Assembly: GCA_027489355.1 (NCBI GenBank)
Contig: JAIXZY010000066.1
Span: forward strand, 124,001 to 188,000
From: Paracoccaceae bacterium
GTDB lineage: Bacteria > Pseudomonadota > Alphaproteobacteria > Rhodobacterales > Rhodobacteraceae
Direction: 5' to 3'
Length of the DNA stretch: 64,000 bases
Shown: positions 1 to 64,000 of the stretch, piece by piece
Layout: each line of letters opens with the position of its first letter
Numbering within the stretch: the first letter of the stretch is position 1
Notes under the pieces: generated by a model
Database searches by the model: none
Seen by the model: the letters and a program-made list of their open reading frames with translations, nothing else
Told to the model about the DNA's origin: nothing
Translations under genes and position numbers: made by a program

Positions 1-373
1 CCACCGGCAGGGCGGGGGCTGCGCCTGCGTGGCTCTCCAGCGCCGCCACCAGCCGGTCGATCAACGCCCGCGACACCAGGGGCCGCGCCCCGTCGTGGAT
101 CAGTACCGCCTCGATCCCCGACCCCTCCAGCGCCCGCAGCCCGGCCAGGACCGAGGCATCCCGCGTCGCCCCGCCCTCGACCAGGTCCACGCCCAATCCC
201 TCGGCCCGCGCGCGGTCGTCGGGGTGGATCACCAGGACCACCCGCATCCCCCGGAAGGCTGCCAGCGTATGCGCCAGCACCGGCTTGCCCAAAAGCATCT
301 GCCACTGCTTCGGCACCGCGCCGCCCATGCGGCTTCCGCGACCTGCGGCGACGATGATGACGGCTGTTTCCAT
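1..373 (-). CDS. ispD: 2-C-methyl-D-erythritol 4-phosphate cytidylyltransferase (IspD or the N-terminal half of IspDF), partial
   Basis: The first 124 residues are in the window; the C-terminal part runs off the left edge. It makes CDP-methylerythritol in the MEP isoprenoid pathway in the cytoplasm. The nucleotidyltransferase signature [15 protein letters not shown] lies at residues 9-23, GGATRDASV at 67-75 and HDGARP at 93-98, all in their family positions. The ATG at 371-373 on the complement is preceded by an AAGGAAAGG-type ribosome site. In many alphaproteobacteria IspD is fused to IspF (MECDP synthase); the missing end leaves this open. It is divergent from dusB across about 180 bp. Family assignment is firm. 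Confidence 0.93.
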
Positions 374-455
374 GCTGGCCTTTCCTTTGCTCTTTCCGTA
401 ATCCAGCCCGACATGCATGACAATCTGGCGCTTGTCCCTGGCGCATGCCTAAAAA

Positions 456-484
456 TTGTGCATCGCATGTTTTTCAGTCATAAT
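456..484 (+). promoter_or_regulatory. sigma-70-like promoter for dusB-ntrB-ntrC
   Basis: TTGTGC at 456-461 and CATAAT at 479-484 are separated by exactly 17 bp, about 70 bp upstream of the dusB start. This is the best -35/-10 pair in the ispD-dusB gap. No sigma-54 -24/-12 signature was seen there. Assignment by pattern only. Confidence 0.5.
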
Positions 485-553
485 CATCCGGCCCTGCCTT
501 GGTGGCGTCGCGGGACGGGGCTAGCACTTCATCAACTGCACAAGGATAAGGCT

Positions 554-1531
554 GTGTTCCTGCCGCTCGGCCCGCTGTCGCTGACCCCTCCGGTTTTCCT
601 GGCCCCGCTGGCCGGGATCACCGACCTGCCATACCGCCGTCTGGTCTCGCGCTTCGGGGCCGGCCTCGTCGTCAGCGAGATGGTCGCCAGCGCCGAAGTC
701 GTCCGCGCCCAGCCCGAGGCGCGCGCGCGGGCGGAACTGGGGTTCGGCGAACAGGCGACCTCCGTCCAACTTGCGGGCCGTGATCCGCACTGGATGGCCG
801 AGGGCGCGAAGTTTGTCGAAGGGCAGGGCGCGCGGATCATCGACATCAACATGGGCTGCCCGTCGAAGCGGGTGACGACCGGCCTCTGCGGCTCGGCGCT
901 GTTGCGCGACCTCGACCTGGCGCTGACGCTGATCGAGGCGGTGGTGAAGGCCGTGAAGGTCCCCGTCACGCTGAAGACCCGCCTCGGCTGGGACGACACG
1001 CTGCACAACGCACCTGAACTTGCGCGGCGTGCCGAGAACGCGGGCGTGCGAATGATCACCATCCACGGCCGCACCCGTTGCCAGTTCTACAAGGGCAACG
1101 CCAACTGGTCCGCCATCCGCGCCGTGAAGGAGGCCGTGACGATCCCCGTCATCGCCAACGGCGACATCACCGACACCGCCACCGCGAAGGAAGCCCTGCG
1201 CCTGTCTGGCGCCGATGGCGTGATGATCGGCCGCGGCGCGCAAGGGGCACCGTGGAAACTGGCGCAAGTAGCCCATGACCTCTACGGCACCCCCGCCCCG
1301 AAGATCCCCGACGGCGGCGCGCGGGGCCGGATGATCCTTGACCATTATGAGGACATGCTCACCTTCTACGGCCGCGACCTTGGCCTGCGCATGGCGCGCA
1401 AGCACCTGGGCTGGTATCTTGAGGAAGCCGGCCTCCCCCATGCGCGTGAGGCGATCCTGACCTCCACCGACCCGGCCGAGGTGATCCAACTCATCGAACA
1501 GGCCTTCGCCGAACTGGAGCTTGCCGCATGA
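554..1531 (+). CDS. dusB: tRNA-dihydrouridine synthase (DusB / NifR3)
   Basis: FMN enzyme of 325 residues that reduces uridine to dihydrouridine in the tRNA D-loop, historically NifR3 in Rhodobacter. APLAGITDLPYR near residue 17 begins the TIM barrel, and the catalytic cysteine is Cys102 in MGCPSKRV. The open frame extends far upstream, but the start is placed at GTG 554 because AAGGA sits 7 nt before it, the protein then has the normal family length, and the upstream stretch is antisense to ispD. It is first in an operon: its stop overlaps the ntrB start (ATGA at 1528). The nifR3-ntrB-ntrC linkage is the classical Rhodobacter arrangement. Confidence 0.94.
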   Translation: MFLPLGPLSLTPPVFLAPLAGITDLPYRRLVSRFGAGLVVSEMVASAEVVRAQPEARARAELGFGEQATSVQLAGRDPHWMAEGAKFVEGQGARIIDINMGCPSKRVTTGLCGSALLRDLDLALTLIEAVVKAVKVPVTLKTRLGWDDTLHNAPELARRAENAGVRMITIHGRTRCQFYKGNANWSAIRAVKEAVTIPVIANGDITDTATAKEALRLSGADGVMIGRGAQGAPWKLAQVAHDLYGTPAPKIPDGGARGRMILDHYEDMLTFYGRDLGLRMARKHLGWYLEEAGLPHAREAILTSTDPAEVIQLIEQAFAELELAA

Positions 1532-2625
1532 CCCCCTACCGCGCGCCTTATCCGGTGCCGGGGGTGATCTGGGCCTCCTTGCCCCTCCCCACGCTCCTGA
1601 TCGACGCGCAAGGCCGCATCCTGGAAGCCAACCCCGCGGCCGAGACCTTCCTGAATGCCTCGGCCAAGGCTCTGAAGGACCAACCCGTGTTCGACCGTCT
1701 GGCCATCGACGCCCCGATGGACGAGGCGCTGGCGCGCGTCCGCGCGAACCAGTCCGCGCTGAACATCAACGACGTGGACGTGACCACGGGCGAGCGGCCC
1801 CCGGTGCAATGCACGCTCCACCTCGCGCCCATGCATGACAACCCCGGCATCGTGATGCTGATGCTCTCGCCGCGCGAACTTGCCGACCGCCTGGGCCGCT
1901 CGATGGGCGCCAAGACCGCCGCCCGGTCCGCCATCGGCATGGCCGAGATGCTGGCGCACGAGATCAAGAACCCGCTCGCCGGCATCTCCGGCGCGGCGCA
2001 GCTTCTGTCGATGAACCTCACGCCCGAGGACCAGGAGCTGACGGACCTCATCGTCGAGGAAACCCGCCGCATCGTGAAGCTTCTGGAACAGGTCGAACAG
2101 TTCGGCAACCTCCGCCCGCCGGAACGCAAGCCCGTGAACATCCACGACGCGCTTGACCGCGCGCGCAGGTCCGCGCTGGTGGGCTTCGCCGCCCACATGA
2201 CCATCGTCGAGGATTACGACCCCTCGCTGCCGCCCACCTACGCCGACAGCGACCAGCTGATGCAGGTGTTCCTGAACCTCATCAAGAACGCGGCCGAGGC
2301 CTGCAAGCACGGCGGCACCATCCGGCTCCACACCTTCTACGACCTCAGCTTGCGTCTGCGCCGCAAGGACGGGCCCTCGGCCGCGCTGCCTCTGAACGTC
2401 GAGATCATCGACGACGGCCCCGGCATCCCGCCCGACATCGCCGCCAACATCTTCGAGCCCTTCGTCTCGGGCCGCGAGAACGGCACCGGCCTCGGCCTCG
2501 CGCTCGTCTCGAAGATCGTCACCGACCACGAGGGATGGATCACCGTCGATTCCGCCCCCGGCCGCACCGTATTCCGGGTGTCCCTCCCGATGGCCCCGCG
2601 TGAGAAGAAGAAGGAAGCGAACTGA
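1528..2625 (+). CDS. ntrB: Nitrogen regulation sensor histidine kinase/phosphatase NtrB
   Basis: Soluble 365-residue two-component kinase that phosphorylates or dephosphorylates NtrC according to PII and glutamine status. An N-terminal PAS-like domain (about 15-120) is followed by the dimerisation helix with phospho-acceptor His144 in [13 protein letters not shown] HATPase domain follows with the N box (NLIKNAAEA), DDGPGIPP and GTGLGLALV. There is no membrane segment, as expected. It overlaps dusB by 4 nt and shares ATG/TGA bases with ntrC at 2625, so the three genes are translationally coupled. Assignment is firm from architecture and linkage. Confidence 0.95.
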
Positions 2626-3989
2626 TGGATGGAACCGTCCTTGTCGCCGACGATGACCGCACGATCCGCACCGTCCTGACCCAGGCACTGACCCGGGCGG
2701 GGTGCAAGGTCCATGCGACCTCATCCCTCATGACCCTCATGCGCTGGGTCGAGGAGGGGAAGGGCGACCTCGTCATCTCCGACGTCATCATGCCCGACGG
2801 CAACGGCCTCGACGCGCTGCCCCGGATTTCCAAGATGCGCCCCGGCCTGCCGGTCATCGTGATCTCGGCGCAGAACACCATCATGACTGCGATCCAGGCG
2901 GCCGAGGCCGAGGCCTTCGACTACTTGCCCAAGCCCTTCGACCTACCCGACCTGATGAAGCGGTCGGCCAAGGCGCTGGACCAGAAGCGCCAGGTTTCCC
3001 GCCAGGTCGTCACGCCGCGCAACCCCGGTGACGACCTGCCGCTGGTGGGCCGCACCCCTGCGATGCAGGCGCTTTACCGCCTTGTCGCCCGCGTGATGAA
3101 CACCGAGCTCGCCGTCCTTGTCACCGGCGAATCCGGCACCGGCAAGTCGCTGATCGCCCGCGCGATCCATGACTTCTCGGACCGTCGGACATTGCCCTTC
3201 GTCGTGGCCCAGGCGGCCGACCTTGCCGGCATCGACGGCCCCGCCACGCTTCTGTCGAAGGCCCGCGGCGGCTCGATCGTCTTTGACGAGGTCGCCGACT
3301 ACGACGCCGATACCCAGGCCCGCGTGGTCCGCATGCTGGACATGCTGGGCGACAAGGCCCCCCGCGTCATGGCGACCAGCCAGAGCAACCTTTCCGCACG
3401 CATGGAATCCGGCCAGTTCCGTCAGGACCTCTACTACCGCCTCGGCGGCGTGACCCTGCACGTTCCCTCCCTGCGCGAACGGGTCGAGGACATCCCCCTT
3501 CTGGCCGAGCATTTCCTGACCAAGGGCGAACGCGAACTTGGCACGGTGCGGCGCCTGTCGCAGGGCGCGACCGACCTGATCCGCGCCTATTCCTGGCCGG
3601 GCAACGTGCGCCAACTGGAAAACACCATCCGCCGCCTTCTGGTGACCGCCTCGGAAACCGAAATCTCCCGCGCCGAGATGGAGCAGGTCCTGGGCCAGCA
3701 GCCCAGCCCCGAACCCCTGACCGGGGTCAGCGAAGGCGACAAGCTCTCCGCCTCGGTCGCGCGTCACCTGAAACGCTACTTCGACCTGCATGGCGGCCAG
3801 CTTCCGCCGCCCGGCGTCTACCAGCGCATCCTGCGCGAGGTGGAACTGCCCCTGATCGAGATCGCGCTGGATGCCACCGCCGGAAACCAGGCGAAATGCG
3901 CCGATCTTCTGGGCATCAACCGCAACACGCTGCGCAAGAAGATCACCGATCTCGACATCCGCGTGACCCGTCGCCGCAAGTTGATGTAG
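2625..3989 (+). CDS. ntrC: Nitrogen regulator NtrC, Rhodobacter type without GAFTGA
   Basis: Response regulator of 454 residues. Receiver domain 1-115 with phospho-acceptor Asp53; AAA+ domain with Walker A GESGTGKS (Lys174) and Walker B VFDEVADY (Asp221); C-terminal Fis-type helix-turn-helix ([19 protein letters not shown]). Between the Walker motifs the usual LFGHEKGAFTGA loop is missing: the sequence passes from [12 protein letters not shown] directly to LSKARGG. GAFTGA contacts sigma-54; in Rhodobacter capsulatus NtrC lacks it and activates RNA polymerase with the housekeeping sigma factor. The same mode is inferred here. Last gene of dusB-ntrB-ntrC. Confidence 0.95.
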
Positions 3990-4087
3990 ATCGGCAACAT
4001 TGAATGTGTCTTTCCGGTTTCACCCGCGCCCGCAGCTAGATATAGTGGCGCAAGGTGGGCGAACCACCGGCTGGCGGATAGGGCAGG

Positions 4088-6367
4088 GTGGAACGGGCGG
4101 TACACAGGGATGTCTGGCTGCGTTTTGCACGCCTGCGCCGGCAGCGCCGGGTGCAGACCGCGCTCACGCTTGGACTTGTGTTCCTTGGCCCGGTGCTGGC
4201 CGTGGCGACCTTCCTCGCCCTCGGATCGATCAACCAGAGCGCGGCCTCGCCGGTCCTGCGGCTGATCCTGCTGGCCGACCTGATCTATGTCCTGGTGATC
4301 GCCGCCCTCGTTCTGGCCCGCGTCGTCCGGCTGATCGCCGACCGCCGGTCCAAATCCGCCGGCTCACGCCTTCACCTGCGCCTCTCCGGCGTCTTCATGC
4401 TGATCGCGCTGATCCCGACCGTCCTTGTCGCGGTCTTCGCCGTCCTGTCGATCAACATCGGCCTTGAAGGCTGGTTCTCTGACCGCGTCCGGTCGGTCGT
4501 CGGCTCCTCGCTCTCGGCCGCCCAGGCCTATGAGGCGGTGCAGAAGGACGACCTCGCCGCTGATGTGGTGACGCTCGCGGGCTACCTGAACGACGCCAAG
4601 CGCCGGACTCCCTTCCTGCGCGACGACCAGTTGCGGCCGCTGCTGTCGCAGGCCCAGCAGGTGATCCAGCGCGGGCTGAAAGAGGCCTATCTCGTCGACG
4701 GCACCGGCGCGCTCAAGACCCGGGGAGAGCGGTCCTACCTCTTCGACTTCGAGCCGCTGACCGAGGAACACCTGACCCTTGCGCGGGAAGGCAACACCGT
4801 CCTCATACCCGACTGGTCGAACAACGAATTCCGGGCGCTGGTGCTGCTGGACGCCTATACCGACCGCTACCTCTACGTCACGCGCACGGTGGACGGCTCG
4901 ATCCTGTCGCTCCTCGACGAAACGCAGGAGACCGTCCAGCTTTACAACCAGCTTGAATCCGAACGCGGGCGGCTGCTGTTCAACTTCGGCCTGATCTACC
5001 TGGGCTTCGCGCTGATCCTGATCCTGGCTGCGATCTGGCTGGGCCTGTGGTTCGCCGAACGCCTATCGCGTCCCGTGGGCCGTCTTGCCGGGGCCGCCGA
5101 AAGGGTAGGGGGCGGAGACCTGGACGTTCAGGTCACGGAAGAAGAGGGCGACGACGAGATCGCCTCGCTCGGCCGTCTCTTCAACCAGATGACCCGCCAG
5201 CTGAAGGGCCAGCGCGAGGCTTTGGTGGAAAGCCACGCCCAGACCGAAAGCCGCCGCAGGCTGTTCGACTCGGTGCTGTCGAACGTCACCGCGGGCGTCA
5301 TCGGCCTCGATCCGGACGGCGACATCGACTTCGTCAACCGCGCCGCCGAGAAACTGCTCGACCTGGCTGATGGTCAGGTCGACACCCCGCTCGCCGCAGC
5401 CGTTCCGGAATTTGCCGCCCTCTTCGACCGGCTGCGCGACAACGGCAGCAACGCCGTGCAGGAAGAGGTCCGCCTGACCCGCCGCGGCAAGCTGGAAAGC
5501 CTGCTTGTCCGCATGTCCACCCGCCGGTCCGAGGCCGGGGATCTGGAAGGCTACGTCGTCGCCTTCGACGACGTCACCGACCTCGTCTCCGCGCAGCGCA
5601 TGGCCGCCTGGGGCGACGTCGCGCGCCGCATCGCGCATGAGATCAAGAACCCGCTCACCCCCATCCAGCTTTCCGCCGAACGGATCAAGCGCAAGTTCGC
5701 CACCCAGGTCCGCGACCATGAGGACCTTGAACAGTACACCGACGTCATCGTCCGCCAGACCAACGACCTGCGGCGGATCGTCGACGAATTTTCCAAGTTC
5801 GCCCGGATGCCTGAACCCGACCGCCGCGACTGCGACCTGGCGGCGCTTCTGAAAGGCGCGGTCCTGCTGCAGGAAAACGGCCAACCTGGCGTGCGCTTCG
5901 TCAAGGACATCCCGGCCGAAGAGCTCCACCTCGACCTCGACGCGACGATGATTGGCCAGGCCTTCACAAACCTGATCAAGAACGCCGGGGAAGCTATTGA
6001 AAGCTATCAGGAAAAGCAGAAGCCGGAAGGTTTCTCTCCTGAAATCCGCGTCTCGCTTTCCACCGACGACACCGAGGCCGTGATCCGCATCGCGGACAAC
6101 GGCACCGGCCTTCCCCCCGACCGCGCCCGGCTCTTCGAGCCCTACGTCACCACCCGCGAAAAGGGCACCGGTCTGGGCCTGCCCATCGTCAAGAAGATCA
6201 TCGAGGAACACGGCGGCACGCTCGCGCTCCTCGACGCGCCCGTCTTTGACGGCAACGACCACCCCGGCGCCCTGGCCGAGATCCGCTTGCCGCGGACGCT
6301 CCGCAAGCGGCCCCGCACGCACATCCCCCTGGGCGCCGCGCCCAAGGACAAGGAGGTTCAGTCATGA
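4088..6367 (+). CDS. ntrY: Membrane sensor histidine kinase NtrY
   Basis: 759 residues. Three N-terminal membrane segments (about 20-45, 55-80, 95-120), a periplasmic or linker region, a fourth membrane segment (about 298-325), HAMP (about 325-380), PAS (about 390-490), then HisKA with His517 in [13 protein letters not shown] and a HATPase domain (NLIKNAGEA, GTGLGLPIV). NtrY is the partner of NtrX in nitrogen, redox and envelope control. The start is GTG 4088 after AGGGCAGG; the nearby ATG is out of frame. About 100 bp separates it from ntrC, so it may have its own promoter; it overlaps ntrX by 4 nt (ATGA). Confidence 0.95.
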   Translation: MERAVHRDVWLRFARLRRQRRVQTALTLGLVFLGPVLAVATFLALGSINQSAASPVLRLILLADLIYVLVIAALVLARVVRLIADRRSKSAGSRLHLRLSGVFMLIALIPTVLVAVFAVLSINIGLEGWFSDRVRSVVGSSLSAAQAYEAVQKDDLAADVVTLAGYLNDAKRRTPFLRDDQLRPLLSQAQQVIQRGLKEAYLVDGTGALKTRGERSYLFDFEPLTEEHLTLAREGNTVLIPDWSNNEFRALVLLDAYTDRYLYVTRTVDGSILSLLDETQETVQLYNQLESERGRLLFNFGLIYLGFALILILAAIWLGLWFAERLSRPVGRLAGAAERVGGGDLDVQVTEEEGDDEIASLGRLFNQMTRQLKGQREALVESHAQTESRRRLFDSVLSNVTAGVIGLDPDGDIDFVNRAAEKLLDLADGQVDTPLAAAVPEFAALFDRLRDNGSNAVQEEVRLTRRGKLESLLVRMSTRRSEAGDLEGYVVAFDDVTDLVSAQRMAAWGDVARRIAHEIKNPLTPIQLSAERIKRKFATQVRDHEDLEQYTDVIVRQTNDLRRIVDEFSKFARMPEPDRRDCDLAALLKGAVLLQENGQPGVRFVKDIPAEELHLDLDATMIGQAFTNLIKNAGEAIESYQEKQKPEGFSPEIRVSLSTDDTEAVIRIADNGTGLPPDRARLFEPYVTTREKGTGLGLPIVKKIIEEHGGTLALLDAPVFDGNDHPGALAEIRLPRTLRKRPRTHIPLGAAPKDKEVQS

Positions 6368-7755
6368 GCATTCTCATCGTCGACGACGAACAGGACATCC
6401 GCGAGCTGATCGGCGACATCCTGCGGGACGAAGGCTACCAGACCCGCCTTGCCGCGAACTCCGACGACTGCATGGCCGAGATCAACGCCGATCCCCCAGC
6501 ACTGATGATCCTGGACATCTGGCTCAAGGACAGCCGGATGGACGGGATTGACATTCTAAAGACCGTAAAGCGGGACAATCCCGACATTCCGGTGGTGATT
6601 ATCTCTGGTCATGGAAACATTGAAATCGCCGTCGCCGCCATCAAGCAGGGCGCCTACGACTTCATCGAAAAGCCGTTCAACATCGACCAGCTGATGGTCG
6701 TCGTCGCCCGCGCGATGGAAACCTCGCGCTTGCGCCGCGAAAACCAGGAACTCCGCCGCCGCGACGTCACCTCGGCCGAGATGGTCGGGTCCTCGCTGGC
6801 CTTCAAGACGCTGAAAGCGAACCTCGACAAGGTCACAAAGTCCAACGCCCGCGTGATGCTCACGGGTGAGCCCGGCACCGGCAAGGAAATGGCCGCGCGC
6901 TACATCCACATGCATTCGAACCGCGCCGCCGCGCCCTTCATCACCGTCTCCTCGGCCTCGATCGAGCCCGAACGGATGGAAGAGGTCCTCTTCGGCCGCG
7001 AAACACCCGAGCGCGGCGTGGAACCGGGCCTTCTCGAACAGGCCCACGGTGGGATCGTCTATTTCGACGAGGTCGCGGACATGCCCTTGGGCACCCAGTC
7101 CAAGATCCTCCGCGTGCTGACCGAACAGCAGTTCACCCGTGTCGGCGGCGCCGACAAGGTCCGGGTCGACCTGCGCGTCATCTCCTCGACCTGCCGCGAC
7201 CTGCGCAACGAGATCGGCCTCGGCCGCTTCCGGCAGGAACTCTACGACCGGCTGAACGTGGTCCCCATCGCCGTCCCCTCGCTCGCCGCCCGTCGCGAAG
7301 ACGTGCCCGAACTGACCCGGCACTTCATCGACTGGTTCCACAAGACGCAAGGCCTGCCGAACCGCACCCTGTCGGAAGAGGCCGACACCGTCCTGCAGAC
7401 TCTGCCCTGGCCCGGCAACATCCGCCAGCTCAGGAACGTCATCGAACGCATCCTGATCCTGGGCGACTCGACCGGGCCGATTGAAGCCACGGAAATCCCG
7501 GGGACGGAACCCAAGGTCGAAACCGAAAGCGCCCTGGCCCTGTCCGGCACCATCGCCACGCTTCCCCTGCGCGAGGCGCGCGAACTTTTCGAACGCGAAT
7601 ACCTGCTGACCCAGATCAACCGTTTCGGCGGCAACATCAGCCGCACGGCCAGCTTCGTCGGCATGGAACGTTCCGCGCTGCACCGGAAATTGAAGTCTCT
7701 GGGCGTGGTCGGCTCGACACGCGGGGGCAGGGGCTTCGGCGAGTTCGAGGAGTAG
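6364..7755 (+). CDS. ntrX: Nitrogen assimilation response regulator NtrX, GAFTGA-less
   Basis: 463 residues: receiver with phospho-acceptor Asp51, AAA+ domain with Walker A GEPGTGKE and Walker B VYFDEVADM, and a C-terminal Fis-type helix-turn-helix (NISRTASFVGMERSALHRK). Where sigma-54 activators carry LFGHEKGAFTGA this protein reads LFGRETPERGVEPGLLEQA, so the sigma-54 contact loop is replaced. Alphaproteobacterial NtrX proteins often lack the loop and work as sigma-70 regulators or repressors. The gene is coupled to ntrY and is followed by 81 bp before trkA. Confidence 0.95.
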   Translation: MSILIVDDEQDIRELIGDILRDEGYQTRLAANSDDCMAEINADPPALMILDIWLKDSRMDGIDILKTVKRDNPDIPVVIISGHGNIEIAVAAIKQGAYDFIEKPFNIDQLMVVVARAMETSRLRRENQELRRRDVTSAEMVGSSLAFKTLKANLDKVTKSNARVMLTGEPGTGKEMAARYIHMHSNRAAAPFITVSSASIEPERMEEVLFGRETPERGVEPGLLEQAHGGIVYFDEVADMPLGTQSKILRVLTEQQFTRVGGADKVRVDLRVISSTCRDLRNEIGLGRFRQELYDRLNVVPIAVPSLAARREDVPELTRHFIDWFHKTQGLPNRTLSEEADTVLQTLPWPGNIRQLRNVIERILILGDSTGPIEATEIPGTEPKVETESALALSGTIATLPLREARELFEREYLLTQINRFGGNISRTASFVGMERSALHRKLKSLGVVGSTRGGRGFGEFEE

Positions 7756-7778
7756 CGTCCCCGTCGGCCCCCCGAAGA

Positions 7779-7807
7779 TTGACCCCCCGGCGCCGATCTG
7801 ACATTCA
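7779..7807 (+). promoter_or_regulatory. possible promoter for trkA-trkH
   Basis: TTGACC at 7779-7784 and CATTCA at 7802-7807 are 17 bp apart in the ntrX-trkA gap, 30 bp before trkA. The -35 is good and the -10 weak. Read-through from ntrX is equally possible. Confidence 0.35.
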
Positions 7808-7836
7808 GACGCAGACGACGGATCGCGGGGAAACTG

Positions 7837-9213
7837 ATGAAGGTCATCATCTGCGGGGCGGGACAGGTCGGCTGGCAGATCGCCCGCCACCTCTCCGGCG
7901 AGAGGAACGATGTCACCCTCGTCGACATGAACGCCGATCTCGTCCGCCGCGCGACGGACACGCTTGACGTGCAGGGCGTCGTGGGCTTCGCCAGCCACCC
8001 CGACACGCTGGCCAAGGCCGGGGCGCGCGATGCCGACATGCTGATCGCCGCCACCCATTCCGACGAGGTGAACATGGTCACCTGCCAGGTGGCCCATTCC
8101 GTCTTCAACGTCACCCGCAAGATCGCCCGCATCCGGGCGCAGAACTACCTCGACCCGCTCTACGGCAACCTGACCAACCAGGACGGCCTGGCCATCGACG
8201 TGGTGATCTCGCCCGAACGCGAGGTGGCCGAGGCCGCGCTGCAACGCCTGGCCGCGCCGGCCACCTTCGACACCGAAAGCTTCATGGGCGGCCGCGCCCA
8301 GCTTCTGGGCATCCAGCTGACCGAGGATTGCCCGGTCCTGAACACGCCGCTGCGCCAACTGAACGAGCTTTTCTCGACCCTCCGCGCCATCGTCGTGGGC
8401 ATCCGGCGCGAGGATCGGCTCTTTGCGCCGGATCCCGGCGACCAGCTTTATGCCGACGATCAGATCTACGTCTTCACCCATATCGAGGACGTGAACCGCG
8501 CGCTGGAAATCTTTGGCAAGAAAACGAAAAAGCAGGAACGCGTGGTGATCGTCGGCGGTGGCAACGTGGGCCTTGCCGTGGCCCGCGCGCTAGAAACGAG
8601 GACCGACCGCATCCGCGCCAAGATCATCGAAAAGCACCGCCCCACCGCCGAGGCCGCCGCCGACGCGCTGGAGCGGACCATCGTCCTGAATGGCGACGGG
8701 ATGGACAGCGACCTCTTGATGGAGGCCTCGGTCGACCGGGCCGACGCGATCCTGGCCGTCACCGACGACGACAAGACCAACCTTCTTGTCGCGGTCCGTG
8801 CCAAGCAGGCGGGCTGTCCGATGACCATCGCGCTGGTGAACGACCCGACCCTTGCGCCGCTGATGGCACCGCTCGACATCGACGCCTACATCAACCCGCG
8901 TGCCACCACCGTCTCCTCGATCCTGCGCCACATCCGCCACGGCCGCGTGCGTGCCGTCTATTCCATCGGCGATGCCGAGGCCGAGATGATCGAGGCGCAG
9001 GTGCTCTCCACCTCGCCCCTTGCCGGCCGCCTCGTTCGCGACATCGAGTTCCCGGAAGGCGTCCTCGTCGGCGCGGTGATGAAGGGCGACAAGGTTCTGA
9101 AACCGACCGGCGACCTTCGGATCGAGGCGGGGGACGTCATCGCGCTTTTCGCGATGGCCAAGGATGTCCCCGAGGTCGAGCGCCTGCTGCAAGTCTCGAT
9201 CGACTTCTTCTGA
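7837..9213 (+). CDS. trkA: Trk potassium uptake peripheral NAD-binding protein TrkA
   Basis: 458 residues built as two tandem RCK units. Rossmann motifs GAGQVGWQIA (about 4-13) and GGGNVGLAVA (about 238-247) are each followed by a TrkA-C domain. It binds NAD(H)/nucleotides and gates the TrkH channel from the cytoplasmic face. Length matches the two-domain E. coli form (458). The stop overlaps the trkH start (TGATG at 9211-9215), so subunits are coupled. The position after ntrYX and before hfq is the conserved Rhodobacterales order. Confidence 0.95.
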   Translation: MKVIICGAGQVGWQIARHLSGERNDVTLVDMNADLVRRATDTLDVQGVVGFASHPDTLAKAGARDADMLIAATHSDEVNMVTCQVAHSVFNVTRKIARIRAQNYLDPLYGNLTNQDGLAIDVVISPEREVAEAALQRLAAPATFDTESFMGGRAQLLGIQLTEDCPVLNTPLRQLNELFSTLRAIVVGIRREDRLFAPDPGDQLYADDQIYVFTHIEDVNRALEIFGKKTKKQERVVIVGGGNVGLAVARALETRTDRIRAKIIEKHRPTAEAAADALERTIVLNGDGMDSDLLMEASVDRADAILAVTDDDKTNLLVAVRAKQAGCPMTIALVNDPTLAPLMAPLDIDAYINPRATTVSSILRHIRHGRVRAVYSIGDAEAEMIEAQVLSTSPLAGRLVRDIEFPEGVLVGAVMKGDKVLKPTGDLRIEAGDVIALFAMAKDVPEVERLLQVSIDFF

Positions 9214-10724
9214 TGTTCGCGCGGCTGGCAGAACTGCCGCTTCTCGTCGTGCTCCTCGGTCTGTCGGGGGCCCTGGCGCTGGTGCCTGCCATCTATGCGC
9301 TGGGGGTCAACGACCACGCCAATGCGCGCGATTTCCTCTATTCCGCACTGATCCTTCTGGTGGTCACCGTGATGCTGGGCATTGCCACCGCGGCCTATTC
9401 GCCCAGGGACCCGGCGCGCAGCCACCTGGCCGCCCTGGTCCTTGCCTATGCCGTCCTGCCCTTCGCCTTTGCGCTTCCCCTGCGCGAGGCGCTGCCGGAT
9501 ACCACGCTTCTGAACGCCTGGTTCGAGATGATCTCGGCCTTCACCACCACCGGGGCGTCTGTCTATGGGCCGGATCGGCTGGCGGATGCGGTGCATCTCT
9601 GGCGCGCCACCGTTGGCTGGTTCGGCGGCTTTCTGGTGATTCTCGCAGCCTACGCCATCCTTGCGCCGCTGAACCTTGGCGGGACCGAGGTCTCCTCGGG
9701 GCGCGTGCCCGGTCGCGGCGCGGTCGGGACGGCCCAGGTCGCCCGCACTGCCGACCCCGCCCAGCGGCTGACCCGCTTTGCGCTGATGCTGTTCCCGGTC
9801 TACGGGTCGCTGACCTTTCTGCTCTGGTGCGGCCTTCTTGTCCTTGGCGAAAGCGGCGTGTCGGCGCTGATCCATGCGATGGGGACCCTGTCGAGTTCGG
9901 GGATCACCGGCCGGACCCCGTTCCAGACCTCCGCCGCCGGCATCCCGGGGGAATGTCTGATCTTCCTCTGCTTCGTCTTCGCCATCACCCGCCGCGCCTT
10001 GCCCGGCGTCAGGCTGGCCGAGAACCGCCGTCCGCTCCTCCAGGACCCCGAGCTTCGCCTCGCCGCGCTGCTGGTGCTGGCCGTGACCCTGATCCTCTTC
10101 CTGCGCCACTGGTTCGTCGCCGGAGAGACCCAGGGCGACGTGACCTCCGCGCTGCCCTCGTTCTGGGGGATCCTCTTCACCGCGACCTCCTTCCTCACCA
10201 CGACGGGCTATGTCTCCGCCGACTGGGAAACCGCAGCCGGATGGTCGGGCATCGGCACCCCCGGCCTTGTCCTCCTCGGCCTCGCCATCATCGGGGGCGG
10301 CACGGCCACGGCGGCGGGCGGGGTTAAGCTCCTGCGCGTCTACGCGCTCCTGCGTCACGGCGAACGCGAGCTTGAAAAGATCATCCACCCCAATTCCATC
10401 GGCCGTGGTGGCGCCGAGGCCCGCCGTCTCCGCCGCGAGGGCGCCCAGTTCGCCTGGGTCTTCTTCATGCTGTTTGCCACCTCGATCGCGGTCGTCTCGG
10501 CACTTCTGCTGCTGGCGGGAGTGGACTTTGAAGAGACGATGGTCCTTGCCATCGCCAGCCTCACCACAACCGGCCAGCTCGCCGAACTCGGGGCGGACGA
10601 TCCGATTTACTATGCCGACCTTGCGGACCGGGTGAAGGTCATTCTGGGTCTGGCGATGGTGGTCGGCCGGCTCGAGACCCTGGCGCTGCTTGCCCTCGTC
10701 CTGCCCGGCCGGGGCCGGCGCTAG
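9213..10724 (+). CDS. trkH: Trk potassium transporter channel subunit TrkH
   Basis: 503-residue polytopic membrane protein. Four pseudo-repeated P-loops are visible as TTGASVYG, SSSGITGR, TTTGYVSA and TTTGQLAE, which form the K+ selectivity filter in the TrkH/TrkG/KtrB family. The open frame extends upstream within trkA, but ATG 9213 overlapping the trkA stop gives the family N terminus (MFARLAELPLLVVLLGL, a membrane helix). With TrkA it forms a low-affinity K+ uptake system in the inner membrane. Confidence 0.93.
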   Translation: MFARLAELPLLVVLLGLSGALALVPAIYALGVNDHANARDFLYSALILLVVTVMLGIATAAYSPRDPARSHLAALVLAYAVLPFAFALPLREALPDTTLLNAWFEMISAFTTTGASVYGPDRLADAVHLWRATVGWFGGFLVILAAYAILAPLNLGGTEVSSGRVPGRGAVGTAQVARTADPAQRLTRFALMLFPVYGSLTFLLWCGLLVLGESGVSALIHAMGTLSSSGITGRTPFQTSAAGIPGECLIFLCFVFAITRRALPGVRLAENRRPLLQDPELRLAALLVLAVTLILFLRHWFVAGETQGDVTSALPSFWGILFTATSFLTTTGYVSADWETAAGWSGIGTPGLVLLGLAIIGGGTATAAGGVKLLRVYALLRHGERELEKIIHPNSIGRGGAEARRLRREGAQFAWVFFMLFATSIAVVSALLLLAGVDFEETMVLAIASLTTTGQLAELGADDPIYYADLADRVKVILGLAMVVGRLETLALLALVLPGRGRR

Positions 10725-10871
10725 ACCCCCTTAACAGCCTGATTTTTTGCGCTGGAAACTCCCGCGCGCCCGCATCATACTCCACCCAGCCGGCATCGTC
10801 CGGCTGCGACAGGGCAACAAGAACGACCACGACGCGACAGTGAAGCGATAGAAAAACAAGGCACAACAACG

Positions 10872-11105
10872 ATGGCCGCTGACAAGCAAAACCTGCAAGA
10901 CGCCTTTCTCAACCATGTTCGCAAGGCAAAGGTGCCGGTCACGATCTTCCTGATCAACGGCGTCAAGCTGCAGGGCGTGATCACCTGGTTCGACAATTTC
11001 TGCGTGCTCCTGCGCCGCGATGGCCAGTCGCAGCTTGTCTACAAGCATGCGATCTCCACCATCATGCCGGGCGCGCCGATCAGCCTCTACGAAGGGGAAG
11101 ACTGA
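10872..11105 (+). CDS. hfq: RNA chaperone Hfq
   Basis: 77-residue Sm-like protein that pairs small RNAs with mRNAs. The N-terminal helix [12 protein letters not shown] and Sm1 ([17 protein letters not shown]) are followed by the Sm2 signature YKHAISTI; the C-terminal tail is short, as in Rhodobacterales. A 147-bp gap lies upstream with no strong promoter recognised. hflX follows in an overlapping frame. Candidate Hfq-type small RNAs are present near the right end of this window. Confidence 0.97.
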
Positions 11106-12436
11106 TCTCCCGCGATCCCCAGGACGACGACGACCTTCTCGCGAAGCGGGAAGGCCAGCGCCTGCGCGATACCGCTGCGGCGGCCACGCGCGCCTATGTC
11201 CTGCACCCCGCGCTGAAATCCGCAAGCAGCCGCCGCCTGCCAGAACACGGTCTGGCCGAGGCGGTCTCGCTTGCCGCCGCGCTGCCTGAGCTTGACGTCC
11301 AGGGGTCCGAGGTCGTCCGCCTGTCACGCGTGACGCCGGCCACGCTCCTTGGCTCGGGCAAGGTCGCGGAACTCAAGACCCGCTTCCACGACCTCAAGAT
11401 CGACCTCGTCCTGATCGACGGCCAGGTCTCGCCCGTCCAGCAGCGGAACCTGGAAAAGGCGTGGGGCGTCAAGCTCCTCGACCGGACCTCGCTGATCCTG
11501 GAAATCTTCGCCGACCGCGCCCGGACGCGCGAGGGTGTCCTGCAAGTGGAACTCGCCGCGCTTTCCTACCAGCGCACCCGCCTCGTCCGCGCCTGGACCC
11601 ACCTTGAACGCCAGCGCGGCGGCTTCGGCTTCGTCGGCGGCCCCGGCGAAACCCAGATCGAAAGCGACCGCCGCGCCATCGACGACCAGGTGGTGAAACT
11701 CCGCCGGCAGCTCGACCAGGTGGTCAAGACACGGGAACTCCACCGCGCCGCCCGCGCCAAGGTGCCGTTCCCGATCGTCGCCCTCGTCGGCTATACCAAC
11801 GCCGGCAAGTCCACGCTCTTCAACCGGATCACCGGGGCCGAGGTCCTGGCCAAGGACATGCTTTTCGCCACGCTCGACCCCACCATGCGCGGCGTGACCT
11901 TGCCCTCGGGCGCGAAGATCATCCTGTCCGACACCGTGGGCTTCATCTCGGACCTGCCCACCCAGCTCGTCGCCGCCTTCCGCGCCACGCTGGAGGAAGT
12001 GCTCTCCGCCGACCTCATCCTCCACGTCCGCGACATCTCCCACCCCGAGACGGTCGAACAGGCCGCCGACGTGGCCGACATCCTGACCTCCCTCGGCGTG
12101 GGCGAGGACACGCCCCAGATCGAGGTCTGGAACAAGCTCGACCTCGTCGACGCCTCCCAGCGCGAGGCGCTTGCCGCGCAAGCCGCGCAACGTCCCCGCG
12201 TCCTGCCCGTCTCGGCCCTGACCGGCGAAGGTGTCGACAAGCTCCTCGCCATCGTCTCCGCCACCCTGGACGCCGACCGGACCGAGGCCACGTTTGCCAT
12301 CCCGTTCGACCAGGGCCGCAAGCGCGCCTGGCTCCACGAGCAGAACGTCGTCCAGAAGGAGTCCGAGGGCGAGGACGGCTGGACCGTGACAGTCCAGTGG
12401 ACGGCGCGTCAGGAACGGCGCTTCAAGCGGCTGTAG
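11102..12436 (+). CDS. hflX: Ribosome-splitting GTPase HflX
   Basis: Translation-factor-class GTPase that dissociates stalled or heat-damaged ribosomes. The HflX N-domain ([20 protein letters not shown]), a coiled-coil linker with [15 protein letters not shown], and the G domain with P-loop GYTNAGKST (Lys236 with this start) are present; C-terminal HflX domain to the stop. Start is unusual: codons from inside hfq down to 11329 include no ATG, GTG or TTG, yet the N-domain homology requires initiation near 11102-11105. CTG 11102 or ATC 11105, 4-7 nt after AAGGGG, are the candidates; 444 residues result. GTG 11330 would delete the N-domain. It overlaps the convergent AraC gene by 14 bp. Confidence 0.9.
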
Positions 12437-13343
12437 ACCGCGCCGCCTCGTTTCCCACCTGCCGGCCAAAGCGGCCCGGCCGGGACCCGACATGTCGGCT
12501 GAAGGCGGTCGAGAAGGTGCTGGCCGACCCATAGCCCACCTGTTCGGCCACTTCGTCCAAGGACAGGCCACCGCGTCGCAACAGGTCCCGCGCGACCGCC
12601 ATCCGCCAGGACTGCAGGTACTCCATCGGCCGCCTGCCGACCTGTCGCGTGAACCTCTCGAAGAACGCCGAGCGCGACAGCCCGGCCGCGCGCGCAAGGT
12701 CCGTTACCGACCACGGACGGGCGATGTCTGCATGCATCTCGCGCAAGGCCTTGCCGATCCGGGCATCCGCCAGGCCGCGCAGCAGCCCCGGAGAGGCATC
12801 CGCAGGCGTCGCCCGCAGAGCTTCGATCATCAGGATTTCGACAAGTCGCTGAAGGATAAGCTCACGGCCCGGTGCATCACCGGCGGCCTCTTCGCCCAGA
12901 TGGCGGACCAGCAGGGTCAGCCGGTCGATCCCGCGCAGATGGATCATGCTCGGAAGCAGTCCGACGATCAGCGCCGCATCTTCCGACGCAAATCGGAACC
13001 AGCCGCCGATCTGCTGCATGTCCGGCGGTCCGTCCCGTCTTCCATACCGAACTCCGCCCGTGCCTTCCGCCGCATCGGGATCAATCCGTTGCGGGGCCAG
13101 CGGCGCACCGCCTGACATTGTGAACGCCGGCGTCGCGGGCAACAACACGAAGTCGCCTTCGCGCAGTTCGATGCCAGAACTCCCCTCGACCATCAGGCGA
13201 CATGTGCCCAGCGTCATCGCGCAGAACCCCGGCAAGCCGAAGGCCGTGTAGCGCACCGCCCACGAACCCGCCCCGCTGATGCCTTTCGACACGACGGCCC
13301 GTGGCCGAAGATGCTGGATGACGTCAGCCAGGGGATCGGTCAT
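12423..13343 (-). CDS. AraC-family transcriptional regulator with cupin sensor domain
   Basis: 306 residues. An N-terminal cupin-like domain (about 1-190; AraC-ligand/cupin_6 type, with MLVEG- and EGDFVLLP-like strands) is followed by two helix-turn-helix units: LARAAGLSRSAFFERFTRQVG and SLDEVAEQVGYGSASTFSTAFSRHVG (about 235-290). It is divergent from the SDR gene across 96 bp, which suggests it controls that oxidoreductase. The ligand is unknown. The 3' end overlaps hflX tail to tail. Confidence 0.85.
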   Translation of the reverse strand: MTDPLADVIQHLRPRAVVSKGISGAGSWAVRYTAFGLPGFCAMTLGTCRLMVEGSSGIELREGDFVLLPATPAFTMSGGAPLAPQRIDPDAAEGTGGVRYGRRDGPPDMQQIGGWFRFASEDAALIVGLLPSMIHLRGIDRLTLLVRHLGEEAAGDAPGRELILQRLVEILMIEALRATPADASPGLLRGLADARIGKALREMHADIARPWSVTDLARAAGLSRSAFFERFTRQVGRRPMEYLQSWRMAVARDLLRRGGLSLDEVAEQVGYGSASTFSTAFSRHVGSRPGRFGRQVGNEAARSTAA

Positions 13344-13349
13344 GTTTCG

Positions 13350-13390
13350 GACTTTCGCAAATGAATGCTGGATCGCAGCTTATGAAAGTC
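13350..13390. promoter_or_regulatory. inverted repeat between AraC regulator and SDR gene
   Basis: GACTTTC (13350-13356) and GAAAGTC (13384-13390) form a perfect 7-bp inverted repeat with a 27-bp centre in the 96-bp divergent promoter region. It could be an operator of the adjacent AraC-type regulator, although AraC proteins usually bind direct repeats. Confidence 0.35.
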
Positions 13391-13439
13391 TTGTCCTTGC
13401 AGGTTACACCCGGCACGTCAACAAGGACAGGAGACTGAA

Positions 13440-14174
13440 ATGAAGACCGTACTCATCACCGGCTGCTCGTCCGGCTACGGGCTGGAGACCGCCCGACATT
13501 TCCTTGCCCAGGGCTGGAGCGTCATCGCCACCATGCGCGAGCCGCGCACAGGACTTCTCCCCGAAAAGGGCGCGCGTGTGCTTGCCCTCGATGTCACGCG
13601 CGAGGACAGCATTGCCGCGGCGGTCGAAGCCGCAGGCCCGATCGACGTGCTGGTCAACAATGCCGGGATCGGCATCGTCGGCGCGTTTGAAGCCACGCCG
13701 ATGGCACAGGTGCGCAAGGTGTTCGACACCAACACGTTCGGCGTCATGGCAATGTGCCAGGCAGTCATTCCCCAGATGCGCGCACGCCGTTCGGGCGTCA
13801 TCGTGAACGTGACCTCCTCGGTGACGCTGGCGCCGATGCCGCTTGCCTCTGCCTACACGGCCAGCAAGCAGGCCATCCAGGGCTTTACCGGATCGCTGGC
13901 GCTTGAGCTTGCGCATTTCGGAATCCTCGCCCGGCTGGTGGAACCCGGCTATGGCCCGACCACGCGCTTTTCCCAGAATACCGGACTGAATGTGGCCGAC
14001 CTGATCCCACAGGCCTATGCCGATTTCGCCGGGCCGATCTTTGCCGGCTTCGCGCGTCCACCCGCGACGACAAGGGAATCGGACGTGGCCCAGGCCGTCT
14101 GGCACGCTGCCACGGATGCTCCTGGAAAGCAGCACTATCCGGCGGGGGCCGATGCCCTGGCTTTGGCAGGCTGA
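13440..14174 (+). CDS. Short-chain dehydrogenase/reductase
   Basis: 244 residues, classical SDR. The cofactor motif TGCSSGYG is at 7-14, NNAG at about 75-78, the catalytic serine in VTSS (about 125) and YTASK at about 141-145. The start ATG follows GGAGACTGAA. No substrate can be named; the family oxidises or reduces alcohol/ketone groups with NAD(P). It is the divergent partner of the AraC-type regulator and probably its target. Confidence 0.87.
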   Translation: MKTVLITGCSSGYGLETARHFLAQGWSVIATMREPRTGLLPEKGARVLALDVTREDSIAAAVEAAGPIDVLVNNAGIGIVGAFEATPMAQVRKVFDTNTFGVMAMCQAVIPQMRARRSGVIVNVTSSVTLAPMPLASAYTASKQAIQGFTGSLALELAHFGILARLVEPGYGPTTRFSQNTGLNVADLIPQAYADFAGPIFAGFARPPATTRESDVAQAVWHAATDAPGKQHYPAGADALALAG

Positions 14175-14201
14175 AGTTTGGCGGGACCCTGGGGTGGACG
14201 A

Positions 14202-14735
14202 CTAATCTTGACGGCGCGGCGGGTCGGTTTGGCCGCGCGGCCGCGCCAGATAGATGCTGTCGCACCACTCGTCGCGCCACAGAAGCGTCCGCTCAGCCCG
14301 GTGCGTCTCGCGGAAACCCAGCCGGTCCAGCAGCCGCAACGAGGCCGCGTTGCGCGGATCGACTTCCGCAGTCAAGGCGGCCAGTCCCGGAAACTCGGCC
14401 TCCAGCGCAGCGATCACCGCCGTCATCGCCTCGAAGGCCAGGCCCTGACCCCAATGGTCCGGCGCCAGTAGGAAGCCGACTTCAGGAAGCTTCCAGGCCC
14501 CCGCCTTGCCGATGACCGCCCCGTCCTTCTCGATCAGCCAGTCGCGGCTGTCCGGCGCCTGGTCCACCAGAAAGCCCAGCCAGTGCCGCGTCTCTTCCAG
14601 CGTCTCGTGCTCGGGCCGCGACCAGTAGCGCATGACGCGGGGGTCCGACATCAACCTGTGCACGGACTCAAGATCGTCCCACCGTGCCTGCCGCAACACC
14701 AGCCGCGCCGTCCGGATCGGGGCGAGTCCGGTCAC
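14202..14735 (-). CDS. GNAT-family N-acetyltransferase (RimJ/RimL-like)
   Basis: 177 residues with the GNAT_3 pattern: N-terminal TARLVLRQARWDDLESVHRLMSD, GxGxA-type acetyl-CoA loop DHWGQGLAFEA and C-terminal NAASLRLLDRLGFRE. The frame is open further upstream into the acylase gene, but GTG 14735 overlaps the acylase stop (GTGA) and gives the standard N terminus. It acetylates an amino group of unknown substrate. Cotranscribed downstream of the penicillin acylase homologue. Confidence 0.85.
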   Translation of the reverse strand: MTGLAPIRTARLVLRQARWDDLESVHRLMSDPRVMRYWSRPEHETLEETRHWLGFLVDQAPDSRDWLIEKDGAVIGKAGAWKLPEVGFLLAPDHWGQGLAFEAMTAVIAALEAEFPGLAALTAEVDPRNAASLRLLDRLGFRETHRAERTLLWRDEWCDSIYLARPRGQTDPPRRQD

Positions 14736-17197
14736 TGGCTCTCCGGCGTCAGCACCATCACCCCCGCCGCCGCCGCCCGCGCGAGTTCCGGGTCCAGCGA
14801 CATCGGGATGTATTCCCCCCGACGCCAAAGCTCGCCCAGGTCGTCGTAGTGCCGCGACAGGGGATGGCCCGACTGGCCGGTCGCCGTGATGAACACCGAG
14901 CTGTCCGGGTCGGCAAAGTCATAGACGCCGCGGTAGCCGGCCGAATGGACGTTCTGATAGGGCTCCGGCCCTTCGCCGCGCGTGACGCCCCGCATCAGCG
15001 TATCGTCCCCGCCGCTGGTCGATTGCCGGATGTTGACGAAGTATTTCAGGAACGGCACCTCTCCCAGCACCGGGTGGTCATGTGTCGCCTGATGCGCGTC
15101 GCCCCAGCGCCAGCTTTCGATGTTGTCCCCGTAGCGTTCCGTCAGTTGCAACAGCGCCTCGTCCAGCGCGATCCGCGCGATGTCGGTGCAGCTTTCCACC
15201 GCCGCCGACTGGATCACGTCGCACCAGACGCTCGCGCCCCCAACGTTGCGGTAGACCCGCTCGATGAAGACCGGCGAGATATGGGTGAAACTTTCCGACA
15301 TCGCCCCCAGCTCGTCCTGGATCAGCCGCTGCATGAGCGCCCGAAGCCAGGCCTCCGCGATCAGCGGCTCGGGCAGATGCTCGTTCATCTCGCCGTTCCA
15401 TTCCGCCAGCAGCACCAGCGCCTTCTGCCGCAACCTCTCGGGAGTCCCCTCCGGCGCGGCCTCGCCGGTGAACCACAGGTCCGCCCCGATCAGCGGCAAC
15501 AGCGCCCGGGCCGTCGGGTTCACCGTATCCAGCTGCGCCTCGATGAAGCTTTCCCGCGTATGCACCTCGCGCGCCTTCATCAGCGTGAGCCATCGCTGGA
15601 TGCGCTGCGTGTCGCCCCAGTCGAAGCTCACATGCTTGGGGAAGGGCCGGTCCACCGTCTTGTTGTTGGTGTTGCCTAGCAGCCCTGAGACCGGCCGCAC
15701 CTCGCGCGGGTTGTCCTCATAGGGCAGCACCCCCTTGAACCCGACCCGCGCGTCCGACCCCAGCGCCGGCAGCCGCCCCTGCGAGGGATGCCCCGGATCG
15801 CGCGCCGGCAGCGCCCCCATCACCTGCATCGCGATCCCGGTCTCGTCCGCCAGCATCACGTTCTGCGCCGGGGCCACCACCATCCGCCCCGCCTCCAGCG
15901 CCGCGTCCAGGCCCTGCGCCCGCATCAGCGCCATCGCCCCGCTGATCGACCGGTCCTCGCCGGACAAAGCGGTCCAGCTGATCGCCGCCACATGCCCCGC
16001 CGGAGTGATCGAGCCCAGGTCGTAATGCCCCCCCGGGAGGATCGGCCCGTTCTTCGACCAGCGCAGCGTCAGCGTGACCGGCTCGGCATCCTTGACCTTC
16101 ACGATGGACTGCCGGCTCTCGAACCTCGCCCAGCCGTCCGGCGTGCGGTATTCCTCGGGATTGTCCGGGTTCAGCTCCTCGATCACCACGTCCTGATCAT
16201 CCACATAGGCCGTCGTCAGCCCCCAGCCCAGCTTGTCCGACCGCCCCACCAGCACCAGCGGCACCCCCGGGATCGTCCCGCCGATCACCCCGCCCGAGGC
16301 CAGCTCCAGCCGCGCCAGGTACCAGATCGTCGGCGCCGTCAGGCCCAGATGCGGGTCGTTGGCCAGCAGGCTTCCCCCCGCCGCCGACCGCTCGGGCATC
16401 GCCGCCCAGGCGTTCGACGCCCCCGCCATCCCCGGGTCCGCCACCGGCGAGAACGGCCCTTGGGCAAACCGGACCGGAGCCACCAGCGGCGCCACCCCTG
16501 GCACCAGGCTTGCATAGTCGGGCAGGGCGATGACCCCCTGTCCCGGATCGTCGGGCAGGATGTCGGCCAGCCGATCGTTCGGCAACAGAAGCGATACCCG
16601 CGCCCGCAGCACCTCGGTCTGCAAGGCGCTGGACAGCTGCAGCGCCATCAGCTTCAGGATCGCGATCGAATCCGCCGGCGCCCAGGCAGAGATCTCCGGC
16701 TCGAACAGGAAGAACTCTGGCGCCCCGCGGCCGCGCGCGCCCTTGTTGACCTCTTCGATCCAGGCATTCACGCCCCGGGAATAGGCCTCCAGCGCGCGGG
16801 TGGTCTGCTCGTCCTGGACCTCGGCCGATTGCAGCGCCAGCCCGTACAAGTCATAGCGCCGCATCAGCTCATCGACCTTCACCGTCGCCGGACCGAACAG
16901 CTCGGACAGCCGCCCCTGCGCCGTCCGCCGCAGCATGGTCATCTGCCACAGTCGGTCCTGAGCATGGGCGAAGCCCAGGGCGAAGAACACATCCTCGTCG
17001 GTCTTGCCGAAGATATGCGGCACGTTGTCGTTGTTCCGCACGATTTCGACCGGCGCGGTGATCCCCGCCACGGTGAAATCCTCGTTATAGTCGACCAGCG
17101 ACCGCGACAGGATGTAATAGACCAGCAGCGCCGCGACGACGCCCAGGGCGATCAAGCCCGAGACGATCCGGATCAGCCAGCGGAATGCGGTGAGCAT
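14732..17197 (-). CDS. Penicillin acylase family protein (Ntn hydrolase)
   Basis: 821 residues. An N-terminal membrane anchor or uncleaved signal (LIRIVSGLIALGVVAALLVYYIL, about 8-30) precedes the A-chain region (NVPHIFGKTDEDVFFALGFAHAQDRLWQM). The autoproteolytic nucleophile is Ser261 in GASNAWA, where the proenzyme is cut to give the B-chain N terminus. The family cleaves amide bonds, including acyl-homoserine lactones and beta-lactam side chains; the substrate here is unknown. The start is ATG at 17195-17197 with AAGGACAGGG upstream rather than the longer open frame. Confidence 0.9.
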   Translation of the reverse strand: MLTAFRWLIRIVSGLIALGVVAALLVYYILSRSLVDYNEDFTVAGITAPVEIVRNNDNVPHIFGKTDEDVFFALGFAHAQDRLWQMTMLRRTAQGRLSELFGPATVKVDELMRRYDLYGLALQSAEVQDEQTTRALEAYSRGVNAWIEEVNKGARGRGAPEFFLFEPEISAWAPADSIAILKLMALQLSSALQTEVLRARVSLLLPNDRLADILPDDPGQGVIALPDYASLVPGVAPLVAPVRFAQGPFSPVADPGMAGASNAWAAMPERSAAGGSLLANDPHLGLTAPTIWYLARLELASGGVIGGTIPGVPLVLVGRSDKLGWGLTTAYVDDQDVVIEELNPDNPEEYRTPDGWARFESRQSIVKVKDAEPVTLTLRWSKNGPILPGGHYDLGSITPAGHVAAISWTALSGEDRSISGAMALMRAQGLDAALEAGRMVVAPAQNVMLADETGIAMQVMGALPARDPGHPSQGRLPALGSDARVGFKGVLPYEDNPREVRPVSGLLGNTNNKTVDRPFPKHVSFDWGDTQRIQRWLTLMKAREVHTRESFIEAQLDTVNPTARALLPLIGADLWFTGEAAPEGTPERLRQKALVLLAEWNGEMNEHLPEPLIAEAWLRALMQRLIQDELGAMSESFTHISPVFIERVYRNVGGASVWCDVIQSAAVESCTDIARIALDEALLQLTERYGDNIESWRWGDAHQATHDHPVLGEVPFLKYFVNIRQSTSGGDDTLMRGVTRGEGPEPYQNVHSAGYRGVYDFADPDSSVFITATGQSGHPLSRHYDDLGELWRRGEYIPMSLDPELARAAAAGVMVLTPESQ

Positions 17198-17279
17198 GAA
17201 AGAGCCCTGTCCTTGACGGCGGGAAGCGGATCGGTTCCTAGTCGAAGCGCCGGTCAAGGGCAACAGGAGGGCGGCGCAG

Positions 17280-18143
17280 ATGGCGAAAGTGGCATTTCTC
17301 GGCTTGGGAGTCATGGGGTTCCCGATGGCCGGGCATCTGGCGGCCAAGGGGCATGAGGTGACGGTCTACAACCGCAGCCCCGCCAAGGCCGAAGCCTGGA
17401 CCGCCAAACACAAGGGCCGCGCCGCGCCCACCCCGCGCGAGGCCGCGACGGGTGCCGATTTCGTGATGGCCTGCGTCGGCAACGACGACGACCTCGCCCA
17501 AGTCTGCACCGGCCCAGACGGGGCCTTCTCCGGCATGTCCAAGGGCGCGGTCTTCGTGGATCACACCACGGTCTCCGCCCAGATCACGCGCGAGCTTGCG
17601 GCAAAGGCCCAGGCCCTCGGCCTCCATTTCGTCGACGCGCCGGTCTCGGGCGGGCAGGCGGGGGCCGAGAACGGCCAGCTCTCCATCATGTGCGGCGGCC
17701 CGGAAGACGACTATGCCCGGGCCGAGCCGGTGATGGCCGCCTATGCCCGGATCTGCCGCCGGATCGGCGACAGCGGGGCAGGGCAGCTGGCCAAGATGAT
17801 GAACCAGATCTGCATCGCGGGCCTCATGCAGGGCCTCTCCGAGGCGCTGGCGTTCGGGCAGAAGGCGGGCCTCGACGGCGAGAAGGTGGTCGAGGTCATC
17901 TCCCAGGGCGCGGCAGGCTCCTGGCAGATGGTCAACCGGCACAAGACCATGCTGAAGGACGAGTTCGACTTCGGCTTCGCGGTGGACTGGATGCGCAAGG
18001 ACCTCGGCATCTGCCTGCAGACCGCTGACGAGATGGGCGCCAGGCTTCCCGTCACGGCCCTGGTGGACCAGTTCTACAAGGACGTCCAGCTGATGGGCGG
18101 CGGGCGCAACGACACCTCCAGCCTGATCCGGCGGCTGAAATAG
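17280..18143 (+). CDS. NAD(P)-dependent beta-hydroxyacid dehydrogenase (3-hydroxyisobutyrate dehydrogenase family)
   Basis: 287 residues. The Rossmann motif FLGLGVMGFPMAGHL is at 6-20, the substrate-binding motif DAPVSGGQAGAENG at about 118-131, and the catalytic lysine is in GQLAKMMNQ (about 170). Members oxidise 3-hydroxyisobutyrate, tartronate semialdehyde or reduce succinic/glyoxylic semialdehydes; the exact substrate is not decidable. The start ATG 17280 follows AGGAGGGCGGCGCAG. Transcribed divergently from the acylase gene across 82 bp. Confidence 0.88.
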   Translation: MAKVAFLGLGVMGFPMAGHLAAKGHEVTVYNRSPAKAEAWTAKHKGRAAPTPREAATGADFVMACVGNDDDLAQVCTGPDGAFSGMSKGAVFVDHTTVSAQITRELAAKAQALGLHFVDAPVSGGQAGAENGQLSIMCGGPEDDYARAEPVMAAYARICRRIGDSGAGQLAKMMNQICIAGLMQGLSEALAFGQKAGLDGEKVVEVISQGAAGSWQMVNRHKTMLKDEFDFGFAVDWMRKDLGICLQTADEMGARLPVTALVDQFYKDVQLMGGGRNDTSSLIRRLK

Positions 18144-18161
18144 ACCGGCCGCCCGGCCTCT

Positions 18162-18194
18162 CTTGCTCTTTTTCCAAATACTCCCGCCGGAGGC
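18162..18194 (-). repeat. 33-bp dispersed intergenic repeat, copy 1
   Basis: This 33-bp stretch matches 21090-21122 in opposite orientation with only a few differences (CTTGCTCTTTT ... ACTCCCGCCGGAGGC). It lies between the 3' ends of two convergent genes. GGAGGCCTCC at 18189-18198 is a perfect palindrome. Read on the minus strand it is a short stem followed by an A/T-rich tail, so it may act as a weak terminator. Confidence 0.75.
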
Positions 18195-18241
18195 CTCCGC
18201 CCTTGCCGCCGGACGCGCCGGGTCGGCCTTCCGTCCCGCGT

Positions 18242-18264
18242 AGGGTGGGCGATCCGCCCACCCT
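18242..18264 (-). terminator. GC-rich hairpin between convergent genes
   Basis: AGGGTGGGCG and CGCCCACCCT form a perfect 10-bp stem with a 3-nt centre directly after the 3' end of the formate/nitrite transporter gene. There is no T-run beside it, so it may be a folding element or an intergenic repeat rather than a true intrinsic terminator. Confidence 0.5.
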
Positions 18265-18266
18265 CG

Positions 18267-19043
18267 TCAGGCGCGCATCGCGCCATAGGCAAAGCGATAG
18301 GCCAGCGCCACCCCGCCCGCGCCCCCGACGACATTGCCAAGGCTGACCCACAGCAGGTTCGCCGCCACGCCGCTCGCCGCCGCCTCCGACCCGGCCCAGA
18401 GTCCGGCCGGAAACAGGAACATGTTCGCCACCGAATGCTCCAGGCCCAGCGTCACGAAGGCGGCCACGGGCCAGAGCACGCCCAGGATTTTGTCCGTCGC
18501 CGTCCGTGCGGCGAAGCTCAGCCAGACGGCAAGGCAGACCAGCGCATTGCACAGCGCGCCGCGCACGAAAGCCTCCAGCGGCGGCAGCGCGGCCTTGGCC
18601 GCCGCCGCCTTGGCCGCCACCCCTCCCATCGGCCCGTCCAGCAGCCCCGACAGCCCGAAGGCCAGCGCCAGCCCGACCGCACCGATCAGGTTGCCGACGT
18701 AGACGATGCCCCAGTTCCGCAAGAGCTGCATCAGGGTGATCCGCCGGTCCACCGCCGCCATCACCATCAGCGCGTTGCCGGTGAACAGCTCCGCGCCACC
18801 CACCACCACCAGGATCAGCCCCAGCGCAAAGACCACGCCGCCCAGCACCCGCTGCGGCCCGAAGCCTTGGTCCGCCCCCGCCATCGCCATGCACCAGAAG
18901 GCCGAGCCAAAGCCGATGAAGGCCCCCGCCAGCATGGCCAGCGTCGCCATCCGGTGGAGCGGCAGGGCGGCCTTGGCCACCCCCGCCGTCTCGATCAGCG
19001 CCGCGACCTCGGCAGGCTTGTAGGCGTCGTGTTCCCCGGACAT
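18267..19043 (-). CDS. Formate/nitrite transporter (FNT) family channel
   Basis: 258-residue membrane protein with six hydrophobic segments. Family features are GGAELFTGNALMVM in the first half and a second half-repeat around LGLEHSVANMFLFP, which carries the conserved central-pore histidine region. FNT pentamers carry formate, nitrite, hydrosulfide or lactate; no neighbour identifies the anion. The longer open frame is rejected because ATG 19043 has GGGAGAGCGGA immediately upstream and begins the family N terminus (PAEVAALIETAG). Confidence 0.85.
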   Translation of the reverse strand: MSGEHDAYKPAEVAALIETAGVAKAALPLHRMATLAMLAGAFIGFGSAFWCMAMAGADQGFGPQRVLGGVVFALGLILVVVGGAELFTGNALMVMAAVDRRITLMQLLRNWGIVYVGNLIGAVGLALAFGLSGLLDGPMGGVAAKAAAAKAALPPLEAFVRGALCNALVCLAVWLSFAARTATDKILGVLWPVAAFVTLGLEHSVANMFLFPAGLWAGSEAAASGVAANLLWVSLGNVVGGAGGVALAYRFAYGAMRA

Positions 19044-19097
19044 TCCGCTCTCCCGTTTTGGCGGCAGCATAGCCCGTTCCGGCCTCCGGCAAAGCAG

Positions 19098-19123
19098 AAA
19101 GGCACGCCCGAAGACGTGCCTTT
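19098..19123 (-). terminator. intrinsic-type terminator downstream of efp
   Basis: AAAGGCACG and CGTGCCTTT form a 9-bp stem with an 8-nt loop, about 80 bp beyond the efp stop and ahead of the next minus-strand gene. The T tail is short (CTTT within the stem). Confidence 0.6.
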
Positions 19124-19139
19124 CCATGCTTTCCACTTT

Positions 19140-19201
19140 CCTAACGTCCGCGACCAAGCGTTTGATAAGTCAGGGATCGCGGCGATTGTCCACCGTGGAC
19201 A
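19140..19201 (-). repeat. palindrome-plus-GTTA intergenic element, copy A (3' of efp)
   Basis: On the minus strand, two nucleotides after the efp stop, TGTCCACGGTGGACA (19201 to 19187) is a perfect 15-bp palindrome. The second motif CGCGGACGTTA ends near 19142, with its GTTA beginning 56 nt after the palindrome start. The same palindrome and spacing recur at 20901 and 37189. Confidence 0.75.
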
Positions 19202-19203
19202 GG

Positions 19204-19770
19204 TCAGTCCTTGGCGCGCTCGACGTAGCTGTCGTCGTCCGTGTTGATCACGATCCGGGTGCCCGGCCCGATGTGGGGAGGAACCATGACCCGCAGGCCG
19301 TTGTCGGTGATCGCCGGCTTGTAGGACGACGAGGCGGTCTGCCCCTTGGTGACCGGCTCGGTCTCCACGATCTCGACGGTGATCTTCTGCGGCACTTCCA
19401 GCGCGATCGGGATGCCGTCGAAGGTCTTGACGTAGCACTTCATCCCTTCCTGAAGGTAGGGCTTGTTGGCCCCCATCACGTCCTCGGTCACGACGACCTG
19501 CTCGTAGGTGGTCGGCTCCATGAAGTGGAAGCCCTCGCCGTCCTCGTAGAGGAAGTCATATTCCCGCTCGTCGACGGTGGCCTTCTCCACCATCTCGGTG
19601 GTCCGCCAGCGTTCCGAGACCTTCACCCCGTCCGAAATCCGGCGCATGTCGACAGAGGTGGTCGGGGTCCCCTTGCCGGGGTGGAAGTTCGAGGCGGTCA
19701 GCACGACGTAGAGCTTGCCGTCCATCTCGACGACGTTGCCCTTGCGGAGCGAGGAGGCGATGACTTTCAA
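19204..19770 (-). CDS. efp: Translation elongation factor P
   Basis: 188 residues with TTG 19770 as start, the exact length of E. coli EF-P; AAGGA stands 8 nt before the TTG. The longer frame (222 residues) would add a stretch unlike any EF-P. KOW/EF-P N-domain with the modification loop HPGKGTP, Lys33 being the residue that EpmA lysylates; then two OB-fold domains ending in the family signature ([26 protein letters not shown]). It relieves ribosome stalling at polyproline. Divergent neighbour of epmA. Confidence 0.96.
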
Positions 19771-19856
19771 AGGTCGGGTCCTTGTTGTAACGGGGAGCGG
19801 TCCCAATCGACCGGCATCTGCCCGCGCCCGTACCCGATCCGAACCGGAATTTCCAG

Positions 19857-20897
19857 ATGAATCCCGCATCACCCTGGTGGAGCCCCTCCCGCCACGCCGA
19901 CCGTCGCCCGATCCTTCTGACCCGGAACCGCATCCAGGCGGCGATCCGGGGGTGGCTCGCGGCGGAGGGTTTCACCGAAGTCGACCCCGCGGCGCTGGCG
20001 ATCTCTCCGGGCAACGAGGCGCACCTGCACGGGTTCGGGACGCAGGCGATCGGGAACGACGGGCTGCCCCGCCAGATGTACCTCCATACCTCGCCCGAGT
20101 TCGCGATGAAGAAGCTGCTCGCGGCCGGAGAGACGCGGATCCACGCCTTCAGCCATGTCTGGCGGAACCGGGAACGGGGGGCCCTGCATTCCCCGGAGTT
20201 CACGATGCTGGAATGGTACCGGGTGGGGGAGGGATATGAGGTCCTGATGGCGGACGTGATGGCCTTCCTTCGCGCCGCCGCGCGGGAGGCGGGGGCCTCG
20301 GTGTTGCGGTTCCGGGATCGGGCCTGCGATCCGTTTCTTGAGCCGGAGAGGGTCTCGGTGGCGGAAGCTTTCGAGATTCACGCGGGGGTGGACCTGATGG
20401 CCTCGATCCGGGCGGATGGGTCGACGGATGCGGGCAGGCTCGGGGCGGAGCTGGACAGGATCGGGGTGCGACGGGCGGGGGATGACACCTGGTCGGACAT
20501 GCTGAGCCGGGTCCTGTCCGAGAAGGTCGAGCCGAAGCTGGGCGACGGTCGGGTGACGATCCTGGACCGCTACCCGTCGGCCGAGGCGGCGCTGGCCCGG
20601 AAGGTGCCGGGGGATGACCGGGTGGCGGAGCGGTTCGAGGTCTATGCCTGCGGGGTGGAGCTCGCGAACGGGTTCGGCGAGCTGACTGACGCGGGCGAGC
20701 AGCGGCGGCGGTTCGAGGCGGAGATGGCGGAGAAGGCGCGGGTCTATGGGGAGGAGTATCCTCTGGACGAGGATTTTCTGGCGGCGCTGGAGATCATGCC
20801 TGCGGCGGCGGGGATCGCGATGGGGTTCGATCGGGTGGTGATGCTGGCCACCGGGGCGCCGCGGATTGATGATGTGATGTGGACGCCGGTGCCCTAG
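19857..20897 (+). CDS. epmA: EF-P beta-lysylation protein EpmA (GenX/PoxA)
   Basis: 346 residues. Class II lysyl-tRNA synthetase catalytic core without the anticodon-binding domain: motif 2 region FRNRERG-like ([22 protein letters not shown], about 101-122) and motif 3 [15 protein letters not shown] near 318-332. EpmA attaches (R)-beta-lysine, or lysine if EpmB is absent, to EF-P. Pairing with efp across an 86-bp divergent gap supports function. The partner EpmB, a lysine 2,3-aminomutase, is not in this window. Strong G-rich codon choice contrasts with genes left of 19 kb. Confidence 0.93.
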
Positions 20898-20900
20898 GTT

Positions 20901-20966
20901 TGTCCACGGTGGACATTTTCTGATTCATCATTGAAATCAGTTGGATGGCCGTGGGCGTTTACTGTC
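20901..20966 (+). repeat. palindrome-plus-GTTA intergenic element, copy B (3' of epmA)
   Basis: Three nucleotides after the epmA stop, TGTCCACGGTGGACA (20901-20915) is a perfect 15-bp palindrome. The second motif GCGTTTACTGTC has its GTTT at 20957, 56 nt after the palindrome start, as in copies A and C. The 41-bp centre differs between copies. Confidence 0.75.
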
Positions 20967-21002
20967 TGGAAAGGATATGGACCGCCAGCCCCCCACCCCC
21001 GG

Positions 21003-21026
21003 CCCCTCCCCACGGAGGGGGAGGGG
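21003..21026. repeat. GC-rich hairpin in epmA-argC intergenic region
   Basis: CCCCTCCCC (21003-21011) and GGGGAGGGG (21018-21026) form a perfect 9-bp stem with a 6-nt loop. It follows a C-run (CCCCCCACCCCCGG). It is part of a 320-bp gap (20898-21217) that otherwise holds element copy B, the 33-bp repeat and the argC ribosome site; no gene was seen in the gap. Confidence 0.55.
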
Positions 21027-21089
21027 AGGCGCTTGGCTTCGGCGTCGGCGCTTTAGCTGGATCTGCAGCGCCTCGCATTGATGGCGGAT

Positions 21090-21122
21090 GCCTCCGGCGG
21101 GAGTATTTTTGAAAAGAGCAAG
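21090..21122 (+). repeat. 33-bp dispersed intergenic repeat, copy 2
   Basis: Reverse-complement match of 18162-18194, differing at a few positions around the T-run. Begins GCCTCCGGCGGGAGTATTTTT and ends GAGCAAG. It lies downstream of epmA in the sense orientation, as copy 1 does relative to the leftward transporter gene. Confidence 0.75.
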
Positions 21123-21217
21123 CGGCTTGCCCGAATTGTGCCGGTGACATTCGGCGGTCTTGCATTGGAGGCGCTTGGGGCGCAATGAGGGCGCGTTTCT
21201 TCTGTGGGAGCCACGCC

Positions 21218-22246
21218 ATGACCCATCGCATCGCCATCCTCGGGGCCTCGGGCTATACGGGGGCGGAGCTTGTCCGACTGATCGCGACGCATCCGTCGAT
21301 GCAGATCGTGGCGCTGTCGGCGGACCGCAAGGCAGGCATGGCGATGGCAGAGGTGTTTCCGTTCCTTCGGCATCTGGACCTGCCAAAGCTGCAGAAGATC
21401 GACGAGATCGATTTTTCCAGCGTGGACCTGTGCTTCTGCGCGCTGCCGCATGCGACGACGCAGGAGGTGATCGCGAAACTGCCGAAGAGCTTGCGGATCG
21501 TCGACCTGTCGGCGGATTTCCGGCTGCGCGACCCGGCGGAATACGAGAAGTGGTATGGCCAGCCGCACACGGCGGTGGAGATCCAGAAGGAAGCGGTCTA
21601 CGGTTTGACCGAGTTCTACCGCGACGAGATCAGGTCCGCCCGGCTGGTGGCCGGGACGGGCTGCAACGCGGCCACGGGGCAGTTCGCCCTGCGGCCTTTG
21701 ATCGCGGCGGGCTGCATCGACCTGGACGATATCCTGATCGACCTGAAGGCCGGGGTGTCGGGCGCGGGGCGGTCGTTGAAGGAGAACCTGCTTCACGCGG
21801 AATTGTCCGGCGGCACGCATGCCTATTCGGCGGGCGGCAAGCACCGGCATCTGGGTGAGTTCGACCAGGAGTTTTCCAAGATCGCGGGGCGGCCGGTGCG
21901 GGTGCAGTTCACGCCGCATCTTCTGCCGATGAACCGGGGCATCCTGGCGACGGTCTATGTGAAGGGCGACGCGAAGGTCATTCACCAAACCCTTGCGAAG
22001 GCTTACGAAAACGAGCCGTTCCTGGAGGTTCTTCCCTTCGGCGCGTTGCCGTCAACGCGTGACATCGCCGGGTCGAACTTCTGCCATCTGGGCGTGATCG
22101 GCGACCGTATTCCGGGCCGCGCGGTGGTGGTCTCGGTCCTGGACAACCTGACCAAGGGGTCGTCGGGACAGGCGATCCAGAACGCGAACCTGATGCTGGG
22201 CCTGCCCGAGACCGAAGGGCTGATGCTGGCTCCGGTCTTTCCGTGA
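21218..22246 (+). CDS. argC: N-acetyl-gamma-glutamyl-phosphate reductase
   Basis: 342 residues, the standard type-1 ArgC length. NADPH site [13 protein letters not shown] (about 9-21), catalytic Cys149 in GTGCNAATG, and the conserved histidine region [10 protein letters not shown]. It reduces N-acetylglutamyl phosphate to the semialdehyde in arginine synthesis. An upstream in-frame ATG at 21185 is rejected: ATG 21218 has GGGAG at 7 nt spacing. argS lies 2 kb downstream, but that is a separate unit. Confidence 0.95.
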
Positions 22247-22318
22247 GCGCTTGACGCGGGTCAAGGCATGCCCACCTTGGGCGTGGCAGAGACCGCCTGA
22301 GGGCAAAGGACGCAAGCG

Positions 22319-22801
22319 ATGAGCGAGAAGAAGGAATTCCGGGGTCTCAAGGGGCTGAAGAAGCAGCGGCGCATCCAGATCGTCGCGCTGGCCGCGGTGG
22401 CGCTGCTGGGCGCGACGGGCCTTGTCGGCTATGCGATGCGCGACGGGATCAACTTCTTCCGCTCGCCCAGCCAGGTGCTGTCGGAGCCGCCGCGCGAGGG
22501 CGAGACGTTCCGGATCGGCGGTCTGGTGGTCGAGGGGTCGTTGAAGCGGGGCGAGGGGACCGAGGTGTCCTTCGAGGTCACGGATACCAATGCCACCGTC
22601 CCGGTGCGGTACACGGGCGTGTTGCCGGACCTGTTCAAGGAAGGCGAGGGCGTGGTGGCGCTGGGCCAGATGCAGGACGAGACCTTCGTGGCGACCGAGG
22701 TGCTGGCCAAGCATGACGAGACCTACATGCCGAAGGAAGTGGTGGACGCGCTGAAGGAGCAGGGGGTCTACGTCGATCCCAACGCCAAGCCCGAAAGCTG
22801 A
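22319..22801 (+). CDS. ccmE: Cytochrome c maturation heme chaperone CcmE
   Basis: 160 residues: a short cytoplasmic tail, one N-terminal membrane anchor (about 19-40) and a periplasmic OB-fold. The covalent heme ligand is His132 with Tyr136 in LAKHDETYMP, matching the E. coli HxxxY arrangement. It receives heme from CcmABCD and hands it to CcmF/H. Normally ccmF follows; here the next gene is an endolysin, so the remaining ccm genes lie elsewhere. Confidence 0.95.
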   Translation: MSEKKEFRGLKGLKKQRRIQIVALAAVALLGATGLVGYAMRDGINFFRSPSQVLSEPPREGETFRIGGLVVEGSLKRGEGTEVSFEVTDTNATVPVRYTGVLPDLFKEGEGVVALGQMQDETFVATEVLAKHDETYMPKEVVDALKEQGVYVDPNAKPES

Positions 22802-22850
22802 GCCTGCGTACGCCGAGGCAAGCCGGCGTTAATGGCGACTTGCGAGGCTT

Positions 22851-22870
22851 CCCCCGGGCTTGAGCGGGGG
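22851..22870 (+). promoter_or_regulatory. hairpin sequestering the endolysin ribosome-binding site
   Basis: CCCCCG (22851-22856) and CGGGGG (22865-22870) form a perfect 6-bp stem with an 8-nt loop. The G-run that would serve as Shine-Dalgarno for ATG 22876 is in the 3' arm. The upstream 68-bp gap also has GTTAAT, a half-site resembling CtrA boxes. Confidence 0.4.
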
Positions 22871-22875
22871 TGCCG

Positions 22876-23487
22876 ATGCCGGATGTGCGACAGATTGCCG
22901 AAGAGATCGTGGGGCGCGAGGGCGGGTTCGTGAACGACCCGGATGATCCGGGGGGCGCGACGAACCACGGGGTGACGATCGGGACGCTGCGGCGGCTGGG
23001 GATCGACGTGAACCGCGACACGCGGATCGACGTGGCGGATGTCCGGGCGCTGACGCGCAAGCAGGCGGTCGAGATCTATCTGAGGCATTACTACGAGGCG
23101 CCGGGTATTGCCTCTTTGCCCGAGGCGCTGCAGGCGAGCGTCTTCGACATGTATGTCAACGCGGGCCGCAATGCGGTGAAGATCCTGCAGCGGCTGCTGT
23201 CGGACATGGGGTTTCCCTGCGACCCTGACGGCGAGATCGGGCCGCAGACGATCCGCGCGGCGCAGATGGCGTGGGAGGCGGCTCCGTCGCATCTGGTGGA
23301 TGCCTACGGGATCGCGCGGCGGAACTATTATTACGCGCTGGCCGACAAGCGTCCGGCGAGCCGGAAGTTCGCCCGGGCGCGGGACGGGGGCAAGGGCGGC
23401 TGGATCAAGCGGGCAGAGGAGTTCATCAGCCCGAAATATCACCTGACCGAGGCGCAGCATCTTGCGCGGGTGGCAGCATGGGGATGA
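22876..23487 (+). CDS. GTA-type endolysin: holin-associated N-acetylmuramidase (GH108)
   Basis: 203 residues. GH108 muramidase N-domain with the catalytic Glu15 in REGGFVNDPDDPGGATNHGVT, followed by a peptidoglycan-binding-type C-terminal half (GFPCDPDGEIGPQTIRAA). There is no signal peptide, consistent with holin-dependent export. GTG 22870 is an alternative start two codons upstream. The gene overlaps the holin gene by 10 nt. In Rhodobacter capsulatus a homologous endolysin-holin pair outside the main gene-transfer-agent cluster releases GTA particles; the same role is inferred here. Confidence 0.85.
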   Translation: MPDVRQIAEEIVGREGGFVNDPDDPGGATNHGVTIGTLRRLGIDVNRDTRIDVADVRALTRKQAVEIYLRHYYEAPGIASLPEALQASVFDMYVNAGRNAVKILQRLLSDMGFPCDPDGEIGPQTIRAAQMAWEAAPSHLVDAYGIARRNYYYALADKRPASRKFARARDGGKGGWIKRAEEFISPKYHLTEAQHLARVAAWG

Positions 23488-23951
23488 TCGGAAAACTGGT
23501 GGGCGCTCCGGCCGCGGTGACGGCGCTTGGGGAGGCGGCGAAGGGGGTGGCGGAGGTCTTCGTGCCGTCGGCCACCAAGCGGATGGAGTATTCGGCCGAG
23601 GCGCAGATGGCGGCGCTGCAGCAGCTGGGCGAGGAGTACCAGCACCCGGCGCTGAGCTGGTTCGACCGGCTGGTCAACGGTCTGAACCGGCTGCCGCGGC
23701 CGTTCCTGGCCTTTGGGACCATCGGGCTTTTCGTCTATGCGATGGTGGACCCTCAGGCCTTTGCCTACCGCATGGTGGGGCTGAATGCGGTGCCAGAGCC
23801 GTTGTGGTGGCTTCTGGGCGCGATCGTGGCCTTCTATTTCGGCGCGCGGGAGACGCATTATTTCCGCAGCCGGTCGGTGGCATCCCCGTTCGCCGGGGCG
23901 GCGGCCGGGGGCGAGGAGAACGCGGCGCTGGAGGATTGGCGGCGGGAGTGA
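23478..23951 (+). CDS. GTA-type three-TM holin family protein
   Basis: 157 residues. An amphipathic N-terminal region (MGMIGKLVGAPAAVTALGEAAKGVAEVFVPS) precedes two clear hydrophobic helices (RPFLAFGTIGLFVYAMVDP, about 75-93, and EPLWWLLGAIVAFYFGARE, about 106-124), typical of the holin_3TM/GTA holin family. It is translationally coupled to the endolysin: ATG 23478 lies inside it. The long upstream open frame is antisense-like noise within the endolysin gene. Forms the membrane lesion that lets the muramidase reach peptidoglycan. Confidence 0.85.
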   Translation: MGMIGKLVGAPAAVTALGEAAKGVAEVFVPSATKRMEYSAEAQMAALQQLGEEYQHPALSWFDRLVNGLNRLPRPFLAFGTIGLFVYAMVDPQAFAYRMVGLNAVPEPLWWLLGAIVAFYFGARETHYFRSRSVASPFAGAAAGGEENAALEDWRRE

Positions 23952-23958
23952 TCCCGCC
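23941..23958 (+). terminator. hairpin at end of holin gene
   Basis: GGCGGGA and TCCCGCC form a perfect 7-bp stem with loop GTGA spanning the holin stop codon. There is no T-run, so factor-independent termination is uncertain. Confidence 0.4.
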
Positions 23959-23966
23959 GTCCTTGA

Positions 23967-24006
23967 CCTCTGATCGGGCCTCTGGCATGGCCTAGGCCAT
24001 CAGAGG
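23967..24006 (+). promoter_or_regulatory. inverted-repeat leader of argS
   Basis: CCTCTGAT (23967-23974) and ATCAGAGG (23999-24006) pair perfectly around an inner palindrome TGGCCTAGGCCA (23988-23999). The structure ends 10 nt before the argS ATG and includes its GAGGA ribosome site. TTGACC at 23963 could be a -35 element. Confidence 0.4.
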
Positions 24007-24016
24007 ATGTGATCAA

Positions 24017-25759
24017 ATGAACCTGTTCGCCGATATCCGTGAGCTTGTGGTTGCCGAGCTGGAGGCGCTGATGGCCGAGGGCGTGCTGCCCAAGGGGCTG
24101 GACCTGGCCGCCGTGGCGGTGGAGCCGCCGCGCGACAAGGGGCATGGCGACATGGCGACGAACGCGGCGATGGTGCTGGCGAAGCCGGCGGGGATGGCTC
24201 CGCGGGCGATTGCCGATGCGCTGGCGGCGCGGCTAATGGAGGATCCCCGGATCGCGGGGGCGGATGTGGCGGGGCCGGGGTTCCTGAACCTGCGGCTTGA
24301 GCCTGCGGCCTGGCAGGGTCTGGTGCGCGCGGTGCTGGAGCAGGGGACGGGCTACGGGCGGTCGTCGATGGGCGGGGACCGGAAGGTGAACGTGGAGTTC
24401 GTGAGCGCGAACCCGACGGGGCCGATGCATGTGGCCCATGCCCGGGGCGCGGTGGTGGGCGATGCGCTGGCGGCGCTGCTGGATTTTGCCGGCTATGCGG
24501 TCACGCGGGAATACTACATCAACGACGGCGGCGGGCAGGTCGACGTGCTGGCCCGCTCGGCCTATGAGCGGTACCGCGAGGCGCATGGGCTGTCGCCCGA
24601 GATCGCCGAGGGGCTGTATCCCGGCGACTATCTGATCCCCGTGGGGCAGGCGCTGAAGGACAAGTACGGCGACAGCCTCTTGAACCGGCCGGAGAGCGAC
24701 TGGCTGGCCGATGTGCGGGTCTTTGCGACCGACATGATGATGGCGATGATCCGCGACGACCTGGCGGCGCTGGGCGTGACGATGGATGTCTACTCGTCGG
24801 AGAAGGCGCTGTATGGCACGGGGCAGATCGAGACGGCGATCGAACGGCTGCGCGGTCTGGGGCTGATCTACGAAGGCGTGCTGGAGCCGCCGAAGGGCAA
24901 GGCGCCCGAGGATTGGGAGCCGCGCGAGCAGACCCTGTTCCGGTCGACCGATTTCGGGGATGACGTGGACCGTCCGGTGAAGAAATCGGACGGGTCCTGG
25001 ACCTATTTCGCGCCCGACATCGCCTATCACTACAACAAGGTGCAGCGCGGCTTCGACGAGCTGATCAACATCTTCGGCGCCGATCATTCGGGCTATGTGA
25101 AGCGGCTGAAGGCCGTTGTCAGTGCGCTGTCCGAGAACAAGGTCAGCCTGGACATCAAGCTGATCCAGCTGGTGAAGCTTCTGAAGGGCGGACAGATCGT
25201 CAAGATGTCCAAGCGCGCGGGGACCTTCGTCACGCTGCGCGACCTGATCGACGAGGTAGGGCCGGATGTAGTCCGCTTCGTCATGCTGACCCGCAAGAAC
25301 GACGTGGCGCTGGACTTCGACTTCGACAAGGTGACCGAACAGTCCAAGGACAACCCGGTCTTCTACGTCCAGTATGCCAACGCCCGGGTGAACAGCATTC
25401 TGCGCAAGGCGCGCGACGCCGGGCTGGACGTGGGCGACGCTACCCTCTCTGCGGCGCATCTGGCGCACCTTGGGCATGAGGCCGAGCTGGAGGTCATCCG
25501 CAAGCTGGGCGAATGGCCGCGGCTGGTGGAAATCGCCGCCAAGGGGCACGAGCCGCACCGGGTGGCCTTCTACCTGTACGAGCTGGCCTCGGACTTCCAC
25601 GGGCTGTGGAACAAGGGCAACGACGACGACAGCTTGCGGTTCATCCAGGGGGATACCGCAATTTCTGCGGCGAAAATCGCCCTTGCCCGGGCGGTGGGCG
25701 TTGTTATTTGCGCAGGCCTTGGTATCCTTGGCGTAACCCCGGTCGAGGAAATGCGCTGA
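24017..25759 (+). CDS. argS: Arginyl-tRNA synthetase
   Basis: 580-residue class I synthetase. The HIGH-type motif is HVAHARG within [18 protein letters not shown], the KMSKR loop is KMSKR at 396-400, and the DALR anticodon-binding domain forms the C-terminal 130 residues ([10 protein letters not shown]). Length is typical. The ribosome site GAGGA is inside an inverted repeat (23967-24006), so translation may be regulated. Next gene begins 74 nt on. Confidence 0.96.
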
Positions 25760-25833
25760 CGACAGGCGCCCCGGCCCGAGGGCAGGCGTGAATGCGAGGG
25801 TCGGATCAACCTCCCCGCAGGCAGGGGCAGCAG

Positions 25834-26832
25834 ATGGCGGACGCGGATTATGACTTCGGCGGCGGCTACTCCTCGCGAGAGGAGAGGCCGCGGCACGGCG
25901 TGCGGGAACTCGCCGCAGCGCAGAAGGTGCAGCGGACGGTCAACCTTGCCGGAGCCGTGACTTCGCTGGCGCTGGTGGTCGGGCTGGGCGTCTGGGGCTA
26001 CAAGCTTGCCGTGCGAGACATTCGGGGCGTACCGGTCATCCAGGCGATGGAAGGCCCGATGCGGATCGCACCCGAAGATCCGGGCGGCGAGATTGCCGAT
26101 CACCAGGGGCTTGCGGTGAACGCGGTGGCGGCAGTCGGGACGGCGGCGCCTCCTCCCGAGAAACTGGTCCTGGCCCCACGCCCGGTCGAGCTTGCGCCCG
26201 AGGACACCGCCGGGCTGGGTGGCACGGCGATGCCCGAGCTTGCGACGGCAGCGGCCCCGGTTCCGGGGCTGACGGCAAATGCGGACCTTGCGCTGGCCGC
26301 CGAGCCACCGGTGGAAAGCGCGACTCCGACCGGGGTTGCGATGGATGTCGCAATCGACGCGGCCCTGTCCGAGGCGTTGGGCGAAATCCCGGCGGATGAT
26401 GTGCTGACTGACGAAGTGCTGCTGGACCCAAATCTGGAACCTGCGCCCGAAGGAGCGATCACCGTCTCGGTCCGGCCCAGGGCGCGTCCGGGATCGCGGC
26501 CTGCCGCAGTGGCTGCTGCACCAGCCGAGGCAGCGGTGGCAATGGCCGCGCCGAACGAGGTGGATCCGTCGACCATCGCGCCGGGCACACGGCTTGTGCA
26601 GTTCGGCACCTTCGACACGGCCGAAGAGGCCCGCGCGGAATGGGTGCGGCTGCAGGGTCGGTTCGGCGAGATCATGGCCGACAAGTCGCTGGTGGTGCAG
26701 CCGGCGGAAAGCGGCGGGCGGACCTTCTACCGCCTGCGAGCGCATGGTTTTGACGGCGAGGATGACGCGCGCCGCTTCTGCTCGGCCTTCGTCAGCGAGA
26801 ATGCGGTCTGCATCCCGGTGCCGCAGAAATGA
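25834..26832 (+). CDS. SPOR-domain protein
   Basis: 332 residues. A short cytoplasmic part, one membrane segment (about 36-57, AGAVTSLALVVGLGVWGYKLAV), a long Ala/Pro/Glu-rich periplasmic linker, and a C-terminal SPOR domain (RLVQFGTFDTAEEARAEWVRLQ ... FYRLRAHGFDG, about 250-330) that binds glycan strands lacking stem peptides at division sites. Start at ATG 25834 with AGGGG 6 nt upstream; ATG 25792 is an alternative. Its stop overlaps nagZ (ATGA), linking it to peptidoglycan turnover. Confidence 0.87.
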   Translation: MADADYDFGGGYSSREERPRHGVRELAAAQKVQRTVNLAGAVTSLALVVGLGVWGYKLAVRDIRGVPVIQAMEGPMRIAPEDPGGEIADHQGLAVNAVAAVGTAAPPPEKLVLAPRPVELAPEDTAGLGGTAMPELATAAAPVPGLTANADLALAAEPPVESATPTGVAMDVAIDAALSEALGEIPADDVLTDEVLLDPNLEPAPEGAITVSVRPRARPGSRPAAVAAAPAEAAVAMAAPNEVDPSTIAPGTRLVQFGTFDTAEEARAEWVRLQGRFGEIMADKSLVVQPAESGGRTFYRLRAHGFDGEDDARRFCSAFVSENAVCIPVPQK

Positions 26833-27824
26833 CCGTGGGCCAGGGGGCGGCGATCTTCGGCTGCGCCGGTCCGGTGCTGCTGCCCGAGGAGCGGGCGTTC
26901 TTCCGCGATGCCGATCCGTTCGGTTTCATCTTGTTTGCCCGCAACGTCGAGGACCCGGATCAGCTGCGTCGCCTGACCTCGGACCTGCGCGAGGCGGTGG
27001 GTCGAGAGGCCCCGGTGCTGGTCGATCAGGAGGGCGGGCGCGTGCAGCGGTTGCGCGCGCCGCATTGGCGCGAGTGGACGCCCCCCTTGGATACGGTGGA
27101 GGGGGCCGGGTCGGTCGAGGCGGCCGAGCGGATCATGCGGCTGCGCTCTGCCGTGATCGCGGCAGAGCTTCGCGACGTGGGGATCGACGCGGATTGCATT
27201 CCGACGCTGGACGTGGTGCGGCCCCAGACGCATCCCTTCCTGATGAACCGCTGTTACGGGCGTTCACCCGAGGTGGTGAACCGGATCGGGCGGGCGGTCG
27301 CCGAGGGGCTGATGGCGGGCGGGGTCCTGCCGGTGATGAAGCACATGCCGGGGCATGGGCTGAGCCATGTGGATACGCACCACGACCTGCCGCGGGTAGA
27401 GGTCTCGCATGACGAGCTGACGGCAGTGGATTTCGCGCCGTTCCGGGCGCTGGCGGATCTGCCGATGGCGATGACGGCGCATCTGGTCTTTGCGGCGCTG
27501 GACGCCGAGCGGCCCGCCACGCAATCGCCCCGGATGATCCGGGTGATCCGCGAGGAGATCGGGTTCAAGGGCCTTCTCATGTCGGACGACCTGAACATGC
27601 AGGCCCTGTCGGGGACGCTGGCCGAGCGGACGGCGCGGACGCTCGCCGCCGGGGTGGACGTGGCGCTGCACTGTAGCGGCGAGATGGACGAGATGGTGGC
27701 GGTCGCCGGCGCGGCGGGGCGGATGGGGCCTGCGTCGCTGGCGCGGGCCGAGGCGGCAGTGGCGGCGCGGCGGTCGGCGACGGTGGACCTGAAGGCCGCG
27801 CTGGCAGAGCTGGCGCATGGCTGA
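26829..27824 (+). CDS. nagZ: Beta-N-acetylhexosaminidase NagZ (GH3)
   Basis: 331 residues, cytoplasmic GH3 enzyme that removes GlcNAc from anhydro-muropeptides in peptidoglycan recycling. Family signatures are QEGGRVQRL (about 66-74), KHMPGHG (171-177) with the flexible loop histidine region HVDTHHDLP, and the nucleophile aspartate in GLLMSDDLNMQAL (about 250-262). It sits in a tightly overlapping operon: SPOR gene, nagZ, scpA (8-nt overlap), scpB. Confidence 0.95.
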   Translation: MTVGQGAAIFGCAGPVLLPEERAFFRDADPFGFILFARNVEDPDQLRRLTSDLREAVGREAPVLVDQEGGRVQRLRAPHWREWTPPLDTVEGAGSVEAAERIMRLRSAVIAAELRDVGIDADCIPTLDVVRPQTHPFLMNRCYGRSPEVVNRIGRAVAEGLMAGGVLPVMKHMPGHGLSHVDTHHDLPRVEVSHDELTAVDFAPFRALADLPMAMTAHLVFAALDAERPATQSPRMIRVIREEIGFKGLLMSDDLNMQALSGTLAERTARTLAAGVDVALHCSGEMDEMVAVAGAAGRMGPASLARAEAAVAARRSATVDLKAALAELAHG

Positions 27825-28605
27825 GGAGACCTGGGACCAGCCCGAACGCATCTCGCCCGAGGACCGGCTGGCCGCCGAGGCGCTGATCGTCGACGTGGAC
27901 GGGTTCGAGGGGCCTCTGGACCTGCTGCTGACGCTTGGTCGGACGCAGAAGGTGGACCTGCGGAAGATTTCCGTGTTGCAGCTGGCCGAACAGTACCTGG
28001 GCTTTGTTCAGCGCGCACAGACGCTGCGGATCGAGCTGGCGGCGGATTACCTGGTGATGGCGGCCTGGCTTGCCTTCCTGAAGTCGCGGCTCTTGTTACC
28101 TCCCGAACCGGGGGATGAGGGGCCGTCAGCCGAGGATCTGGCCGCGCACCTGGCCTTCCAGCTGGAGCGGCTGCAGGCGATGCGCGATGCGGCGGCGCGA
28201 CTGATGGGGCGCGACCAGCTGGGTCGGGATTTCTTTGCCCGCGGTATCCCCGAGGACCTGACGCATCACCGCAAGGTCCAGTACACGGCGACGCTGCTGG
28301 ACCTGATGCGTGCCTATGCGCAGATCAGGACGAAGGACGAGTTCCGGCCCTTCGTCCTGGACCGCGAGCATGTCTACACGATGGAGCAGGCGCTGGAGCG
28401 GATGCGGGGCCTGATCGGCTATGTGGGCGACTGGGCGACGCTGGTCAGCTTCCTGCCCGAGGGCTGGGACGCGACACCGATGGCGCGGCGGTCGTCGCTG
28501 GCGGCGCATTTCGCGGCGATCCTGGAAATGGCGAAGCGCGGGCAGGTGGTGCTGCGGCAGGGGGAGACCTTCGCCCCCATCGAACTGCGGCGGAAGGACG
28601 GATGA
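27817..28605 (+). CDS. scpA: Segregation and condensation protein ScpA
   Basis: 262 residues. Kleisin subunit of the SMC-ScpAB condensin, with the N-terminal signature FEGPLDLLLTLGRTQKVDLRKISVLQLAEQYL (about 28-60) and LAADYLVMAAWLAFLKSRLLLP (about 72-94). The C-terminal winged helix binds the SMC head. The start overlaps nagZ by 8 nt and the stop overlaps scpB. Essential for origin segregation in fast growth. Confidence 0.94.
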   Translation: MAEETWDQPERISPEDRLAAEALIVDVDGFEGPLDLLLTLGRTQKVDLRKISVLQLAEQYLGFVQRAQTLRIELAADYLVMAAWLAFLKSRLLLPPEPGDEGPSAEDLAAHLAFQLERLQAMRDAAARLMGRDQLGRDFFARGIPEDLTHHRKVQYTATLLDLMRAYAQIRTKDEFRPFVLDREHVYTMEQALERMRGLIGYVGDWATLVSFLPEGWDATPMARRSSLAAHFAAILEMAKRGQVVLRQGETFAPIELRRKDG

Positions 28606-29234
28606 TGGAGGAAGACAGCCTTTTCGACGCCCCCCCGATGGGCGAGCAGGAACGGATGGTGGAGGCGATCCTCTTTGCCTCGGCCGAGCCGGTGACGCTG
28701 GCGGAACTGGTCGCGCGGATGCCGCATGGCGCGGACCCGGCCGAGGCGCTGGTGCATCTGAGGAAGCGCTATGAGGGGCGGGGGGTGAACCTGGTGCGCG
28801 TGGGCGATGCCTATGCGATGCGCACGGCGGCGGACCTTGGGTTCCTGATGCGGCGCGAGACCGTGGAGGTGCGGAAGCTGAGCCGCGCCGCCATCGAGAC
28901 GCTGGCGATCGTTGCCTACCACCAGCCGGTGACGCGGGCCGAGATCGAAGAAATTCGCGGCGTGGCGGTCAGCCGGGGAACCATCGACCAGCTGATCGAG
29001 CTGGAATGGATCCGCTTCGGCCGCCGCCGGATGACTCCGGGGCGTCCGGTGACCTTCGTGGTGACAGAGCAGTTCCTGGACCATTTCGGCCTGGAATCGG
29101 CGCGCGACCTGCCGGGGCTCAAGGAACTGCGCGCAGCGGGGCTGCTGGAAAGCCGGCCCGTGCCGGGGCAGGGCGCCGCATCGGACGATGAGGACGAAGC
29201 GACGGCGGGACAGAGCGAGCTGTTCGAGGATTGA
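28602..29234 (+). CDS. scpB: Segregation and condensation protein ScpB
   Basis: 210 residues. Two winged-helix domains (LEAILFASAEPVT-like VEAILFASAEPVTLAEL, about 20-36; RAAIETLAIVAYHQPVTRAEIEEIRGV, about 88-114) and an acidic C-terminal tail. Dimer that binds ScpA. ATG 28602 overlaps the scpA stop; ATG 28605 is equally placed. In several relatives tatABC follows; here a 66-residue basic protein follows instead. Confidence 0.94.
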   Translation: MMEEDSLFDAPPMGEQERMVEAILFASAEPVTLAELVARMPHGADPAEALVHLRKRYEGRGVNLVRVGDAYAMRTAADLGFLMRRETVEVRKLSRAAIETLAIVAYHQPVTRAEIEEIRGVAVSRGTIDQLIELEWIRFGRRRMTPGRPVTFVVTEQFLDHFGLESARDLPGLKELRAAGLLESRPVPGQGAASDDEDEATAGQSELFED

Positions 29235-29235
29235 G

Positions 29236-29436
29236 ATGGACCTGAACGGACTGCTGAACAGGCTGGTGAAGATGTTCGTCCGCAGCGCCGTGGACGCGGG
29301 CGTGGACTATGCGGCGCGGCGCGGCAAGCCCGAGGGAAAGCTCACGCCCGAGGAACGCGAGCAGGCGAAGACGGCGCGCAACCTGGCGCGGCGGGCAAAG
29401 GACATCTCGAAGGTCACTCGCCGGCTTTGGCGGTAA
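29236..29436 (+). CDS. Small basic hypothetical protein
   Basis: 66 residues beginning directly after the scpB stop (1-nt gap), so it is probably in the same operon. The sequence has an N-terminal amphipathic helix (LLNRLVKMFVRSAVDAGVDYA) and a Lys/Arg-rich, predicted helical C terminus (EREQAKTARNLARRAKDISK). No signal or membrane segment. It overlaps the end of the convergent gene at 29414. I do not recognise a function; it resembles small helical nucleic-acid or membrane-surface proteins only by composition. Confidence 0.65.
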   Translation: MDLNGLLNRLVKMFVRSAVDAGVDYAARRGKPEGKLTPEEREQAKTARNLARRAKDISKVTRRLWR

Positions 29437-29887
29437 GGCCGCAGGGCTGGTCGATACCCAGCGAGGCAAGCGTATCCAGCAGCGGCTCGGGCAATCCAAG
29501 TCCCTGCTGCAGGTAAAGGCCAGTTGCGAGCCGGTCGTCGAGACGGGTCATCCAGGTGATCGACAGGAAGGGCGCGGGCGGGGTGCGCGACGCATAGGGA
29601 TCGACCGACCCAAGCTCACCCGCGACGAAGGCCTGCAGGCTGGCCGACATCGCATCAACTTCGGTCCGGGACGCCCGCCAGCGCATGGGGCCGGGGCCGG
29701 GCATTCCCACTCCCTTGACGCGCACCATGCTGATCCAGCCATCGTCCAGCGCAAAGCTGCAGAACATCACATGGTCGGGCGAGCTGTCCGGCCAGACTTC
29801 GACCGTGACGCGGTTGGCAAGGGCAGGGTGGGCCGCTGGAAAGGCGGAAAGGCAGAGCGCCAGCAGTCCGGCCAACGTGCCCCGCAT
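29414..29887 (-). CDS. Secreted hypothetical protein
   Basis: 157 residues with a clear Sec signal (MRGTLAGLLALCLSAFPAAHPALA, cleavage after ALA near 24). The mature part has two tryptophans and a Cys pair (FCSF and QPCGL) that could form a periplasmic disulfide. The start at ATG 29887 has GGAGGGGG 4 nt upstream. I recognise no domain. It lies 3' to 3' with the small basic gene and is followed by the dCTP deaminase gene in the opposite sense of growth of the scp operon. Confidence 0.7.
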   Translation of the reverse strand: MRGTLAGLLALCLSAFPAAHPALANRVTVEVWPDSSPDHVMFCSFALDDGWISMVRVKGVGMPGPGPMRWRASRTEVDAMSASLQAFVAGELGSVDPYASRTPPAPFLSITWMTRLDDRLATGLYLQQGLGLPEPLLDTLASLGIDQPCGLTAKAGE

Positions 29888-29939
29888 CGCCCCCTCCACG
29901 GGTGACGGGTGATGGGGTCAGCCTAGCACGGATCGGGCG

Positions 29940-31019
29940 TCAGGTCGTGCGGAATTGCTTGGCGAGCTTCAGGCCCTGGCCCTGATAGTTCGAAGCGATC
30001 CCGGCGCCATACAGAGTCTCGGGCCGTTCGGACATCTTTTCATAGACCAGGCGGCCCACGACCTGGCCGTGTTCCAGAACGAAGGGCGCCTCGTGGCAGC
30101 GCACTTCCAGCACGCCCCGCGACCCCGCGCCCCCGGCGGCGGCATGGCCGAATCCGGGATCGAAGAAGCCCGCGTAATGCACGCGGAATTCGCCGACCAT
30201 CGCCAGATAGGGGGCCATCTCGGCGGCGTAGTCGGGGGGAATCGTCACCGCTTCGCGGCTGACGAGAATGTAGAAGGCACCGGGGTCGAGGATGATCTTG
30301 CCGGTGTCGGAGTGGAGTTCCTCCCAGAAGTCCGCGGCGGGATAGAAGCCGATCCGGTCGAGGTCCACGACGCCGGTGTGCGGCTTGGCGCGGTAGCCGA
30401 CCAGCGTGCCGGTGGCGGGCCTGAGGTCAACCGAGAAGCCCAGCCCCTCGGAGATCACCGCCTCGCCCGAGACGAGCGGGTCGGCGGCATGGAGCGCGGC
30501 AAGCTCGGCGTCGGTCAGGACCGCCTGGCCCCGGCGGAATCGGATCTGGTTCAGCCGCTGGCCTTCGCGCACCAGGACCGAGAAGCTGCGCGGGCAGACC
30601 TCGGCGTAGAGCGGGCCGGTGTAACCTTCGGGGATGCGGTCGAATTCGGTGCCGCCATCGGTGATCGTGCGGGTGAGAAGGTCGAGGCGGCCGGAGGAGC
30701 TTTTGGCGTTGGCGACGGCGGTGATGCCGGGCGGCAAAGCCAGTCGTTCAGCGAGGGGAATCACATAGACGCAATTCTTTTCCAGAACGGCACCCTCTGC
30801 GAGGTTCACCTTGTGCATGGTGAATTCGGCCAGCCGGTCCTGCACGCTGCGGCCGTGGCCGGCAAGGAATGAGGCACGGACGCGGTAGGCGACCGGGCCG
30901 AGGCGCAGGTCAAGGCTGGCGGGCTGGATCTGGTCGGCCCGGATGTCGGGACTGGCCGCCAGCGCGCCGGTGGCGATCAGCTGACGCAGAGCTTGAGCGG
31001 GCAGAACTCCGGCAGTCAT
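29940..31019 (-). CDS. dcd: 2'-deoxycytidine 5'-triphosphate deaminase, long alphaproteobacterial form
   Basis: 359 residues, nearly twice E. coli Dcd (193). It deaminates dCTP to dUTP for thymidylate synthesis. A dUTPase/Dcd-fold half is recognised by IQPASLDLRLG (about 32-42), AKSSSGRLDLLTRTITD (about 106-122) and the strand PLYAEVCPRSFSVLVREGQRLNQ (about 137-160). A second, diverged half has DPGAFYILVSRE and YEKMSERPETLYGAG, which resembles the Dcd C-terminal end, suggesting an internal duplication. ATG 31019 is preferred over TTG 31022. Confidence 0.88.
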   Translation of the reverse strand: MTAGVLPAQALRQLIATGALAASPDIRADQIQPASLDLRLGPVAYRVRASFLAGHGRSVQDRLAEFTMHKVNLAEGAVLEKNCVYVIPLAERLALPPGITAVANAKSSSGRLDLLTRTITDGGTEFDRIPEGYTGPLYAEVCPRSFSVLVREGQRLNQIRFRRGQAVLTDAELAALHAADPLVSGEAVISEGLGFSVDLRPATGTLVGYRAKPHTGVVDLDRIGFYPAADFWEELHSDTGKIILDPGAFYILVSREAVTIPPDYAAEMAPYLAMVGEFRVHYAGFFDPGFGHAAAGGAGSRGVLEVRCHEAPFVLEHGQVVGRLVYEKMSERPETLYGAGIASNYQGQGLKLAKQFRTT

Positions 31020-31086
31020 CAACGCCCCCCGAGGGTTGGATATGAAACCGCCCGCACTGCCGGGTGGCAGGCGGGCGGGTTTTCGA

Positions 31087-31164
31087 TGGTCGGGCCGGAG
31101 AGATTCGAACTCTCGACCTCCCGCCCCCCAGACGGACGCGCTAACCAGGCTGCGCTACGGCCCG
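31087..31164 (-). tRNA. tRNA-Pro(GGG)
   Basis: A cloverleaf folds on the minus strand: acceptor CGGGCCG/CGGCCCG plus A discriminator, D arm GCGC/GCGC, anticodon loop CTGGGGG with anticodon GGG, T arm GAGAG TTCGAAT CTCTC. The 3' CCA is genome-encoded (31087-31089). A strong promoter lies 12 nt upstream. The GGG isoacceptor reads CCC and CCT, both frequent in this GC-rich genome. Confidence 0.95.
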
Positions 31165-31175
31165 ACACGGGGCGA

Positions 31176-31203
31176 TACATACCGGTATTCCGGGCCGGTG
31201 CAA
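31176..31203 (-). promoter_or_regulatory. promoter of tRNA-Pro
   Basis: On the minus strand TTGCAC and TATGTA are separated by 16 bp, ending 12 nt before the tRNA 5' end. The rpmF-proximal promoter at 34738-34765 has a very similar TTGCGC-N16-TATGTT form. Confidence 0.65.
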
Positions 31204-31224
31204 GCGGGAAAGCGCATGGCGGCG

Positions 31225-31896
31225 TCAGCCGGCGCCACCTTCTGCCCGGGCAGCGACTTCGGCGCGCAGGGCGGACAGGCGATGGACCAGCGCCTGAAGC
31301 TGGCTCCGGTGCGATTTCAGACTTCCGGCGGGCAAAGCCCTGATCAGGCTGGCAAATGTCGCATCGTCGCGCAGCGTGGGCTTGCGCGGTGTCACCGGGG
31401 CCGGCTTGGCCGGGGCTTCGGCGCGGGCCAAAGCGGGCGGGGTGTCGAACAGTGGCAGCTCGCTTTGGGCGGAGGCTGCACGGTCGATCCGGCGGACAGG
31501 GGCAGGTTCCGGCTCTGGCAGATCGTCGTCCACGGCGATGAACCCGGCTTCCGGAACCTCTTCGGGGTCGGTCGGTGCAAGGTCGGGCAGCGCTTCGGCT
31601 GACAGAACCTCATCCAGGCTGACCGAATCGTCCGAGAGGCCGGCGACATGCCGCACGCCCTGGTCGCGCAGGATCTTCTGCACGCCGCGGATCGTCAGCC
31701 CCTCGTCATGCAGAAGCCGCTTGATCCCGGTCAGGAGAGCCACGTCCGACGGCCGGTAATAGCGGCGGCCCCCGGCGCGTTTCACCGGCCTGATCTGCGG
31801 AAAGCGGCTTTCCCAGAAGCGCAGCACATGCGCCGGGGTGTCCAGGCTTTCGGCAACCTCACTGATCGTGCGGAAGGCGTCGGGCGACTTGTCCAT
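31225..31896 (-). CDS. MerR-family transcriptional regulator
   Basis: 223 residues. The N-terminal MerR helix-turn-helix and wing are clear ([48 protein letters not shown], about 8-56), followed by the helix [16 protein letters not shown]. The rest is a low-complexity Pro/Glu/Ala linker and a C-terminal helical stretch with no metal-binding cysteines. It lies 9 bp downstream of ihfA in the same direction, an arrangement common in Rhodobacterales. Target unknown. Confidence 0.85.
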
Positions 31897-31905
31897 TCTG
31901 CGCCC

Positions 31906-32208
31906 TTAGCGCTTCTTCCCGGCCGCGACGCGGTCCTTCATCAGATGCGACGGACGGAAGGTCAGCACCCGGCGGGGCGAGATCGGAACCTCTTCCCCGG
32001 TCTTGGGATTGCGGCCGACGCGGGCGGTCTTGGACCGGACCGAGAAGGTCCCGAAAGAGGAGATCTTCACCGTCTCACCCTGGGCAAGCGCGTCGGACAT
32101 GTGTTGCAGGACCGCTTCGACGAGATTGGCAGATTCGTTGCGGCTGAGACCAACCTCGCGGAACACCGCTTCGGAAAGGTCCATCCGGGTCAGGGTCTTC
32201 TCGCTCAT
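31906..32208 (-). CDS. ihfA: Integration host factor alpha subunit
   Basis: 100 residues, the family length. HU/IHF fold with N-terminal helices ([31 protein letters not shown]) and the DNA-intercalating arm [25 protein letters not shown] including the tip proline. It bends DNA as a heterodimer with IhfB. The start ATG 32208 follows GGGGGACGAG; the longer open frame is rejected. Transcribed from its own promoter downstream of fabH. Confidence 0.95.
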
Positions 32209-32236
32209 CTCGTCCCCCACGAGTTGTTGTGGGGCG

Positions 32237-32265
32237 AGATTGGGCCGGATGGATTTACGAGTCAA
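32237..32265 (-). promoter_or_regulatory. promoter of ihfA-merR
   Basis: On the minus strand TTGACT and CAATCT are 17 bp apart, ending about 30 bp before the ihfA start, in the 90-bp gap after fabH. Confidence 0.55.
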
Positions 32266-32298
32266 TATCAAGCACTTGGAAAGCGTGCTTAAAGGCGC

Positions 32299-33270
32299 TT
32301 ACCAGCGCAGGACCACCGAGCCCCAGGCAAGACCGCCGCCGATCGCCTCGGTCACGACAAGATCGCCCGGCTTGATCTGCCCGCGCGCCTTGCCGACGGA
32401 GAGCGCCAGCGGAATCGAGGCGGCGGAGGTGTTGCCGTGGTCCTGGACGGTGACGACGACACGGTCCATCGGGACCTGCATGCGTTTCGCGGTCCCCTCG
32501 ATGATGCGGATGTTGGCCTGGTGGGGGACGATCCAGTCGACATCCTCGGGCGTCAGGCTCGCCTTGTCCAGAGCGCGGTGGGCGGTTTCGGCAAGCTTTT
32601 CAATGGCATGGCGGAAGACTTCCTTGCCTTCCATCACCAGATGCCCCGTGGTCCCGGTCGAGGTGCCGCCGTCGACGTAGAGGATGTCCTTGTAGCGCCC
32701 GTCCGAGTTCAGGTCGGTCGCCAGGATGCCGCGGTCGGCGGTGGTGCCGGTGCCTTCCGCGGCCTCCAGCACGACGGCGCCCGCGCCGTCCCCGAAGAGG
32801 ACACAGGTCCCGCGGTCCTTCCAGTTCATCAGGCGGCTGAAGGTCTCGGCCCCGATCACCAGGACGCGGGCGGCCTGGCCGGACAGGATCAGCGCATTGG
32901 CATTGGCCATCGCGAAGACGAATCCCGCGCAGACGGCTTGGACATCGAAAGCGAAGCCCCGGGTCATGCCAAGGGCGTTCTGTACCATGGTGGCGACCGA
33001 GGGGAACGTGAGGTCGGGGGTCGAGGTGGCGACGATGATCGCGTCGATCTGGTCGGCCGCTAGCCCCGCATCGGCCAGCGCGGCCTGCGCGGCGCGCGTG
33101 GCAAGGTCGCTGGTCATCTGTCCCTCGGCCGCGAAATGCCGCCGCTCGATCCCCGAGCGCGAGCGGATCCATTCGTCCGAGGTTTCCACGATGGCTTCGA
33201 ATTCGGAGTTGGGGACGACACGGTCGGGTAGATAATGCCCGACGCCCCTGACTACGGCGCGTATCGTCAT
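32299..33270 (-). CDS. fabH: 3-oxoacyl-ACP synthase III (KASIII)
   Basis: 323 residues; condenses acetyl-CoA with malonyl-ACP to start fatty-acid synthesis. The Cys-His-Asn triad is visible: Cys114 in DVQAVCAGF, His in WIVPHQANIRI (about 248) and Asn in HGNTSAASIP (about 278). The start overlaps the plsX stop by 4 nt. The gene is part of the DUF177-rpmF-plsX-fabH block. Confidence 0.96.
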   Translation of the reverse strand: MTIRAVVRGVGHYLPDRVVPNSEFEAIVETSDEWIRSRSGIERRHFAAEGQMTSDLATRAAQAALADAGLAADQIDAIIVATSTPDLTFPSVATMVQNALGMTRGFAFDVQAVCAGFVFAMANANALILSGQAARVLVIGAETFSRLMNWKDRGTCVLFGDGAGAVVLEAAEGTGTTADRGILATDLNSDGRYKDILYVDGGTSTGTTGHLVMEGKEVFRHAIEKLAETAHRALDKASLTPEDVDWIVPHQANIRIIEGTAKRMQVPMDRVVVTVQDHGNTSAASIPLALSVGKARGQIKPGDLVVTEAIGGGLAWGSVVLRW

Positions 33271-34391
33271 TCGGTCGGATTGCTCCCGGTCCCGAGCCTT
33301 TCGGCCCCCACTTGTGCCGCATCCTGCCCCGCGGCTTCGGCGGATGCAACCCGCGCCGCGAGACGTTCGAGGAAGCCGCCCTGTGCCAGCTGGTAGGCCA
33401 GCCCGATCGCGGCCGCGACGCCGGTCTCATCGGCCGAGCCGTGCGACTTGACCACGGTGCCGTTCAGCCCGAGGAACACGCCCCCGTTCACCCGGCGCGG
33501 GTCGATGCGCATCTGCAGCCGCTTCAACGCCCCTCGCGCCAGCAGCGCGCCCAGCTTCGCCAGCAGCGTCGAGGTCAGCGTCTGCTTCAGCAGGTCGCCC
33601 ACCAGCCGCGCCGTTCCCTCGATCGCCTTCAGCGCCACGTTGCCGGTGAAGCCGTCGGTCACGATTACGTCCACGCGGTCAGAGAGGATGTCGGTGCCTT
33701 CGACGAAGCCCACATAGTCGAAACCGCCCGCGCCGGCGTTGCGCGCAAGAAGGGCATGGGCGTCGTGCAGCTCGGCCCGGCCCTTGTGTTCTTCGGTCCC
33801 GACGTTCAGCAGCCCGACCCGCGGACGGGCGATGCCAAGGCCATTGCGGGCATAGGAGGCGCCCATGAAGGCGTATTGCAGCAGGTCGTGCGGATCGGCC
33901 TTCACGTCGGCGCCCATGTCCAGCATGACATTCGTCTTGCCGGGGGTGGGCGTCGGAAACAGGCTGGCGATGGCGGGGCGGTTCAGGCCCGGCAGCTTGC
34001 GCAGCCGCAGCATGGACACGGCCATCAGCGCGCCGGTGTTGCCGCAAGAAACCGCCGCGGCGGCCTCGCCGTCCTTGACCGCGTCGATTGCCGAGAACAT
34101 CGAGGTTCCCTGACCGTGGCGCATGACCTGGGCGGGCTTGTCCTCCATCTTCACCACGCGTTCGGCGTGGCGAAGCGTGATGCGGGAGGCAAAGTCGGGA
34201 TGGCGGGCCAGCAGCGGCCGCAGCACGGCGTCATCGCCATGCAGGATCGCATCCATGCGGGGGTGCTGCGCAAGCGAATCGATCAGGCCGGCAACGACGG
34301 CTGCCGGCCCGCGATCACCACCCATGGCGTCAACGGAAATGACTACGCGCGTGGACGCCGGGGCAGATGCAGACTCGGGTCCGAGTGCCAT
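33267..34391 (-). CDS. plsX: Phosphate acyltransferase PlsX
   Basis: 374 residues. It makes acyl-phosphate from acyl-ACP for phospholipid synthesis. Signature VVISVDAMGGDRGPAAVVAG (about 16-35) and NTGALMAVSMLRL, MDMGADV-like LDMGADVKADPHDLLQYAFMG and TDGFTGNVALKAIEGTARL are in order. The 24-nt gap to rpmF and 4-nt overlap with fabH give an operon. The start ATG could alternatively be a few codons downstream. Confidence 0.95.
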   Translation of the reverse strand: MALGPESASAPASTRVVISVDAMGGDRGPAAVVAGLIDSLAQHPRMDAILHGDDAVLRPLLARHPDFASRITLRHAERVVKMEDKPAQVMRHGQGTSMFSAIDAVKDGEAAAAVSCGNTGALMAVSMLRLRKLPGLNRPAIASLFPTPTPGKTNVMLDMGADVKADPHDLLQYAFMGASYARNGLGIARPRVGLLNVGTEEHKGRAELHDAHALLARNAGAGGFDYVGFVEGTDILSDRVDVIVTDGFTGNVALKAIEGTARLVGDLLKQTLTSTLLAKLGALLARGALKRLQMRIDPRRVNGGVFLGLNGTVVKSHGSADETGVAAAIGLAYQLAQGGFLERLAARVASAEAAGQDAAQVGAERLGTGSNPTE

Positions 34392-34415
34392 CGGGACGCG
34401 CGTGGAAGAAGCGGC

Positions 34416-34622
34416 TTACGCCGCGTCCTCGTCGATATCCACTTCGCGGGCCATCGACACGACTTCGCGCGAATCGTAGTGGCCGCAGGAGCTGCACACG
34501 TGGTGCGGACGCTTCAGCTCGCCACAGTTCGGGCAATCGTTCGGGTTGGCGGCAACCAGGGCGTCATGCGCGCGGCGCATGTTGCGGCGGGATTTCGTGG
34601 TGCGGTTCTGCGGGACAGCCAT
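34416..34622 (-). CDS. rpmF: 50S ribosomal protein L32
   Basis: 68 residues. N-terminal [20 protein letters not shown] is the L32 hallmark. Four cysteines (Cys30, Cys33, Cys43, Cys46 in CPNC and CSSC) make the zinc-binding form of L32. The acidic C-terminal tail is typical of alphaproteobacteria. Lies between DUF177 and plsX as in most proteobacteria. Confidence 0.97.
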
Positions 34623-34737
34623 GTCTCAACCTTCGGGCAGTGGGGACATGCCCCGGATTTCCTTTGTGATTCAGCGTGGTCCAGCAAGATTCGGCAAAGC
34701 GGGACCGATGCTGGTTCACAGCTTGAATGAGGCGCGG

Positions 34738-34765
34738 AACATACTCGGATTTGCGGTCGGCGCAA
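34738..34765 (-). promoter_or_regulatory. promoter of rpmF-plsX-fabH
   Basis: On the minus strand TTGCGC and TATGTT are separated by 16 bp within the 182-bp gap between DUF177 and rpmF, about 115 nt before rpmF. The form matches the tRNA-Pro promoter. The remaining leader of the gap contains no gene. Confidence 0.5.
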
Positions 34766-34804
34766 GCCCCTTTTCGCGCGTGCAGCGGGCTTGTGCGGGC
34801 CGGG

Positions 34805-35377
34805 TCATTGCGCGTCCTCGGGATCGGAATTGTCCTTTGCTTTCAGCTTCTCGGCAAGACCCTGCAGGGCAGAGAAGGGTTTGACATCCGCGTCCGAAAG
34901 CGGGGTCACGCCGTCGCCCGCGTGCAGGGCCTGCCCGAAGTCCACCCCCGGCGCGCGGGGATAAAGCGGCAGCGCCAGCGCCAGCGCCTCGGCGGCGATG
35001 TCGGCCAGGTCGATCACCTCGGGCATGGGCTCGACGCTGTCGTCTTCGGGCATCTCGACCTCGTCGCCCTCGGGCGTCTCGAGTCCCGCCACATAGCGGC
35101 GGCGGACGGGTTCGTTGACGGTGGCCGGCACGGCGACCAGGGTGACGCTGCAGGGCTGGTCTGCGCGGGCGGTCAGGCGGGCTTCGAGCAGCAGCTCGTC
35201 GCGGCCCACAGGGCGGATCTCGCCCACCAGCTCCAGCGCGTAAAGGGCGAGGAGGTCCAGGTCCCGGGCCAGCGCGGCGCGTTCGTCGGCCTCGGGGCGA
35301 TAGCTGAACCGGGTGGGTTTGCGCGGGCTGAGGCCGCCGGTGCGGAAACGGGAGGGTCGCTGGACGGAGTCGGTCAT
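34805..35377 (-). CDS. DUF177 (YceD-like) protein
   Basis: 190 residues. DUF177 proteins pair with rpmF throughout bacteria and are linked to 23S rRNA accumulation. Conserved features are LTARADQPCSVTLVAVPATVNEPVRRRY and the acidic EVEMPEDDSVEPMPEVIDLADIAAEALALALPLYPRAPG with the family YPxxP-type end. ATG 35377 starts the family N terminus; the upstream open frame is spurious. Divergent from bamE. Confidence 0.88.
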   Translation of the reverse strand: MTDSVQRPSRFRTGGLSPRKPTRFSYRPEADERAALARDLDLLALYALELVGEIRPVGRDELLLEARLTARADQPCSVTLVAVPATVNEPVRRRYVAGLETPEGDEVEMPEDDSVEPMPEVIDLADIAAEALALALPLYPRAPGVDFGQALHAGDGVTPLSDADVKPFSALQGLAEKLKAKDNSDPEDAQ

Positions 35378-35430
35378 GGTCTGAGCCTTCACGGGATCGC
35401 CGGCCCGGGGGCGGGTGCGGCGTTCCATTC

Positions 35431-35459
35431 TTGAACAAGGTGCACTTAGTCTGTTATCC
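35431..35459 (+). promoter_or_regulatory. promoter of bamE
   Basis: TTGAAC (35431-35436) and TTATCC (35454-35459) are 17 bp apart in the 149-bp divergent region between DUF177 and bamE. Confidence 0.5.
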
Positions 35460-35526
35460 GGAACGCCAAGGGTTTTGAAGAACCCGCAACGGCAGAGAGC
35501 GGTTCCAGCGGGGCATGAGGGCAGGC

Positions 35527-36015
35527 ATGGCAGATTTCCGGTTCGCGCGGTCGGTTCTGGCGGTCTGCCAGACTTCGCGCAAGGGGTGCCTGATGCTGGC
35601 GCTGGTCGCGACCGTGGCGGCCTGCGCGCCGGTCTATCGCAACCACGGCTATGTCCCGGCCGAGGACGAACTGGCGCTGATCGAGGTCGGCGTCGACACG
35701 CGTGACACGGTGGGCCAGAAGATCGGGCGACCGTCCACCTCGGGTCTCTTGAACGATGTGGGCTGGTTCTATGTCCAGAGCCGCTACAAGCATTTCGGCC
35801 CGCGCCAGCCGCAGGAGATCGACCGGCAGGTGCTGGCGGTGACCTTCAATGAGGCCGGCACGGTGGAAAACATTGCGCGCTATGGCCTCGAGGATGGCAA
35901 GGTGATCCAGATCTCGCGCCGGGTGACCGAGCCGAACGTCAAGGGCCTGAGCTTCATCCAGCAGATCCTGGGCAGCTTCGGTCGCCTGCAGGCAAGCGAC
36001 CTGCTGGCCGACTGA
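35527..36015 (+). CDS. bamE: Outer membrane protein assembly factor BamE (SmpA/OmlA lipoprotein)
   Basis: 162 residues. Lipobox TVAAC with Cys33 as lipidation site after a charged n-region and hydrophobic core. The BamE domain reads YVPAEDELALIEVGVDTRDTVGQKIGRPST ... VGWFYVQSRYK ... VLAVTFNEAGTVENIARYGLEDG, the expected beta-alpha arrangement. ATG 35515 is an alternative start. Part of the BAM complex on the periplasmic face of the outer membrane. The 3' end abuts msrB. Confidence 0.88.
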   Translation: MADFRFARSVLAVCQTSRKGCLMLALVATVAACAPVYRNHGYVPAEDELALIEVGVDTRDTVGQKIGRPSTSGLLNDVGWFYVQSRYKHFGPRQPQEIDRQVLAVTFNEAGTVENIARYGLEDGKVIQISRRVTEPNVKGLSFIQQILGSFGRLQASDLLAD

Positions 36016-36408
36016 TCAGTCCTCGGGCTCGAAGGTCAGCGCCACGCCGTTGATGCAGTAGCGCAGGCCGGTGGGTGCGGGGCCGTCGGGGAAGACGTGC
36101 CCGAGATGCGCCTCGCAGCGGTTGCAGTGGACTTCCGTCCGGCGCATGAACCAGCTGTTGTCGGCCTTCTCGCCCACCATTTCGGGATCGAGAGGGGCGT
36201 AGAAGCTGGGCCAGCCGGTGCCGCTGTCGAACTTGGTCGCCTGGTCGAACAGCGGCGCGCCGCAGCAGACGCAGCGGAAGGTGCCGGGCTCTTTCGGGAA
36301 ATTGTCGTGGGTGAAGGCGCGTTCGGTGCCGTGCTTCCGCGTCACCTTGAAGGCGAGGTCGGACAGCTGGGCCTGCCACTCGGCGTCGGTCTTGACGATC
36401 TTGTCCAT
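36016..36408 (-). CDS. msrB: Peptide-methionine (R)-S-oxide reductase MsrB
   Basis: 130 residues. Zinc cysteines Cys46/Cys49 (CVCC) and Cys95/Cys98 (CNRC), the substrate loop GTGWPSFY (63-70) and catalytic Cys118 in [10 protein letters not shown]. No signal peptide, so cytoplasmic. It repairs methionine-R-sulfoxide using thioredoxin. The ATG 36408 has AAGGAGAC upstream; the longer frame is rejected. Its stop is adjacent to the bamE stop (convergent). Confidence 0.96.
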
Positions 36409-36461
36409 CGGGGTCTCCTTTGACGGGTAATCTAGGGGCTGAGGCCGCGGGGGGAAAGGGC

Positions 36462-37187
36462 GTGGAGCCACTTCGGAAGGGCGGGCTGGTCGCGCGGCTG
36501 GCGCAGGGGCGGGCCGACATGGCGCGGGTGATGGTGTTTCGGCGGGCGGCTTTCCCTCGGCGGGCGGGGACAGAGGAGGACGCGCAGGACGAGCTGTCGG
36601 CGCATGTGGTGGTCGAGGGCGAGGGGCGGCTCCTGGGGTATTTCCGGGTGATGCTGTTCGGCTGGGGCGCGGGGCTGGAGCAGGGGTATGTGGCGCGGTT
36701 CTACGATGTCGGCCCCTTGTCGGGCTATGCTCGGCCGATTGCCGAGATGGGGCGGTTCTGCGTCGCCCCCGGCGGGGTGCATCCGGACGTGCTGCGGCTG
36801 GCCTGGGGGGCGATGACGCGGATCGTGGATGAGGGGCAGGCGGGGCTGATCGTGGGCTGCACCTCGTTCCGCGGCGCGGGGTGGGAGGCGCACCGGGCGG
36901 CGCTGGAGCTGCTGGCCGAGGGCTGCATCGGCCCGCGGGAGCACCTTCCGGGCCGGCGGGCGGCGGAGGTTGTCGACTATCCCGCGCTGGTCGGGCCGGT
37001 GAGGGACCGCAGGGCTTCGCTTGCGGGGCTGCCGCCGCTGCTGCGGACGTACCTGGGGATGGGGGGCTGGGTGTCGGATCATGCGGTGGTGGACCGCGAT
37101 CTTGACACGCTGCATGTCTTTACCTGCGTCGAGGTCGAGAAGGTGCCGCCGGCCCGTGCGGCCAGTCTTCGGTCGGTCGCCGGCTGA
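36462..37187 (+). CDS. OlsB-like ornithine N-acyltransferase (GNAT/Acetyltransf_5)
   Basis: 241 residues with GTG 36462 as start (GGGGGGAAAGG 3 nt upstream); the open frame reaches 36420. Shares with OlsB the pattern [50 protein letters not shown] and VGCTSFRGA. OlsB moves a 3-hydroxyacyl chain from ACP to ornithine, the first step of ornithine lipids made under phosphate limitation. The usual partner olsA is not adjacent, so a hemolysin-like acyltransferase of other specificity is possible. Element copy C begins 1 nt after the stop. Confidence 0.75.
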
Positions 37188-37188
37188 C

Positions 37189-37257
37189 TGTCCACGGTGG
37201 ACATATCTGGATAACACATCAAAAACAACGTCTTGCCCGCGGACGTTAACTGTCCGT
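37189..37257 (+). repeat. palindrome-plus-GTTA intergenic element, copy C (3' of olsB-like gene)
   Basis: TGTCCACGGTGGACA (37189-37203) is a perfect 15-bp palindrome one nucleotide after the stop codon. GTTAAC starts at 37245, 56 nt after the palindrome start, inside CGGACGTTAACTGTCCG (37240-37256), itself an inverted repeat with 5-bp arms. Spacing is identical to copies A and B. Confidence 0.75.
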
Positions 37258-37270
37258 TGACCGTGAAATC

Positions 37271-37813
37271 CTACCCGCCGCCGCTGGTCGGGACAGCGCG
37301 GGCGGCATCATAGGCTTCTCGCTCGACCGCCTGGTGGTCGCGGACGTAGCGGCGGGCAAAGCCGAGCACGCCCCAGGCGCGGAACTGTTCGACGTGCTTC
37401 ACCTCGTGCACCCAGAGCGCAAGGTTGGCGACCGCGTCGGCGGGATCGGCAAAGGTGATCGTGTCGATGGTCGTGACGGCGGTCGCATCGCCATAGCGGA
37501 GCGCATAGCCCTGCACGGAGGCTTCGTCGGTCGCACCGACGCGGTATTCGATGCCGGCCAGAAGCTCGGGGGGGTAGAAGGCGAAAAGCGCCTCGTGGAT
37601 ATGGGGCGGGATCGGCTGCGTTCCGGCGGCCCGTGCCGCATCGCGGGATGCCTGCAGCGCCCCGGCAAGAGCCGAGGCGAGCATCTCGATCCCGCCCTCC
37701 AGCGCGACCTGTCCGGGCAGGTCGAAGGGTGCCCCGAGGCCGTCGAGCAGGCCTTGCGCCTGGAGCGGGGAGGCGGCCGTCAGACAGAGGGCGGCAAGAA
37801 CGGGCGCCTTCAT
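37271..37813 (-). CDS. Secreted DUF4157-like protein
   Basis: 180 residues with a Sec signal (MKAPVLAALCLTAASPLQAQ, cleavage near 20) and AGGAGAG ahead of ATG 37813. The C-terminal part has WVHEVKHVEQFRAWGVLGFARRYV (about 138-161), resembling the HExxHxxQ-type motif of DUF4157 (the extracellular contractile-injection-system core domain and related putative metallopeptidases), although here it reads HEVKH. Periplasmic or secreted; substrate unknown. No injection-system genes are nearby. Confidence 0.7.
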   Translation of the reverse strand: MKAPVLAALCLTAASPLQAQGLLDGLGAPFDLPGQVALEGGIEMLASALAGALQASRDAARAAGTQPIPPHIHEALFAFYPPELLAGIEYRVGATDEASVQGYALRYGDATAVTTIDTITFADPADAVANLALWVHEVKHVEQFRAWGVLGFARRYVRDHQAVEREAYDAARAVPTSGGG

Positions 37814-38008
37814 CCGGCTCTCCTGCGGTTGGACCTGGCCGGAAGGTGCCAAGGACGATCGCCCGGTGCAACGGCGCCCGGGCAGGGGTGTCGCAAAGGT
37901 GAACGGCGCCCGTCGGTAATGTCCTGACACGACGCCCGCTTTCGCTGGGAACCAGGGCTGCCCGCGGGCGTTACCAATGTGTTTGCATCGGGATGGGAGT
38001 TTCGGACG

Positions 38009-41000
38009 ATGGCGGACCCACAGGCGCCTGGCTCCGTCCCGTCCCGCGTCATGGTGGACGGCAACGGCTATTCCGATGCCATCCTGCGCACGATGCGGCA
38101 ACCTCTGGTCGTGCTTGACGCGGCCCTGAACGTGGTGCTTGCGAACCCCGCCTTCTACGCCACCTTCCGGGTCGAACCTGCCGAGACCGTGGGGCGGAAG
38201 ATCTATCACCTGGGCAACGGCCAGTGGAACATCGCCGCGCTGCGCGACCTGCTGGAGGACATCCTGCCGCGTGACGGCCAGGTTGAGGGGTATCGCGTGC
38301 TGCATGTGTTCGAAACCATCGGCAATCGCATCATGGTGCTGAACGCCCGCCGGATGCAGCGCGAGGATCAGGCAGACCGGATCCTGCTGGCTATCGACGA
38401 CATCACCCGCCAGGAACGCGCGCTGTGGGAGCTGGAAGGGCTTAAGGAGTTCGCCGAGAAGATCGTCGAAGCCTCGCGCGATGCGGTGCTGATCCTTGGC
38501 TGGGACCTGCGGGTCAAGAGCGCGAACCGCAAATTCTACGATCTGTTCGGAGTGGATCCCGTTTCCACCGAGGGGCAGCTGATCTACGACCTTGGCAACG
38601 GCCAATGGGATATGCCGCAGCTGCGTGAGCTGCTGGAGAATGTGCTGCTGACGGCCAGTGAGCTGGACGATTTCGTGGTGGAGCATTTCTTCGAAGGCAT
38701 CGGGCAGCGGACCATGGTGCTGAACGCGCGGCGGATCGACCATATCGAGTTCATCCTGCTGGCCATCGAGGATGCAACCGAATCGCGCCGCGCGGCCGCT
38801 CTCCTGCGCGAGACGACGCTGCGGGAAAGCTTCCTGCTGGCGCTGTCCGACGGGCTTCGCACCCAACGGACTGCTGCCGACATCGCCGCACACGCGCTGC
38901 GGATGCTGCGCGAGCACCTGGACCTGGACCGGACCTTCCTGGCCGAAACCCGCGGTACGCAGCTTCCCGCGGCCATCCTGGGGGAAAGCAGCGGGCATGT
39001 CGTGCCACCCTTTCCCACCAGCCTTGATCCAGCGGAATTTCCGGTCGCTTTCCGCAAGGCATCGGAGGGGATGTACATCGTTCAGAATGTGGCGACGGCC
39101 GCGGCGCTGGGCGAGCGTGACCGGGAATCGCTGGCCAGGATTGCACTGGGGTCGTTCATCGTCGCTCCGCTGCAAAGGGCGGGCGTGGGCATGATCGGGG
39201 CGCTGGTCGTCGGGTCGGCTGGTCCTCGGTCGTGGAGCGAAGCCGAGGCCGCCCTGGTGGCTGAATGCGCCGAGCGGATCTGGGCCGCCATCGAGCGGGC
39301 GCGGGCGGAGGCGGCGCTGCGGGCAAGCGACGAGCGTTATGCGGCGCTGTTCGACACCATCGACCAGGGGTTCTGCGTCGTCGAGGTGCGCGAGCGTGAG
39401 GGGCGGCTGGATTACCGGGTGGTCGAGGCGAACCCGGCCTTCTACGTCAAGACCGGCTTCACCAGCGAAGTCTTCGGCCGCTGGATGCGCGAGGTTGCAC
39501 CCGATCTGGAGGAGCACTGGTATGTCGTCTACGGGCGCGTGGCGATGACCGGGGTTGCGGCGCGGTTCGAAGAGGGGTCGGCGGCCCTTGGCCGCTGGTT
39601 CGACGTCTACGCCTTCCGTTTCGGCGCGCCCGAGGAGTCGCGCGTGGCGATCCTGTTCAACGACATCTCGGACCGCAAGCGGCAGGAGGACGCGCTGCGG
39701 GAAAGCGAGGAGCGGTTCCGCCGCTTTGGCGATGCGTCGCGCGATGTGCTGTGGATCCGCGATGCCGGGTCGATGCAGTGGCAGTACCTGACGCGGGCCT
39801 ATGAGGACATCTACGGGATCGACCGCGCGCAGGCCGTCACCGGAAACGACTACCGCGACTGGCTGGGGCTGGTGATGCCGCAAGACCGGCCGGTCGCGAC
39901 ACGCGCGCTGCGGCGGGTGCGGGCCGGGGAACATGCCACGTTCGAGTTCCGGGTCAAGCGGCACCGGGACGGGGCGGTCCGCTGGCTGCGCAACAGCGAG
40001 TTCCCGATCACCGACGAGAGGGGGCGGGTCACCTCGATCGGCGGGATCGGGCACGACCTGACCGAGCTGCGCGAGACCGAGCTGCGGTTGAAGACGCTGA
40101 TGGAGGGCATTCCGCAGCTGGTCTGGCGGGCAAGGTCGGGGGGCCTGTGGACCTGGGCCAGTCCGCAATGGGTGGCTTTCACCGGGCTGAGTTCGGACGC
40201 GAGCGCCGGGCTGGGCTGGCTGGAGGCGCTGCATCCGGACGACCGCGCCGGGGCTGTTACCTTCTGGACCGAGGCGGAAGAGACCGGCAAGCTGGAGATG
40301 GAGGCGCGCATCTGCCGGGTGGCGGACGGGGAATACTACTGGTTCCAGTGGCGCGCGACCCCGGTGCGCGACGAGGCCGGGCAGATCCTGGAATGGCTTG
40401 GCACCTCGACCGACGTGAACGAGTTGCGCCGGATGCAGGAGCGGCAACAGGTGATGGTGGCCGAGCTGCAGCACCGGACGCGGAACCTCATCGCGGTCGT
40501 GCGGTCCATCGCGCAGCAGACGATGAAGGCAAGCGAGGGGCTCGACAGCTTCCGCCACGCCTTCGGCGACCGGCTGGCGGCGCTGTCGCGGGTACAGGGG
40601 CTGCTTTCGCAGGCCAACGACACGCAGATCACCATCGGGGCGCTGTTGCACAGCGAGCTGGATGCGCTGGGCGCGGGAGAGGCCGGGGGCAGGATCGTCA
40701 TCCGCGGGCCGGAGGTGGCCTTGCGCAACTCGGTCGTGCAGACGCTGGCGCTGGCGTTCCACGAACTGGCGACCAACGCGCGCAAGTATGGCGCGCTGTC
40801 GATGCCGGACGGGCGGCTGGAGGTGGTGTGGCAGGTGGGCGAGGACGCGCGGGGGCGCAGCCGGCTGGACCTGCTGTGGGCCGAGACGGCGCTGTCCCGG
40901 GGCGAGGAGGACCGGGGGAACGGTCGCGACAGCGGCTACGGGCGCGAGTTGATCGAGCGGGCGCTGCCCTATTCGCTGGGGGCGGAAACGAGCTATGAGC

Positions 41001-41059
41001 TGTCGCGCGCCGGCGTGCGGTGCCGCATCGCGCTGCCGTTGACCGAGAAGGCGGGTTAG
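38009..41059 (+). CDS. Multi-PAS/GAF HWE-family sensor histidine kinase
   Basis: 1016 residues with no membrane segment. Two homologous N-terminal PAS domains (about 20-145 and 150-275, sharing GQxIYxLGNGQWxxxxLRxLLE), a GAF domain (about 285-440), then three PAS/PAC units (about 445-560, 570-690, 695-815) and an HWE kinase core: phospho-acceptor His822 in AELQHRTRNLIAVVRSIA and the ATP domain HELATNARKYGALS. HWE kinases belong to the PhyK/LovK-type circuit of alphaproteobacteria. Start ATG 38009 follows GGGAG; GTG 37979 is possible. The partner regulator follows after 2 nt. Confidence 0.9.
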   Translation: MADPQAPGSVPSRVMVDGNGYSDAILRTMRQPLVVLDAALNVVLANPAFYATFRVEPAETVGRKIYHLGNGQWNIAALRDLLEDILPRDGQVEGYRVLHVFETIGNRIMVLNARRMQREDQADRILLAIDDITRQERALWELEGLKEFAEKIVEASRDAVLILGWDLRVKSANRKFYDLFGVDPVSTEGQLIYDLGNGQWDMPQLRELLENVLLTASELDDFVVEHFFEGIGQRTMVLNARRIDHIEFILLAIEDATESRRAAALLRETTLRESFLLALSDGLRTQRTAADIAAHALRMLREHLDLDRTFLAETRGTQLPAAILGESSGHVVPPFPTSLDPAEFPVAFRKASEGMYIVQNVATAAALGERDRESLARIALGSFIVAPLQRAGVGMIGALVVGSAGPRSWSEAEAALVAECAERIWAAIERARAEAALRASDERYAALFDTIDQGFCVVEVREREGRLDYRVVEANPAFYVKTGFTSEVFGRWMREVAPDLEEHWYVVYGRVAMTGVAARFEEGSAALGRWFDVYAFRFGAPEESRVAILFNDISDRKRQEDALRESEERFRRFGDASRDVLWIRDAGSMQWQYLTRAYEDIYGIDRAQAVTGNDYRDWLGLVMPQDRPVATRALRRVRAGEHATFEFRVKRHRDGAVRWLRNSEFPITDERGRVTSIGGIGHDLTELRETELRLKTLMEGIPQLVWRARSGGLWTWASPQWVAFTGLSSDASAGLGWLEALHPDDRAGAVTFWTEAEETGKLEMEARICRVADGEYYWFQWRATPVRDEAGQILEWLGTSTDVNELRRMQERQQVMVAELQHRTRNLIAVVRSIAQQTMKASEGLDSFRHAFGDRLAALSRVQGLLSQANDTQITIGALLHSELDALGAGEAGGRIVIRGPEVALRNSVVQTLALAFHELATNARKYGALSMPDGRLEVVWQVGEDARGRSRLDLLWAETALSRGEEDRGNGRDSGYGRELIERALPYSLGAETSYELSRAGVRCRIALPLTEKAG

Positions 41060-41061
41060 CG

Positions 41062-41475
41062 ATGGCAGGCGCGGGGCCGGAGGGCGGAATGGGGTGTCGC
41101 GTCCTGATCGTCGAGGACGATTTCTTCATCGCCGAGGATGTCGCCGAGGCCTTTCGCGACCGGCGCGCCACGGTCCTTGGGCCGGTGGCGGGCGTCGAGG
41201 CGGCGCTGGCGCTGGTCGAGGCCTTTCCGGGGCCGGACGCGGCGGTGCTGGACCTCAACCTCGGCTCGGCCATGTCCTTTCCGGTGGCGGACGCGCTGAT
41301 GCGGCGGGGGGTGCCTTTCGTCTTCACCACCGGCTATGACGCGTCGGCCATCCCGCCGCGCTACCGGTCGGTCCCGCGGTGCGAAAAGCCGGTGGACCTG
41401 GAGGAGGTCACGCGGCTTGTCCTGGGTTTCGCCGGGTCGAACCGGCCGGTGTCAGGCGATCCGCCCAAGGCGTAA
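41062..41475 (+). CDS. Single-domain response regulator, FAT GUY-like
   Basis: 137 residues, receiver only. Acidic pocket VEDDFF (18-23), phospho-acceptor Asp64 in VLDLNLG, and the alpha4-beta5 region VPFVFTTGYDASAIPP (about 81-96) with conserved Lys in RCEKPVD. The PF(V)F(A/T)TGY pattern is that of FAT GUY single-domain regulators that work with HWE/HisKA_2 kinases in the general stress response. It is translated just after the HWE kinase (2-nt gap) and has no output domain, so it acts by phosphotransfer or binding. Confidence 0.88.
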   Translation: MAGAGPEGGMGCRVLIVEDDFFIAEDVAEAFRDRRATVLGPVAGVEAALALVEAFPGPDAAVLDLNLGSAMSFPVADALMRRGVPFVFTTGYDASAIPPRYRSVPRCEKPVDLEEVTRLVLGFAGSNRPVSGDPPKA

Positions 41476-41602
41476 GCGGGCAGGCAGGCAGGCGCGGCGC
41501 TGGCCGCGAAAATGCCGCAATCGCGCCTTGGGCCTGCCAATCTTACAACCGTCGCGCGCAATCTTCCTTGGTTCAGAGGATGCGGCCTGCGCTCTCGCCA
41601 GC

Positions 41603-41617
41603 TTAACCTTTCCTTAA
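41603..41617 (+). promoter_or_regulatory. CtrA-like box upstream of flp
   Basis: TTAACCTTTCCTTAA matches the alphaproteobacterial CtrA consensus TTAA-N7-TTAA exactly, 75 bp upstream of the flp start in the 217-bp gap after the response regulator. No other gene is seen in that gap. Confidence 0.65.
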
Positions 41618-41692
41618 TGGACCCGCCCAGAGTGCCGCGCCGGGTGCCAGGACTGGACAGGTTTCTGCCAGAGCAACCAGATGGAGTGTATC

Positions 41693-41884
41693 ATGATGAA
41701 TTTCCTGAAGAAGACCTTGGCCCGCCTGCGGAAGGACGAGGACGGCGTCACCCTGGTCGAATACGGCATCGCGCTCACGCTGGCGGTGGCTGTAGGGACT
41801 ATCGCTTTGGGTACGTTGGGTGACGCAGTCACTACTCAGATGGACGATGCTACGGCTTGTCTTAACGGTGGTACTTGCGATTAA
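41693..41884 (+). CDS. flp: Flp/PilA-type IVb pilin
   Basis: 63 residues (62 from the second ATG at 41696). Class IVb prepilin: basic leader MMNFLKKTLARLRKDEDG, cleavage after Gly before VTLVEYGIALTLAVAVG, with Glu5 and Tyr6 of the mature pilin as in Flp. A C-terminal Cys pair (ACLNGGTC) could form a disulfide. GGAG lies 6 nt before ATG 41693. A hairpin follows directly, which could raise pilin mRNA relative to the assembly genes downstream. CtrA-like box upstream. Confidence 0.93.
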   Translation: MMNFLKKTLARLRKDEDGVTLVEYGIALTLAVAVGTIALGTLGDAVTTQMDDATACLNGGTCD

Positions 41885-41892
41885 CCCTCTGA

Positions 41893-41915
41893 GGCGCCCG
41901 CGAAAAACGGGCGCC
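41893..41915 (+). terminator. hairpin after flp (terminator or attenuator)
   Basis: GGCGCCCG and CGGGCGCC form a perfect 8-bp stem around loop CGAAAAA, 9 nt after the flp stop. No T-run follows, so partial read-through into cpaB is expected. Confidence 0.55.
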
Positions 41916-41968
41916 CATTCTGTCGGCATAATCGAGACTTTTTCCGACTGCCGGACCAGGAGATATAC

Positions 41969-42787
41969 ATGCGCTTTTCATCGCTTCTCAGCCTTGTCGC
42001 TGGACTTGGGATCGCGGGCGGGTCCGCCTACCTGGTGCGCGACCTGCTTGAGACGAAATACGCGCAGGGCGAGGTCAAGCAATGCACCAATGAGCTCGTC
42101 CGCGTCGTGGTCGCGACGCAGGACATTCCTTTTGGCCGGGTGATCGACGGGGCCAAGCTGGACACGATCGACTGGCCCGCCTCGGCCGTGCCGCCGGGCG
42201 GATTCACGCGCGTTCAGGACCTGCTTCCCACCGGCTCTGCCGAGCCGCGGCGGGCGAAGATGGCGATTGCCAAGGGCGAGATCCTGCTGGCCTCGAAGGT
42301 GTCGAGCTTCGGCGAGAAGGTCACCATCGTGCAGTCGCTGGGACCGGACAGCCGGGCGATCTCGATCAAGGTGACGGCGGATACCGGCGTGGGCGGCTTC
42401 GTGACGCCCGGAGACAAGGTCGACGTGATCCTGACCCACGGCAAGGCCGAGAACCTGAAGACGGTCACCATCATCCAGAACGTGCGGGTGATCGGGGTCG
42501 ACCAAGAGGCCGATGCAGAAAAGGAAAAGCCCGGCGTCGCGAAGACCGTGACGCTGGAGGTGACGGCCGAGGACAGCCAGAAGCTCGCGCTTGCGCAGAA
42601 GGCGGGAACGCTGAGCCTGGTGCTGCGCACCATCGAGAACGAGGACGAGAAGGTGCTGGAGGCGATCAGCCTGCGCGACGTGCTGCAGGAGCCCGAGCCG
42701 GTCGAGGCGGTGGCGCCCGAGGAGGTCACCGTGCGGTCAGTCGTGGTGCGCCGCGGGATCGACGAGACGGAAGACGAGCTGAACTGA
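41969..42787 (+). CDS. cpaB: Flp pilus assembly protein CpaB (RcpC)
   Basis: 272 residues. One N-terminal membrane segment (about 4-24), then the SAF domain (VVVATQDIPFGRVIDGAKLDTIDWPASAVPPGGF, about 46-80) and the RcpC/CpaB domain (RAISIKVTADTGVGGFVTPGDKVDVILTH). Periplasmic protein that supports the Tad outer-membrane secretin. In most loci cpaC (secretin) follows; here a TadG-like gene follows. Confidence 0.94.
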   Translation: MRFSSLLSLVAGLGIAGGSAYLVRDLLETKYAQGEVKQCTNELVRVVVATQDIPFGRVIDGAKLDTIDWPASAVPPGGFTRVQDLLPTGSAEPRRAKMAIAKGEILLASKVSSFGEKVTIVQSLGPDSRAISIKVTADTGVGGFVTPGDKVDVILTHGKAENLKTVTIIQNVRVIGVDQEADAEKEKPGVAKTVTLEVTAEDSQKLALAQKAGTLSLVLRTIENEDEKVLEAISLRDVLQEPEPVEAVAPEEVTVRSVVVRRGIDETEDELN

Positions 42788-42807
42788 GGGCGAACGGGGA
42801 GGGGGCG

Positions 42808-44283
42808 ATGCGGTATCGGGCAAGTCTTCTGACCTTCGCGCGTAACGAGGCCGGCGCGGTGCTGGTCTTCTGGGCGGTGGTGCTGGGGGTGATCCTGGGC
42901 TTCGTGGCCCTGTCCTTCGATCTGGGCCGCGCGAGCATCACCCGGTCGGAACTGCAGTCCTTTGCCGACAGCGTGGCGCTGGCCGCGGCAGGAGAGCTGG
43001 ACGGCAACGCCGATGCGCTGGACCGCGCGGCCGAGGCGGCGAACCTGATCTTCGACAGCCAGAGCTTCGGCAACACCGACCGCGAGCTGAACGGCGACCT
43101 GAGCTTTACCCTGACCTATTACGCCAGCCTGCCCGCAGATGACGGCACGGCTCTTTCGGACGAAACCACCGACCCGGCAGAGGCCGCCTTTGTCCGGGTC
43201 GAGGTGACACCGACCGTGGTGGAAAGCACCTTCGGCGCGGCCTTTGCGGCGCTGACGGGGCAGGAGAACCGGGATTACGACCTGGGGGCCTCGGCAGTGG
43301 CGGGGCTGTCGATCTATGCCTGCGACATCACCCCGATGATGTTCTGTCTGCCCAGCCCCGACTACGGAGCCGAGGAAAACATCGGCGACATGGTCCTGCT
43401 GCGCGCTGGCCGTCAGGGAGCAGCCTGGGGACCGGGAGACTTCGGCTTTCTTGACCCCAACGGCATCGCTGTCGACCCTGCAGGTCCGTGCGCTGGGCTT
43501 TCCGGTGCCAATCTCAAGATCTGCCAGATCGCTGCTGTCGACAACATAACGCAATGCTTCAACCAGAGAGGCGTCGACACCGAGCCGGGGCAGAAAGTCG
43601 GCACGCATGATGCCATGTTCAACGTGCGGTTCGACATCTATCGCTCTGCCCTGAACAACCGGCGCAATGATCCAAACTATGCGCCCGCGCCGAATGTCGT
43701 GAAAGGCATGGTTCCGAACAACAATGGTTGCTTCGGCAATAACAACAATTCACCGCCGCCCACCTCTCCATCCTTGCCGCTGCCGCGCGACACCTGCTTC
43801 AACACCGGAGCGTGCTCTCGTTTCGGGGACGGCAACTGGGCAGCAGGCAGAACGACCTACGTCAATACCAACTACGGGACTCCGCCCGGCGCCGCGGGCA
43901 CAGCTGATCCGCATCCGGGCGCAACCACGCGCTACGAGTATTATCTGGCGGAAATTGCAGCCGCCGCACCCACTTCACCGATTTTGACCAACCGAGCCGA
44001 GACGGGCCGACCCACCTGTTCCCCCCATCGCGCAGGTCCGGAGCGTAGGGTCATTACCGTGGCAGGCATCGACTGTGCCGCCAATCCGATCCAGGGTCGG
44101 ACACTTGACGTCCCGGTTCGAGAGTTCTTCAAGATTTTCCTGACGGAACCTGTCCGACAGACGGGGAGCAACCCGCCAAGTTTTGACATTTATGGCGAGA
44201 TCGTCGGCTCGGCCAGCGAGGTGGGGACCGGGGCCGAGGGTGTGGGCGGCATCGTCCGCGATGTCGTGCAGCTTTACAGGTGA
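42808..44283 (+). CDS. TadG-like pilus assembly protein
   Basis: 491 residues. The N-terminal Tad (TadE/G-like) segment is a membrane helix followed by FDLGRASITRSELQSFADSVALAAAGELDG, the hallmark of the TadG N-domain (pfam13400-type). The C-terminal part is a large periplasmic region with Asn/Pro/Ser-rich stretches (NNNGCFGNNNNSPPPTSP) and five or more cysteines; no von Willebrand A motif (DxSxS) was seen. Pseudopilin-like assembly component. Its stop overlaps the following tadE gene (TGATG). Confidence 0.85.
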   Translation: MRYRASLLTFARNEAGAVLVFWAVVLGVILGFVALSFDLGRASITRSELQSFADSVALAAAGELDGNADALDRAAEAANLIFDSQSFGNTDRELNGDLSFTLTYYASLPADDGTALSDETTDPAEAAFVRVEVTPTVVESTFGAAFAALTGQENRDYDLGASAVAGLSIYACDITPMMFCLPSPDYGAEENIGDMVLLRAGRQGAAWGPGDFGFLDPNGIAVDPAGPCAGLSGANLKICQIAAVDNITQCFNQRGVDTEPGQKVGTHDAMFNVRFDIYRSALNNRRNDPNYAPAPNVVKGMVPNNNGCFGNNNNSPPPTSPSLPLPRDTCFNTGACSRFGDGNWAAGRTTYVNTNYGTPPGAAGTADPHPGATTRYEYYLAEIAAAAPTSPILTNRAETGRPTCSPHRAGPERRVITVAGIDCAANPIQGRTLDVPVREFFKIFLTEPVRQTGSNPPSFDIYGEIVGSASEVGTGAEGVGGIVRDVVQLYR

Positions 44284-44795
44284 TGGGGATGCAGGGGCTG
44301 TTTCACCGCATCGTCCGCCAGCTTCGCCGCCTCAAGGCCGACGAATCCGGCACTCAGCTGGTCGAGTTCGGGCTGGTGCTGCCGATGATGCTGCTGATCT
44401 TCGGGGTGATCATCGAGGGCGGGCGGATGATGTGGTCCTATCAGACCGTGGTGGCCGGTGTCCGCGATGCGGCGCGCTTCCTGGCGCGGGTCACGCCGCG
44501 CGACATCTGCGACACTGGGGTCGCGGTCACGGCCTATGACTCTCTGCTGATCGGGATGATCCGCAACGACAACGACGGGAGCTCCGTCCTGCCCAGCGGT
44601 GTGGCGGTGACCGGGGTCCTGTCGAGCCTGACCTGCACCGAGGGCGACTTTCGCGCGGATGTGGTGCCGGTGGTGACGGTCAGCGCGGATGTGCAGGTGA
44701 CCTTTCCCTTCGCGGGGCTGTTCAGCCTGGTCGGGGGCAGCCGTCCGACGCTGGAGACCAGCGTTGCGGACCAGAGCAGGGTCTACGGTTCATGA
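44283..44795 (+). CDS. tadE: TadE-like pseudopilin
   Basis: 170 residues. N-terminal basic stretch, then ESGTQLVEFGLVLPMMLLIFGVIIEGGRMMWSYQTVVAGVRDAARFLAR, the TadE domain with a prepilin-like site (Gly before TQLVEF). Cysteines in DICD and LTCTEG. Processed by the same prepilin peptidase as Flp. Overlaps both neighbours by 1-4 nt. Confidence 0.88.
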   Translation: MGMQGLFHRIVRQLRRLKADESGTQLVEFGLVLPMMLLIFGVIIEGGRMMWSYQTVVAGVRDAARFLARVTPRDICDTGVAVTAYDSLLIGMIRNDNDGSSVLPSGVAVTGVLSSLTCTEGDFRADVVPVVTVSADVQVTFPFAGLFSLVGGSRPTLETSVADQSRVYGS

Positions 44796-45412
44796 CCCGC
44801 GCGCGCACCCTGATGCGGGACGAGGACGGGGCCACGCTGGTCGAATTCGCGCTGGTGATCAGCCTGTTCCTGCTGATCTTCTTCGGGCTGATCGACTTTG
44901 GCCGTCTGGCCTACCACATCGTGACCACCGAGCGGGCGATGCATCTGGGGGCGCGGATCGCCGCAGTGCGGCCGCCAGCCTGCCCAGGCGTGCCGCTGAC
45001 CATCGCGCTGGCAACCGGCGCGCCGGCCTCGACCGATTACGGGACAAGCTGCAATGCGGGCGGGTCGATCTGCCAGGACCCCGGTCCGGTGTCCTGCACG
45101 GGGGACCTTGCGAACCCGACGGCGGCCGAGGTCTGGGCCAGCGTCGGTGCCGTGATGCCGCCGGGCAGCGACGTGTCGAACCTGCGGTTCAGCTACACCT
45201 ACGACGCGCGGCTGGGGTTTCTGGGCGGACCCTACGTCCCCGTCGTCACCGTGGAAATGGAGGACGTGACCTTCGACTTCGTGACGCCGCTGGCCGGGCT
45301 AGCCGCAGTCGCGGGCGTGTCGGGGGGATCGTCGCTTGCAACCTCAATCACGCTGCCAAGCATGAGCGTCTCGCTTCCGGGCGAGGATCTTGCGCAGGGC
45401 CAGGACGGCTAG
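44792..45412 (+). CDS. TadE/TadF-like pseudopilin
   Basis: 206 residues. TadE-type N terminus: DEDGATLVEFALVISLFLLIFFGLIDFGRLAYHIVTTERAMHLGAR (Gly/Ala processing site, Glu5). Four cysteines in the C-terminal half (PACP, TSC, SICQ, VSCT). Homologous to the previous gene and probably its TadF partner. Begins inside the preceding stop (4-nt overlap) and precedes cpaE by 21 nt. Confidence 0.86.
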   Translation: MTRARTLMRDEDGATLVEFALVISLFLLIFFGLIDFGRLAYHIVTTERAMHLGARIAAVRPPACPGVPLTIALATGAPASTDYGTSCNAGGSICQDPGPVSCTGDLANPTAAEVWASVGAVMPPGSDVSNLRFSYTYDARLGFLGGPYVPVVTVEMEDVTFDFVTPLAGLAAVAGVSGGSSLATSITLPSMSVSLPGEDLAQGQDG

Positions 45413-45433
45413 GCCGCGGGAAGGGAAGAGAAG

Positions 45434-46654
45434 ATGGCGCAGGGCGACAAGGATATCGTGCTGATCTCGGAGGACGCGGCGTTCAACGACCGGCTGGGGG
45501 CCATCCTGGCGGGCCAGCCGGGATTTGCCGTGACGCGCTGCGACGCCTCGCTGGCACGGATCAACGGGAAGGCTTCGGACCTGGCGAAGGTGTCCGAGCT
45601 GATCGTCTTCAAGGCAACCCCCGATGCGCTGGACGAGGCCGATGCGCTGCGGGCGCTGATCGCGTCGGGCGGGAATGCGCGGATCCTGGCGGTCAGCGAC
45701 AGCCGCACCCCGTTCGGGGTGGCGCACGGGCTGCTGCGGGTCGGCGTAACCGAGGTCGTGCCGGACACGATCGAGGATGCGGAACTGGCCAAGGTCGTGG
45801 GGCGCCTGTCGATGCCGCGGCGTCTGACGCTGACCGCGCAGGACCAGCACGAGGGGCATGTGATTGCCGTCTCGAAGGCAAGGGGAGGGATCGGGGCCAC
45901 CACGCTGGCGGTGAACCTGGCCGACCAGCTGTGCGGAAAGAAGCGGCGCTTCGGGAAGTCCGAGACGCGGAAGGTGATCCTGGTCGACCTGGACCTGCAG
46001 TTCGGCGCGGTGGCGGGCTTCCTGGACCTGCCGCCGAACGATGCGCTTTACAGCATGGCGCGCGACCGGGTTGAGCCGGACAGCGTATTCCTGCAGCAGT
46101 CCATCGTCACCACGCCCTCGGGCCTGTCGGTGCTGGCCGCGCCCGAGGGGTTCATGCCGCTGACCGCCCTGCATCCCGACCAGATGCGCTTTCTGATCGG
46201 GCGGTTGCGCAAGATGTACGATTTCGTCGTCGTCGACCTGCCTCCCGCAATGGTGGACTGGCTGACCCCCGTCCTGGAGGCGGCAGACCATGTGCTGATC
46301 GTCAGTGGCACCTCGGTCCCCTTCGTGCAGCAGACGCGGCGGCTGATCGACTTCTTCAAGGACCAGAACCCCTCGCTGAAGATCGAGGTCATCGTGGGGC
46401 AGGAGAAGAAGCCGCTTATCCGCTCGCGCCGTCATGTCGAAGCGGCGAAGGCATTGCAGACCGAGTTCCGCCATTGGCTGCCCCCGGATGCGAAGGTGGC
46501 CGAGGACGCCATGGACCGGGGACGGCCGCTGTCCGAGACGGCGGGTGGCGCGGCCCTGACGAAGGAAATCGCCCAGATTGCCGCCGATCTGGTGAAATCG
46601 ATCGGCGTCAGCACCCTCAACAGAACCGCAAGCGCCGACCGGCCGGGAAGGTAA
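45434..46654 (+). CDS. cpaE: Pilus assembly ATPase CpaE (TadZ)
   Basis: 406 residues. An N-terminal receiver-like domain without an obvious complete acidic pocket (about 6-115) is followed by a MinD/ParA-type ATPase with deviant Walker A SKARGGIGATTLAVNLA (about 152-168) and DLDLQFGAVAGFLDL (about 186-200). CpaE/TadZ localises the Tad machinery to the pole. Short gaps on both sides place it in the tad operon. Confidence 0.93.
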   Translation: MAQGDKDIVLISEDAAFNDRLGAILAGQPGFAVTRCDASLARINGKASDLAKVSELIVFKATPDALDEADALRALIASGGNARILAVSDSRTPFGVAHGLLRVGVTEVVPDTIEDAELAKVVGRLSMPRRLTLTAQDQHEGHVIAVSKARGGIGATTLAVNLADQLCGKKRRFGKSETRKVILVDLDLQFGAVAGFLDLPPNDALYSMARDRVEPDSVFLQQSIVTTPSGLSVLAAPEGFMPLTALHPDQMRFLIGRLRKMYDFVVVDLPPAMVDWLTPVLEAADHVLIVSGTSVPFVQQTRRLIDFFKDQNPSLKIEVIVGQEKKPLIRSRRHVEAAKALQTEFRHWLPPDAKVAEDAMDRGRPLSETAGGAALTKEIAQIAADLVKSIGVSTLNRTASADRPGR

Positions 46655-46657
46655 GCC

Positions 46658-48049
46658 ATGTTCAAGGATTTCATCGATCTGTCGCGCCGTGGCACCAAGA
46701 CCGACAAGGTGGTGCCATTCATCGGGGCCGAGGCGCCACGGCCGATGGTCCCGGCCGTGATCGAGCCGGAGGACCGCGAGCTTCTGCAATCGCTGGAGCT
46801 GAAGAGCCGCTTGCACGAGCTGCTGCTGGACCGCCTGAACCTTGCGGTGATCGACAAGGTTGACCCCGAGGAACTGCGCCGCGAGGTTTCGGACCTGGTC
46901 AACGAGGAGTTGCGCCAGTCCGGGCGGCCGCTGCGGGCGGAAGAGTTCCGCAAGCTGGTCAACGAGCTGATGGACGAGGTGCTGGGCCTGGGTCCGCTGG
47001 AGCCGCTGATGGCCGACCCCACGGTCAACGACATTCTGGTGAACGGCCACGCCAACGTCTATGTCGAGCGCAATGGTGTCCTGGAACGCGCGCGTGCGCG
47101 GTTCCGCGACGAGCGGCACCTTTTGCGGATCATCGAGAAGATCGTCTCTCGTGTCGGGCGGCGGGTGGATGAAAGCAGCCCCTGGGTCGATGCGCGGCTG
47201 GAAGATGGCAGCCGCGTCAACGCGATCATCCGGCCCTGCGCAATCGACGGGCCCAGCCTGTCGATCCGCAAGTTCGCGCGCCGCCCGCTGACCCTGCGCC
47301 GGCTGGTCGATATAGGGACGCTGACCGAACCCGCGATGCGGTTCCTGCAGGCGCTGGTCCAGGCCCGGCTGAACATCCTGATCTCGGGGGGGACGGGGTC
47401 GGGCAAGACAACCCTGCTGAATGCGATCTCGGCCTCGATCGACGACCGGTCCCGGATCGTCACCATCGAGGATGCGGCCGAGCTGCAGTTGCAGCAGGCG
47501 CATGTGGTGCGGCTGGAGACGCGGCCGCCGAACCCGAACGGGCAGGGGACCATCCTGCAGCGCGATCTGGTGCGCAATGCGTTGCGGATGCGTCCGGACC
47601 GGATCATCGTCGGAGAGGTGCGTGGTGCTGAGGCCTTCGACATGCTTCAGGCGATGAACACCGGCCATGACGGGTCGATGACCACGGTACACGCCAATTC
47701 GGCGCGCGACGCGCTGGGCCGGATCGAGCAGATGGTGACGATGATCGGTCTGGACCTGCCGCTGTCGGCGATCCGGTCGCAGGTTGCCTCGGGGGTGAAC
47801 ATCGTGGTGCAGGTGGCGCGCCTGTCGGATGGCACCCGCCGGCTGATCTCGATCAGCGAGATCACCGGGGTCGAGGGATCGGTGATCACCATGCAGGACA
47901 TCTTCCTGTTCCGCCGCACCGGCCGGGCCGAGGATGGCAGCATCCTGGGCGAGCTTCTGCCCACCGGCATCCGTCCGAAATGCGCCGAGACGCTGACCAG
48001 CGCCGGCATCCCCTTCGACCCGGCCGATTTCGTGGTGGGAAGGAGCTAA
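46658..48049 (+). CDS. cpaF: Tad secretion ATPase CpaF (TadA)
   Basis: 463 residues, VirB11-like hexameric ATPase. N-terminal helical domain, then Walker A ISGGTGSGKTTLLN (Lys250), Asp box IVTIEDAAELQLQQ, Walker B and the His box HDGSMTTVHANSARDAL. It powers both assembly and retraction of Flp pili in the cytoplasm. Confidence 0.96.
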   Translation: MFKDFIDLSRRGTKTDKVVPFIGAEAPRPMVPAVIEPEDRELLQSLELKSRLHELLLDRLNLAVIDKVDPEELRREVSDLVNEELRQSGRPLRAEEFRKLVNELMDEVLGLGPLEPLMADPTVNDILVNGHANVYVERNGVLERARARFRDERHLLRIIEKIVSRVGRRVDESSPWVDARLEDGSRVNAIIRPCAIDGPSLSIRKFARRPLTLRRLVDIGTLTEPAMRFLQALVQARLNILISGGTGSGKTTLLNAISASIDDRSRIVTIEDAAELQLQQAHVVRLETRPPNPNGQGTILQRDLVRNALRMRPDRIIVGEVRGAEAFDMLQAMNTGHDGSMTTVHANSARDALGRIEQMVTMIGLDLPLSAIRSQVASGVNIVVQVARLSDGTRRLISISEITGVEGSVITMQDIFLFRRTGRAEDGSILGELLPTGIRPKCAETLTSAGIPFDPADFVVGRS

Positions 48050-48052
48050 GCC

Positions 48053-49024
48053 GTGGGGACGCTGATCTCGGAGCAGACGCTGATCTTCCTGATCTACTGC
48101 GGGGTTGCGGTCGGTGTGCTGATCGCCTTCACCTCCTTGGTCACGCTGGCCAGCCGCCGCGAGACGACGGGCGAGGTCCGGTCGCGACGGCTGCGGATGA
48201 TCCGTGAGGGCCGGTCGCTGGAAGAGCGGCTGGCGCTGCTGAAACCGCCGTCTGTCGACGAGGCGGGCGGGTTTCGGCCCTGGGCCCGGCTTACGCACAT
48301 GCTGCGGCGGGCGGACCTGACGATCTCGCCCGCGGCCTTTGTGGCGGGGGGCGTGGTGTTTGGACTGGCGCTATTTGCGGGGCTGCTGCTGACGCCGCTG
48401 ATCGTGCCGGTGTCGGCTGCGGTGGCGCTGGCGCTGGGCCTGCTGGTGCCGATTGCCGTCCTGCAGATGCGGATCGACCGCAAGACCAAGGCGCTGATCG
48501 CGCAACTGCCCGACGCGCTGGAGCTGATGGCGCGGGGACTGCGGGTGGGGCATCCGCTGAACACCTCGATCGCAAGTGTCGCGCAGGAAATGCCGGACCC
48601 GATTGGCAGCGAGTTCGGGATCATCTTCGATCAGATCAACTATGGCGACGACCTGCCCGAGGCCTTCCAGGACTTTGCCGAGCGGATGGATGTCGAGGAC
48701 CTGCATTACCTTTCGGCCAGCATCGGTATCCAGCACGGAACCGGCAGCGACCTGGCGCATGTGATCGAACTTCTTGCCAAGGTGGTGCGGTCGCGGATCA
48801 TGCTGCGCAAGAAGGTGAAGGCGATCTCGGCCGAGGGGCGGATCTCGGCCATCATCCTGTCCTGCCTGCCGCTGGTGATGTTCGGGGCGACCTCGGTCCT
48901 GTCGCCGAATTATTACGCGGGTGTCTATGACGATCCGGCCTTCGTGCCGATGGCGACGGCGATCGTCGTCATGACGATCGCAAACGCGCTGATCCTGCGG
49001 AAACTGGTCAATTTTCACGTCTGA
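48053..49024 (+). CDS. tadB: Tad inner-membrane protein TadB
   Basis: 323 residues. GTG start after GGAAGGAG. Hydrophobic segments at about 8-28, 100-140 and at the C terminus flank a T2SF (GspF) domain (LPDALELMARGLRVGHPLNTSIASVAQEMPDPIGSEF, about 148-184). Inner-membrane platform protein of the Tad pilus, paired with TadC. Confidence 0.93.
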   Translation: MGTLISEQTLIFLIYCGVAVGVLIAFTSLVTLASRRETTGEVRSRRLRMIREGRSLEERLALLKPPSVDEAGGFRPWARLTHMLRRADLTISPAAFVAGGVVFGLALFAGLLLTPLIVPVSAAVALALGLLVPIAVLQMRIDRKTKALIAQLPDALELMARGLRVGHPLNTSIASVAQEMPDPIGSEFGIIFDQINYGDDLPEAFQDFAERMDVEDLHYLSASIGIQHGTGSDLAHVIELLAKVVRSRIMLRKKVKAISAEGRISAIILSCLPLVMFGATSVLSPNYYAGVYDDPAFVPMATAIVVMTIANALILRKLVNFHV

Positions 49025-49036
49025 GGGAAGCCGGCC

Positions 49037-50032
49037 ATGCTGGACTATCTGGAACGGATCGCGCTGCGGCTGGATGTGCCGCTGGAGACGCTTCTGGCCG
49101 GTGCGGTCGGATTTGGGGTTTTGCTGCTGCTTTTCGGCCTGGTTGCGGCGGTCCGGCGTCCTGACCCGGCGGTGGCGCGCATTGCCGCGATTTCCCGAAG
49201 CCGCGGCCAGGACCGGCGGGATCGCGTCTTCCTGATGCCGGCGGACCGGGGGCCGGGCGCGTTGATGAAGGCGTTCATTCCCTCGGAGAAGGAAAAGCGC
49301 AGCACATTGCAACGCAAGCTGATTCAGGCCGGGATGACAAATCCCGATGCCATCCAGCTTTATACCCTGGTGCGCATCGGACTTGCCTTCGGGCTGCCGG
49401 CGCTGTTCCTGGCTCTTCTGGGGTTGGCGCGGATGTCCGACCCGATCCTGCCCGCCAGGCTGGCCGAACTGCTTCAGGGCCTGAGCACGCTGCGGATCTA
49501 CCAGACGCTCTCTGTCCTGGTCGCGGCGGGGTATTTCGTCCCGACCTACTGGCTGGAATCCCGGGTCCGCGCCCGCAAGCTGCGCATCGAGGAAAGCTTC
49601 CCCAACGCGCTGGACCTGATGCAGGTGTCGATCGAGGCCGGGCTTGGCTTTGACGCCGCGATGACCCGTGTCGGCAACGAGCTGAAGCGGCCGTCGCCGG
49701 AGATTGCCCATGAATTCCTGACGGTTCAGTATCAGGTCCAGGCCGGTCGCCCGCGCGAGCTGGCCTTGCGCGACATGGCCGAGAGGATCGGGCTGGACTC
49801 GATCCATTCATTCGCGACGGTGGTCACCCAGTCGATCAGGTTCGGCACCAGCATGGCCCAGGCGATGACCACCTATGCCGAGGAATTGCGCCAGACGCGC
49901 GAGTTGCGGGCGCAGGAAATGGCCAACAAACTGCCGGTGAAGATGTCGGCGGTCATGGCCTCGCTGATGCTGCCGGCCCTGGTCATGATGACCATCGGGC
50001 CGGTGGTGATTCGCTATCTTCGCAATTTCTAG
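49037..50032 (+). CDS. tadC: Tad inner-membrane protein TadC
   Basis: 331 residues, T2SF-type platform protein: FPNALDLMQVSIEAGLGFDAAMTRVGNELKRPSPEIAHEFLTVQYQVQAG (about 187-236) and C-terminal NKLPVKMSAVMASLMLPALVMMTIGPVVIRYL. Partners with TadB. It is the last recognisable secretion gene; tadD was not found after it. Confidence 0.93.
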   Translation: MLDYLERIALRLDVPLETLLAGAVGFGVLLLLFGLVAAVRRPDPAVARIAAISRSRGQDRRDRVFLMPADRGPGALMKAFIPSEKEKRSTLQRKLIQAGMTNPDAIQLYTLVRIGLAFGLPALFLALLGLARMSDPILPARLAELLQGLSTLRIYQTLSVLVAAGYFVPTYWLESRVRARKLRIEESFPNALDLMQVSIEAGLGFDAAMTRVGNELKRPSPEIAHEFLTVQYQVQAGRPRELALRDMAERIGLDSIHSFATVVTQSIRFGTSMAQAMTTYAEELRQTRELRAQEMANKLPVKMSAVMASLMLPALVMMTIGPVVIRYLRNF

Positions 50033-50038
50033 GCGGAG

Positions 50039-50087
50039 AGCCGGACTTGAATGGGGCGATTGTGGATAAGTCCGACGGAGTCCGGCT
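50039..50087 (+). other. inverted repeat and single DnaA-type box after tadC
   Basis: AGCCGGACT (50039-50047) and AGTCCGGCT (50079-50087) are a perfect 9-bp inverted repeat with a 31-nt loop. The loop includes TGTGGATAA (50061-50069), reverse complement of the consensus DnaA box TTATCCACA. The rest of the 177-bp gap to the LuxR gene shows nothing else. It may be a terminator stem with a fortuitous DnaA box. Confidence 0.4.
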
Positions 50088-50209
50088 GCTCCCGCAACCG
50101 GGAATTGAAACTTTCGCTCCTTTGGCGACGCCCAAGTAAATTCCTTGCGAAGGGGCTGCGATGGGTCACAATCAGCCCATTGTCCTTGTGAAATTGATGG
50201 TGAAATGCC

Positions 50210-51058
50210 GTGCCACCCAATGTGATGCACCGGACCACAGGCGGCGAGCAATCCGATGAAAGCCTGATTGCCGAGGTGGGTATGATCGGGGCCGTCGCGC
50301 AATGGTGCGAATGCCTGCATGGCCGCGATCCGCTGCTGCGTTCGCTGGAAGTGCTGGGGTTCGGCCTCAACGCAGAGATCGTGGCCTTGGCCCGCTACCC
50401 GCATGACGGCAAGGGCGCGGCCCGGACGGTGGTCTGGGATCGCAGCGCTGGCAACCGGATGTCCGTCGACCGGGGCTTTGCCAAGGCCCTGATCGGCGCT
50501 TATTTCGAGGCCGCGCGTCCTGGGAGCCTGTGGTTCCGGTCCACGGTGGAAAGTGGCGGCGCCTCCTCGATTGCCGAGTTCCACGCCGCGCGCCACCTGC
50601 GCGAGCTTGCGGTGATCCCGCTTCAGGCCGGAAATCGGGTGATCGACTGTTTCGAGATCCATTTCGCCGAACGTCTGCGCAGCCAGCAGCAGGTGATCCT
50701 GAATGCGCTGGCCCCGGTTCTGGCGCGGACCTGGCGCAACCGGGCCGAGGGGTTGTTCACCGAGGCGCTGCTGCGCGCCGTGCCCAGGGCGGACCGCGAA
50801 AATGTGGCGCCGATCCTCAGCGCCGAGAACCCCATGCGGCTGAGCCGGGCCGAGTATCGCGTCTCGCTGCTACTGTCGCGCGGGATGACGATCGAGGAGG
50901 TCAAGCGAGAGCTGCATATCCGCGACAGCACGCTGCGGTCTCATCTGAGCAGCCTTTACGCGAAGACCAACTGCGCCAACCTGAGCGAACTGGTGTTTTG
51001 CCTTGCCTCCTCGGTCTCTGGGCAGGAGGGTTCGGCGCGACGGGCCAGACTGGCCTGA
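50210..51058 (+). CDS. LuxR-type transcriptional regulator in tad locus
   Basis: 282 residues with GTG 50210 as tentative start (a GTG/ATG pair follows at 50222-50225). The N-terminal 200 residues show no recognised sensor domain. The C-terminal LuxR/GerE helix-turn-helix is MRLSRAEYRVSLLLSRGMTIEEVKRELHIRDSTLRSHLSSLYAKT (about 205-250). Its stop overlaps the prepilin peptidase start (TGATG), so it is cotranscribed with tad genes and likely regulates them. No LuxI homologue is nearby. Confidence 0.85.
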   Translation: MPPNVMHRTTGGEQSDESLIAEVGMIGAVAQWCECLHGRDPLLRSLEVLGFGLNAEIVALARYPHDGKGAARTVVWDRSAGNRMSVDRGFAKALIGAYFEAARPGSLWFRSTVESGGASSIAEFHAARHLRELAVIPLQAGNRVIDCFEIHFAERLRSQQQVILNALAPVLARTWRNRAEGLFTEALLRAVPRADRENVAPILSAENPMRLSRAEYRVSLLLSRGMTIEEVKRELHIRDSTLRSHLSSLYAKTNCANLSELVFCLASSVSGQEGSARRARLA

Positions 51059-51534
51059 TGCCGGGTGCAATCATCCTGCTTCTGGCGCTGGTGCCAGTGG
51101 TGGTGGCAAGCGCGCTGTCGGACCTGAGGCATCTCAAGATCCGCAACCTGCAGGTGCTTGCGGCCGTTGGAGTATTCGTCGTTCTGGCTCCCGTCTTCCT
51201 GGACCTGCAAGAGCTTCCGGCGCGGCTGCTGGCGGCGGGGGTGGGCTTTGCGATCTGCTTTGTCCTGTTCGCGATGCGGGTGATCGGGGGTGGGGATGCG
51301 AAGATGCTGCCCGCCGTGCTGCTGTTCGTTCCGCCGGTCGAACTGGTGCTGTTCCTGCGCCTGTTCGCCGTTGCGCTGGCGGTTGTCAGTGTGGGCGCGC
51401 TGGTCGTGCAGCGCAGCCCCGCGTTCCGGCGCATCGGCTGGTCGAGCATTACGGAACAGCGTCACGTTCCCGTCGGTGTCGCCATTGCTGCCTCGGTCCT
51501 GTTGCTTGCGCTGATCATGCTGGCGCGGGGATAG
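51058..51534 (+). CDS. cpaA: Prepilin peptidase CpaA (TadV)
   Basis: 158-residue membrane aspartyl peptidase (A24A), without the methyltransferase domain of PilD. Catalytic aspartates are Asp22 in SDLRHLKIRN and Asp80 in the GxGD-type motif GGGDAKML. Four hydrophobic segments. It cleaves Flp and the TadE/F pseudopilins. Starts within the luxR stop codon. Confidence 0.92.
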   Translation: MPGAIILLLALVPVVVASALSDLRHLKIRNLQVLAAVGVFVVLAPVFLDLQELPARLLAAGVGFAICFVLFAMRVIGGGDAKMLPAVLLFVPPVELVLFLRLFAVALAVVSVGALVVQRSPAFRRIGWSSITEQRHVPVGVAIAASVLLLALIMLARG

Positions 51535-51550
51535 GCCGGTCGGAGGGCGT

Positions 51551-52084
51551 TCAGGGGGCAACTGTGTAGACGAGGCGGATGGCCTTTGGCCCGATCCGGT
51601 CGCTGGCTTCAAGGTGCATCGGCGGGCGGGGACCGGCGAAGAACGGCTTGCCAGAGCCAAGCGCGACGGGGTGCAGGACCAGCTGGTATTCGTCGATCAG
51701 GCCCCAGTCGGCCAGGCTTTGCGCAAGGATCGTGCCGGAGACATCGACCTGCCCCGGCAGGCGCTGCTTGAGGTCGCGGACTGTGGATTCGATGTCGGAG
51801 GAAACCAGAGTGGCGTTCGGTCCGACCTCGGTCAGGGTTTCCGAGACCACCCATTTCCTTTGGGCGCGCCAACACTCAGCAAATTCGCGTTCCGCCTCGT
51901 CCCAGTCGGGCTGATCGGGTTCCCAGTAGCGCATCAGCTCGTAAGTCTTTCGGCCATATAGGGAATTTGGGGTGCGGCGGACTGCATCGATCCAGTGGCG
52001 AAAGACATCGGCGTCGGGAACCATGCGATCATGGTCGACGTAGCCGTCGAGCGAGACGTTCATGCTGCAGACGAATCGTGCCAT
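51551..52084 (-). CDS. DHFR/RibD C-terminal-domain family reductase
   Basis: 177 residues. RibD_C fold (YyaP/YwjB-like): SLDGYVDH (about 11-18), LYGRKTYELM (about 42-51), VSSDIESTVRDLK and GTILAQSLADWGLIDEYQLVLHPVALGSGKPFF. It binds NADPH and reduces a pterin or pyrimidine-like substrate of unknown identity; a true folate-pathway DHFR is unlikely. It is separated by 120 bp from the folate module but in the same direction. Confidence 0.85.
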   Translation of the reverse strand: MARFVCSMNVSLDGYVDHDRMVPDADVFRHWIDAVRRTPNSLYGRKTYELMRYWEPDQPDWDEAEREFAECWRAQRKWVVSETLTEVGPNATLVSSDIESTVRDLKQRLPGQVDVSGTILAQSLADWGLIDEYQLVLHPVALGSGKPFFAGPRPPMHLEASDRIGPKAIRLVYTVAP

Positions 52085-52172
52085 TCCCGGTCTCCCTGCA
52101 CTCTGCCGTCTGTGCAGTTTCGGGAAATCGCGGGTCCGGCGCGAGCCTTTTGTGTGGGCCGGGCGACAGGAT

Positions 52173-52197
52173 GGACTGCCCGGCGTGCGGGCAGTCC
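52173..52197 (-). terminator. hairpin downstream of methyltetrahydrofolate methyltransferase gene
   Basis: GGACTGCCCG and CGGGCAGTCC form a perfect 10-bp stem with a 5-nt loop, 8 bp beyond the stop of the leftward gene. No T-run follows on the minus strand, so it may depend on other signals. Confidence 0.55.
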
Positions 52198-52204
52198 GAA
52201 GGGG

Positions 52205-53185
52205 TTACGCCCGTCCGCGCCGTCCTCCGCGGCGGCCACCGGCAGCCTGGGAGGCGGCGGCGGAGGCTTCGGCGAAGGTCATGCCGCCTTCGACAGCTTC
52301 CAGGACCTTGGCGAAGCGGATCCATTCGCCGCCGTTCGCGTCGTGATTCATCAGGAAGTTGGCGGCGCGGATCGCCTCCATCTCCTGCTGGCGGACCGGG
52401 TTCATGATCGCCGAGGTCATGCCCGCACCGATGGCCATGGGCAGGAAGGCGCCGTTGATGCCGTGGCGGTGCGGCAGGCCGAAGGAGATGTTCGAGGCGC
52501 CGCAGGTGGTGTTGACGCCCAGTTCCTCGCGCAGGCGGCGGACGAGGGTGAAGACCTGCTGGCCGGCCGAGGCCATCGCGCCCACGGGCATGACCAGCGG
52601 GTCGACGACGATGTCATGCGCGGGGATGCCGTGGTCGGCGGCGCGCTGGACGATCTTCTTGGCGACGGCGAAGCGGACGTCCGGGTCGGGCGAGATGCCG
52701 GTATCGTCGTTCGAGATGGCGACGACGGGGACGTTGTATTTCTTGACCAGCGGCAGGACGAGTTCGAGGCGTTCCTCTTCCCCGGTGACCGAGTTCAGGA
52801 GCGGGCGGCCTTCGCAGGCCTGGAGACCGGCTTCGAGAGCGCCGGGGACCGACGAGTCGATGCAGAGCGGCACATCGACGGTCTGCTGCACGATCTCGAT
52901 CAGTTTCTTCATCAGCGGCGGTTCGACGAAGTTGTTGTCGGCGTAGCGCGGGTCCTGCGCCATCTTGTTGGTGAAGACCGCGCCGGAGTTGATGTCGAGG
53001 ATCGTGGCACCACAGGCGACCTGTTCGAGCGCATCCTTGATGACGGTCTCGAAATTGTCGGCCTCCATCTCGGCGGCAAGCTTCTTGCGGCCGGTGGGGT
53101 TGATCCGTTCCCCGATGACGGCGAAGGGTTCATCGAAACCGATGACGACGGTTTTCGTTTTGGATTCAACGACGGTACGGGTCAT
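52205..53185 (-). CDS. Pterin-binding methyltetrahydrofolate methyltransferase (MtgA / split MetH type)
   Basis: 326 residues. Pterin-binding barrel (DHPS/MetH-like): VIGERINPTGRKKL (about 24-37), GATILDINSG (about 59-68), DSSVPGALEAGL, NSVTGEEERL, NDDTGI and DPLVMPVG. It transfers the methyl group of 5-methyl-THF to a corrinoid protein. In several Rhodobacterales MetH is split and a protein of this kind supplies the folate half; here the cobalamin-binding and homocysteine parts are not in the window. It ends a three-gene operon with the MTHFR-like gene. C-terminal Arg/Gly-rich tail (GGRRGGRRGR). Confidence 0.85.
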   Translation of the reverse strand: MTRTVVESKTKTVVIGFDEPFAVIGERINPTGRKKLAAEMEADNFETVIKDALEQVACGATILDINSGAVFTNKMAQDPRYADNNFVEPPLMKKLIEIVQQTVDVPLCIDSSVPGALEAGLQACEGRPLLNSVTGEEERLELVLPLVKKYNVPVVAISNDDTGISPDPDVRFAVAKKIVQRAADHGIPAHDIVVDPLVMPVGAMASAGQQVFTLVRRLREELGVNTTCGASNISFGLPHRHGINGAFLPMAIGAGMTSAIMNPVRQQEMEAIRAANFLMNHDANGGEWIRFAKVLEAVEGGMTFAEASAAASQAAGGRRGGRRGRA

Positions 53186-53200
53186 TCTTGAAGCTTTCTC

Positions 53201-54115
53201 TTAAGCGGTGGCGGAAGCGGGAACGCCCGAGGCGCCGCCGTGTTCGGTGACCCAGGTGGCATTGGTCTTGATGCCGCCGAGGGGGAAGAAGTGGACCTGC
53301 TCGATGCCGAACTCCGGGTTCGCGGCCTTGTGGGCGGCAAGCTCGGTGAGGATTTCGGTCGGCTCGTAGGGCAGGAGGAGCTTGGTCACGTCCATCGCGC
53401 GTTTCTGGAGGACGCGGAGGCTCGGCCCCACGCCGCAGGCAATGGCAAACTTGATGAGGGTTTGCAGCTTCGCCGGACCGGCGATGCCGATGTGGACGGG
53501 AAGCTTGATGCCCTCGGCCTGCAGGCGGTTGACCCAGTCGATGACGGGCTGCGCTTCGAAGCAGAACTGGGTGGCCATCGCCATCTGCGCGTCGGTGCGT
53601 TCCGCGAAGGCGGATTTCCAGCGGGCGGCTTCCATCACCATGCGGTCGGAACCGTCGGGATCGATGTCCTTGTTGCCTTCCGGGTGGCCCGCGACGTGAA
53701 GGCGCTCGAACCCGGTAAAGGCTCCGGATTCAAGGAGTTCCATCGAGGAGCTGAAGTCGCCCACTTGCGCGGCGGGGTTGCCGGCCAGGATCAGGCCCTG
53801 CTTGACGCCCACGTCCTTGTAGCGGGCGACCCAGTCGAAGAGCGTGGCCTTGTCCTTGATGATGCGCGCGGGGAAGTGCGGCATCACGTCGAAGCCTTCG
53901 TCGACGATGCGCTTGGCGGTGGCGGTCATCTCCTCGATCGGGCTTTCGATGTTGGCGATGTAGACGCGGGTGCCGGTGGGCAGGATGTCGCGGAAGCTTT
54001 CCACCTTCTCGGCGGTGCGGGGCATGACCTCGATGGAGTAGCCTTTCAGGAAGGCCTCCAGCGCGTCCGTGGCGGGGGCGGCTTCTTCCTTGCGGCGGAA
54101 ATTGAACAGGGCCAT
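53201..54115 (-). CDS. Methylenetetrahydrofolate reductase-like protein (MetF family)
   Basis: 304 residues from ATG 54115. TIM-barrel of the MTHFR family: SIEVMPRT, VYIANIESPIEEMTATAKRIVDEGFDVMPHFPARIIKD (about 60-97), LILAGNPAAQ, HPEGNK, TQFCFEAQPVIDWVNRLQAEGIKLPVHIGIAGPAKLQTLIKFA. It is the diverged form that pairs with MtgA-type methyltransferases; its exact activity is inferred. 15 nt separates it from the methyltransferase gene, so the two form a folate one-carbon unit. Confidence 0.83.
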   Translation of the reverse strand: MALFNFRRKEEAAPATDALEAFLKGYSIEVMPRTAEKVESFRDILPTGTRVYIANIESPIEEMTATAKRIVDEGFDVMPHFPARIIKDKATLFDWVARYKDVGVKQGLILAGNPAAQVGDFSSSMELLESGAFTGFERLHVAGHPEGNKDIDPDGSDRMVMEAARWKSAFAERTDAQMAMATQFCFEAQPVIDWVNRLQAEGIKLPVHIGIAGPAKLQTLIKFAIACGVGPSLRVLQKRAMDVTKLLLPYEPTEILTELAAHKAANPEFGIEQVHFFPLGGIKTNATWVTEHGGASGVPASATA

Positions 54116-54161
54116 CACGGTCTCCTTGAGGGGGAAAGGCTTGGGCGGGGTCATCAGGGCG

Positions 54162-54464
54162 TCAGGCCTTGGCCCAGCCTTCGGCGTCAATCAGGGTCTT
54201 GATGCGGGCAGTGTCGAATTCGGCTTCGAGCTTGGCGGCGTAATCGGCGGCGATGGCGTCGGGTTCGCCCTCCAGGTCCGCGACGACGACCTTGCGCCAT
54301 TCGGCGAGATAGGCGTCGGCATCCTTGGCGCCGATCTTCATGGCGCAGCGGTCGATGGCCTGCTCAAAGCGTTCGGGAAGCTGCACCTTCGATCCGCGGC
54401 GGCCCTTGCCGACGATGACCTGGGCCGGGATGTCGCGCCAGTAGACGATGGTGACTTCGGCCAT
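54162..54464 (-). CDS. Small conserved protein (virulence-factor-like family, pfam13769-type)
   Basis: 100 residues, no signal. MAEVTIVYWRDIPAQVIVGKGRRGSKVQLPERFEQAIDRCAMKIGAKDADAYLAEWRK is the recognisable part, with no catalytic motif. It is first gene of the folate operon, 46 bp before the MTHFR-like gene. Database members carry the name virulence factor, but function is unproved and the context suggests one-carbon metabolism. ATG 54464 is the start; the long upstream frame is in the structured leader. Confidence 0.7.
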   Translation of the reverse strand: MAEVTIVYWRDIPAQVIVGKGRRGSKVQLPERFEQAIDRCAMKIGAKDADAYLAEWRKVVVADLEGEPDAIAADYAAKLEAEFDTARIKTLIDAEGWAKA

Positions 54465-54688
54465 GATGCGGTGATTCCCCTTGCCTGTCTTGACCCTGTT
54501 GATATGCGCCGATCCCCGACAGCCGGTGTCGGTTTTCGACATGGCAGTGCGAGGATACGACCTGCCACGGTGCGGTCGTGGCGGCGGCAGGCTAGCCGAG
54601 GCGACTTGCTGCCGCCAGCCGAGGGAACCGGAGAAGTTCTCATGTTCTGCATGAGCCGCGCTGAAGTTCGGCGGCCCGCAGGCCGCCG
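54465..54688 (-). promoter_or_regulatory. structured leader of the folate one-carbon operon
   Basis: This 224-bp gap without a gene carries several perfect inverted repeats: 54639-54655 (6-bp stem, loop TTCTG), 54583-54590 with 54609-54616 (8 bp), 54557-54562 with 54574-54579 (6 bp), 54542-54547 with 54562-54567 (6 bp, TGGCAG/CTGCCA), and 54516-54532 (6-bp stem). The first may terminate the upstream outer-membrane gene. The rest could be a regulatory RNA. No cobalamin box or known SAM/SAH aptamer core was found. Confidence 0.4.
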
Positions 54689-55357
54689 TCACCAGCGGAG
54701 GTTCATCCCGACCTGCATCAGCCCGAAAGTGATGTCGGTTTTGGTCAACGGCACATAAGCCGAAAGGTCCAGCGCGCCGAGGTCGACGTGGTCGTAGGAC
54801 AGCGCCAGAGTAAGGGTGTCCCCGATCCGGTGCTCCATCCCCAGTCCGGCGGTCCAGCCGCTCAGCTTGGCGTGGTTGACCGGGACGAGGCCGCCGACAT
54901 TCGTCGCTTCGACATGTGCCCGAGCAAAGCCGCCGCTGGCGAAGAACAGCGTTTCCCCCGAAACGATGCCGGCCCGGCCGCGGAGGGAGACCAGCTTGCT
55001 TACGCGCGTGTCGCAGGAGACGCAGGTCAGATAAAGACCATTTGCCGGTGTCGCGGTGATCGCGCCATGCCCGACCGACAGCGACGCCCCAAATGTCAGG
55101 CGGCCGCGCTGCCAGTCGTGGCCCAGCGTCAGCATCGCCGCCTCGCCGTCCCAGCGGTCCGGAACCAAGTCGTGATCGGCGAGGGTGGTGACCGACCAGA
55201 AGTTGTCACCCTGCGGCGTTGCCAGCGCCGCGCCGAAATAGAAGCCCGTCCAGTCGGGCGCGGGATCGCCGTGGCCGACAGGTTCGTTTGCCAGTACGGG
55301 GCTGCACAGGGCAAGCGCAAGCAGGGCGGCGGAAAGGAAATCTGGTCCGTATCTCAT
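54689..55357 (-). CDS. Outer-membrane beta-barrel protein (Omp25/OmpA-barrel type)
   Basis: 222 residues with a Sec signal (FLSAALLALALCSPVLANE, cleavage after VLA near 23). Alternating aromatic/polar strands (GFYFGAALATPQGDNF, MLTLGHDWQRGRLTFGASLSVGHG, AGLGMEHRIGDTLTLALSYDHVDLG) end in MQVGMNLRW, with a C-terminal aromatic residue recognised by BAM. Eight-stranded barrel, no peptidoglycan-binding domain. Cys pair (CVSCDT). Substrate or role unknown. Confidence 0.82.
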   Translation of the reverse strand: MRYGPDFLSAALLALALCSPVLANEPVGHGDPAPDWTGFYFGAALATPQGDNFWSVTTLADHDLVPDRWDGEAAMLTLGHDWQRGRLTFGASLSVGHGAITATPANGLYLTCVSCDTRVSKLVSLRGRAGIVSGETLFFASGGFARAHVEATNVGGLVPVNHAKLSGWTAGLGMEHRIGDTLTLALSYDHVDLGALDLSAYVPLTKTDITFGLMQVGMNLRW

Positions 55358-55544
55358 GACTGCCTCAAACTTTTTTGCGCAGGGTGGGGCAGGGATGCGG
55401 GGCCGTCAACGCTTTACCGGGCCGGCCGCAGGCAGTTGCACGGGGTGCGAGACCGGATTGCCACATGCAAAAGCCGGGCGGGCAAGCTTGTCAGGGCCGC
55501 AAAAGCCGACTACCCTTGGATCCAACCACAGATGGAGGGCGGTC

Positions 55545-56687
55545 ATGACGCCCGAGCGTCCCCGTAGGGCGGACGCGACAGACGCGCCGGTCGAGACGCC
55601 GAAGGCCGTTTCCCGCGCGAATGAACCGTCAGCCCTATCCGGTCCGGGGTCGGCCCCGCTTTATGCGGCGCTGGACCTGGGCACCAACAGTTGCCGGATG
55701 CTGATTGCCCAGCCGCTGGGCAGTCAGTTTTCGATCGTCGACAGCTTTTCCAAATCGGTGCAGCTGGGCGTGGGGCTTGAGGCCTCGGGCCGGTTGTCGC
55801 GGGCCTCGATGGTGCGCACGATCCAGGCGCTGCGGATCTGCGAGAAGAAGATCGAGAAGCACGGCGTCAAGCGGATGCGGCTGGTGGCGACCGAGGCCTG
55901 CCGGCGCGCGCGCAATGCCAAGGATTTCATCCGCCAGGTCCGGCGCGAAACGGGGCTCGCGCTGGAGATCATCGCCCCCGAGGAAGAGGCGCGGCTTGCC
56001 GTCATTTCCTGCGCGCCGCTGGTGAACACGACGACCGAGCAGCTTCTGGTGGTGGACATTGGCGGGGGCTCGACGGAGCTGGTCTGGATCGACCTGAGCG
56101 CGGTGCCGCCGGCCGACCGGCCGAAGGCGATCATGCGGCTGCACATGGGGTTCAACGCGCAGGGCGAGGGCCCGGTGGCGCGGGTGGTGGACTGGATCAG
56201 CGTGCCGCTGGGGGTGGCCACGCTGAAGGACCAGTTCATCGACGTCGACGACGATGCGGCGCGGTTCGCTTTGATGAGCTGGTTCTTCGAGGAGAACCTT
56301 GCCAGCTTCAGCCCCTACAATGCAGAGAACCCGCGCGAGGGGTTTCAGATCATCGGGACGTCGGGGACGGTGACGACGGTGGCAGCGTCGTTTCTGAACC
56401 TGAAGCGTTATGACCGGACCAAGGTCGACGGATTGCAGATGACGAGCGACCAGATCGACCTGGTGATCCGGGAATACCTGGCACTGGGACCGGAGGGGCG
56501 GCGGACCGATCCGCGGATCGGGCGCGACCGCCATGCGCTGATCATGTCCGGCGCGGCGATCCTGCAGGCGCTGATGCGGATCTGGCCGACGGACCGCTTG
56601 TCGGTGGCCGACCGGGGCCTTAGGGAGGGGCTTCTCTATGCGCAGATGAGCGCGGATGGCGTGCTGGAAGACGGGCCTTACAAATGA
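55545..56687 (+). CDS. Ppx/GppA exopolyphosphatase/guanosine pentaphosphatase family protein
   Basis: 380 residues, ASKHA fold. Motifs [18 protein letters not shown] (about 40-57), [12 protein letters not shown] (about 165-176) and [14 protein letters not shown] (about 265-278). It hydrolyses polyphosphate or pppGpp; specificity not decidable. A Ser/Pro/Ala-rich 38-residue N terminus precedes the domain. The start ATG 55545 has GGAGGG upstream; the longer open frame is rejected. Overlaps rlmE by 4 nt. Confidence 0.87.
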
Positions 56688-57442
56688 CGGAAAAGCCGAA
56701 TTCGGGGCGCGGGCAGCGCGAGCTGCGGGTGCGGGTCAAGACCGCCAAGGGGCGGAAGCTCAGCTCGACGCTGTGGCTGGAACGGCAGCTGAACGATCCT
56801 TACGTGCAGCGGGCAAAGCGCGAGGGCTATCGGGGCCGGGCGGCCTACAAGATCCTGGAGCTGGACGACAAGTACGGCTTCCTGAAGCCGGGGGCGCGCG
56901 TCGTGGACCTGGGCTGCGCTCCGGGGGGCTGGTGCCAGGTGGCGGTGGTCCGGGTGAACGCGCTGGGGCAGAACCCGAAGAAGCCGCAGGGCACCGTGCT
57001 GGGCGTCGACCTGCAGGAGGTGGAGCCGATTGCCGGGGCCGAGATCCACCAGCTGGATTTCCTGTCCGACGATGCGGACGAGAAGGTCAAGGGCTGGCTG
57101 GGCGGCCGGGCCGATGTGGTGATGTCGGACATGGCGGCGGCAGCCTCGGGTCACAAGGCCACCGATCACCTGAGAATCGTTGCGCTGGTCGAGGCGGCGT
57201 TGGCCTTTGCCTTCGACGTGCTTGAGGATGGCGGGACCTTCGTTGCCAAGGTGCTGGCCGGGGGTGCCGAGAACGAGATGCAGGCCATGCTGAAGCGCAA
57301 CTTCCGCAAGGTGGCCAATGTGAAGCCGCCCGCCAGCCGGTCGGACAGTTCCGAAAAATTCGTGGTGGCGATGGGCTACCGTGGCCGCGAGATCGAGGGC
57401 GGAGCGGGGCAAGCAGATCCCGAGGCGGGGCCTCTGGGCTGA
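56684..57442 (+). CDS. rlmE: 23S rRNA (uridine-2552-2'-O)-methyltransferase RlmE (FtsJ/RrmJ)
   Basis: 252 residues. RrmJ signature [20 protein letters not shown]-type (GRAAYKILE, Lys56), SAM site [15 protein letters not shown] (about 73-87), [18 protein letters not shown] (catalytic Asp) and [14 protein letters not shown] (catalytic Lys and Glu) give the K-D-K-E tetrad. Late 50S maturation enzyme. A C-terminal Gly/Glu tail extends beyond the E. coli protein (209). Confidence 0.95.
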
Positions 57443-57488
57443 CGGACGCGCGGAGCCGCACAGGTTACTTGTAATCGGAAATGAAATA

Positions 57489-57504
57489 GGCGCCCGAAGG
57501 CGCC
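57489..57504. terminator. bidirectional terminator between rlmE and ycbK-like gene
   Basis: GGCGCC-CGAA-GGCGCC gives a 6-bp stem with a tetraloop (TTCG on the minus strand). On the minus strand TATTTCATTT follows, a moderately T-rich tail fitting the leftward gene. Confidence 0.65.
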
Positions 57505-57527
57505 CTGTTTCAGGAAGATCGAAGCTT

Positions 57528-58097
57528 TCAGCCGCCCCAGCTGCGGACCGGGCCGCAGTCCATGTGAACGAAGTTCGACCGCGAGTACTTGCCGACGCCG
57601 CCCGCCGAGCAGGCCGCAGCGGCCTTGGCCATCTGGCCCACCGAGCGCGACTGGAGCCGCAGGTCGGCCGCCTGGCCCTTCATGTGGAGCGAGTTCTTCG
57701 CAACGCCCTTCGACTTGGACCGAAGCATCGCGTTGGTCTTCGGGCAGCGGTAGCCCGAGAGAAGCATGTAGGGCTCTGACACGTCCATCAGCCGGTGCGC
57801 GGCGGCCATGATGTCGATGGTGCGAACGTCGATGCTGGTGACGTCGTTCGAGCGCCAGTCGCGCATGAAGTAGTTGATTTCCTTGACGACTTCCGGGATG
57901 TACTCTCCCTCGATCCAGTAGATGGTATCGACGGCCTCACCCGTGCGGCCCGAGTACATGCGGATGCGGCGGATGTCGCCTGCGCCCTTCAGAAGTCCGA
58001 ACGCGTTCGAGTAGGTCGGTGCGGCCACCAGGGCTGTCGCCGCGAACGCACCAAGAAGGCCGCGCCGCGAGACGCCGATAAGCTTGTTGTCCGTCAT
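57528..58097 (-). CDS. Tat-exported DUF882 (YcbK-like) cell-wall protein
   Basis: 189 residues. Twin-arginine signal VSRRGLLGAFAATALVAA (about 9-26). DUF882/peptidase M15-like core: SGYRCPKTNAMLRSKSKGVAKNSLHMKGQAADLRL (about 120-154), with the HxxGxAxD pattern and GVGKYSRSNFVHMDCGPVRSW near the C terminus, retaining the His/Asp zinc ligands of M15. E. coli ycbK lies beside the L,D-transpeptidase ycbB; here the divergent neighbour is also a ycbB-like gene. Likely endopeptidase of peptidoglycan. Confidence 0.87.
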   Translation of the reverse strand: MTDNKLIGVSRRGLLGAFAATALVAAPTYSNAFGLLKGAGDIRRIRMYSGRTGEAVDTIYWIEGEYIPEVVKEINYFMRDWRSNDVTSIDVRTIDIMAAAHRLMDVSEPYMLLSGYRCPKTNAMLRSKSKGVAKNSLHMKGQAADLRLQSRSVGQMAKAAAACSAGGVGKYSRSNFVHMDCGPVRSWGG

Positions 58098-58432
58098 TCT
58101 AACGCCTGTCCCCGTGCTGTCTTTGACTGCCGTTTCGCAGCTCTCGTGCAACTTCTTCCCCAAGTGCAGCGTTGTTATTGCACAAAGGGAATCGAAGCCC
58201 AAGCGCCGATTGTCCACAGCTCGGGATGCTCAACCTGAATCGGCAAATTTTTGCTGAACGCGCCCGAATTCCGCCAAGTGTTGTGGAACTGCATCGGTTT
58301 GTGGCCGGATTGTTGCGAAAGCGAACACAGTGCAGGGGCGTCAAGCCACCAATCGGCTTTGTGATTGGACAGGGTTTGCAGATCGGCGAAAAGATGCCAG
58401 AAAGGGGTCAAGTCGTTGGAATAGAGGCCTGA
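58098..58432. promoter_or_regulatory. 335-bp divergent promoter region between ycbK-like and ldt genes
   Basis: No gene or convincing small ORF is present. AT-rich runs (58235-58260) and the leftward -35-like TTGTGC near 58185 suggest promoters for both genes, but no pair could be fixed. TTGTCCACA at 58210 is one mismatch from a DnaA box. The ldt ribosome site AGAGG is 6 nt before ATG 58433. Confidence 0.5.
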
Positions 58433-60034
58433 ATGCATTTTTCCGTTCCGCGCGGGCTGTCGCGCCGGTCGCTCCTGCTGTCGCTTGCACTGGCACCGAT
58501 CCTGGCCTCGACGGCAAGGGCGCAGACCTCGGCCTTCACCCAGTCGCTGGCGGCAAGTGCCTCGTCCGACGCGGATATTGCCGAATGGTATCGCAGCACA
58601 GGCTATCAGACGCTGTGGACGGGGCCGGCCGACGCGTCCCGGCGGGCGGCGTTTCTGAACGCGATCGGTGCCGCCAGGGACCACGGCCTGCCGGTGCCGC
58701 GCTATGACGCGCGGGCGCTGACCGCGGCCTTGCAGTCGGCCGAGACCGAGGGCGACCGCGGCCGGGTCGAGGTCGAGATGACGCGCGCCTATCTGGCCTG
58801 GGCGCGGGACCTGACCTCGGGCGCGCTGGACCCCAAGGCGGTGGACGCGGGCATCGTGCGCGAGATCAACCGGATCGAGCCGAAGGTGCTGCTGACGCGC
58901 ATCTCTAACGGCGACCCGGAGGCGGTGCTGGACTGGCTGCTGCCGAGTTCGCCGCAATATGTGCAGCTGATGAAGGCGAAGCTGGCGCTTGAGGCGCAGA
59001 TCGCGAACGGCGGTTGGGGCGAGACGGTTCCGGCGGCCTCGTTGGCGCCGGGCGACAGCGGCCCGGCGGTGGTGGCGCTGCGCGACCGGCTGGTGCGGAT
59101 GGGCTATCTCGCCCCGACGGCGGTGGCGAGCTACGACCGCGCGCTGCAGGCGGCGGTGACCTCGTTCCAGCTGAACCATGGCCTGACCGCGGACGGATCG
59201 GCGGGCGAAGGGACGGTCGCGGAGATCAACCTCGGACCCGAAGAGCGGCTGAAATCGGTGATCGTCGCGATGGAGCGCGAGCGCTGGATGCACATCGACC
59301 GCTCGGTCAAGCACATCTGGGTCAACCTGCCCGACTTCCGCGCGAAGATCATGGAGGACGGCAAGACCGTCTTCGAAACGCGCGTGGTGATCGGGAAGAA
59401 CGTGCCGGACCAGCGCAGCCCCGAATTCTCGGACGAGATGGAGCATATGGTCATCAACCCGTCTTGGGGGGTGCCGCGGTCGATCATCGTCAAGGAATAC
59501 CTGCCGCTTCTGCAGAAGAACCCCAATGCAGTGGGGCATCTGCAGGTGGTGGACGGGCGGGGCCGGGTGGTGTCGCGAGGGTCGGTGAACTTTGCCGCCT
59601 ACAATGCACGGAACTTCCCTTACGCGCTGCGCCAGCCGCCATCGGACGGGAACGCGCTGGGGAAGGTGAAGTTCATGTTCCCCAACCAGTACAACATCTA
59701 TCTGCATGATACTCCGTCGAAATCCCTGTTCGACAAGGAGGTGCGCGCCTACAGCCACGGCTGCATCCGCGTGGCCGACCCATTCGACCTGGCGCATGAG
59801 CTTTTGTCCTGGCAGACCGACAATGCCGAGGCCGAGTTCGAGGCGGCGCTGGAGTCGGGCCGCGAGACGATGGTGAAGCTGAAGCAGCATCTGCCGGTGC
59901 ATCTGGTCTATTTCACGGCCTACCCGGATGCGAAGGGACGCATGACCTATCGCCGCGACGTCTATGGGCGGGATGCGGCGCTCTGGGGTGCCCTGGCCGA
60001 GGCCGGGGTGGAACTGGCGGGCGTTCAGGGGTAA
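58433..60034 (+). CDS. L,D-transpeptidase, YcbB/LdtD type
   Basis: 533 residues. Twin-arginine-like signal LSRRSLLLSLALAPILAST (about 9-27). An N-terminal helical/lid region, a peptidoglycan-binding domain (GDSGPAVVALRDRLVRMGYL ... AVTSFQLNHGLTADGSAGEGT, about 205-265) and a C-terminal YkuD domain with IGKNVPDQRSPEFSDEMEHMVINPSWGVP and catalytic Cys444 in SHGCIRV. Makes 3-3 crosslinks in the periplasm. Divergent from the DUF882 gene, as in the E. coli ycbB-ycbK pair. Confidence 0.92.
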   Translation: MHFSVPRGLSRRSLLLSLALAPILASTARAQTSAFTQSLAASASSDADIAEWYRSTGYQTLWTGPADASRRAAFLNAIGAARDHGLPVPRYDARALTAALQSAETEGDRGRVEVEMTRAYLAWARDLTSGALDPKAVDAGIVREINRIEPKVLLTRISNGDPEAVLDWLLPSSPQYVQLMKAKLALEAQIANGGWGETVPAASLAPGDSGPAVVALRDRLVRMGYLAPTAVASYDRALQAAVTSFQLNHGLTADGSAGEGTVAEINLGPEERLKSVIVAMERERWMHIDRSVKHIWVNLPDFRAKIMEDGKTVFETRVVIGKNVPDQRSPEFSDEMEHMVINPSWGVPRSIIVKEYLPLLQKNPNAVGHLQVVDGRGRVVSRGSVNFAAYNARNFPYALRQPPSDGNALGKVKFMFPNQYNIYLHDTPSKSLFDKEVRAYSHGCIRVADPFDLAHELLSWQTDNAEAEFEAALESGRETMVKLKQHLPVHLVYFTAYPDAKGRMTYRRDVYGRDAALWGALAEAGVELAGVQG

Positions 60035-60060
60035 GTCTGGGCCGAACAGCCGAGGACGTC

Positions 60061-61143
60061 ATGGCCCACAGGATAGGGGAGATCGCGCGCGCTTTGGGGG
60101 CCGAGGCCGAGGGGGACCTTGACCTGACGGTCACGGGCGCGTCCGAGCCGCAGGCGGCGGGGCCGGACCAGCTCGCGCTGGCGATGGACCCGCGCTATGC
60201 CGACGGGATCGGCAAGGGTCGGGCGCGGGCTGCGGTGGTCTGGCCGGGCGCGGACTGGCGGGCGATGGGGCTTAAGGCGGCCATCTTCGCCCCGCGCGGG
60301 CGGTTGGCGATGGCGGGGCTGACGCGGCTGATGGACCCGGGGCCGGCGATCGCTCCGGGCGTGCATCCGATGGCGCTGGTGGACCCGACGGCGGAGATCG
60401 GCGCGGGCGCAGCCATCGGTCCCTTCGTCGTGATCGGCGCGGGCGTGCGGATCGGGCCGGGTGCGCGCATCGCAAGCCATGTCTCTGTCGCCGAGGGCGC
60501 GCGGATCGGGGCCGAGCCGCTGATCCTGCAAGGCGCGCGGATCGGGGCGCGGGTCACCATCGGCGACCGCTTCATCTGCCAGCCGGGCGCGGTGATCGGC
60601 GCGGACGGCTTCAGTTTTGTCACGCCCGAGAAATCCGGGGTCGAGGAAATCCGCGAGACGCTGGGCAGCCGCGCCGAGATCAAGGACCAGACCTGGACCC
60701 GCATACATTCACTCGGCGCCGTAACCATTGGGGATGACGTAGAAATCGGCGCCAACGTCTGCATTGACCGGGGGACGATCCGCGACACGCGGATCGGGTC
60801 GGGGACCAAGCTCGACAACCTGGTCCACATCGGCCACAACGTGCAGGTCGGGCGCGACTGCCTGCTGTGCGGTCAGGTCGGCGTTGCGGGCTCGGCCCGG
60901 ATCGGCGACCGGGTGGTGCTGGCCGGACAGTGCGGGGTCAACGACAACATCTTCGTCGGAGACGACGTGATCGCGGGCGGCGCGACGAAGATCTTCACCA
61001 ATGCTCCGGCGGGGCGGGTGTTGCTGGGCTATCCGGCAGTGAAAATGGAAAGCCATGTCGAGATACAGAAAGCCCTGCGGCGCTTGCCGCGGCTTGCGGC
61101 GCGGGTCGCGGCGCTGGAACAGCGCGAGACCGAGGGGAAATAG
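60061..61143 (+). CDS. lpxD: UDP-3-O-acylglucosamine N-acyltransferase LpxD
   Basis: 360 residues. N-terminal UDP-binding domain (MAHRIGEIARALGAEAEGDLDLTVTGASEPQAAGPDQLALAMDPRY) and a left-handed beta helix of hexapeptide repeats (about 105-310), including catalytic His in HIGHNVQVG. C-terminal helices. Adds the N-linked acyl chain of lipid A. Followed with no gap by an acyl carrier protein gene and a ketosynthase gene, suggesting they supply its acyl donor. Confidence 0.94.
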   Translation: MAHRIGEIARALGAEAEGDLDLTVTGASEPQAAGPDQLALAMDPRYADGIGKGRARAAVVWPGADWRAMGLKAAIFAPRGRLAMAGLTRLMDPGPAIAPGVHPMALVDPTAEIGAGAAIGPFVVIGAGVRIGPGARIASHVSVAEGARIGAEPLILQGARIGARVTIGDRFICQPGAVIGADGFSFVTPEKSGVEEIRETLGSRAEIKDQTWTRIHSLGAVTIGDDVEIGANVCIDRGTIRDTRIGSGTKLDNLVHIGHNVQVGRDCLLCGQVGVAGSARIGDRVVLAGQCGVNDNIFVGDDVIAGGATKIFTNAPAGRVLLGYPAVKMESHVEIQKALRRLPRLAARVAALEQRETEGK

Positions 61144-61413
61144 GTGGAGCGTGCCGAGATCGAGGCCGGGGTGATCGCGATCCTCGCGCAGCAGCTTCTG
61201 TTGCCGCCGTCGGAGATTGCTTCGGACGCGACAGTGGCCGAGCTGGGGCTGGATTCCCTGGGCAAGGTCGAGGCGATCTTTGCGCTGGAGGAACGCTTCG
61301 ACATCCATGTCCCGTTCAACGCGAATGAGCCCGACCAGCCGGATTTCGACTTTTCCAGCGTCCCCAGCATCGTGGCCGGTGTCGAGCGCCTGATCGCCCA
61401 GCAGACCGAATGA
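61144..61413 (+). CDS. Specialised acyl carrier protein
   Basis: 89 residues. GTG start directly after the lpxD stop. The phosphopantetheine serine is Ser38 in ELGLDSLGKVEA. The C-terminal part (FNANEPDQPDFDFSSVPSIVAGVERLI) is longer than housekeeping AcpP, placing it with specialised ACPs (AcpXL-like or lipid A-associated). Overlaps the ketosynthase start by 4 nt. Confidence 0.88.
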   Translation: MERAEIEAGVIAILAQQLLLPPSEIASDATVAELGLDSLGKVEAIFALEERFDIHVPFNANEPDQPDFDFSSVPSIVAGVERLIAQQTE

Positions 61414-62603
61414 GGCGCGTCGTCGTTACCGGCGTCGGCACGGTGAACGCCTTGGCCAAGGATGTGCCGGGCACCTTTCGGGCGTTTCGCGAGGGGCGCT
61501 GCGGGATCGGTCCATTGGGCTTTCGCGATGCCGACCGACTGTCGGTGCGGATCGGGGCCGAAGTGCGCGGCTGGCGGCCGGAGGATCACTTCGCGGCGGG
61601 CGAGTTGCCGCTTCTGGACCGGGTGACGCAGTATGCGCTGGTGGCCGGGTCCGAGGCGGTGGCGATGGCGGAACTTCCCGGCGGTCTGGGGGCGCGGGGC
61701 GGTGTGATCCTTGGGACAGCCGCGGGGGGGATCCAGACCTGGGAGGACAATTACCGCGCCGTCTTTCAGGAGGGGCGGAACCGTGTGTCTCCGCTGGTTG
61801 TGCCGCGGCTGATGCACAATGCGCCGGCGTCGCACCTGTCGATCCGGCATGGCCTGACGGGACCGGTCCTGTCGGTCTCTTCAGCCTGCGCCAGCGCCAA
61901 TCATGCGATGGGACTGGCGTTGCAGCAGATCCGCCTGGGAGCCGCCGACGTGATGCTGACGGGTGGCGCCGAGGCGATGCTGTGTTTCGGCGGCATCAAG
62001 GCCTGGGAAGGGTTGCGCGTGCTGGCACCGGACGCCTGTCGCCCGTTCAGTCTGGGGCGCAAGGGCATGGTGATCGGCGATGGCGCGGGCGTGCTGGTCT
62101 TCGAAGCGGAAGAGCATGCGCGGGCACGTGGCGCGCGCATCCTGGCCGAGGTGGCGGGGTTTGCCATGACCTCGGACGCGCGGGACATCGTGGCGCCGAC
62201 CCCGGAGGGCGCGGCGGAGGCGATGCGCGCGGCGCTGGCAGACGGCGGGCTTGCGGCGGAAGACGTCGGCTACATCAATGCGCATGGCACCGGGACATTG
62301 GCCAATGACCGGGCCGAGGCTGCGGCGATCCGCGCGGTCTTTCCCCAACCTCCGCCGGTCAGTTCGACAAAGGCGATGCACGGCCACGCGATCGGCGCGA
62401 CCGGCGCGCTGGAGGCGCTGGCGGTGATCCTGGCGCTGACCGAGGGCATCCTGCCCCCCACGATCGGGTTGCAGGCACCGGACCCTGATTGCGATCTGGA
62501 CGTGGTGGCGCATGTCGCGCGACCGGTGCGGGTGACGGCCGCCTTGTCGAACGCCTTTGCCTTCGGCGGGCTGAACGCCGTGCTGGCCTTCCGTCAGGCC
62601 TGA
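61410..62603 (+). CDS. Beta-ketoacyl-ACP synthase (KASII/FabF-like)
   Basis: 397 residues, thiolase fold with the Cys-His-His triad: Cys160 in SVSSACASANHAMG, His292 in INAHGTGT and His326 in MHGHAIGATGA. Closest to FabF/NodE-type elongating enzymes. Translationally coupled to the ACP and lpxD. R. sphaeroides and R. capsulatus lipid A carries 3-oxotetradecanoate, so this enzyme may supply the acyl chain for LpxD; this is inference. A hairpin terminator follows. Confidence 0.88.
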   Translation: MRRVVVTGVGTVNALAKDVPGTFRAFREGRCGIGPLGFRDADRLSVRIGAEVRGWRPEDHFAAGELPLLDRVTQYALVAGSEAVAMAELPGGLGARGGVILGTAAGGIQTWEDNYRAVFQEGRNRVSPLVVPRLMHNAPASHLSIRHGLTGPVLSVSSACASANHAMGLALQQIRLGAADVMLTGGAEAMLCFGGIKAWEGLRVLAPDACRPFSLGRKGMVIGDGAGVLVFEAEEHARARGARILAEVAGFAMTSDARDIVAPTPEGAAEAMRAALADGGLAAEDVGYINAHGTGTLANDRAEAAAIRAVFPQPPPVSSTKAMHGHAIGATGALEALAVILALTEGILPPTIGLQAPDPDCDLDVVAHVARPVRVTAALSNAFAFGGLNAVLAFRQA

Positions 62604-62610
62604 ACATGAA

Positions 62611-62636
62611 ACGGCCGGCCCGGTGGGGCCGGCCGT
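62611..62636. terminator. bidirectional hairpin terminator
   Basis: ACGGCCGGCCC and GGGCCGGCCGT form a perfect 11-bp stem with loop GGTG, between the convergent ketosynthase and IalB-type genes. On the minus strand TTTCATGTT follows; on the plus strand there is no T-run. Confidence 0.65.
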
Positions 62637-62657
62637 AGGTCAGCCAGATGGCCTAGA

Positions 62658-63374
62658 TCACGGATTGGCCGGGGCTTCCGCCGGTGCGGCGTCGGCCGGC
62701 GCAGCTTCTGCCGGGGCGGCAGCGCCGGCGGCCTTGGCGGCGGCGTCGGCCGCGTCGTTCGCCGCAGCCACCGCGTCATAGCCCGCGGTGAAGCCCTTGA
62801 GCGAGATGCTCAGTTCGACTTTCTCGTCCGGTGCGACGAAGGGCGTGATGGTGATCTTTGCATTAGCCCCGGACTTCATCGCCGCCACTTCCTCGGCGGT
62901 GAAGCCGATGCGCGCCACGCAACCCAGCTGGGCGCAGAAGGTGAAGGGGTAGATCTTGCCCTTGGCAGCATCGATCTGCAGCGTCATCCCCGCGGTCAGC
63001 AAGGTTTCCAGCGGCGCGATGAACGTCGCCCCCGCAACAGCAGGGCCTTCACCGCCGGCCGGCAGGTTGAACATCGTGAACTCGGCCACCGAATTGCCCT
63101 GCTGATCCTTGAGCAGAAGGTAAAGCTGGCACGGATCGACGCCGGTTTCGGTGCGGACGCATTTCTGCTCCCAGGCTTCGAAGTTGGCGGCGGTATAGGT
63201 GCTGCCCGGCCCGTCGCCGCCGCCGACTTCCTGGCCCATCGCCAGGTTGTCGGCGGTCGCCGCGTCGGCAGGGGCGGTGGTGTCGGCGGCGGGCGCGCCT
63301 TCGGTCTGCGCCATCAGCGGGGCGGCTGCAAGCGCGAGGATCAGGGCCAGCGCGGTGCTCGGGGTCTTTGCCAT
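62658..63374 (-). CDS. Invasion-associated locus B (IalB) family periplasmic protein
   Basis: 238 residues. Sec signal (MAKTPSTALALILALAAAPLMAQ). The IalB domain reads WEQKCVRTETGVDPCQLYLLLKDQQGNSVAEFTMFNLPAG ... ATFIAPLETLLTAGMTLQID ... YPFTFCAQLGCVARIGFTAEEVAAMK, with four cysteines. An Ala/Pro-rich tail follows. Function in free-living relatives is unknown. ATG 63374 is chosen because AAAGGAC is 10 nt before it and overlaps the ATG at 63383. Confidence 0.85.
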   Translation of the reverse strand: MAKTPSTALALILALAAAPLMAQTEGAPAADTTAPADAATADNLAMGQEVGGGDGPGSTYTAANFEAWEQKCVRTETGVDPCQLYLLLKDQQGNSVAEFTMFNLPAGGEGPAVAGATFIAPLETLLTAGMTLQIDAAKGKIYPFTFCAQLGCVARIGFTAEEVAAMKSGANAKITITPFVAPDEKVELSISLKGFTAGYDAVAAANDAADAAAKAAGAAAPAEAAPADAAPAEAPANP

Positions 63375-63492
63375 GTTCGACATGTCCTTTGGTCGGTCGA
63401 TTGTTTGGCTGGGTCTCTAGCATGGGGTCCAGCCCGAGTCAGGTCAGAAATGCGTGCCCGGCACGCTTCTGCTTGGGGTGCCGCGACAAATG

Positions 63493-63564
63493 AAAAAGGG
63501 CCGGTAAGGCCGGCCCTTTTCGCAACTTGTTTTTTGCTCCCTGTCGGACTGGCCGACTTCATGG
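63493..63564 (-). ncRNA. candidate Hfq-type small RNA
   Basis: From the promoter at 63571-63599 a transcript of about 72 nt is predicted: a 5-bp hairpin (GTCGG/CCGAC, 63543-63557), an A-rich linker (GGGAGCAAAAAACAAG) and an intrinsic terminator GGGCCGG/CCGGCCC with AAAA/TTTT extension (63494-63520). This hairpin, A-rich region and terminator order is that of Hfq-dependent small RNAs. A 73-codon frame starting at ATG 63562 runs through the terminator and is unlikely. Confidence 0.5.
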
Positions 63565-63570
63565 CATGGG

Positions 63571-63599
63571 ACGCTACGGTGGAATTTTACGCCCGTCAA
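63571..63599 (-). promoter_or_regulatory. promoter of candidate small RNA
   Basis: On the minus strand TTGACG and TAGCGT are 17 bp apart, with the -10 ending about 7 nt before the predicted start at 63564. Confidence 0.5.
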
Positions 63600-63624
63600 C
63601 GGGTTCTTTCGGGGAACATGACAG

Positions 63625-63728
63625 AAAAAAACCGCGCCTTTTCAAGGGCGCGGCCAGTGGACAGGGAGGAAGTCACCGCCAGACCAGCCCGAGAGCATGG
63701 TCCGACCAGTTGAGTCTGGCGCAATGGG
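63625..63728 (-). ncRNA. candidate structured small RNA with anti-Shine-Dalgarno segment
   Basis: On the minus strand a perfect 8-bp stem CGCCAGAC/GTCTGGCG (63721-63714 with 63684-63677) is followed by a single-stranded stretch containing CTTCCTCCCTG, then the terminator CCGCGCC/GGCGCGG (63653-63632) with a run of seven T (63631-63625). The 5' end is estimated; no good promoter was found. The TTCCTCCC segment could pair with ribosome-binding sites. Confidence 0.4.
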
Positions 63729-63810
63729 GTTAACGATGTATGTTTGACCCGGACGATGAGCCGGAGAGGGCGGGTCGTTGTTTTCAACCAAGGGTTGTGG
63801 GGGTCAGCAA

Positions 63811-64000
63811 GTGACGGATCAGGCAGGCGTGGCGGACAGCATCTTCGTGGGCGGTGGCGGCGAGAACTATGGTGTGCCGCAGCGGCTTTTGCTGAAGTAC
63901 GGCAACCGCCACGGTCTGATCGCGGGGGCGACGGGGACCGGCAAGACGGTGACGCTGCAGGTCCTGGCCGAGGGGTTCTCGGCCGCGGGCGTACCGGTGT
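63811..64000 (+). CDS. HerA-like/DUF853 ATPase, partial
   Basis: The first 63 residues are in the window. [50 protein letters not shown] has Walker A GATGTGKT (about 39-46). The Rossmann-like start matches HerA-like helicase domain (DUF853) proteins, a family conserved in alphaproteobacteria whose role is unknown. GTG 63811 follows a GGGGG site. The C-terminal part lies beyond the right edge. Confidence 0.75.

Follow-up and report, generated by a model that had tools for sequence, protein, structure and literature searches.

A dispersed element of palindrome, IHF-type site and motif Q at gene 3' ends in Tabrizicola, with lineage-specific palindrome spellings

Within the window, a 64-kb stretch of DNA analysed over its whole length, three genes are each followed by a copy of the same composite element. 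On the minus strand lies efp (elongation factor P, 19204..19767; Pfam EFP_N, EFP and Elong-fact-P_C), and on the plus strand are an epmA-like class II lysyl-tRNA-synthetase paralogue (19857..20897; Pfam tRNA-synt_2), called epmA below, and a GNAT-type, olsB-like acyltransferase (36420..37187; Pfam Acetyltransf_5, E 1e-7; start codon uncertain). Each element opens with a 15-bp palindrome, P, running in the direction of the gene before it: copy C at 19187..19201 (minus strand), 2 nt 3' of the tga stop of efp; copy A at 20901..20915 (plus strand), 3 nt 3' of the tag stop of epmA; and copy B at 37189..37203 (plus strand), 1 nt 3' of the tga stop of the acyltransferase-like gene. These positions and same-direction gaps of 1-3 nt are exactly those of the original prediction, and the central base is G in all three copies when read in the direction of the element.

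The original prediction had described the 41-nt centres as unlike one another. This was wrong: each contains an IHF-type core at offsets 34-46, counting the first base of P as 0, at 20935..20947 (plus strand) in copy A, 37223..37235 (plus strand) in copy B and 19155..19167 (minus strand) in copy C (TATCAAACGCTTG). The cores match 7, 8 and 9, respectively, of the 9 letters of WATCAANNNNTTR, which a passage of PMC10380432 gives as the conventional IHF consensus. The third part of the element, motif Q, occupies offsets 55-73, at 20956..20974 (plus strand), 37244..37262 (plus strand) and 19128..19146 (minus strand) in copies A, B and C. The spacing of 56 nt predicted for this motif holds insofar as all three copies share CGTT at 55 and GTT at 56, while the strings quoted for it start at 50-52.

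A model of the IHF and Q parts, built from 65 of 71 copies with the palindrome excluded, detected exactly three elements in the window at E <=1, with E values between 1e-8 and 2e-6 (copy A, 20930-20976, E 1.4e-7; copy B, 37218-37262, E 1.6e-6; copy C, 19125-19167, E 9.6e-9). Palindrome matches with up to three mismatches numbered six, a count reached by none of 100 shuffles, and at position 50538 the search found a palindrome-like match without the IHF and Q part. The only Rfam family over its gathering score in the window was a tRNA. Beyond copy C lies a terminator-like hairpin of the intrinsic type with a T-rich run (19091..19120, minus strand; read from the sequence, the copy C locus L052 being terminator-positive), so copy C has the efp stop on one side and the hairpin on the other. 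One subunit of the proposed binder of the middle site is encoded in the same window by ihfA (IHF alpha; 31921..32196, minus strand; TIGR00987 over cut-off at G000:C33:155921-156196, Pfam Bac_DNA_binding), which falls between elements, about 5-13 kb from them.

The window belongs to a 4.2-Mb draft genome in 81 contigs (G000), in which perfect TGTCCACGGTGGACA sites number 75 (43 forward, 32 reverse). Sites with at most one mismatch number 97, compared with none for a control in which the pattern was read backwards. The model detected 119 matches against these 75 perfect 15-mers, so some copies in this genome lack a perfect palindrome. We examined the surroundings of all 75 palindromes, 1.5-2.7 kb each. 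The central base in the element direction was G in 71 copies and C in four (L038, L042, L071 and L081), and the C-centred copies were left out of the column frequencies and the alifold analysis described below. Within the G-centred copies we defined set A1 (68 of 71, without L056, L065 and L090) and set A2 (65 of 71, without L018, L037, L056, L065, L086 and L090), the omitted copies being those whose spacing looked shifted on visual inspection.

Column frequencies of the 71 copies give the anatomy of the element as P at offsets 0-14, an A+T-richer stretch (A+T is raised at offsets 15-39), the IHF-type core [AT]-A-T-C-A-A-N4-T-T-G at 34-46, beginning 34 nt from the first base of P, and Q (CGTTARG-N6-GTTAACC), of which CGTTARG occupies 55-61 and AA followed by C or G falls at 70-73. 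A profile of the downstream part matched 73 of the 75 perfect palindromes in the right place and on the right strand at E < 0.1, with weak matches at L065 and L090 (E 4.2 and 0.35), and it matched eight of the ten loci left out of its building. The best match to WATCAANNNNTTR lay at offset 34 in 61 of 75 copies, with ties including 34 in four more; it scored 8-9 of 9 letters in 49/75, whereas no copy reached this score in a control stretch 150-250 nt downstream, where the best score was 7 once and otherwise 4-6. Q had its best match at offset 55 in 35/75 copies, and 18 were ties including 55. By its letters the middle of the element is an IHF-type site, at which IHF would probably dock, and IHF alpha is encoded over cut-off in 31 of the 32 genomes of the genus (the exception is 59% complete). 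Between the core and Q, positions 48-54 of the G000 copies carry two spellings, CGCGGRC or TTTTCC-like, which are correlated across several columns. A few copies (L033, L037, L070, L090 and some others, together with loci L200 and L203 of G018) appear by eye alike beyond the core as well, GCCGCAAGGG-like upstream and GGGGTGGTTAA-like downstream, and may represent a more recent sub-family whose dispersing unit was longer.

The copies are concentrated at gene ends. With genes called by a simple codon-composition caller, 56/75 copies lie behind a gene of the same direction and 19 have no called co-directional gene upstream; P begins within 20 nt after the stop in 51 copies and within 9 nt in 44, while at the same loci only 114 of 15,805 control positions (0.7%) have a co-directional stop 0-20 nt upstream. 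The original prediction of a functional element is thus supported, and the conditions that it named as refuting do not hold: further copies exist (75 perfect), their internal distances hardly vary, and they are closely tied to stop codons. Among the 55 copies with a called downstream gene, that gene was convergent in 34, compared with 54 of the 132 gene ends in 398 kb of the relative G433 that leave a gap of >=80 nt (Fisher P = 0.01). A strict terminator-like hairpin followed only 6/75 copies (one in the control, n not given). The flanking genes scanned were mixed and mostly housekeeping. Autoregulation through P was considered and set aside, as 20 of the 38 flanking frames of copies not behind a co-directional gene yielded no convincing candidate; the only DNA-binding regulators named among those 20 were an Xre/MbcA/ParS-type antitoxin (L083) and a Fur-family protein (L089).

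Matches to the strict pattern were found in named genomes of Tabrizicola flagellatus, Tabrizicola MAGs, Rhodobacter sp. SY28-1 and two MAGs named by phylum or class, and from these relatives we infer that the window genome belongs to the genus Tabrizicola, family Rhodobacteraceae. Comparison with related genomes showed that the IHF and Q part is present in 28 of 32 genomes of the genus, at 21-129 matches each, whereas four genomes are poor at E <=0.1 (G002, 0; G433, 2; G013, 5; G438, 8). Elsewhere in the family, 392 genomes of other genera were searched for the perfect palindrome; 11 had it, once each, which is near background. Under strict filters, IHF and Q matches at E <=0.001 were found in 7 of 196 genomes of other genera, and five of these seven, when scored in full at E <=0.05, contained 5-24 matches each. 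The matches listed in G007 and G074 all fall on contig C1 of the respective genome, which may mean that the set is restricted to the chromosome. Viral contigs gave no match to one strict 15-mer pattern.

Individual places are conserved between species. Behind efp the profile found the element at 22/30 loci, and by eye the efp loci of G436, G006, G439 and G438 carry a weak, divergent or decayed one (in G438 both P and Q are decayed). Behind epmA it was found by profile at 13 of 28 assessable loci and by eye at about five more, with about ten lacking it. In a midpoint-rooted tree of efp and epmA coding DNA from 30 of the 32 genomes (without G003 and G009), G438 pairs with G012, which has 38 copies (support 61), G002 pairs with G007, which has 47 (support 87), G013 joins the group of G007, G002, G434 and G439 (support 100), and G433 stands beside these (94). 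The poor genomes are thus interleaved with moderately rich ones, yet all four fall in one part of the tree, which makes the number of losses uncertain. Their near-absence of the element is probably loss, and several losses fit, on a weak tree of two genes; G002 is only 80% complete. Direct examination of 398 kb of G433 found no palindrome-IHF element, only a single palindrome, at distance 28, with which no Q could be recognised; about ten elements would be expected there at 100 per 4 Mb, or about six after allowing for sensitivity. Nor did 400 kb of G043, a complete genome from a different genus, yield any. The strict palindrome-IHF test used here recovered two of the three known window elements, and its gene-end version one of three, so it is not fully sensitive.

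While the IHF-type site and Q stay much the same, the spelling of P is specific to species or genus and 15-19 bp long, and it differs by species even at the fixed places behind efp and epmA. There are at least six such dialects: the 15-mer TGTCCACNGTGGACA, the 16-mers TGYCCRCGCGYGGRCA and GCGCCGCGCGCGGCGC, TGTCCC-N5-GGGACA, GCGTCCGAGCTCGGACGC and TGTCCCACGATGGGACA. Counts of the 15-mer TGTCCACGGTGGACA and the 16-mer TGYCCRCGCGYGGRCA separate genomes rich in the former (G000 75/0, G022 68/0, G005 75/1, G008 74/0, G010 96/0, G015 63/1, G024 63/0, G021 56/1 and G017 52/1) from those rich in the latter (G018 7/68, G011 0/43, G020 0/19 and G009 0/37), with G023 mixed (33/12). Several genomes have few of either (G016 21/0, G019 25/0, G014 1/11, G004 2/8, G001 0/6, G012 4/0 and G003 3/0), and the remaining genomes counted for both have 0-2; the 15-mer count excludes G433-G439. 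Half-site spacing changes at conserved loci between close relatives such as G000 (75/0) and G018 (7/68). GCGCCGCGCGCGGCGC is also used in G001 and G020, and TGTCCC-N5-GGGACA in G007. Among the best-scoring copies of five other genera (30 loci), P reads GCGTCCGAGCTCGGACGC in six of seven copies of G074, the seventh differing in its last base, TGTCCCACGATGGGACA in 5/5 copies of G108, GCGTCCCAC-type in 6/6 of G215 and GTCCCAYGC-type in 6/6 of G080. In G175 the position of P is kept and its sequence is non-palindromic, with TTCCCCCTGTGTTAC in four of six copies (L235, L284, L288, L292, L298 and L303).

Measured from the palindrome centre to the C of CAA in the IHF core, the distance is 28.5-30.5 nt for 117 of the 132 elements at other loci that could be scored (palindromes with at least 6/9 pairs), and for 22 of 24 elements from the four other genera with a palindromic P. 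This near-constancy indicates that the spacer tends to shrink when P gains a base. The variation of P by species while the rest of the element stays suggests a further partner protein. P is uniform in some genomes, while G011, G020, G009, G437 and G004 contain mixtures of related spellings, so co-evolution with a single reader is unproven.

These observations bear on whether P acts as DNA or as RNA. As a 3'-UTR element, P would form a hairpin behind the stop codon and act on mRNA stability, ribosome release or termination, like the REP hairpins of E. coli; the 44/75 copies within 9 nt of a co-directional stop, the palindromy kept in most dialects despite changed spelling and centre, and the position of the efp copy before a terminator-like hairpin all fit this proposal. 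However, alifold on the 71 copies paired only P, with scattered column pairs of modest score and no stem elsewhere, and the near-fixed distance to the IHF-type site has no obvious meaning in RNA. The six outer pairs of the P arms, counted in 129 of 142 elements (the 13 omitted were unlike the consensus forms used, other dialects among them), comprised 691 Watson-Crick, 29 GU, 17 AC and 37 other pairs, with little sign that GU was preferred to AC (P = 0.10). In G011, G020 and G009 two half-site spellings are combined in one copy with mismatched outer pairs, and in G175 the position of P is kept without a palindrome. Mixed half-sites break an RNA stem yet leave two readable half-sites, which favours a double-stranded protein site. 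We therefore hold with moderate confidence that P is such a site rather than an RNA hairpin, and we consider an RNA element unlikely, although the closeness of P to stop codons, which a purely DNA-level role does not explain, keeps it alive. The original prediction had offered a protein-binding pair, a 3'-UTR structure and a chromosome-organising site; protein binding is the best supported of these, with a third, IHF-type middle site that had gone unseen, and RNA structure is less favoured.

The anatomy, copy number, spacing, position, conservation and dialects of the element, and its near-absence in four genomes, are directly established. The explanation that we prefer, and judge somewhat more probable than the alternatives combined, is a dispersed, vertically inherited P-IHF-Q element that forms an IHF-bent nucleoprotein site at gene 3' ends and works like the RIB/BIME-1 elements of E. 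coli. In this model of a roughly 75-bp element, placed mostly at gene 3' ends, a putative dimeric protein would bind P, IHF would bind and sharply bend the middle site, and Q would be bound by another protein or by another part of the same complex; the near-fixed distances would let the bend join P and Q in one nucleoprotein knot. By analogy with the role discussed for BIME elements in E. coli, it would probably act as a roadblock or insulator where transcription units end, curbing read-through and restricting how far supercoils spread. The spelling of P would drift with the specificity of its binder, giving rise to lineage dialects.

RIB/BIME-1 is described, in the text of PMC2817692 and in the title of its reference Boccard and Prentki 1993, as combining palindromes with a region bound by IHF and as located at transcription-unit 3' ends, and a part of PMC6907758 discusses BIMEs as topological barriers. 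The element described here resembles RIB/BIME-1 in being a dispersed repeat with a predicted IHF-type site (8-9/9 consensus letters in 49/75 copies, 0/75 in the control) and in lying at 3' gene ends (51/75 within 20 nt after a co-directional stop). It differs in that two inverted REPs enclose the IHF region of BIME-1, whereas here a single palindrome is faced by an unrelated Q, and in its palindrome dialects by species and its lack of a RAYT over cut-off. RIP is a further name for RIB-type elements.

A related proposal extends to how the set evolves: an IHF-centred set spread over the chromosome in part of one family, whose palindromes evolve in concert because a fast-evolving DNA-binding protein rewrites tens of sites, and which lineages lose as a whole together with that protein. 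We regard this as plausible but tentative, at somewhat less than an even chance.

The element could instead belong to a segregation or nucleoid-occlusion system working like Noc, SlmA or MatP, in which a spreading or membrane-linked protein recognises P and IHF has only an auxiliary part. Like the Noc, SlmA, MatP and parS sets, it comprises tens of palindromic sites, here up to about 130 over the chromosome, and in each of G007 and G074 the matches listed lie on a single contig. Of four exact-palindrome sets (31/75 sites of G000, 59/63 of G015, 40/63 of G024 and 16/68 of G022), two are spaced more evenly than expected at random (P = 0.0002 in both) and the others give P = 0.07 and 0.20, with 0.06 and 0.07 in two fuller sets; evenness is thus only partly supported, and we set aside regular chromosome spacing as the main point. 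Sites of the Noc, SlmA and MatP type are usually bare palindromes, whereas this element is composite, keeps its IHF-type site and Q across dialects while P changes, and has a strict link to stop codons that segregation sites would not be expected to show. A segregation role therefore seems to us improbable.

A mobile origin, as a MITE or a REP/RAYT-driven repeat now reduced to remnants, would account for the many dispersed, mostly intergenic copies and for the few (L033, L037, L070, L090 and some others) that look alike by eye outside the core, and short extragenic palindromes in many copies are also what REP/REPIN systems with RAYT present. However, a Y1/RAYT transposase over the PF01797 cut-off was found in none of the 32 genomes of the genus (two weak matches fell below it; E. 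coli and Caulobacter were positive), which rules against REP/RAYT. The fixed IHF and Q modules differ from REP as well, and no constant tetranucleotide of the GTAG/CGTC-type tag stands beside P, where only position -1 is clear upstream (C or G) and the downstream bases are mostly A/T. The element keeps its places behind efp and epmA in many species, and a change of P at kept positions is unlike the outcome of transposition. Correia elements of Neisseria are small, MITE-like, IHF-binding repeats with terminal inverted repeats; the present element is likewise a small repeat with an IHF-type site, but the left and right ends of its 71-copy consensus differ and are not inverted repeats of each other. 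We consider a mobile origin very unlikely. The remaining proposal, that Q is a CtrA box and the element a site of CtrA/IHF gene control, is likewise very unlikely: although Q keeps the frame of the full CtrA site, given as TTAA-N7-TTAA in a passage of PMC6180460 (mean 5.9/8 at offset 57, where 6/8 is reached at ~0.01% of control-offset positions), the frame is never perfect in 75 copies, and these lie mostly at the ends of mixed, largely housekeeping genes. Since 25/75 copies score 7/8 and about 4.9 perfect frames would be expected from column frequencies, the full CtrA site may be avoided.

In E. coli the dispersed, IHF-binding palindromic repeats found at gene ends are tied up with REP transposases, and to our knowledge there is no settled account of why bacteria retain such repeats. 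We found no description of the element or of its palindrome letters in the open-access literature, most subscription journals lying outside the search. Relative to RIB/BIME-1, what is new is an element that shares two sequence-tested features without a second REP or a transposase. It thus offers an independent system that lacks a REP-type transposase, occupies corresponding loci in different species and shows naturally occurring dialect changes and near-loss of the whole set. The poor genomes turn the hunt for the partner protein into a comparison of gene content, and the dialects provide a ready test of its specificity. If true, the concerted evolution of P would be a bacterial parallel to the fast co-evolution of dispersed DNA sites with their reader.
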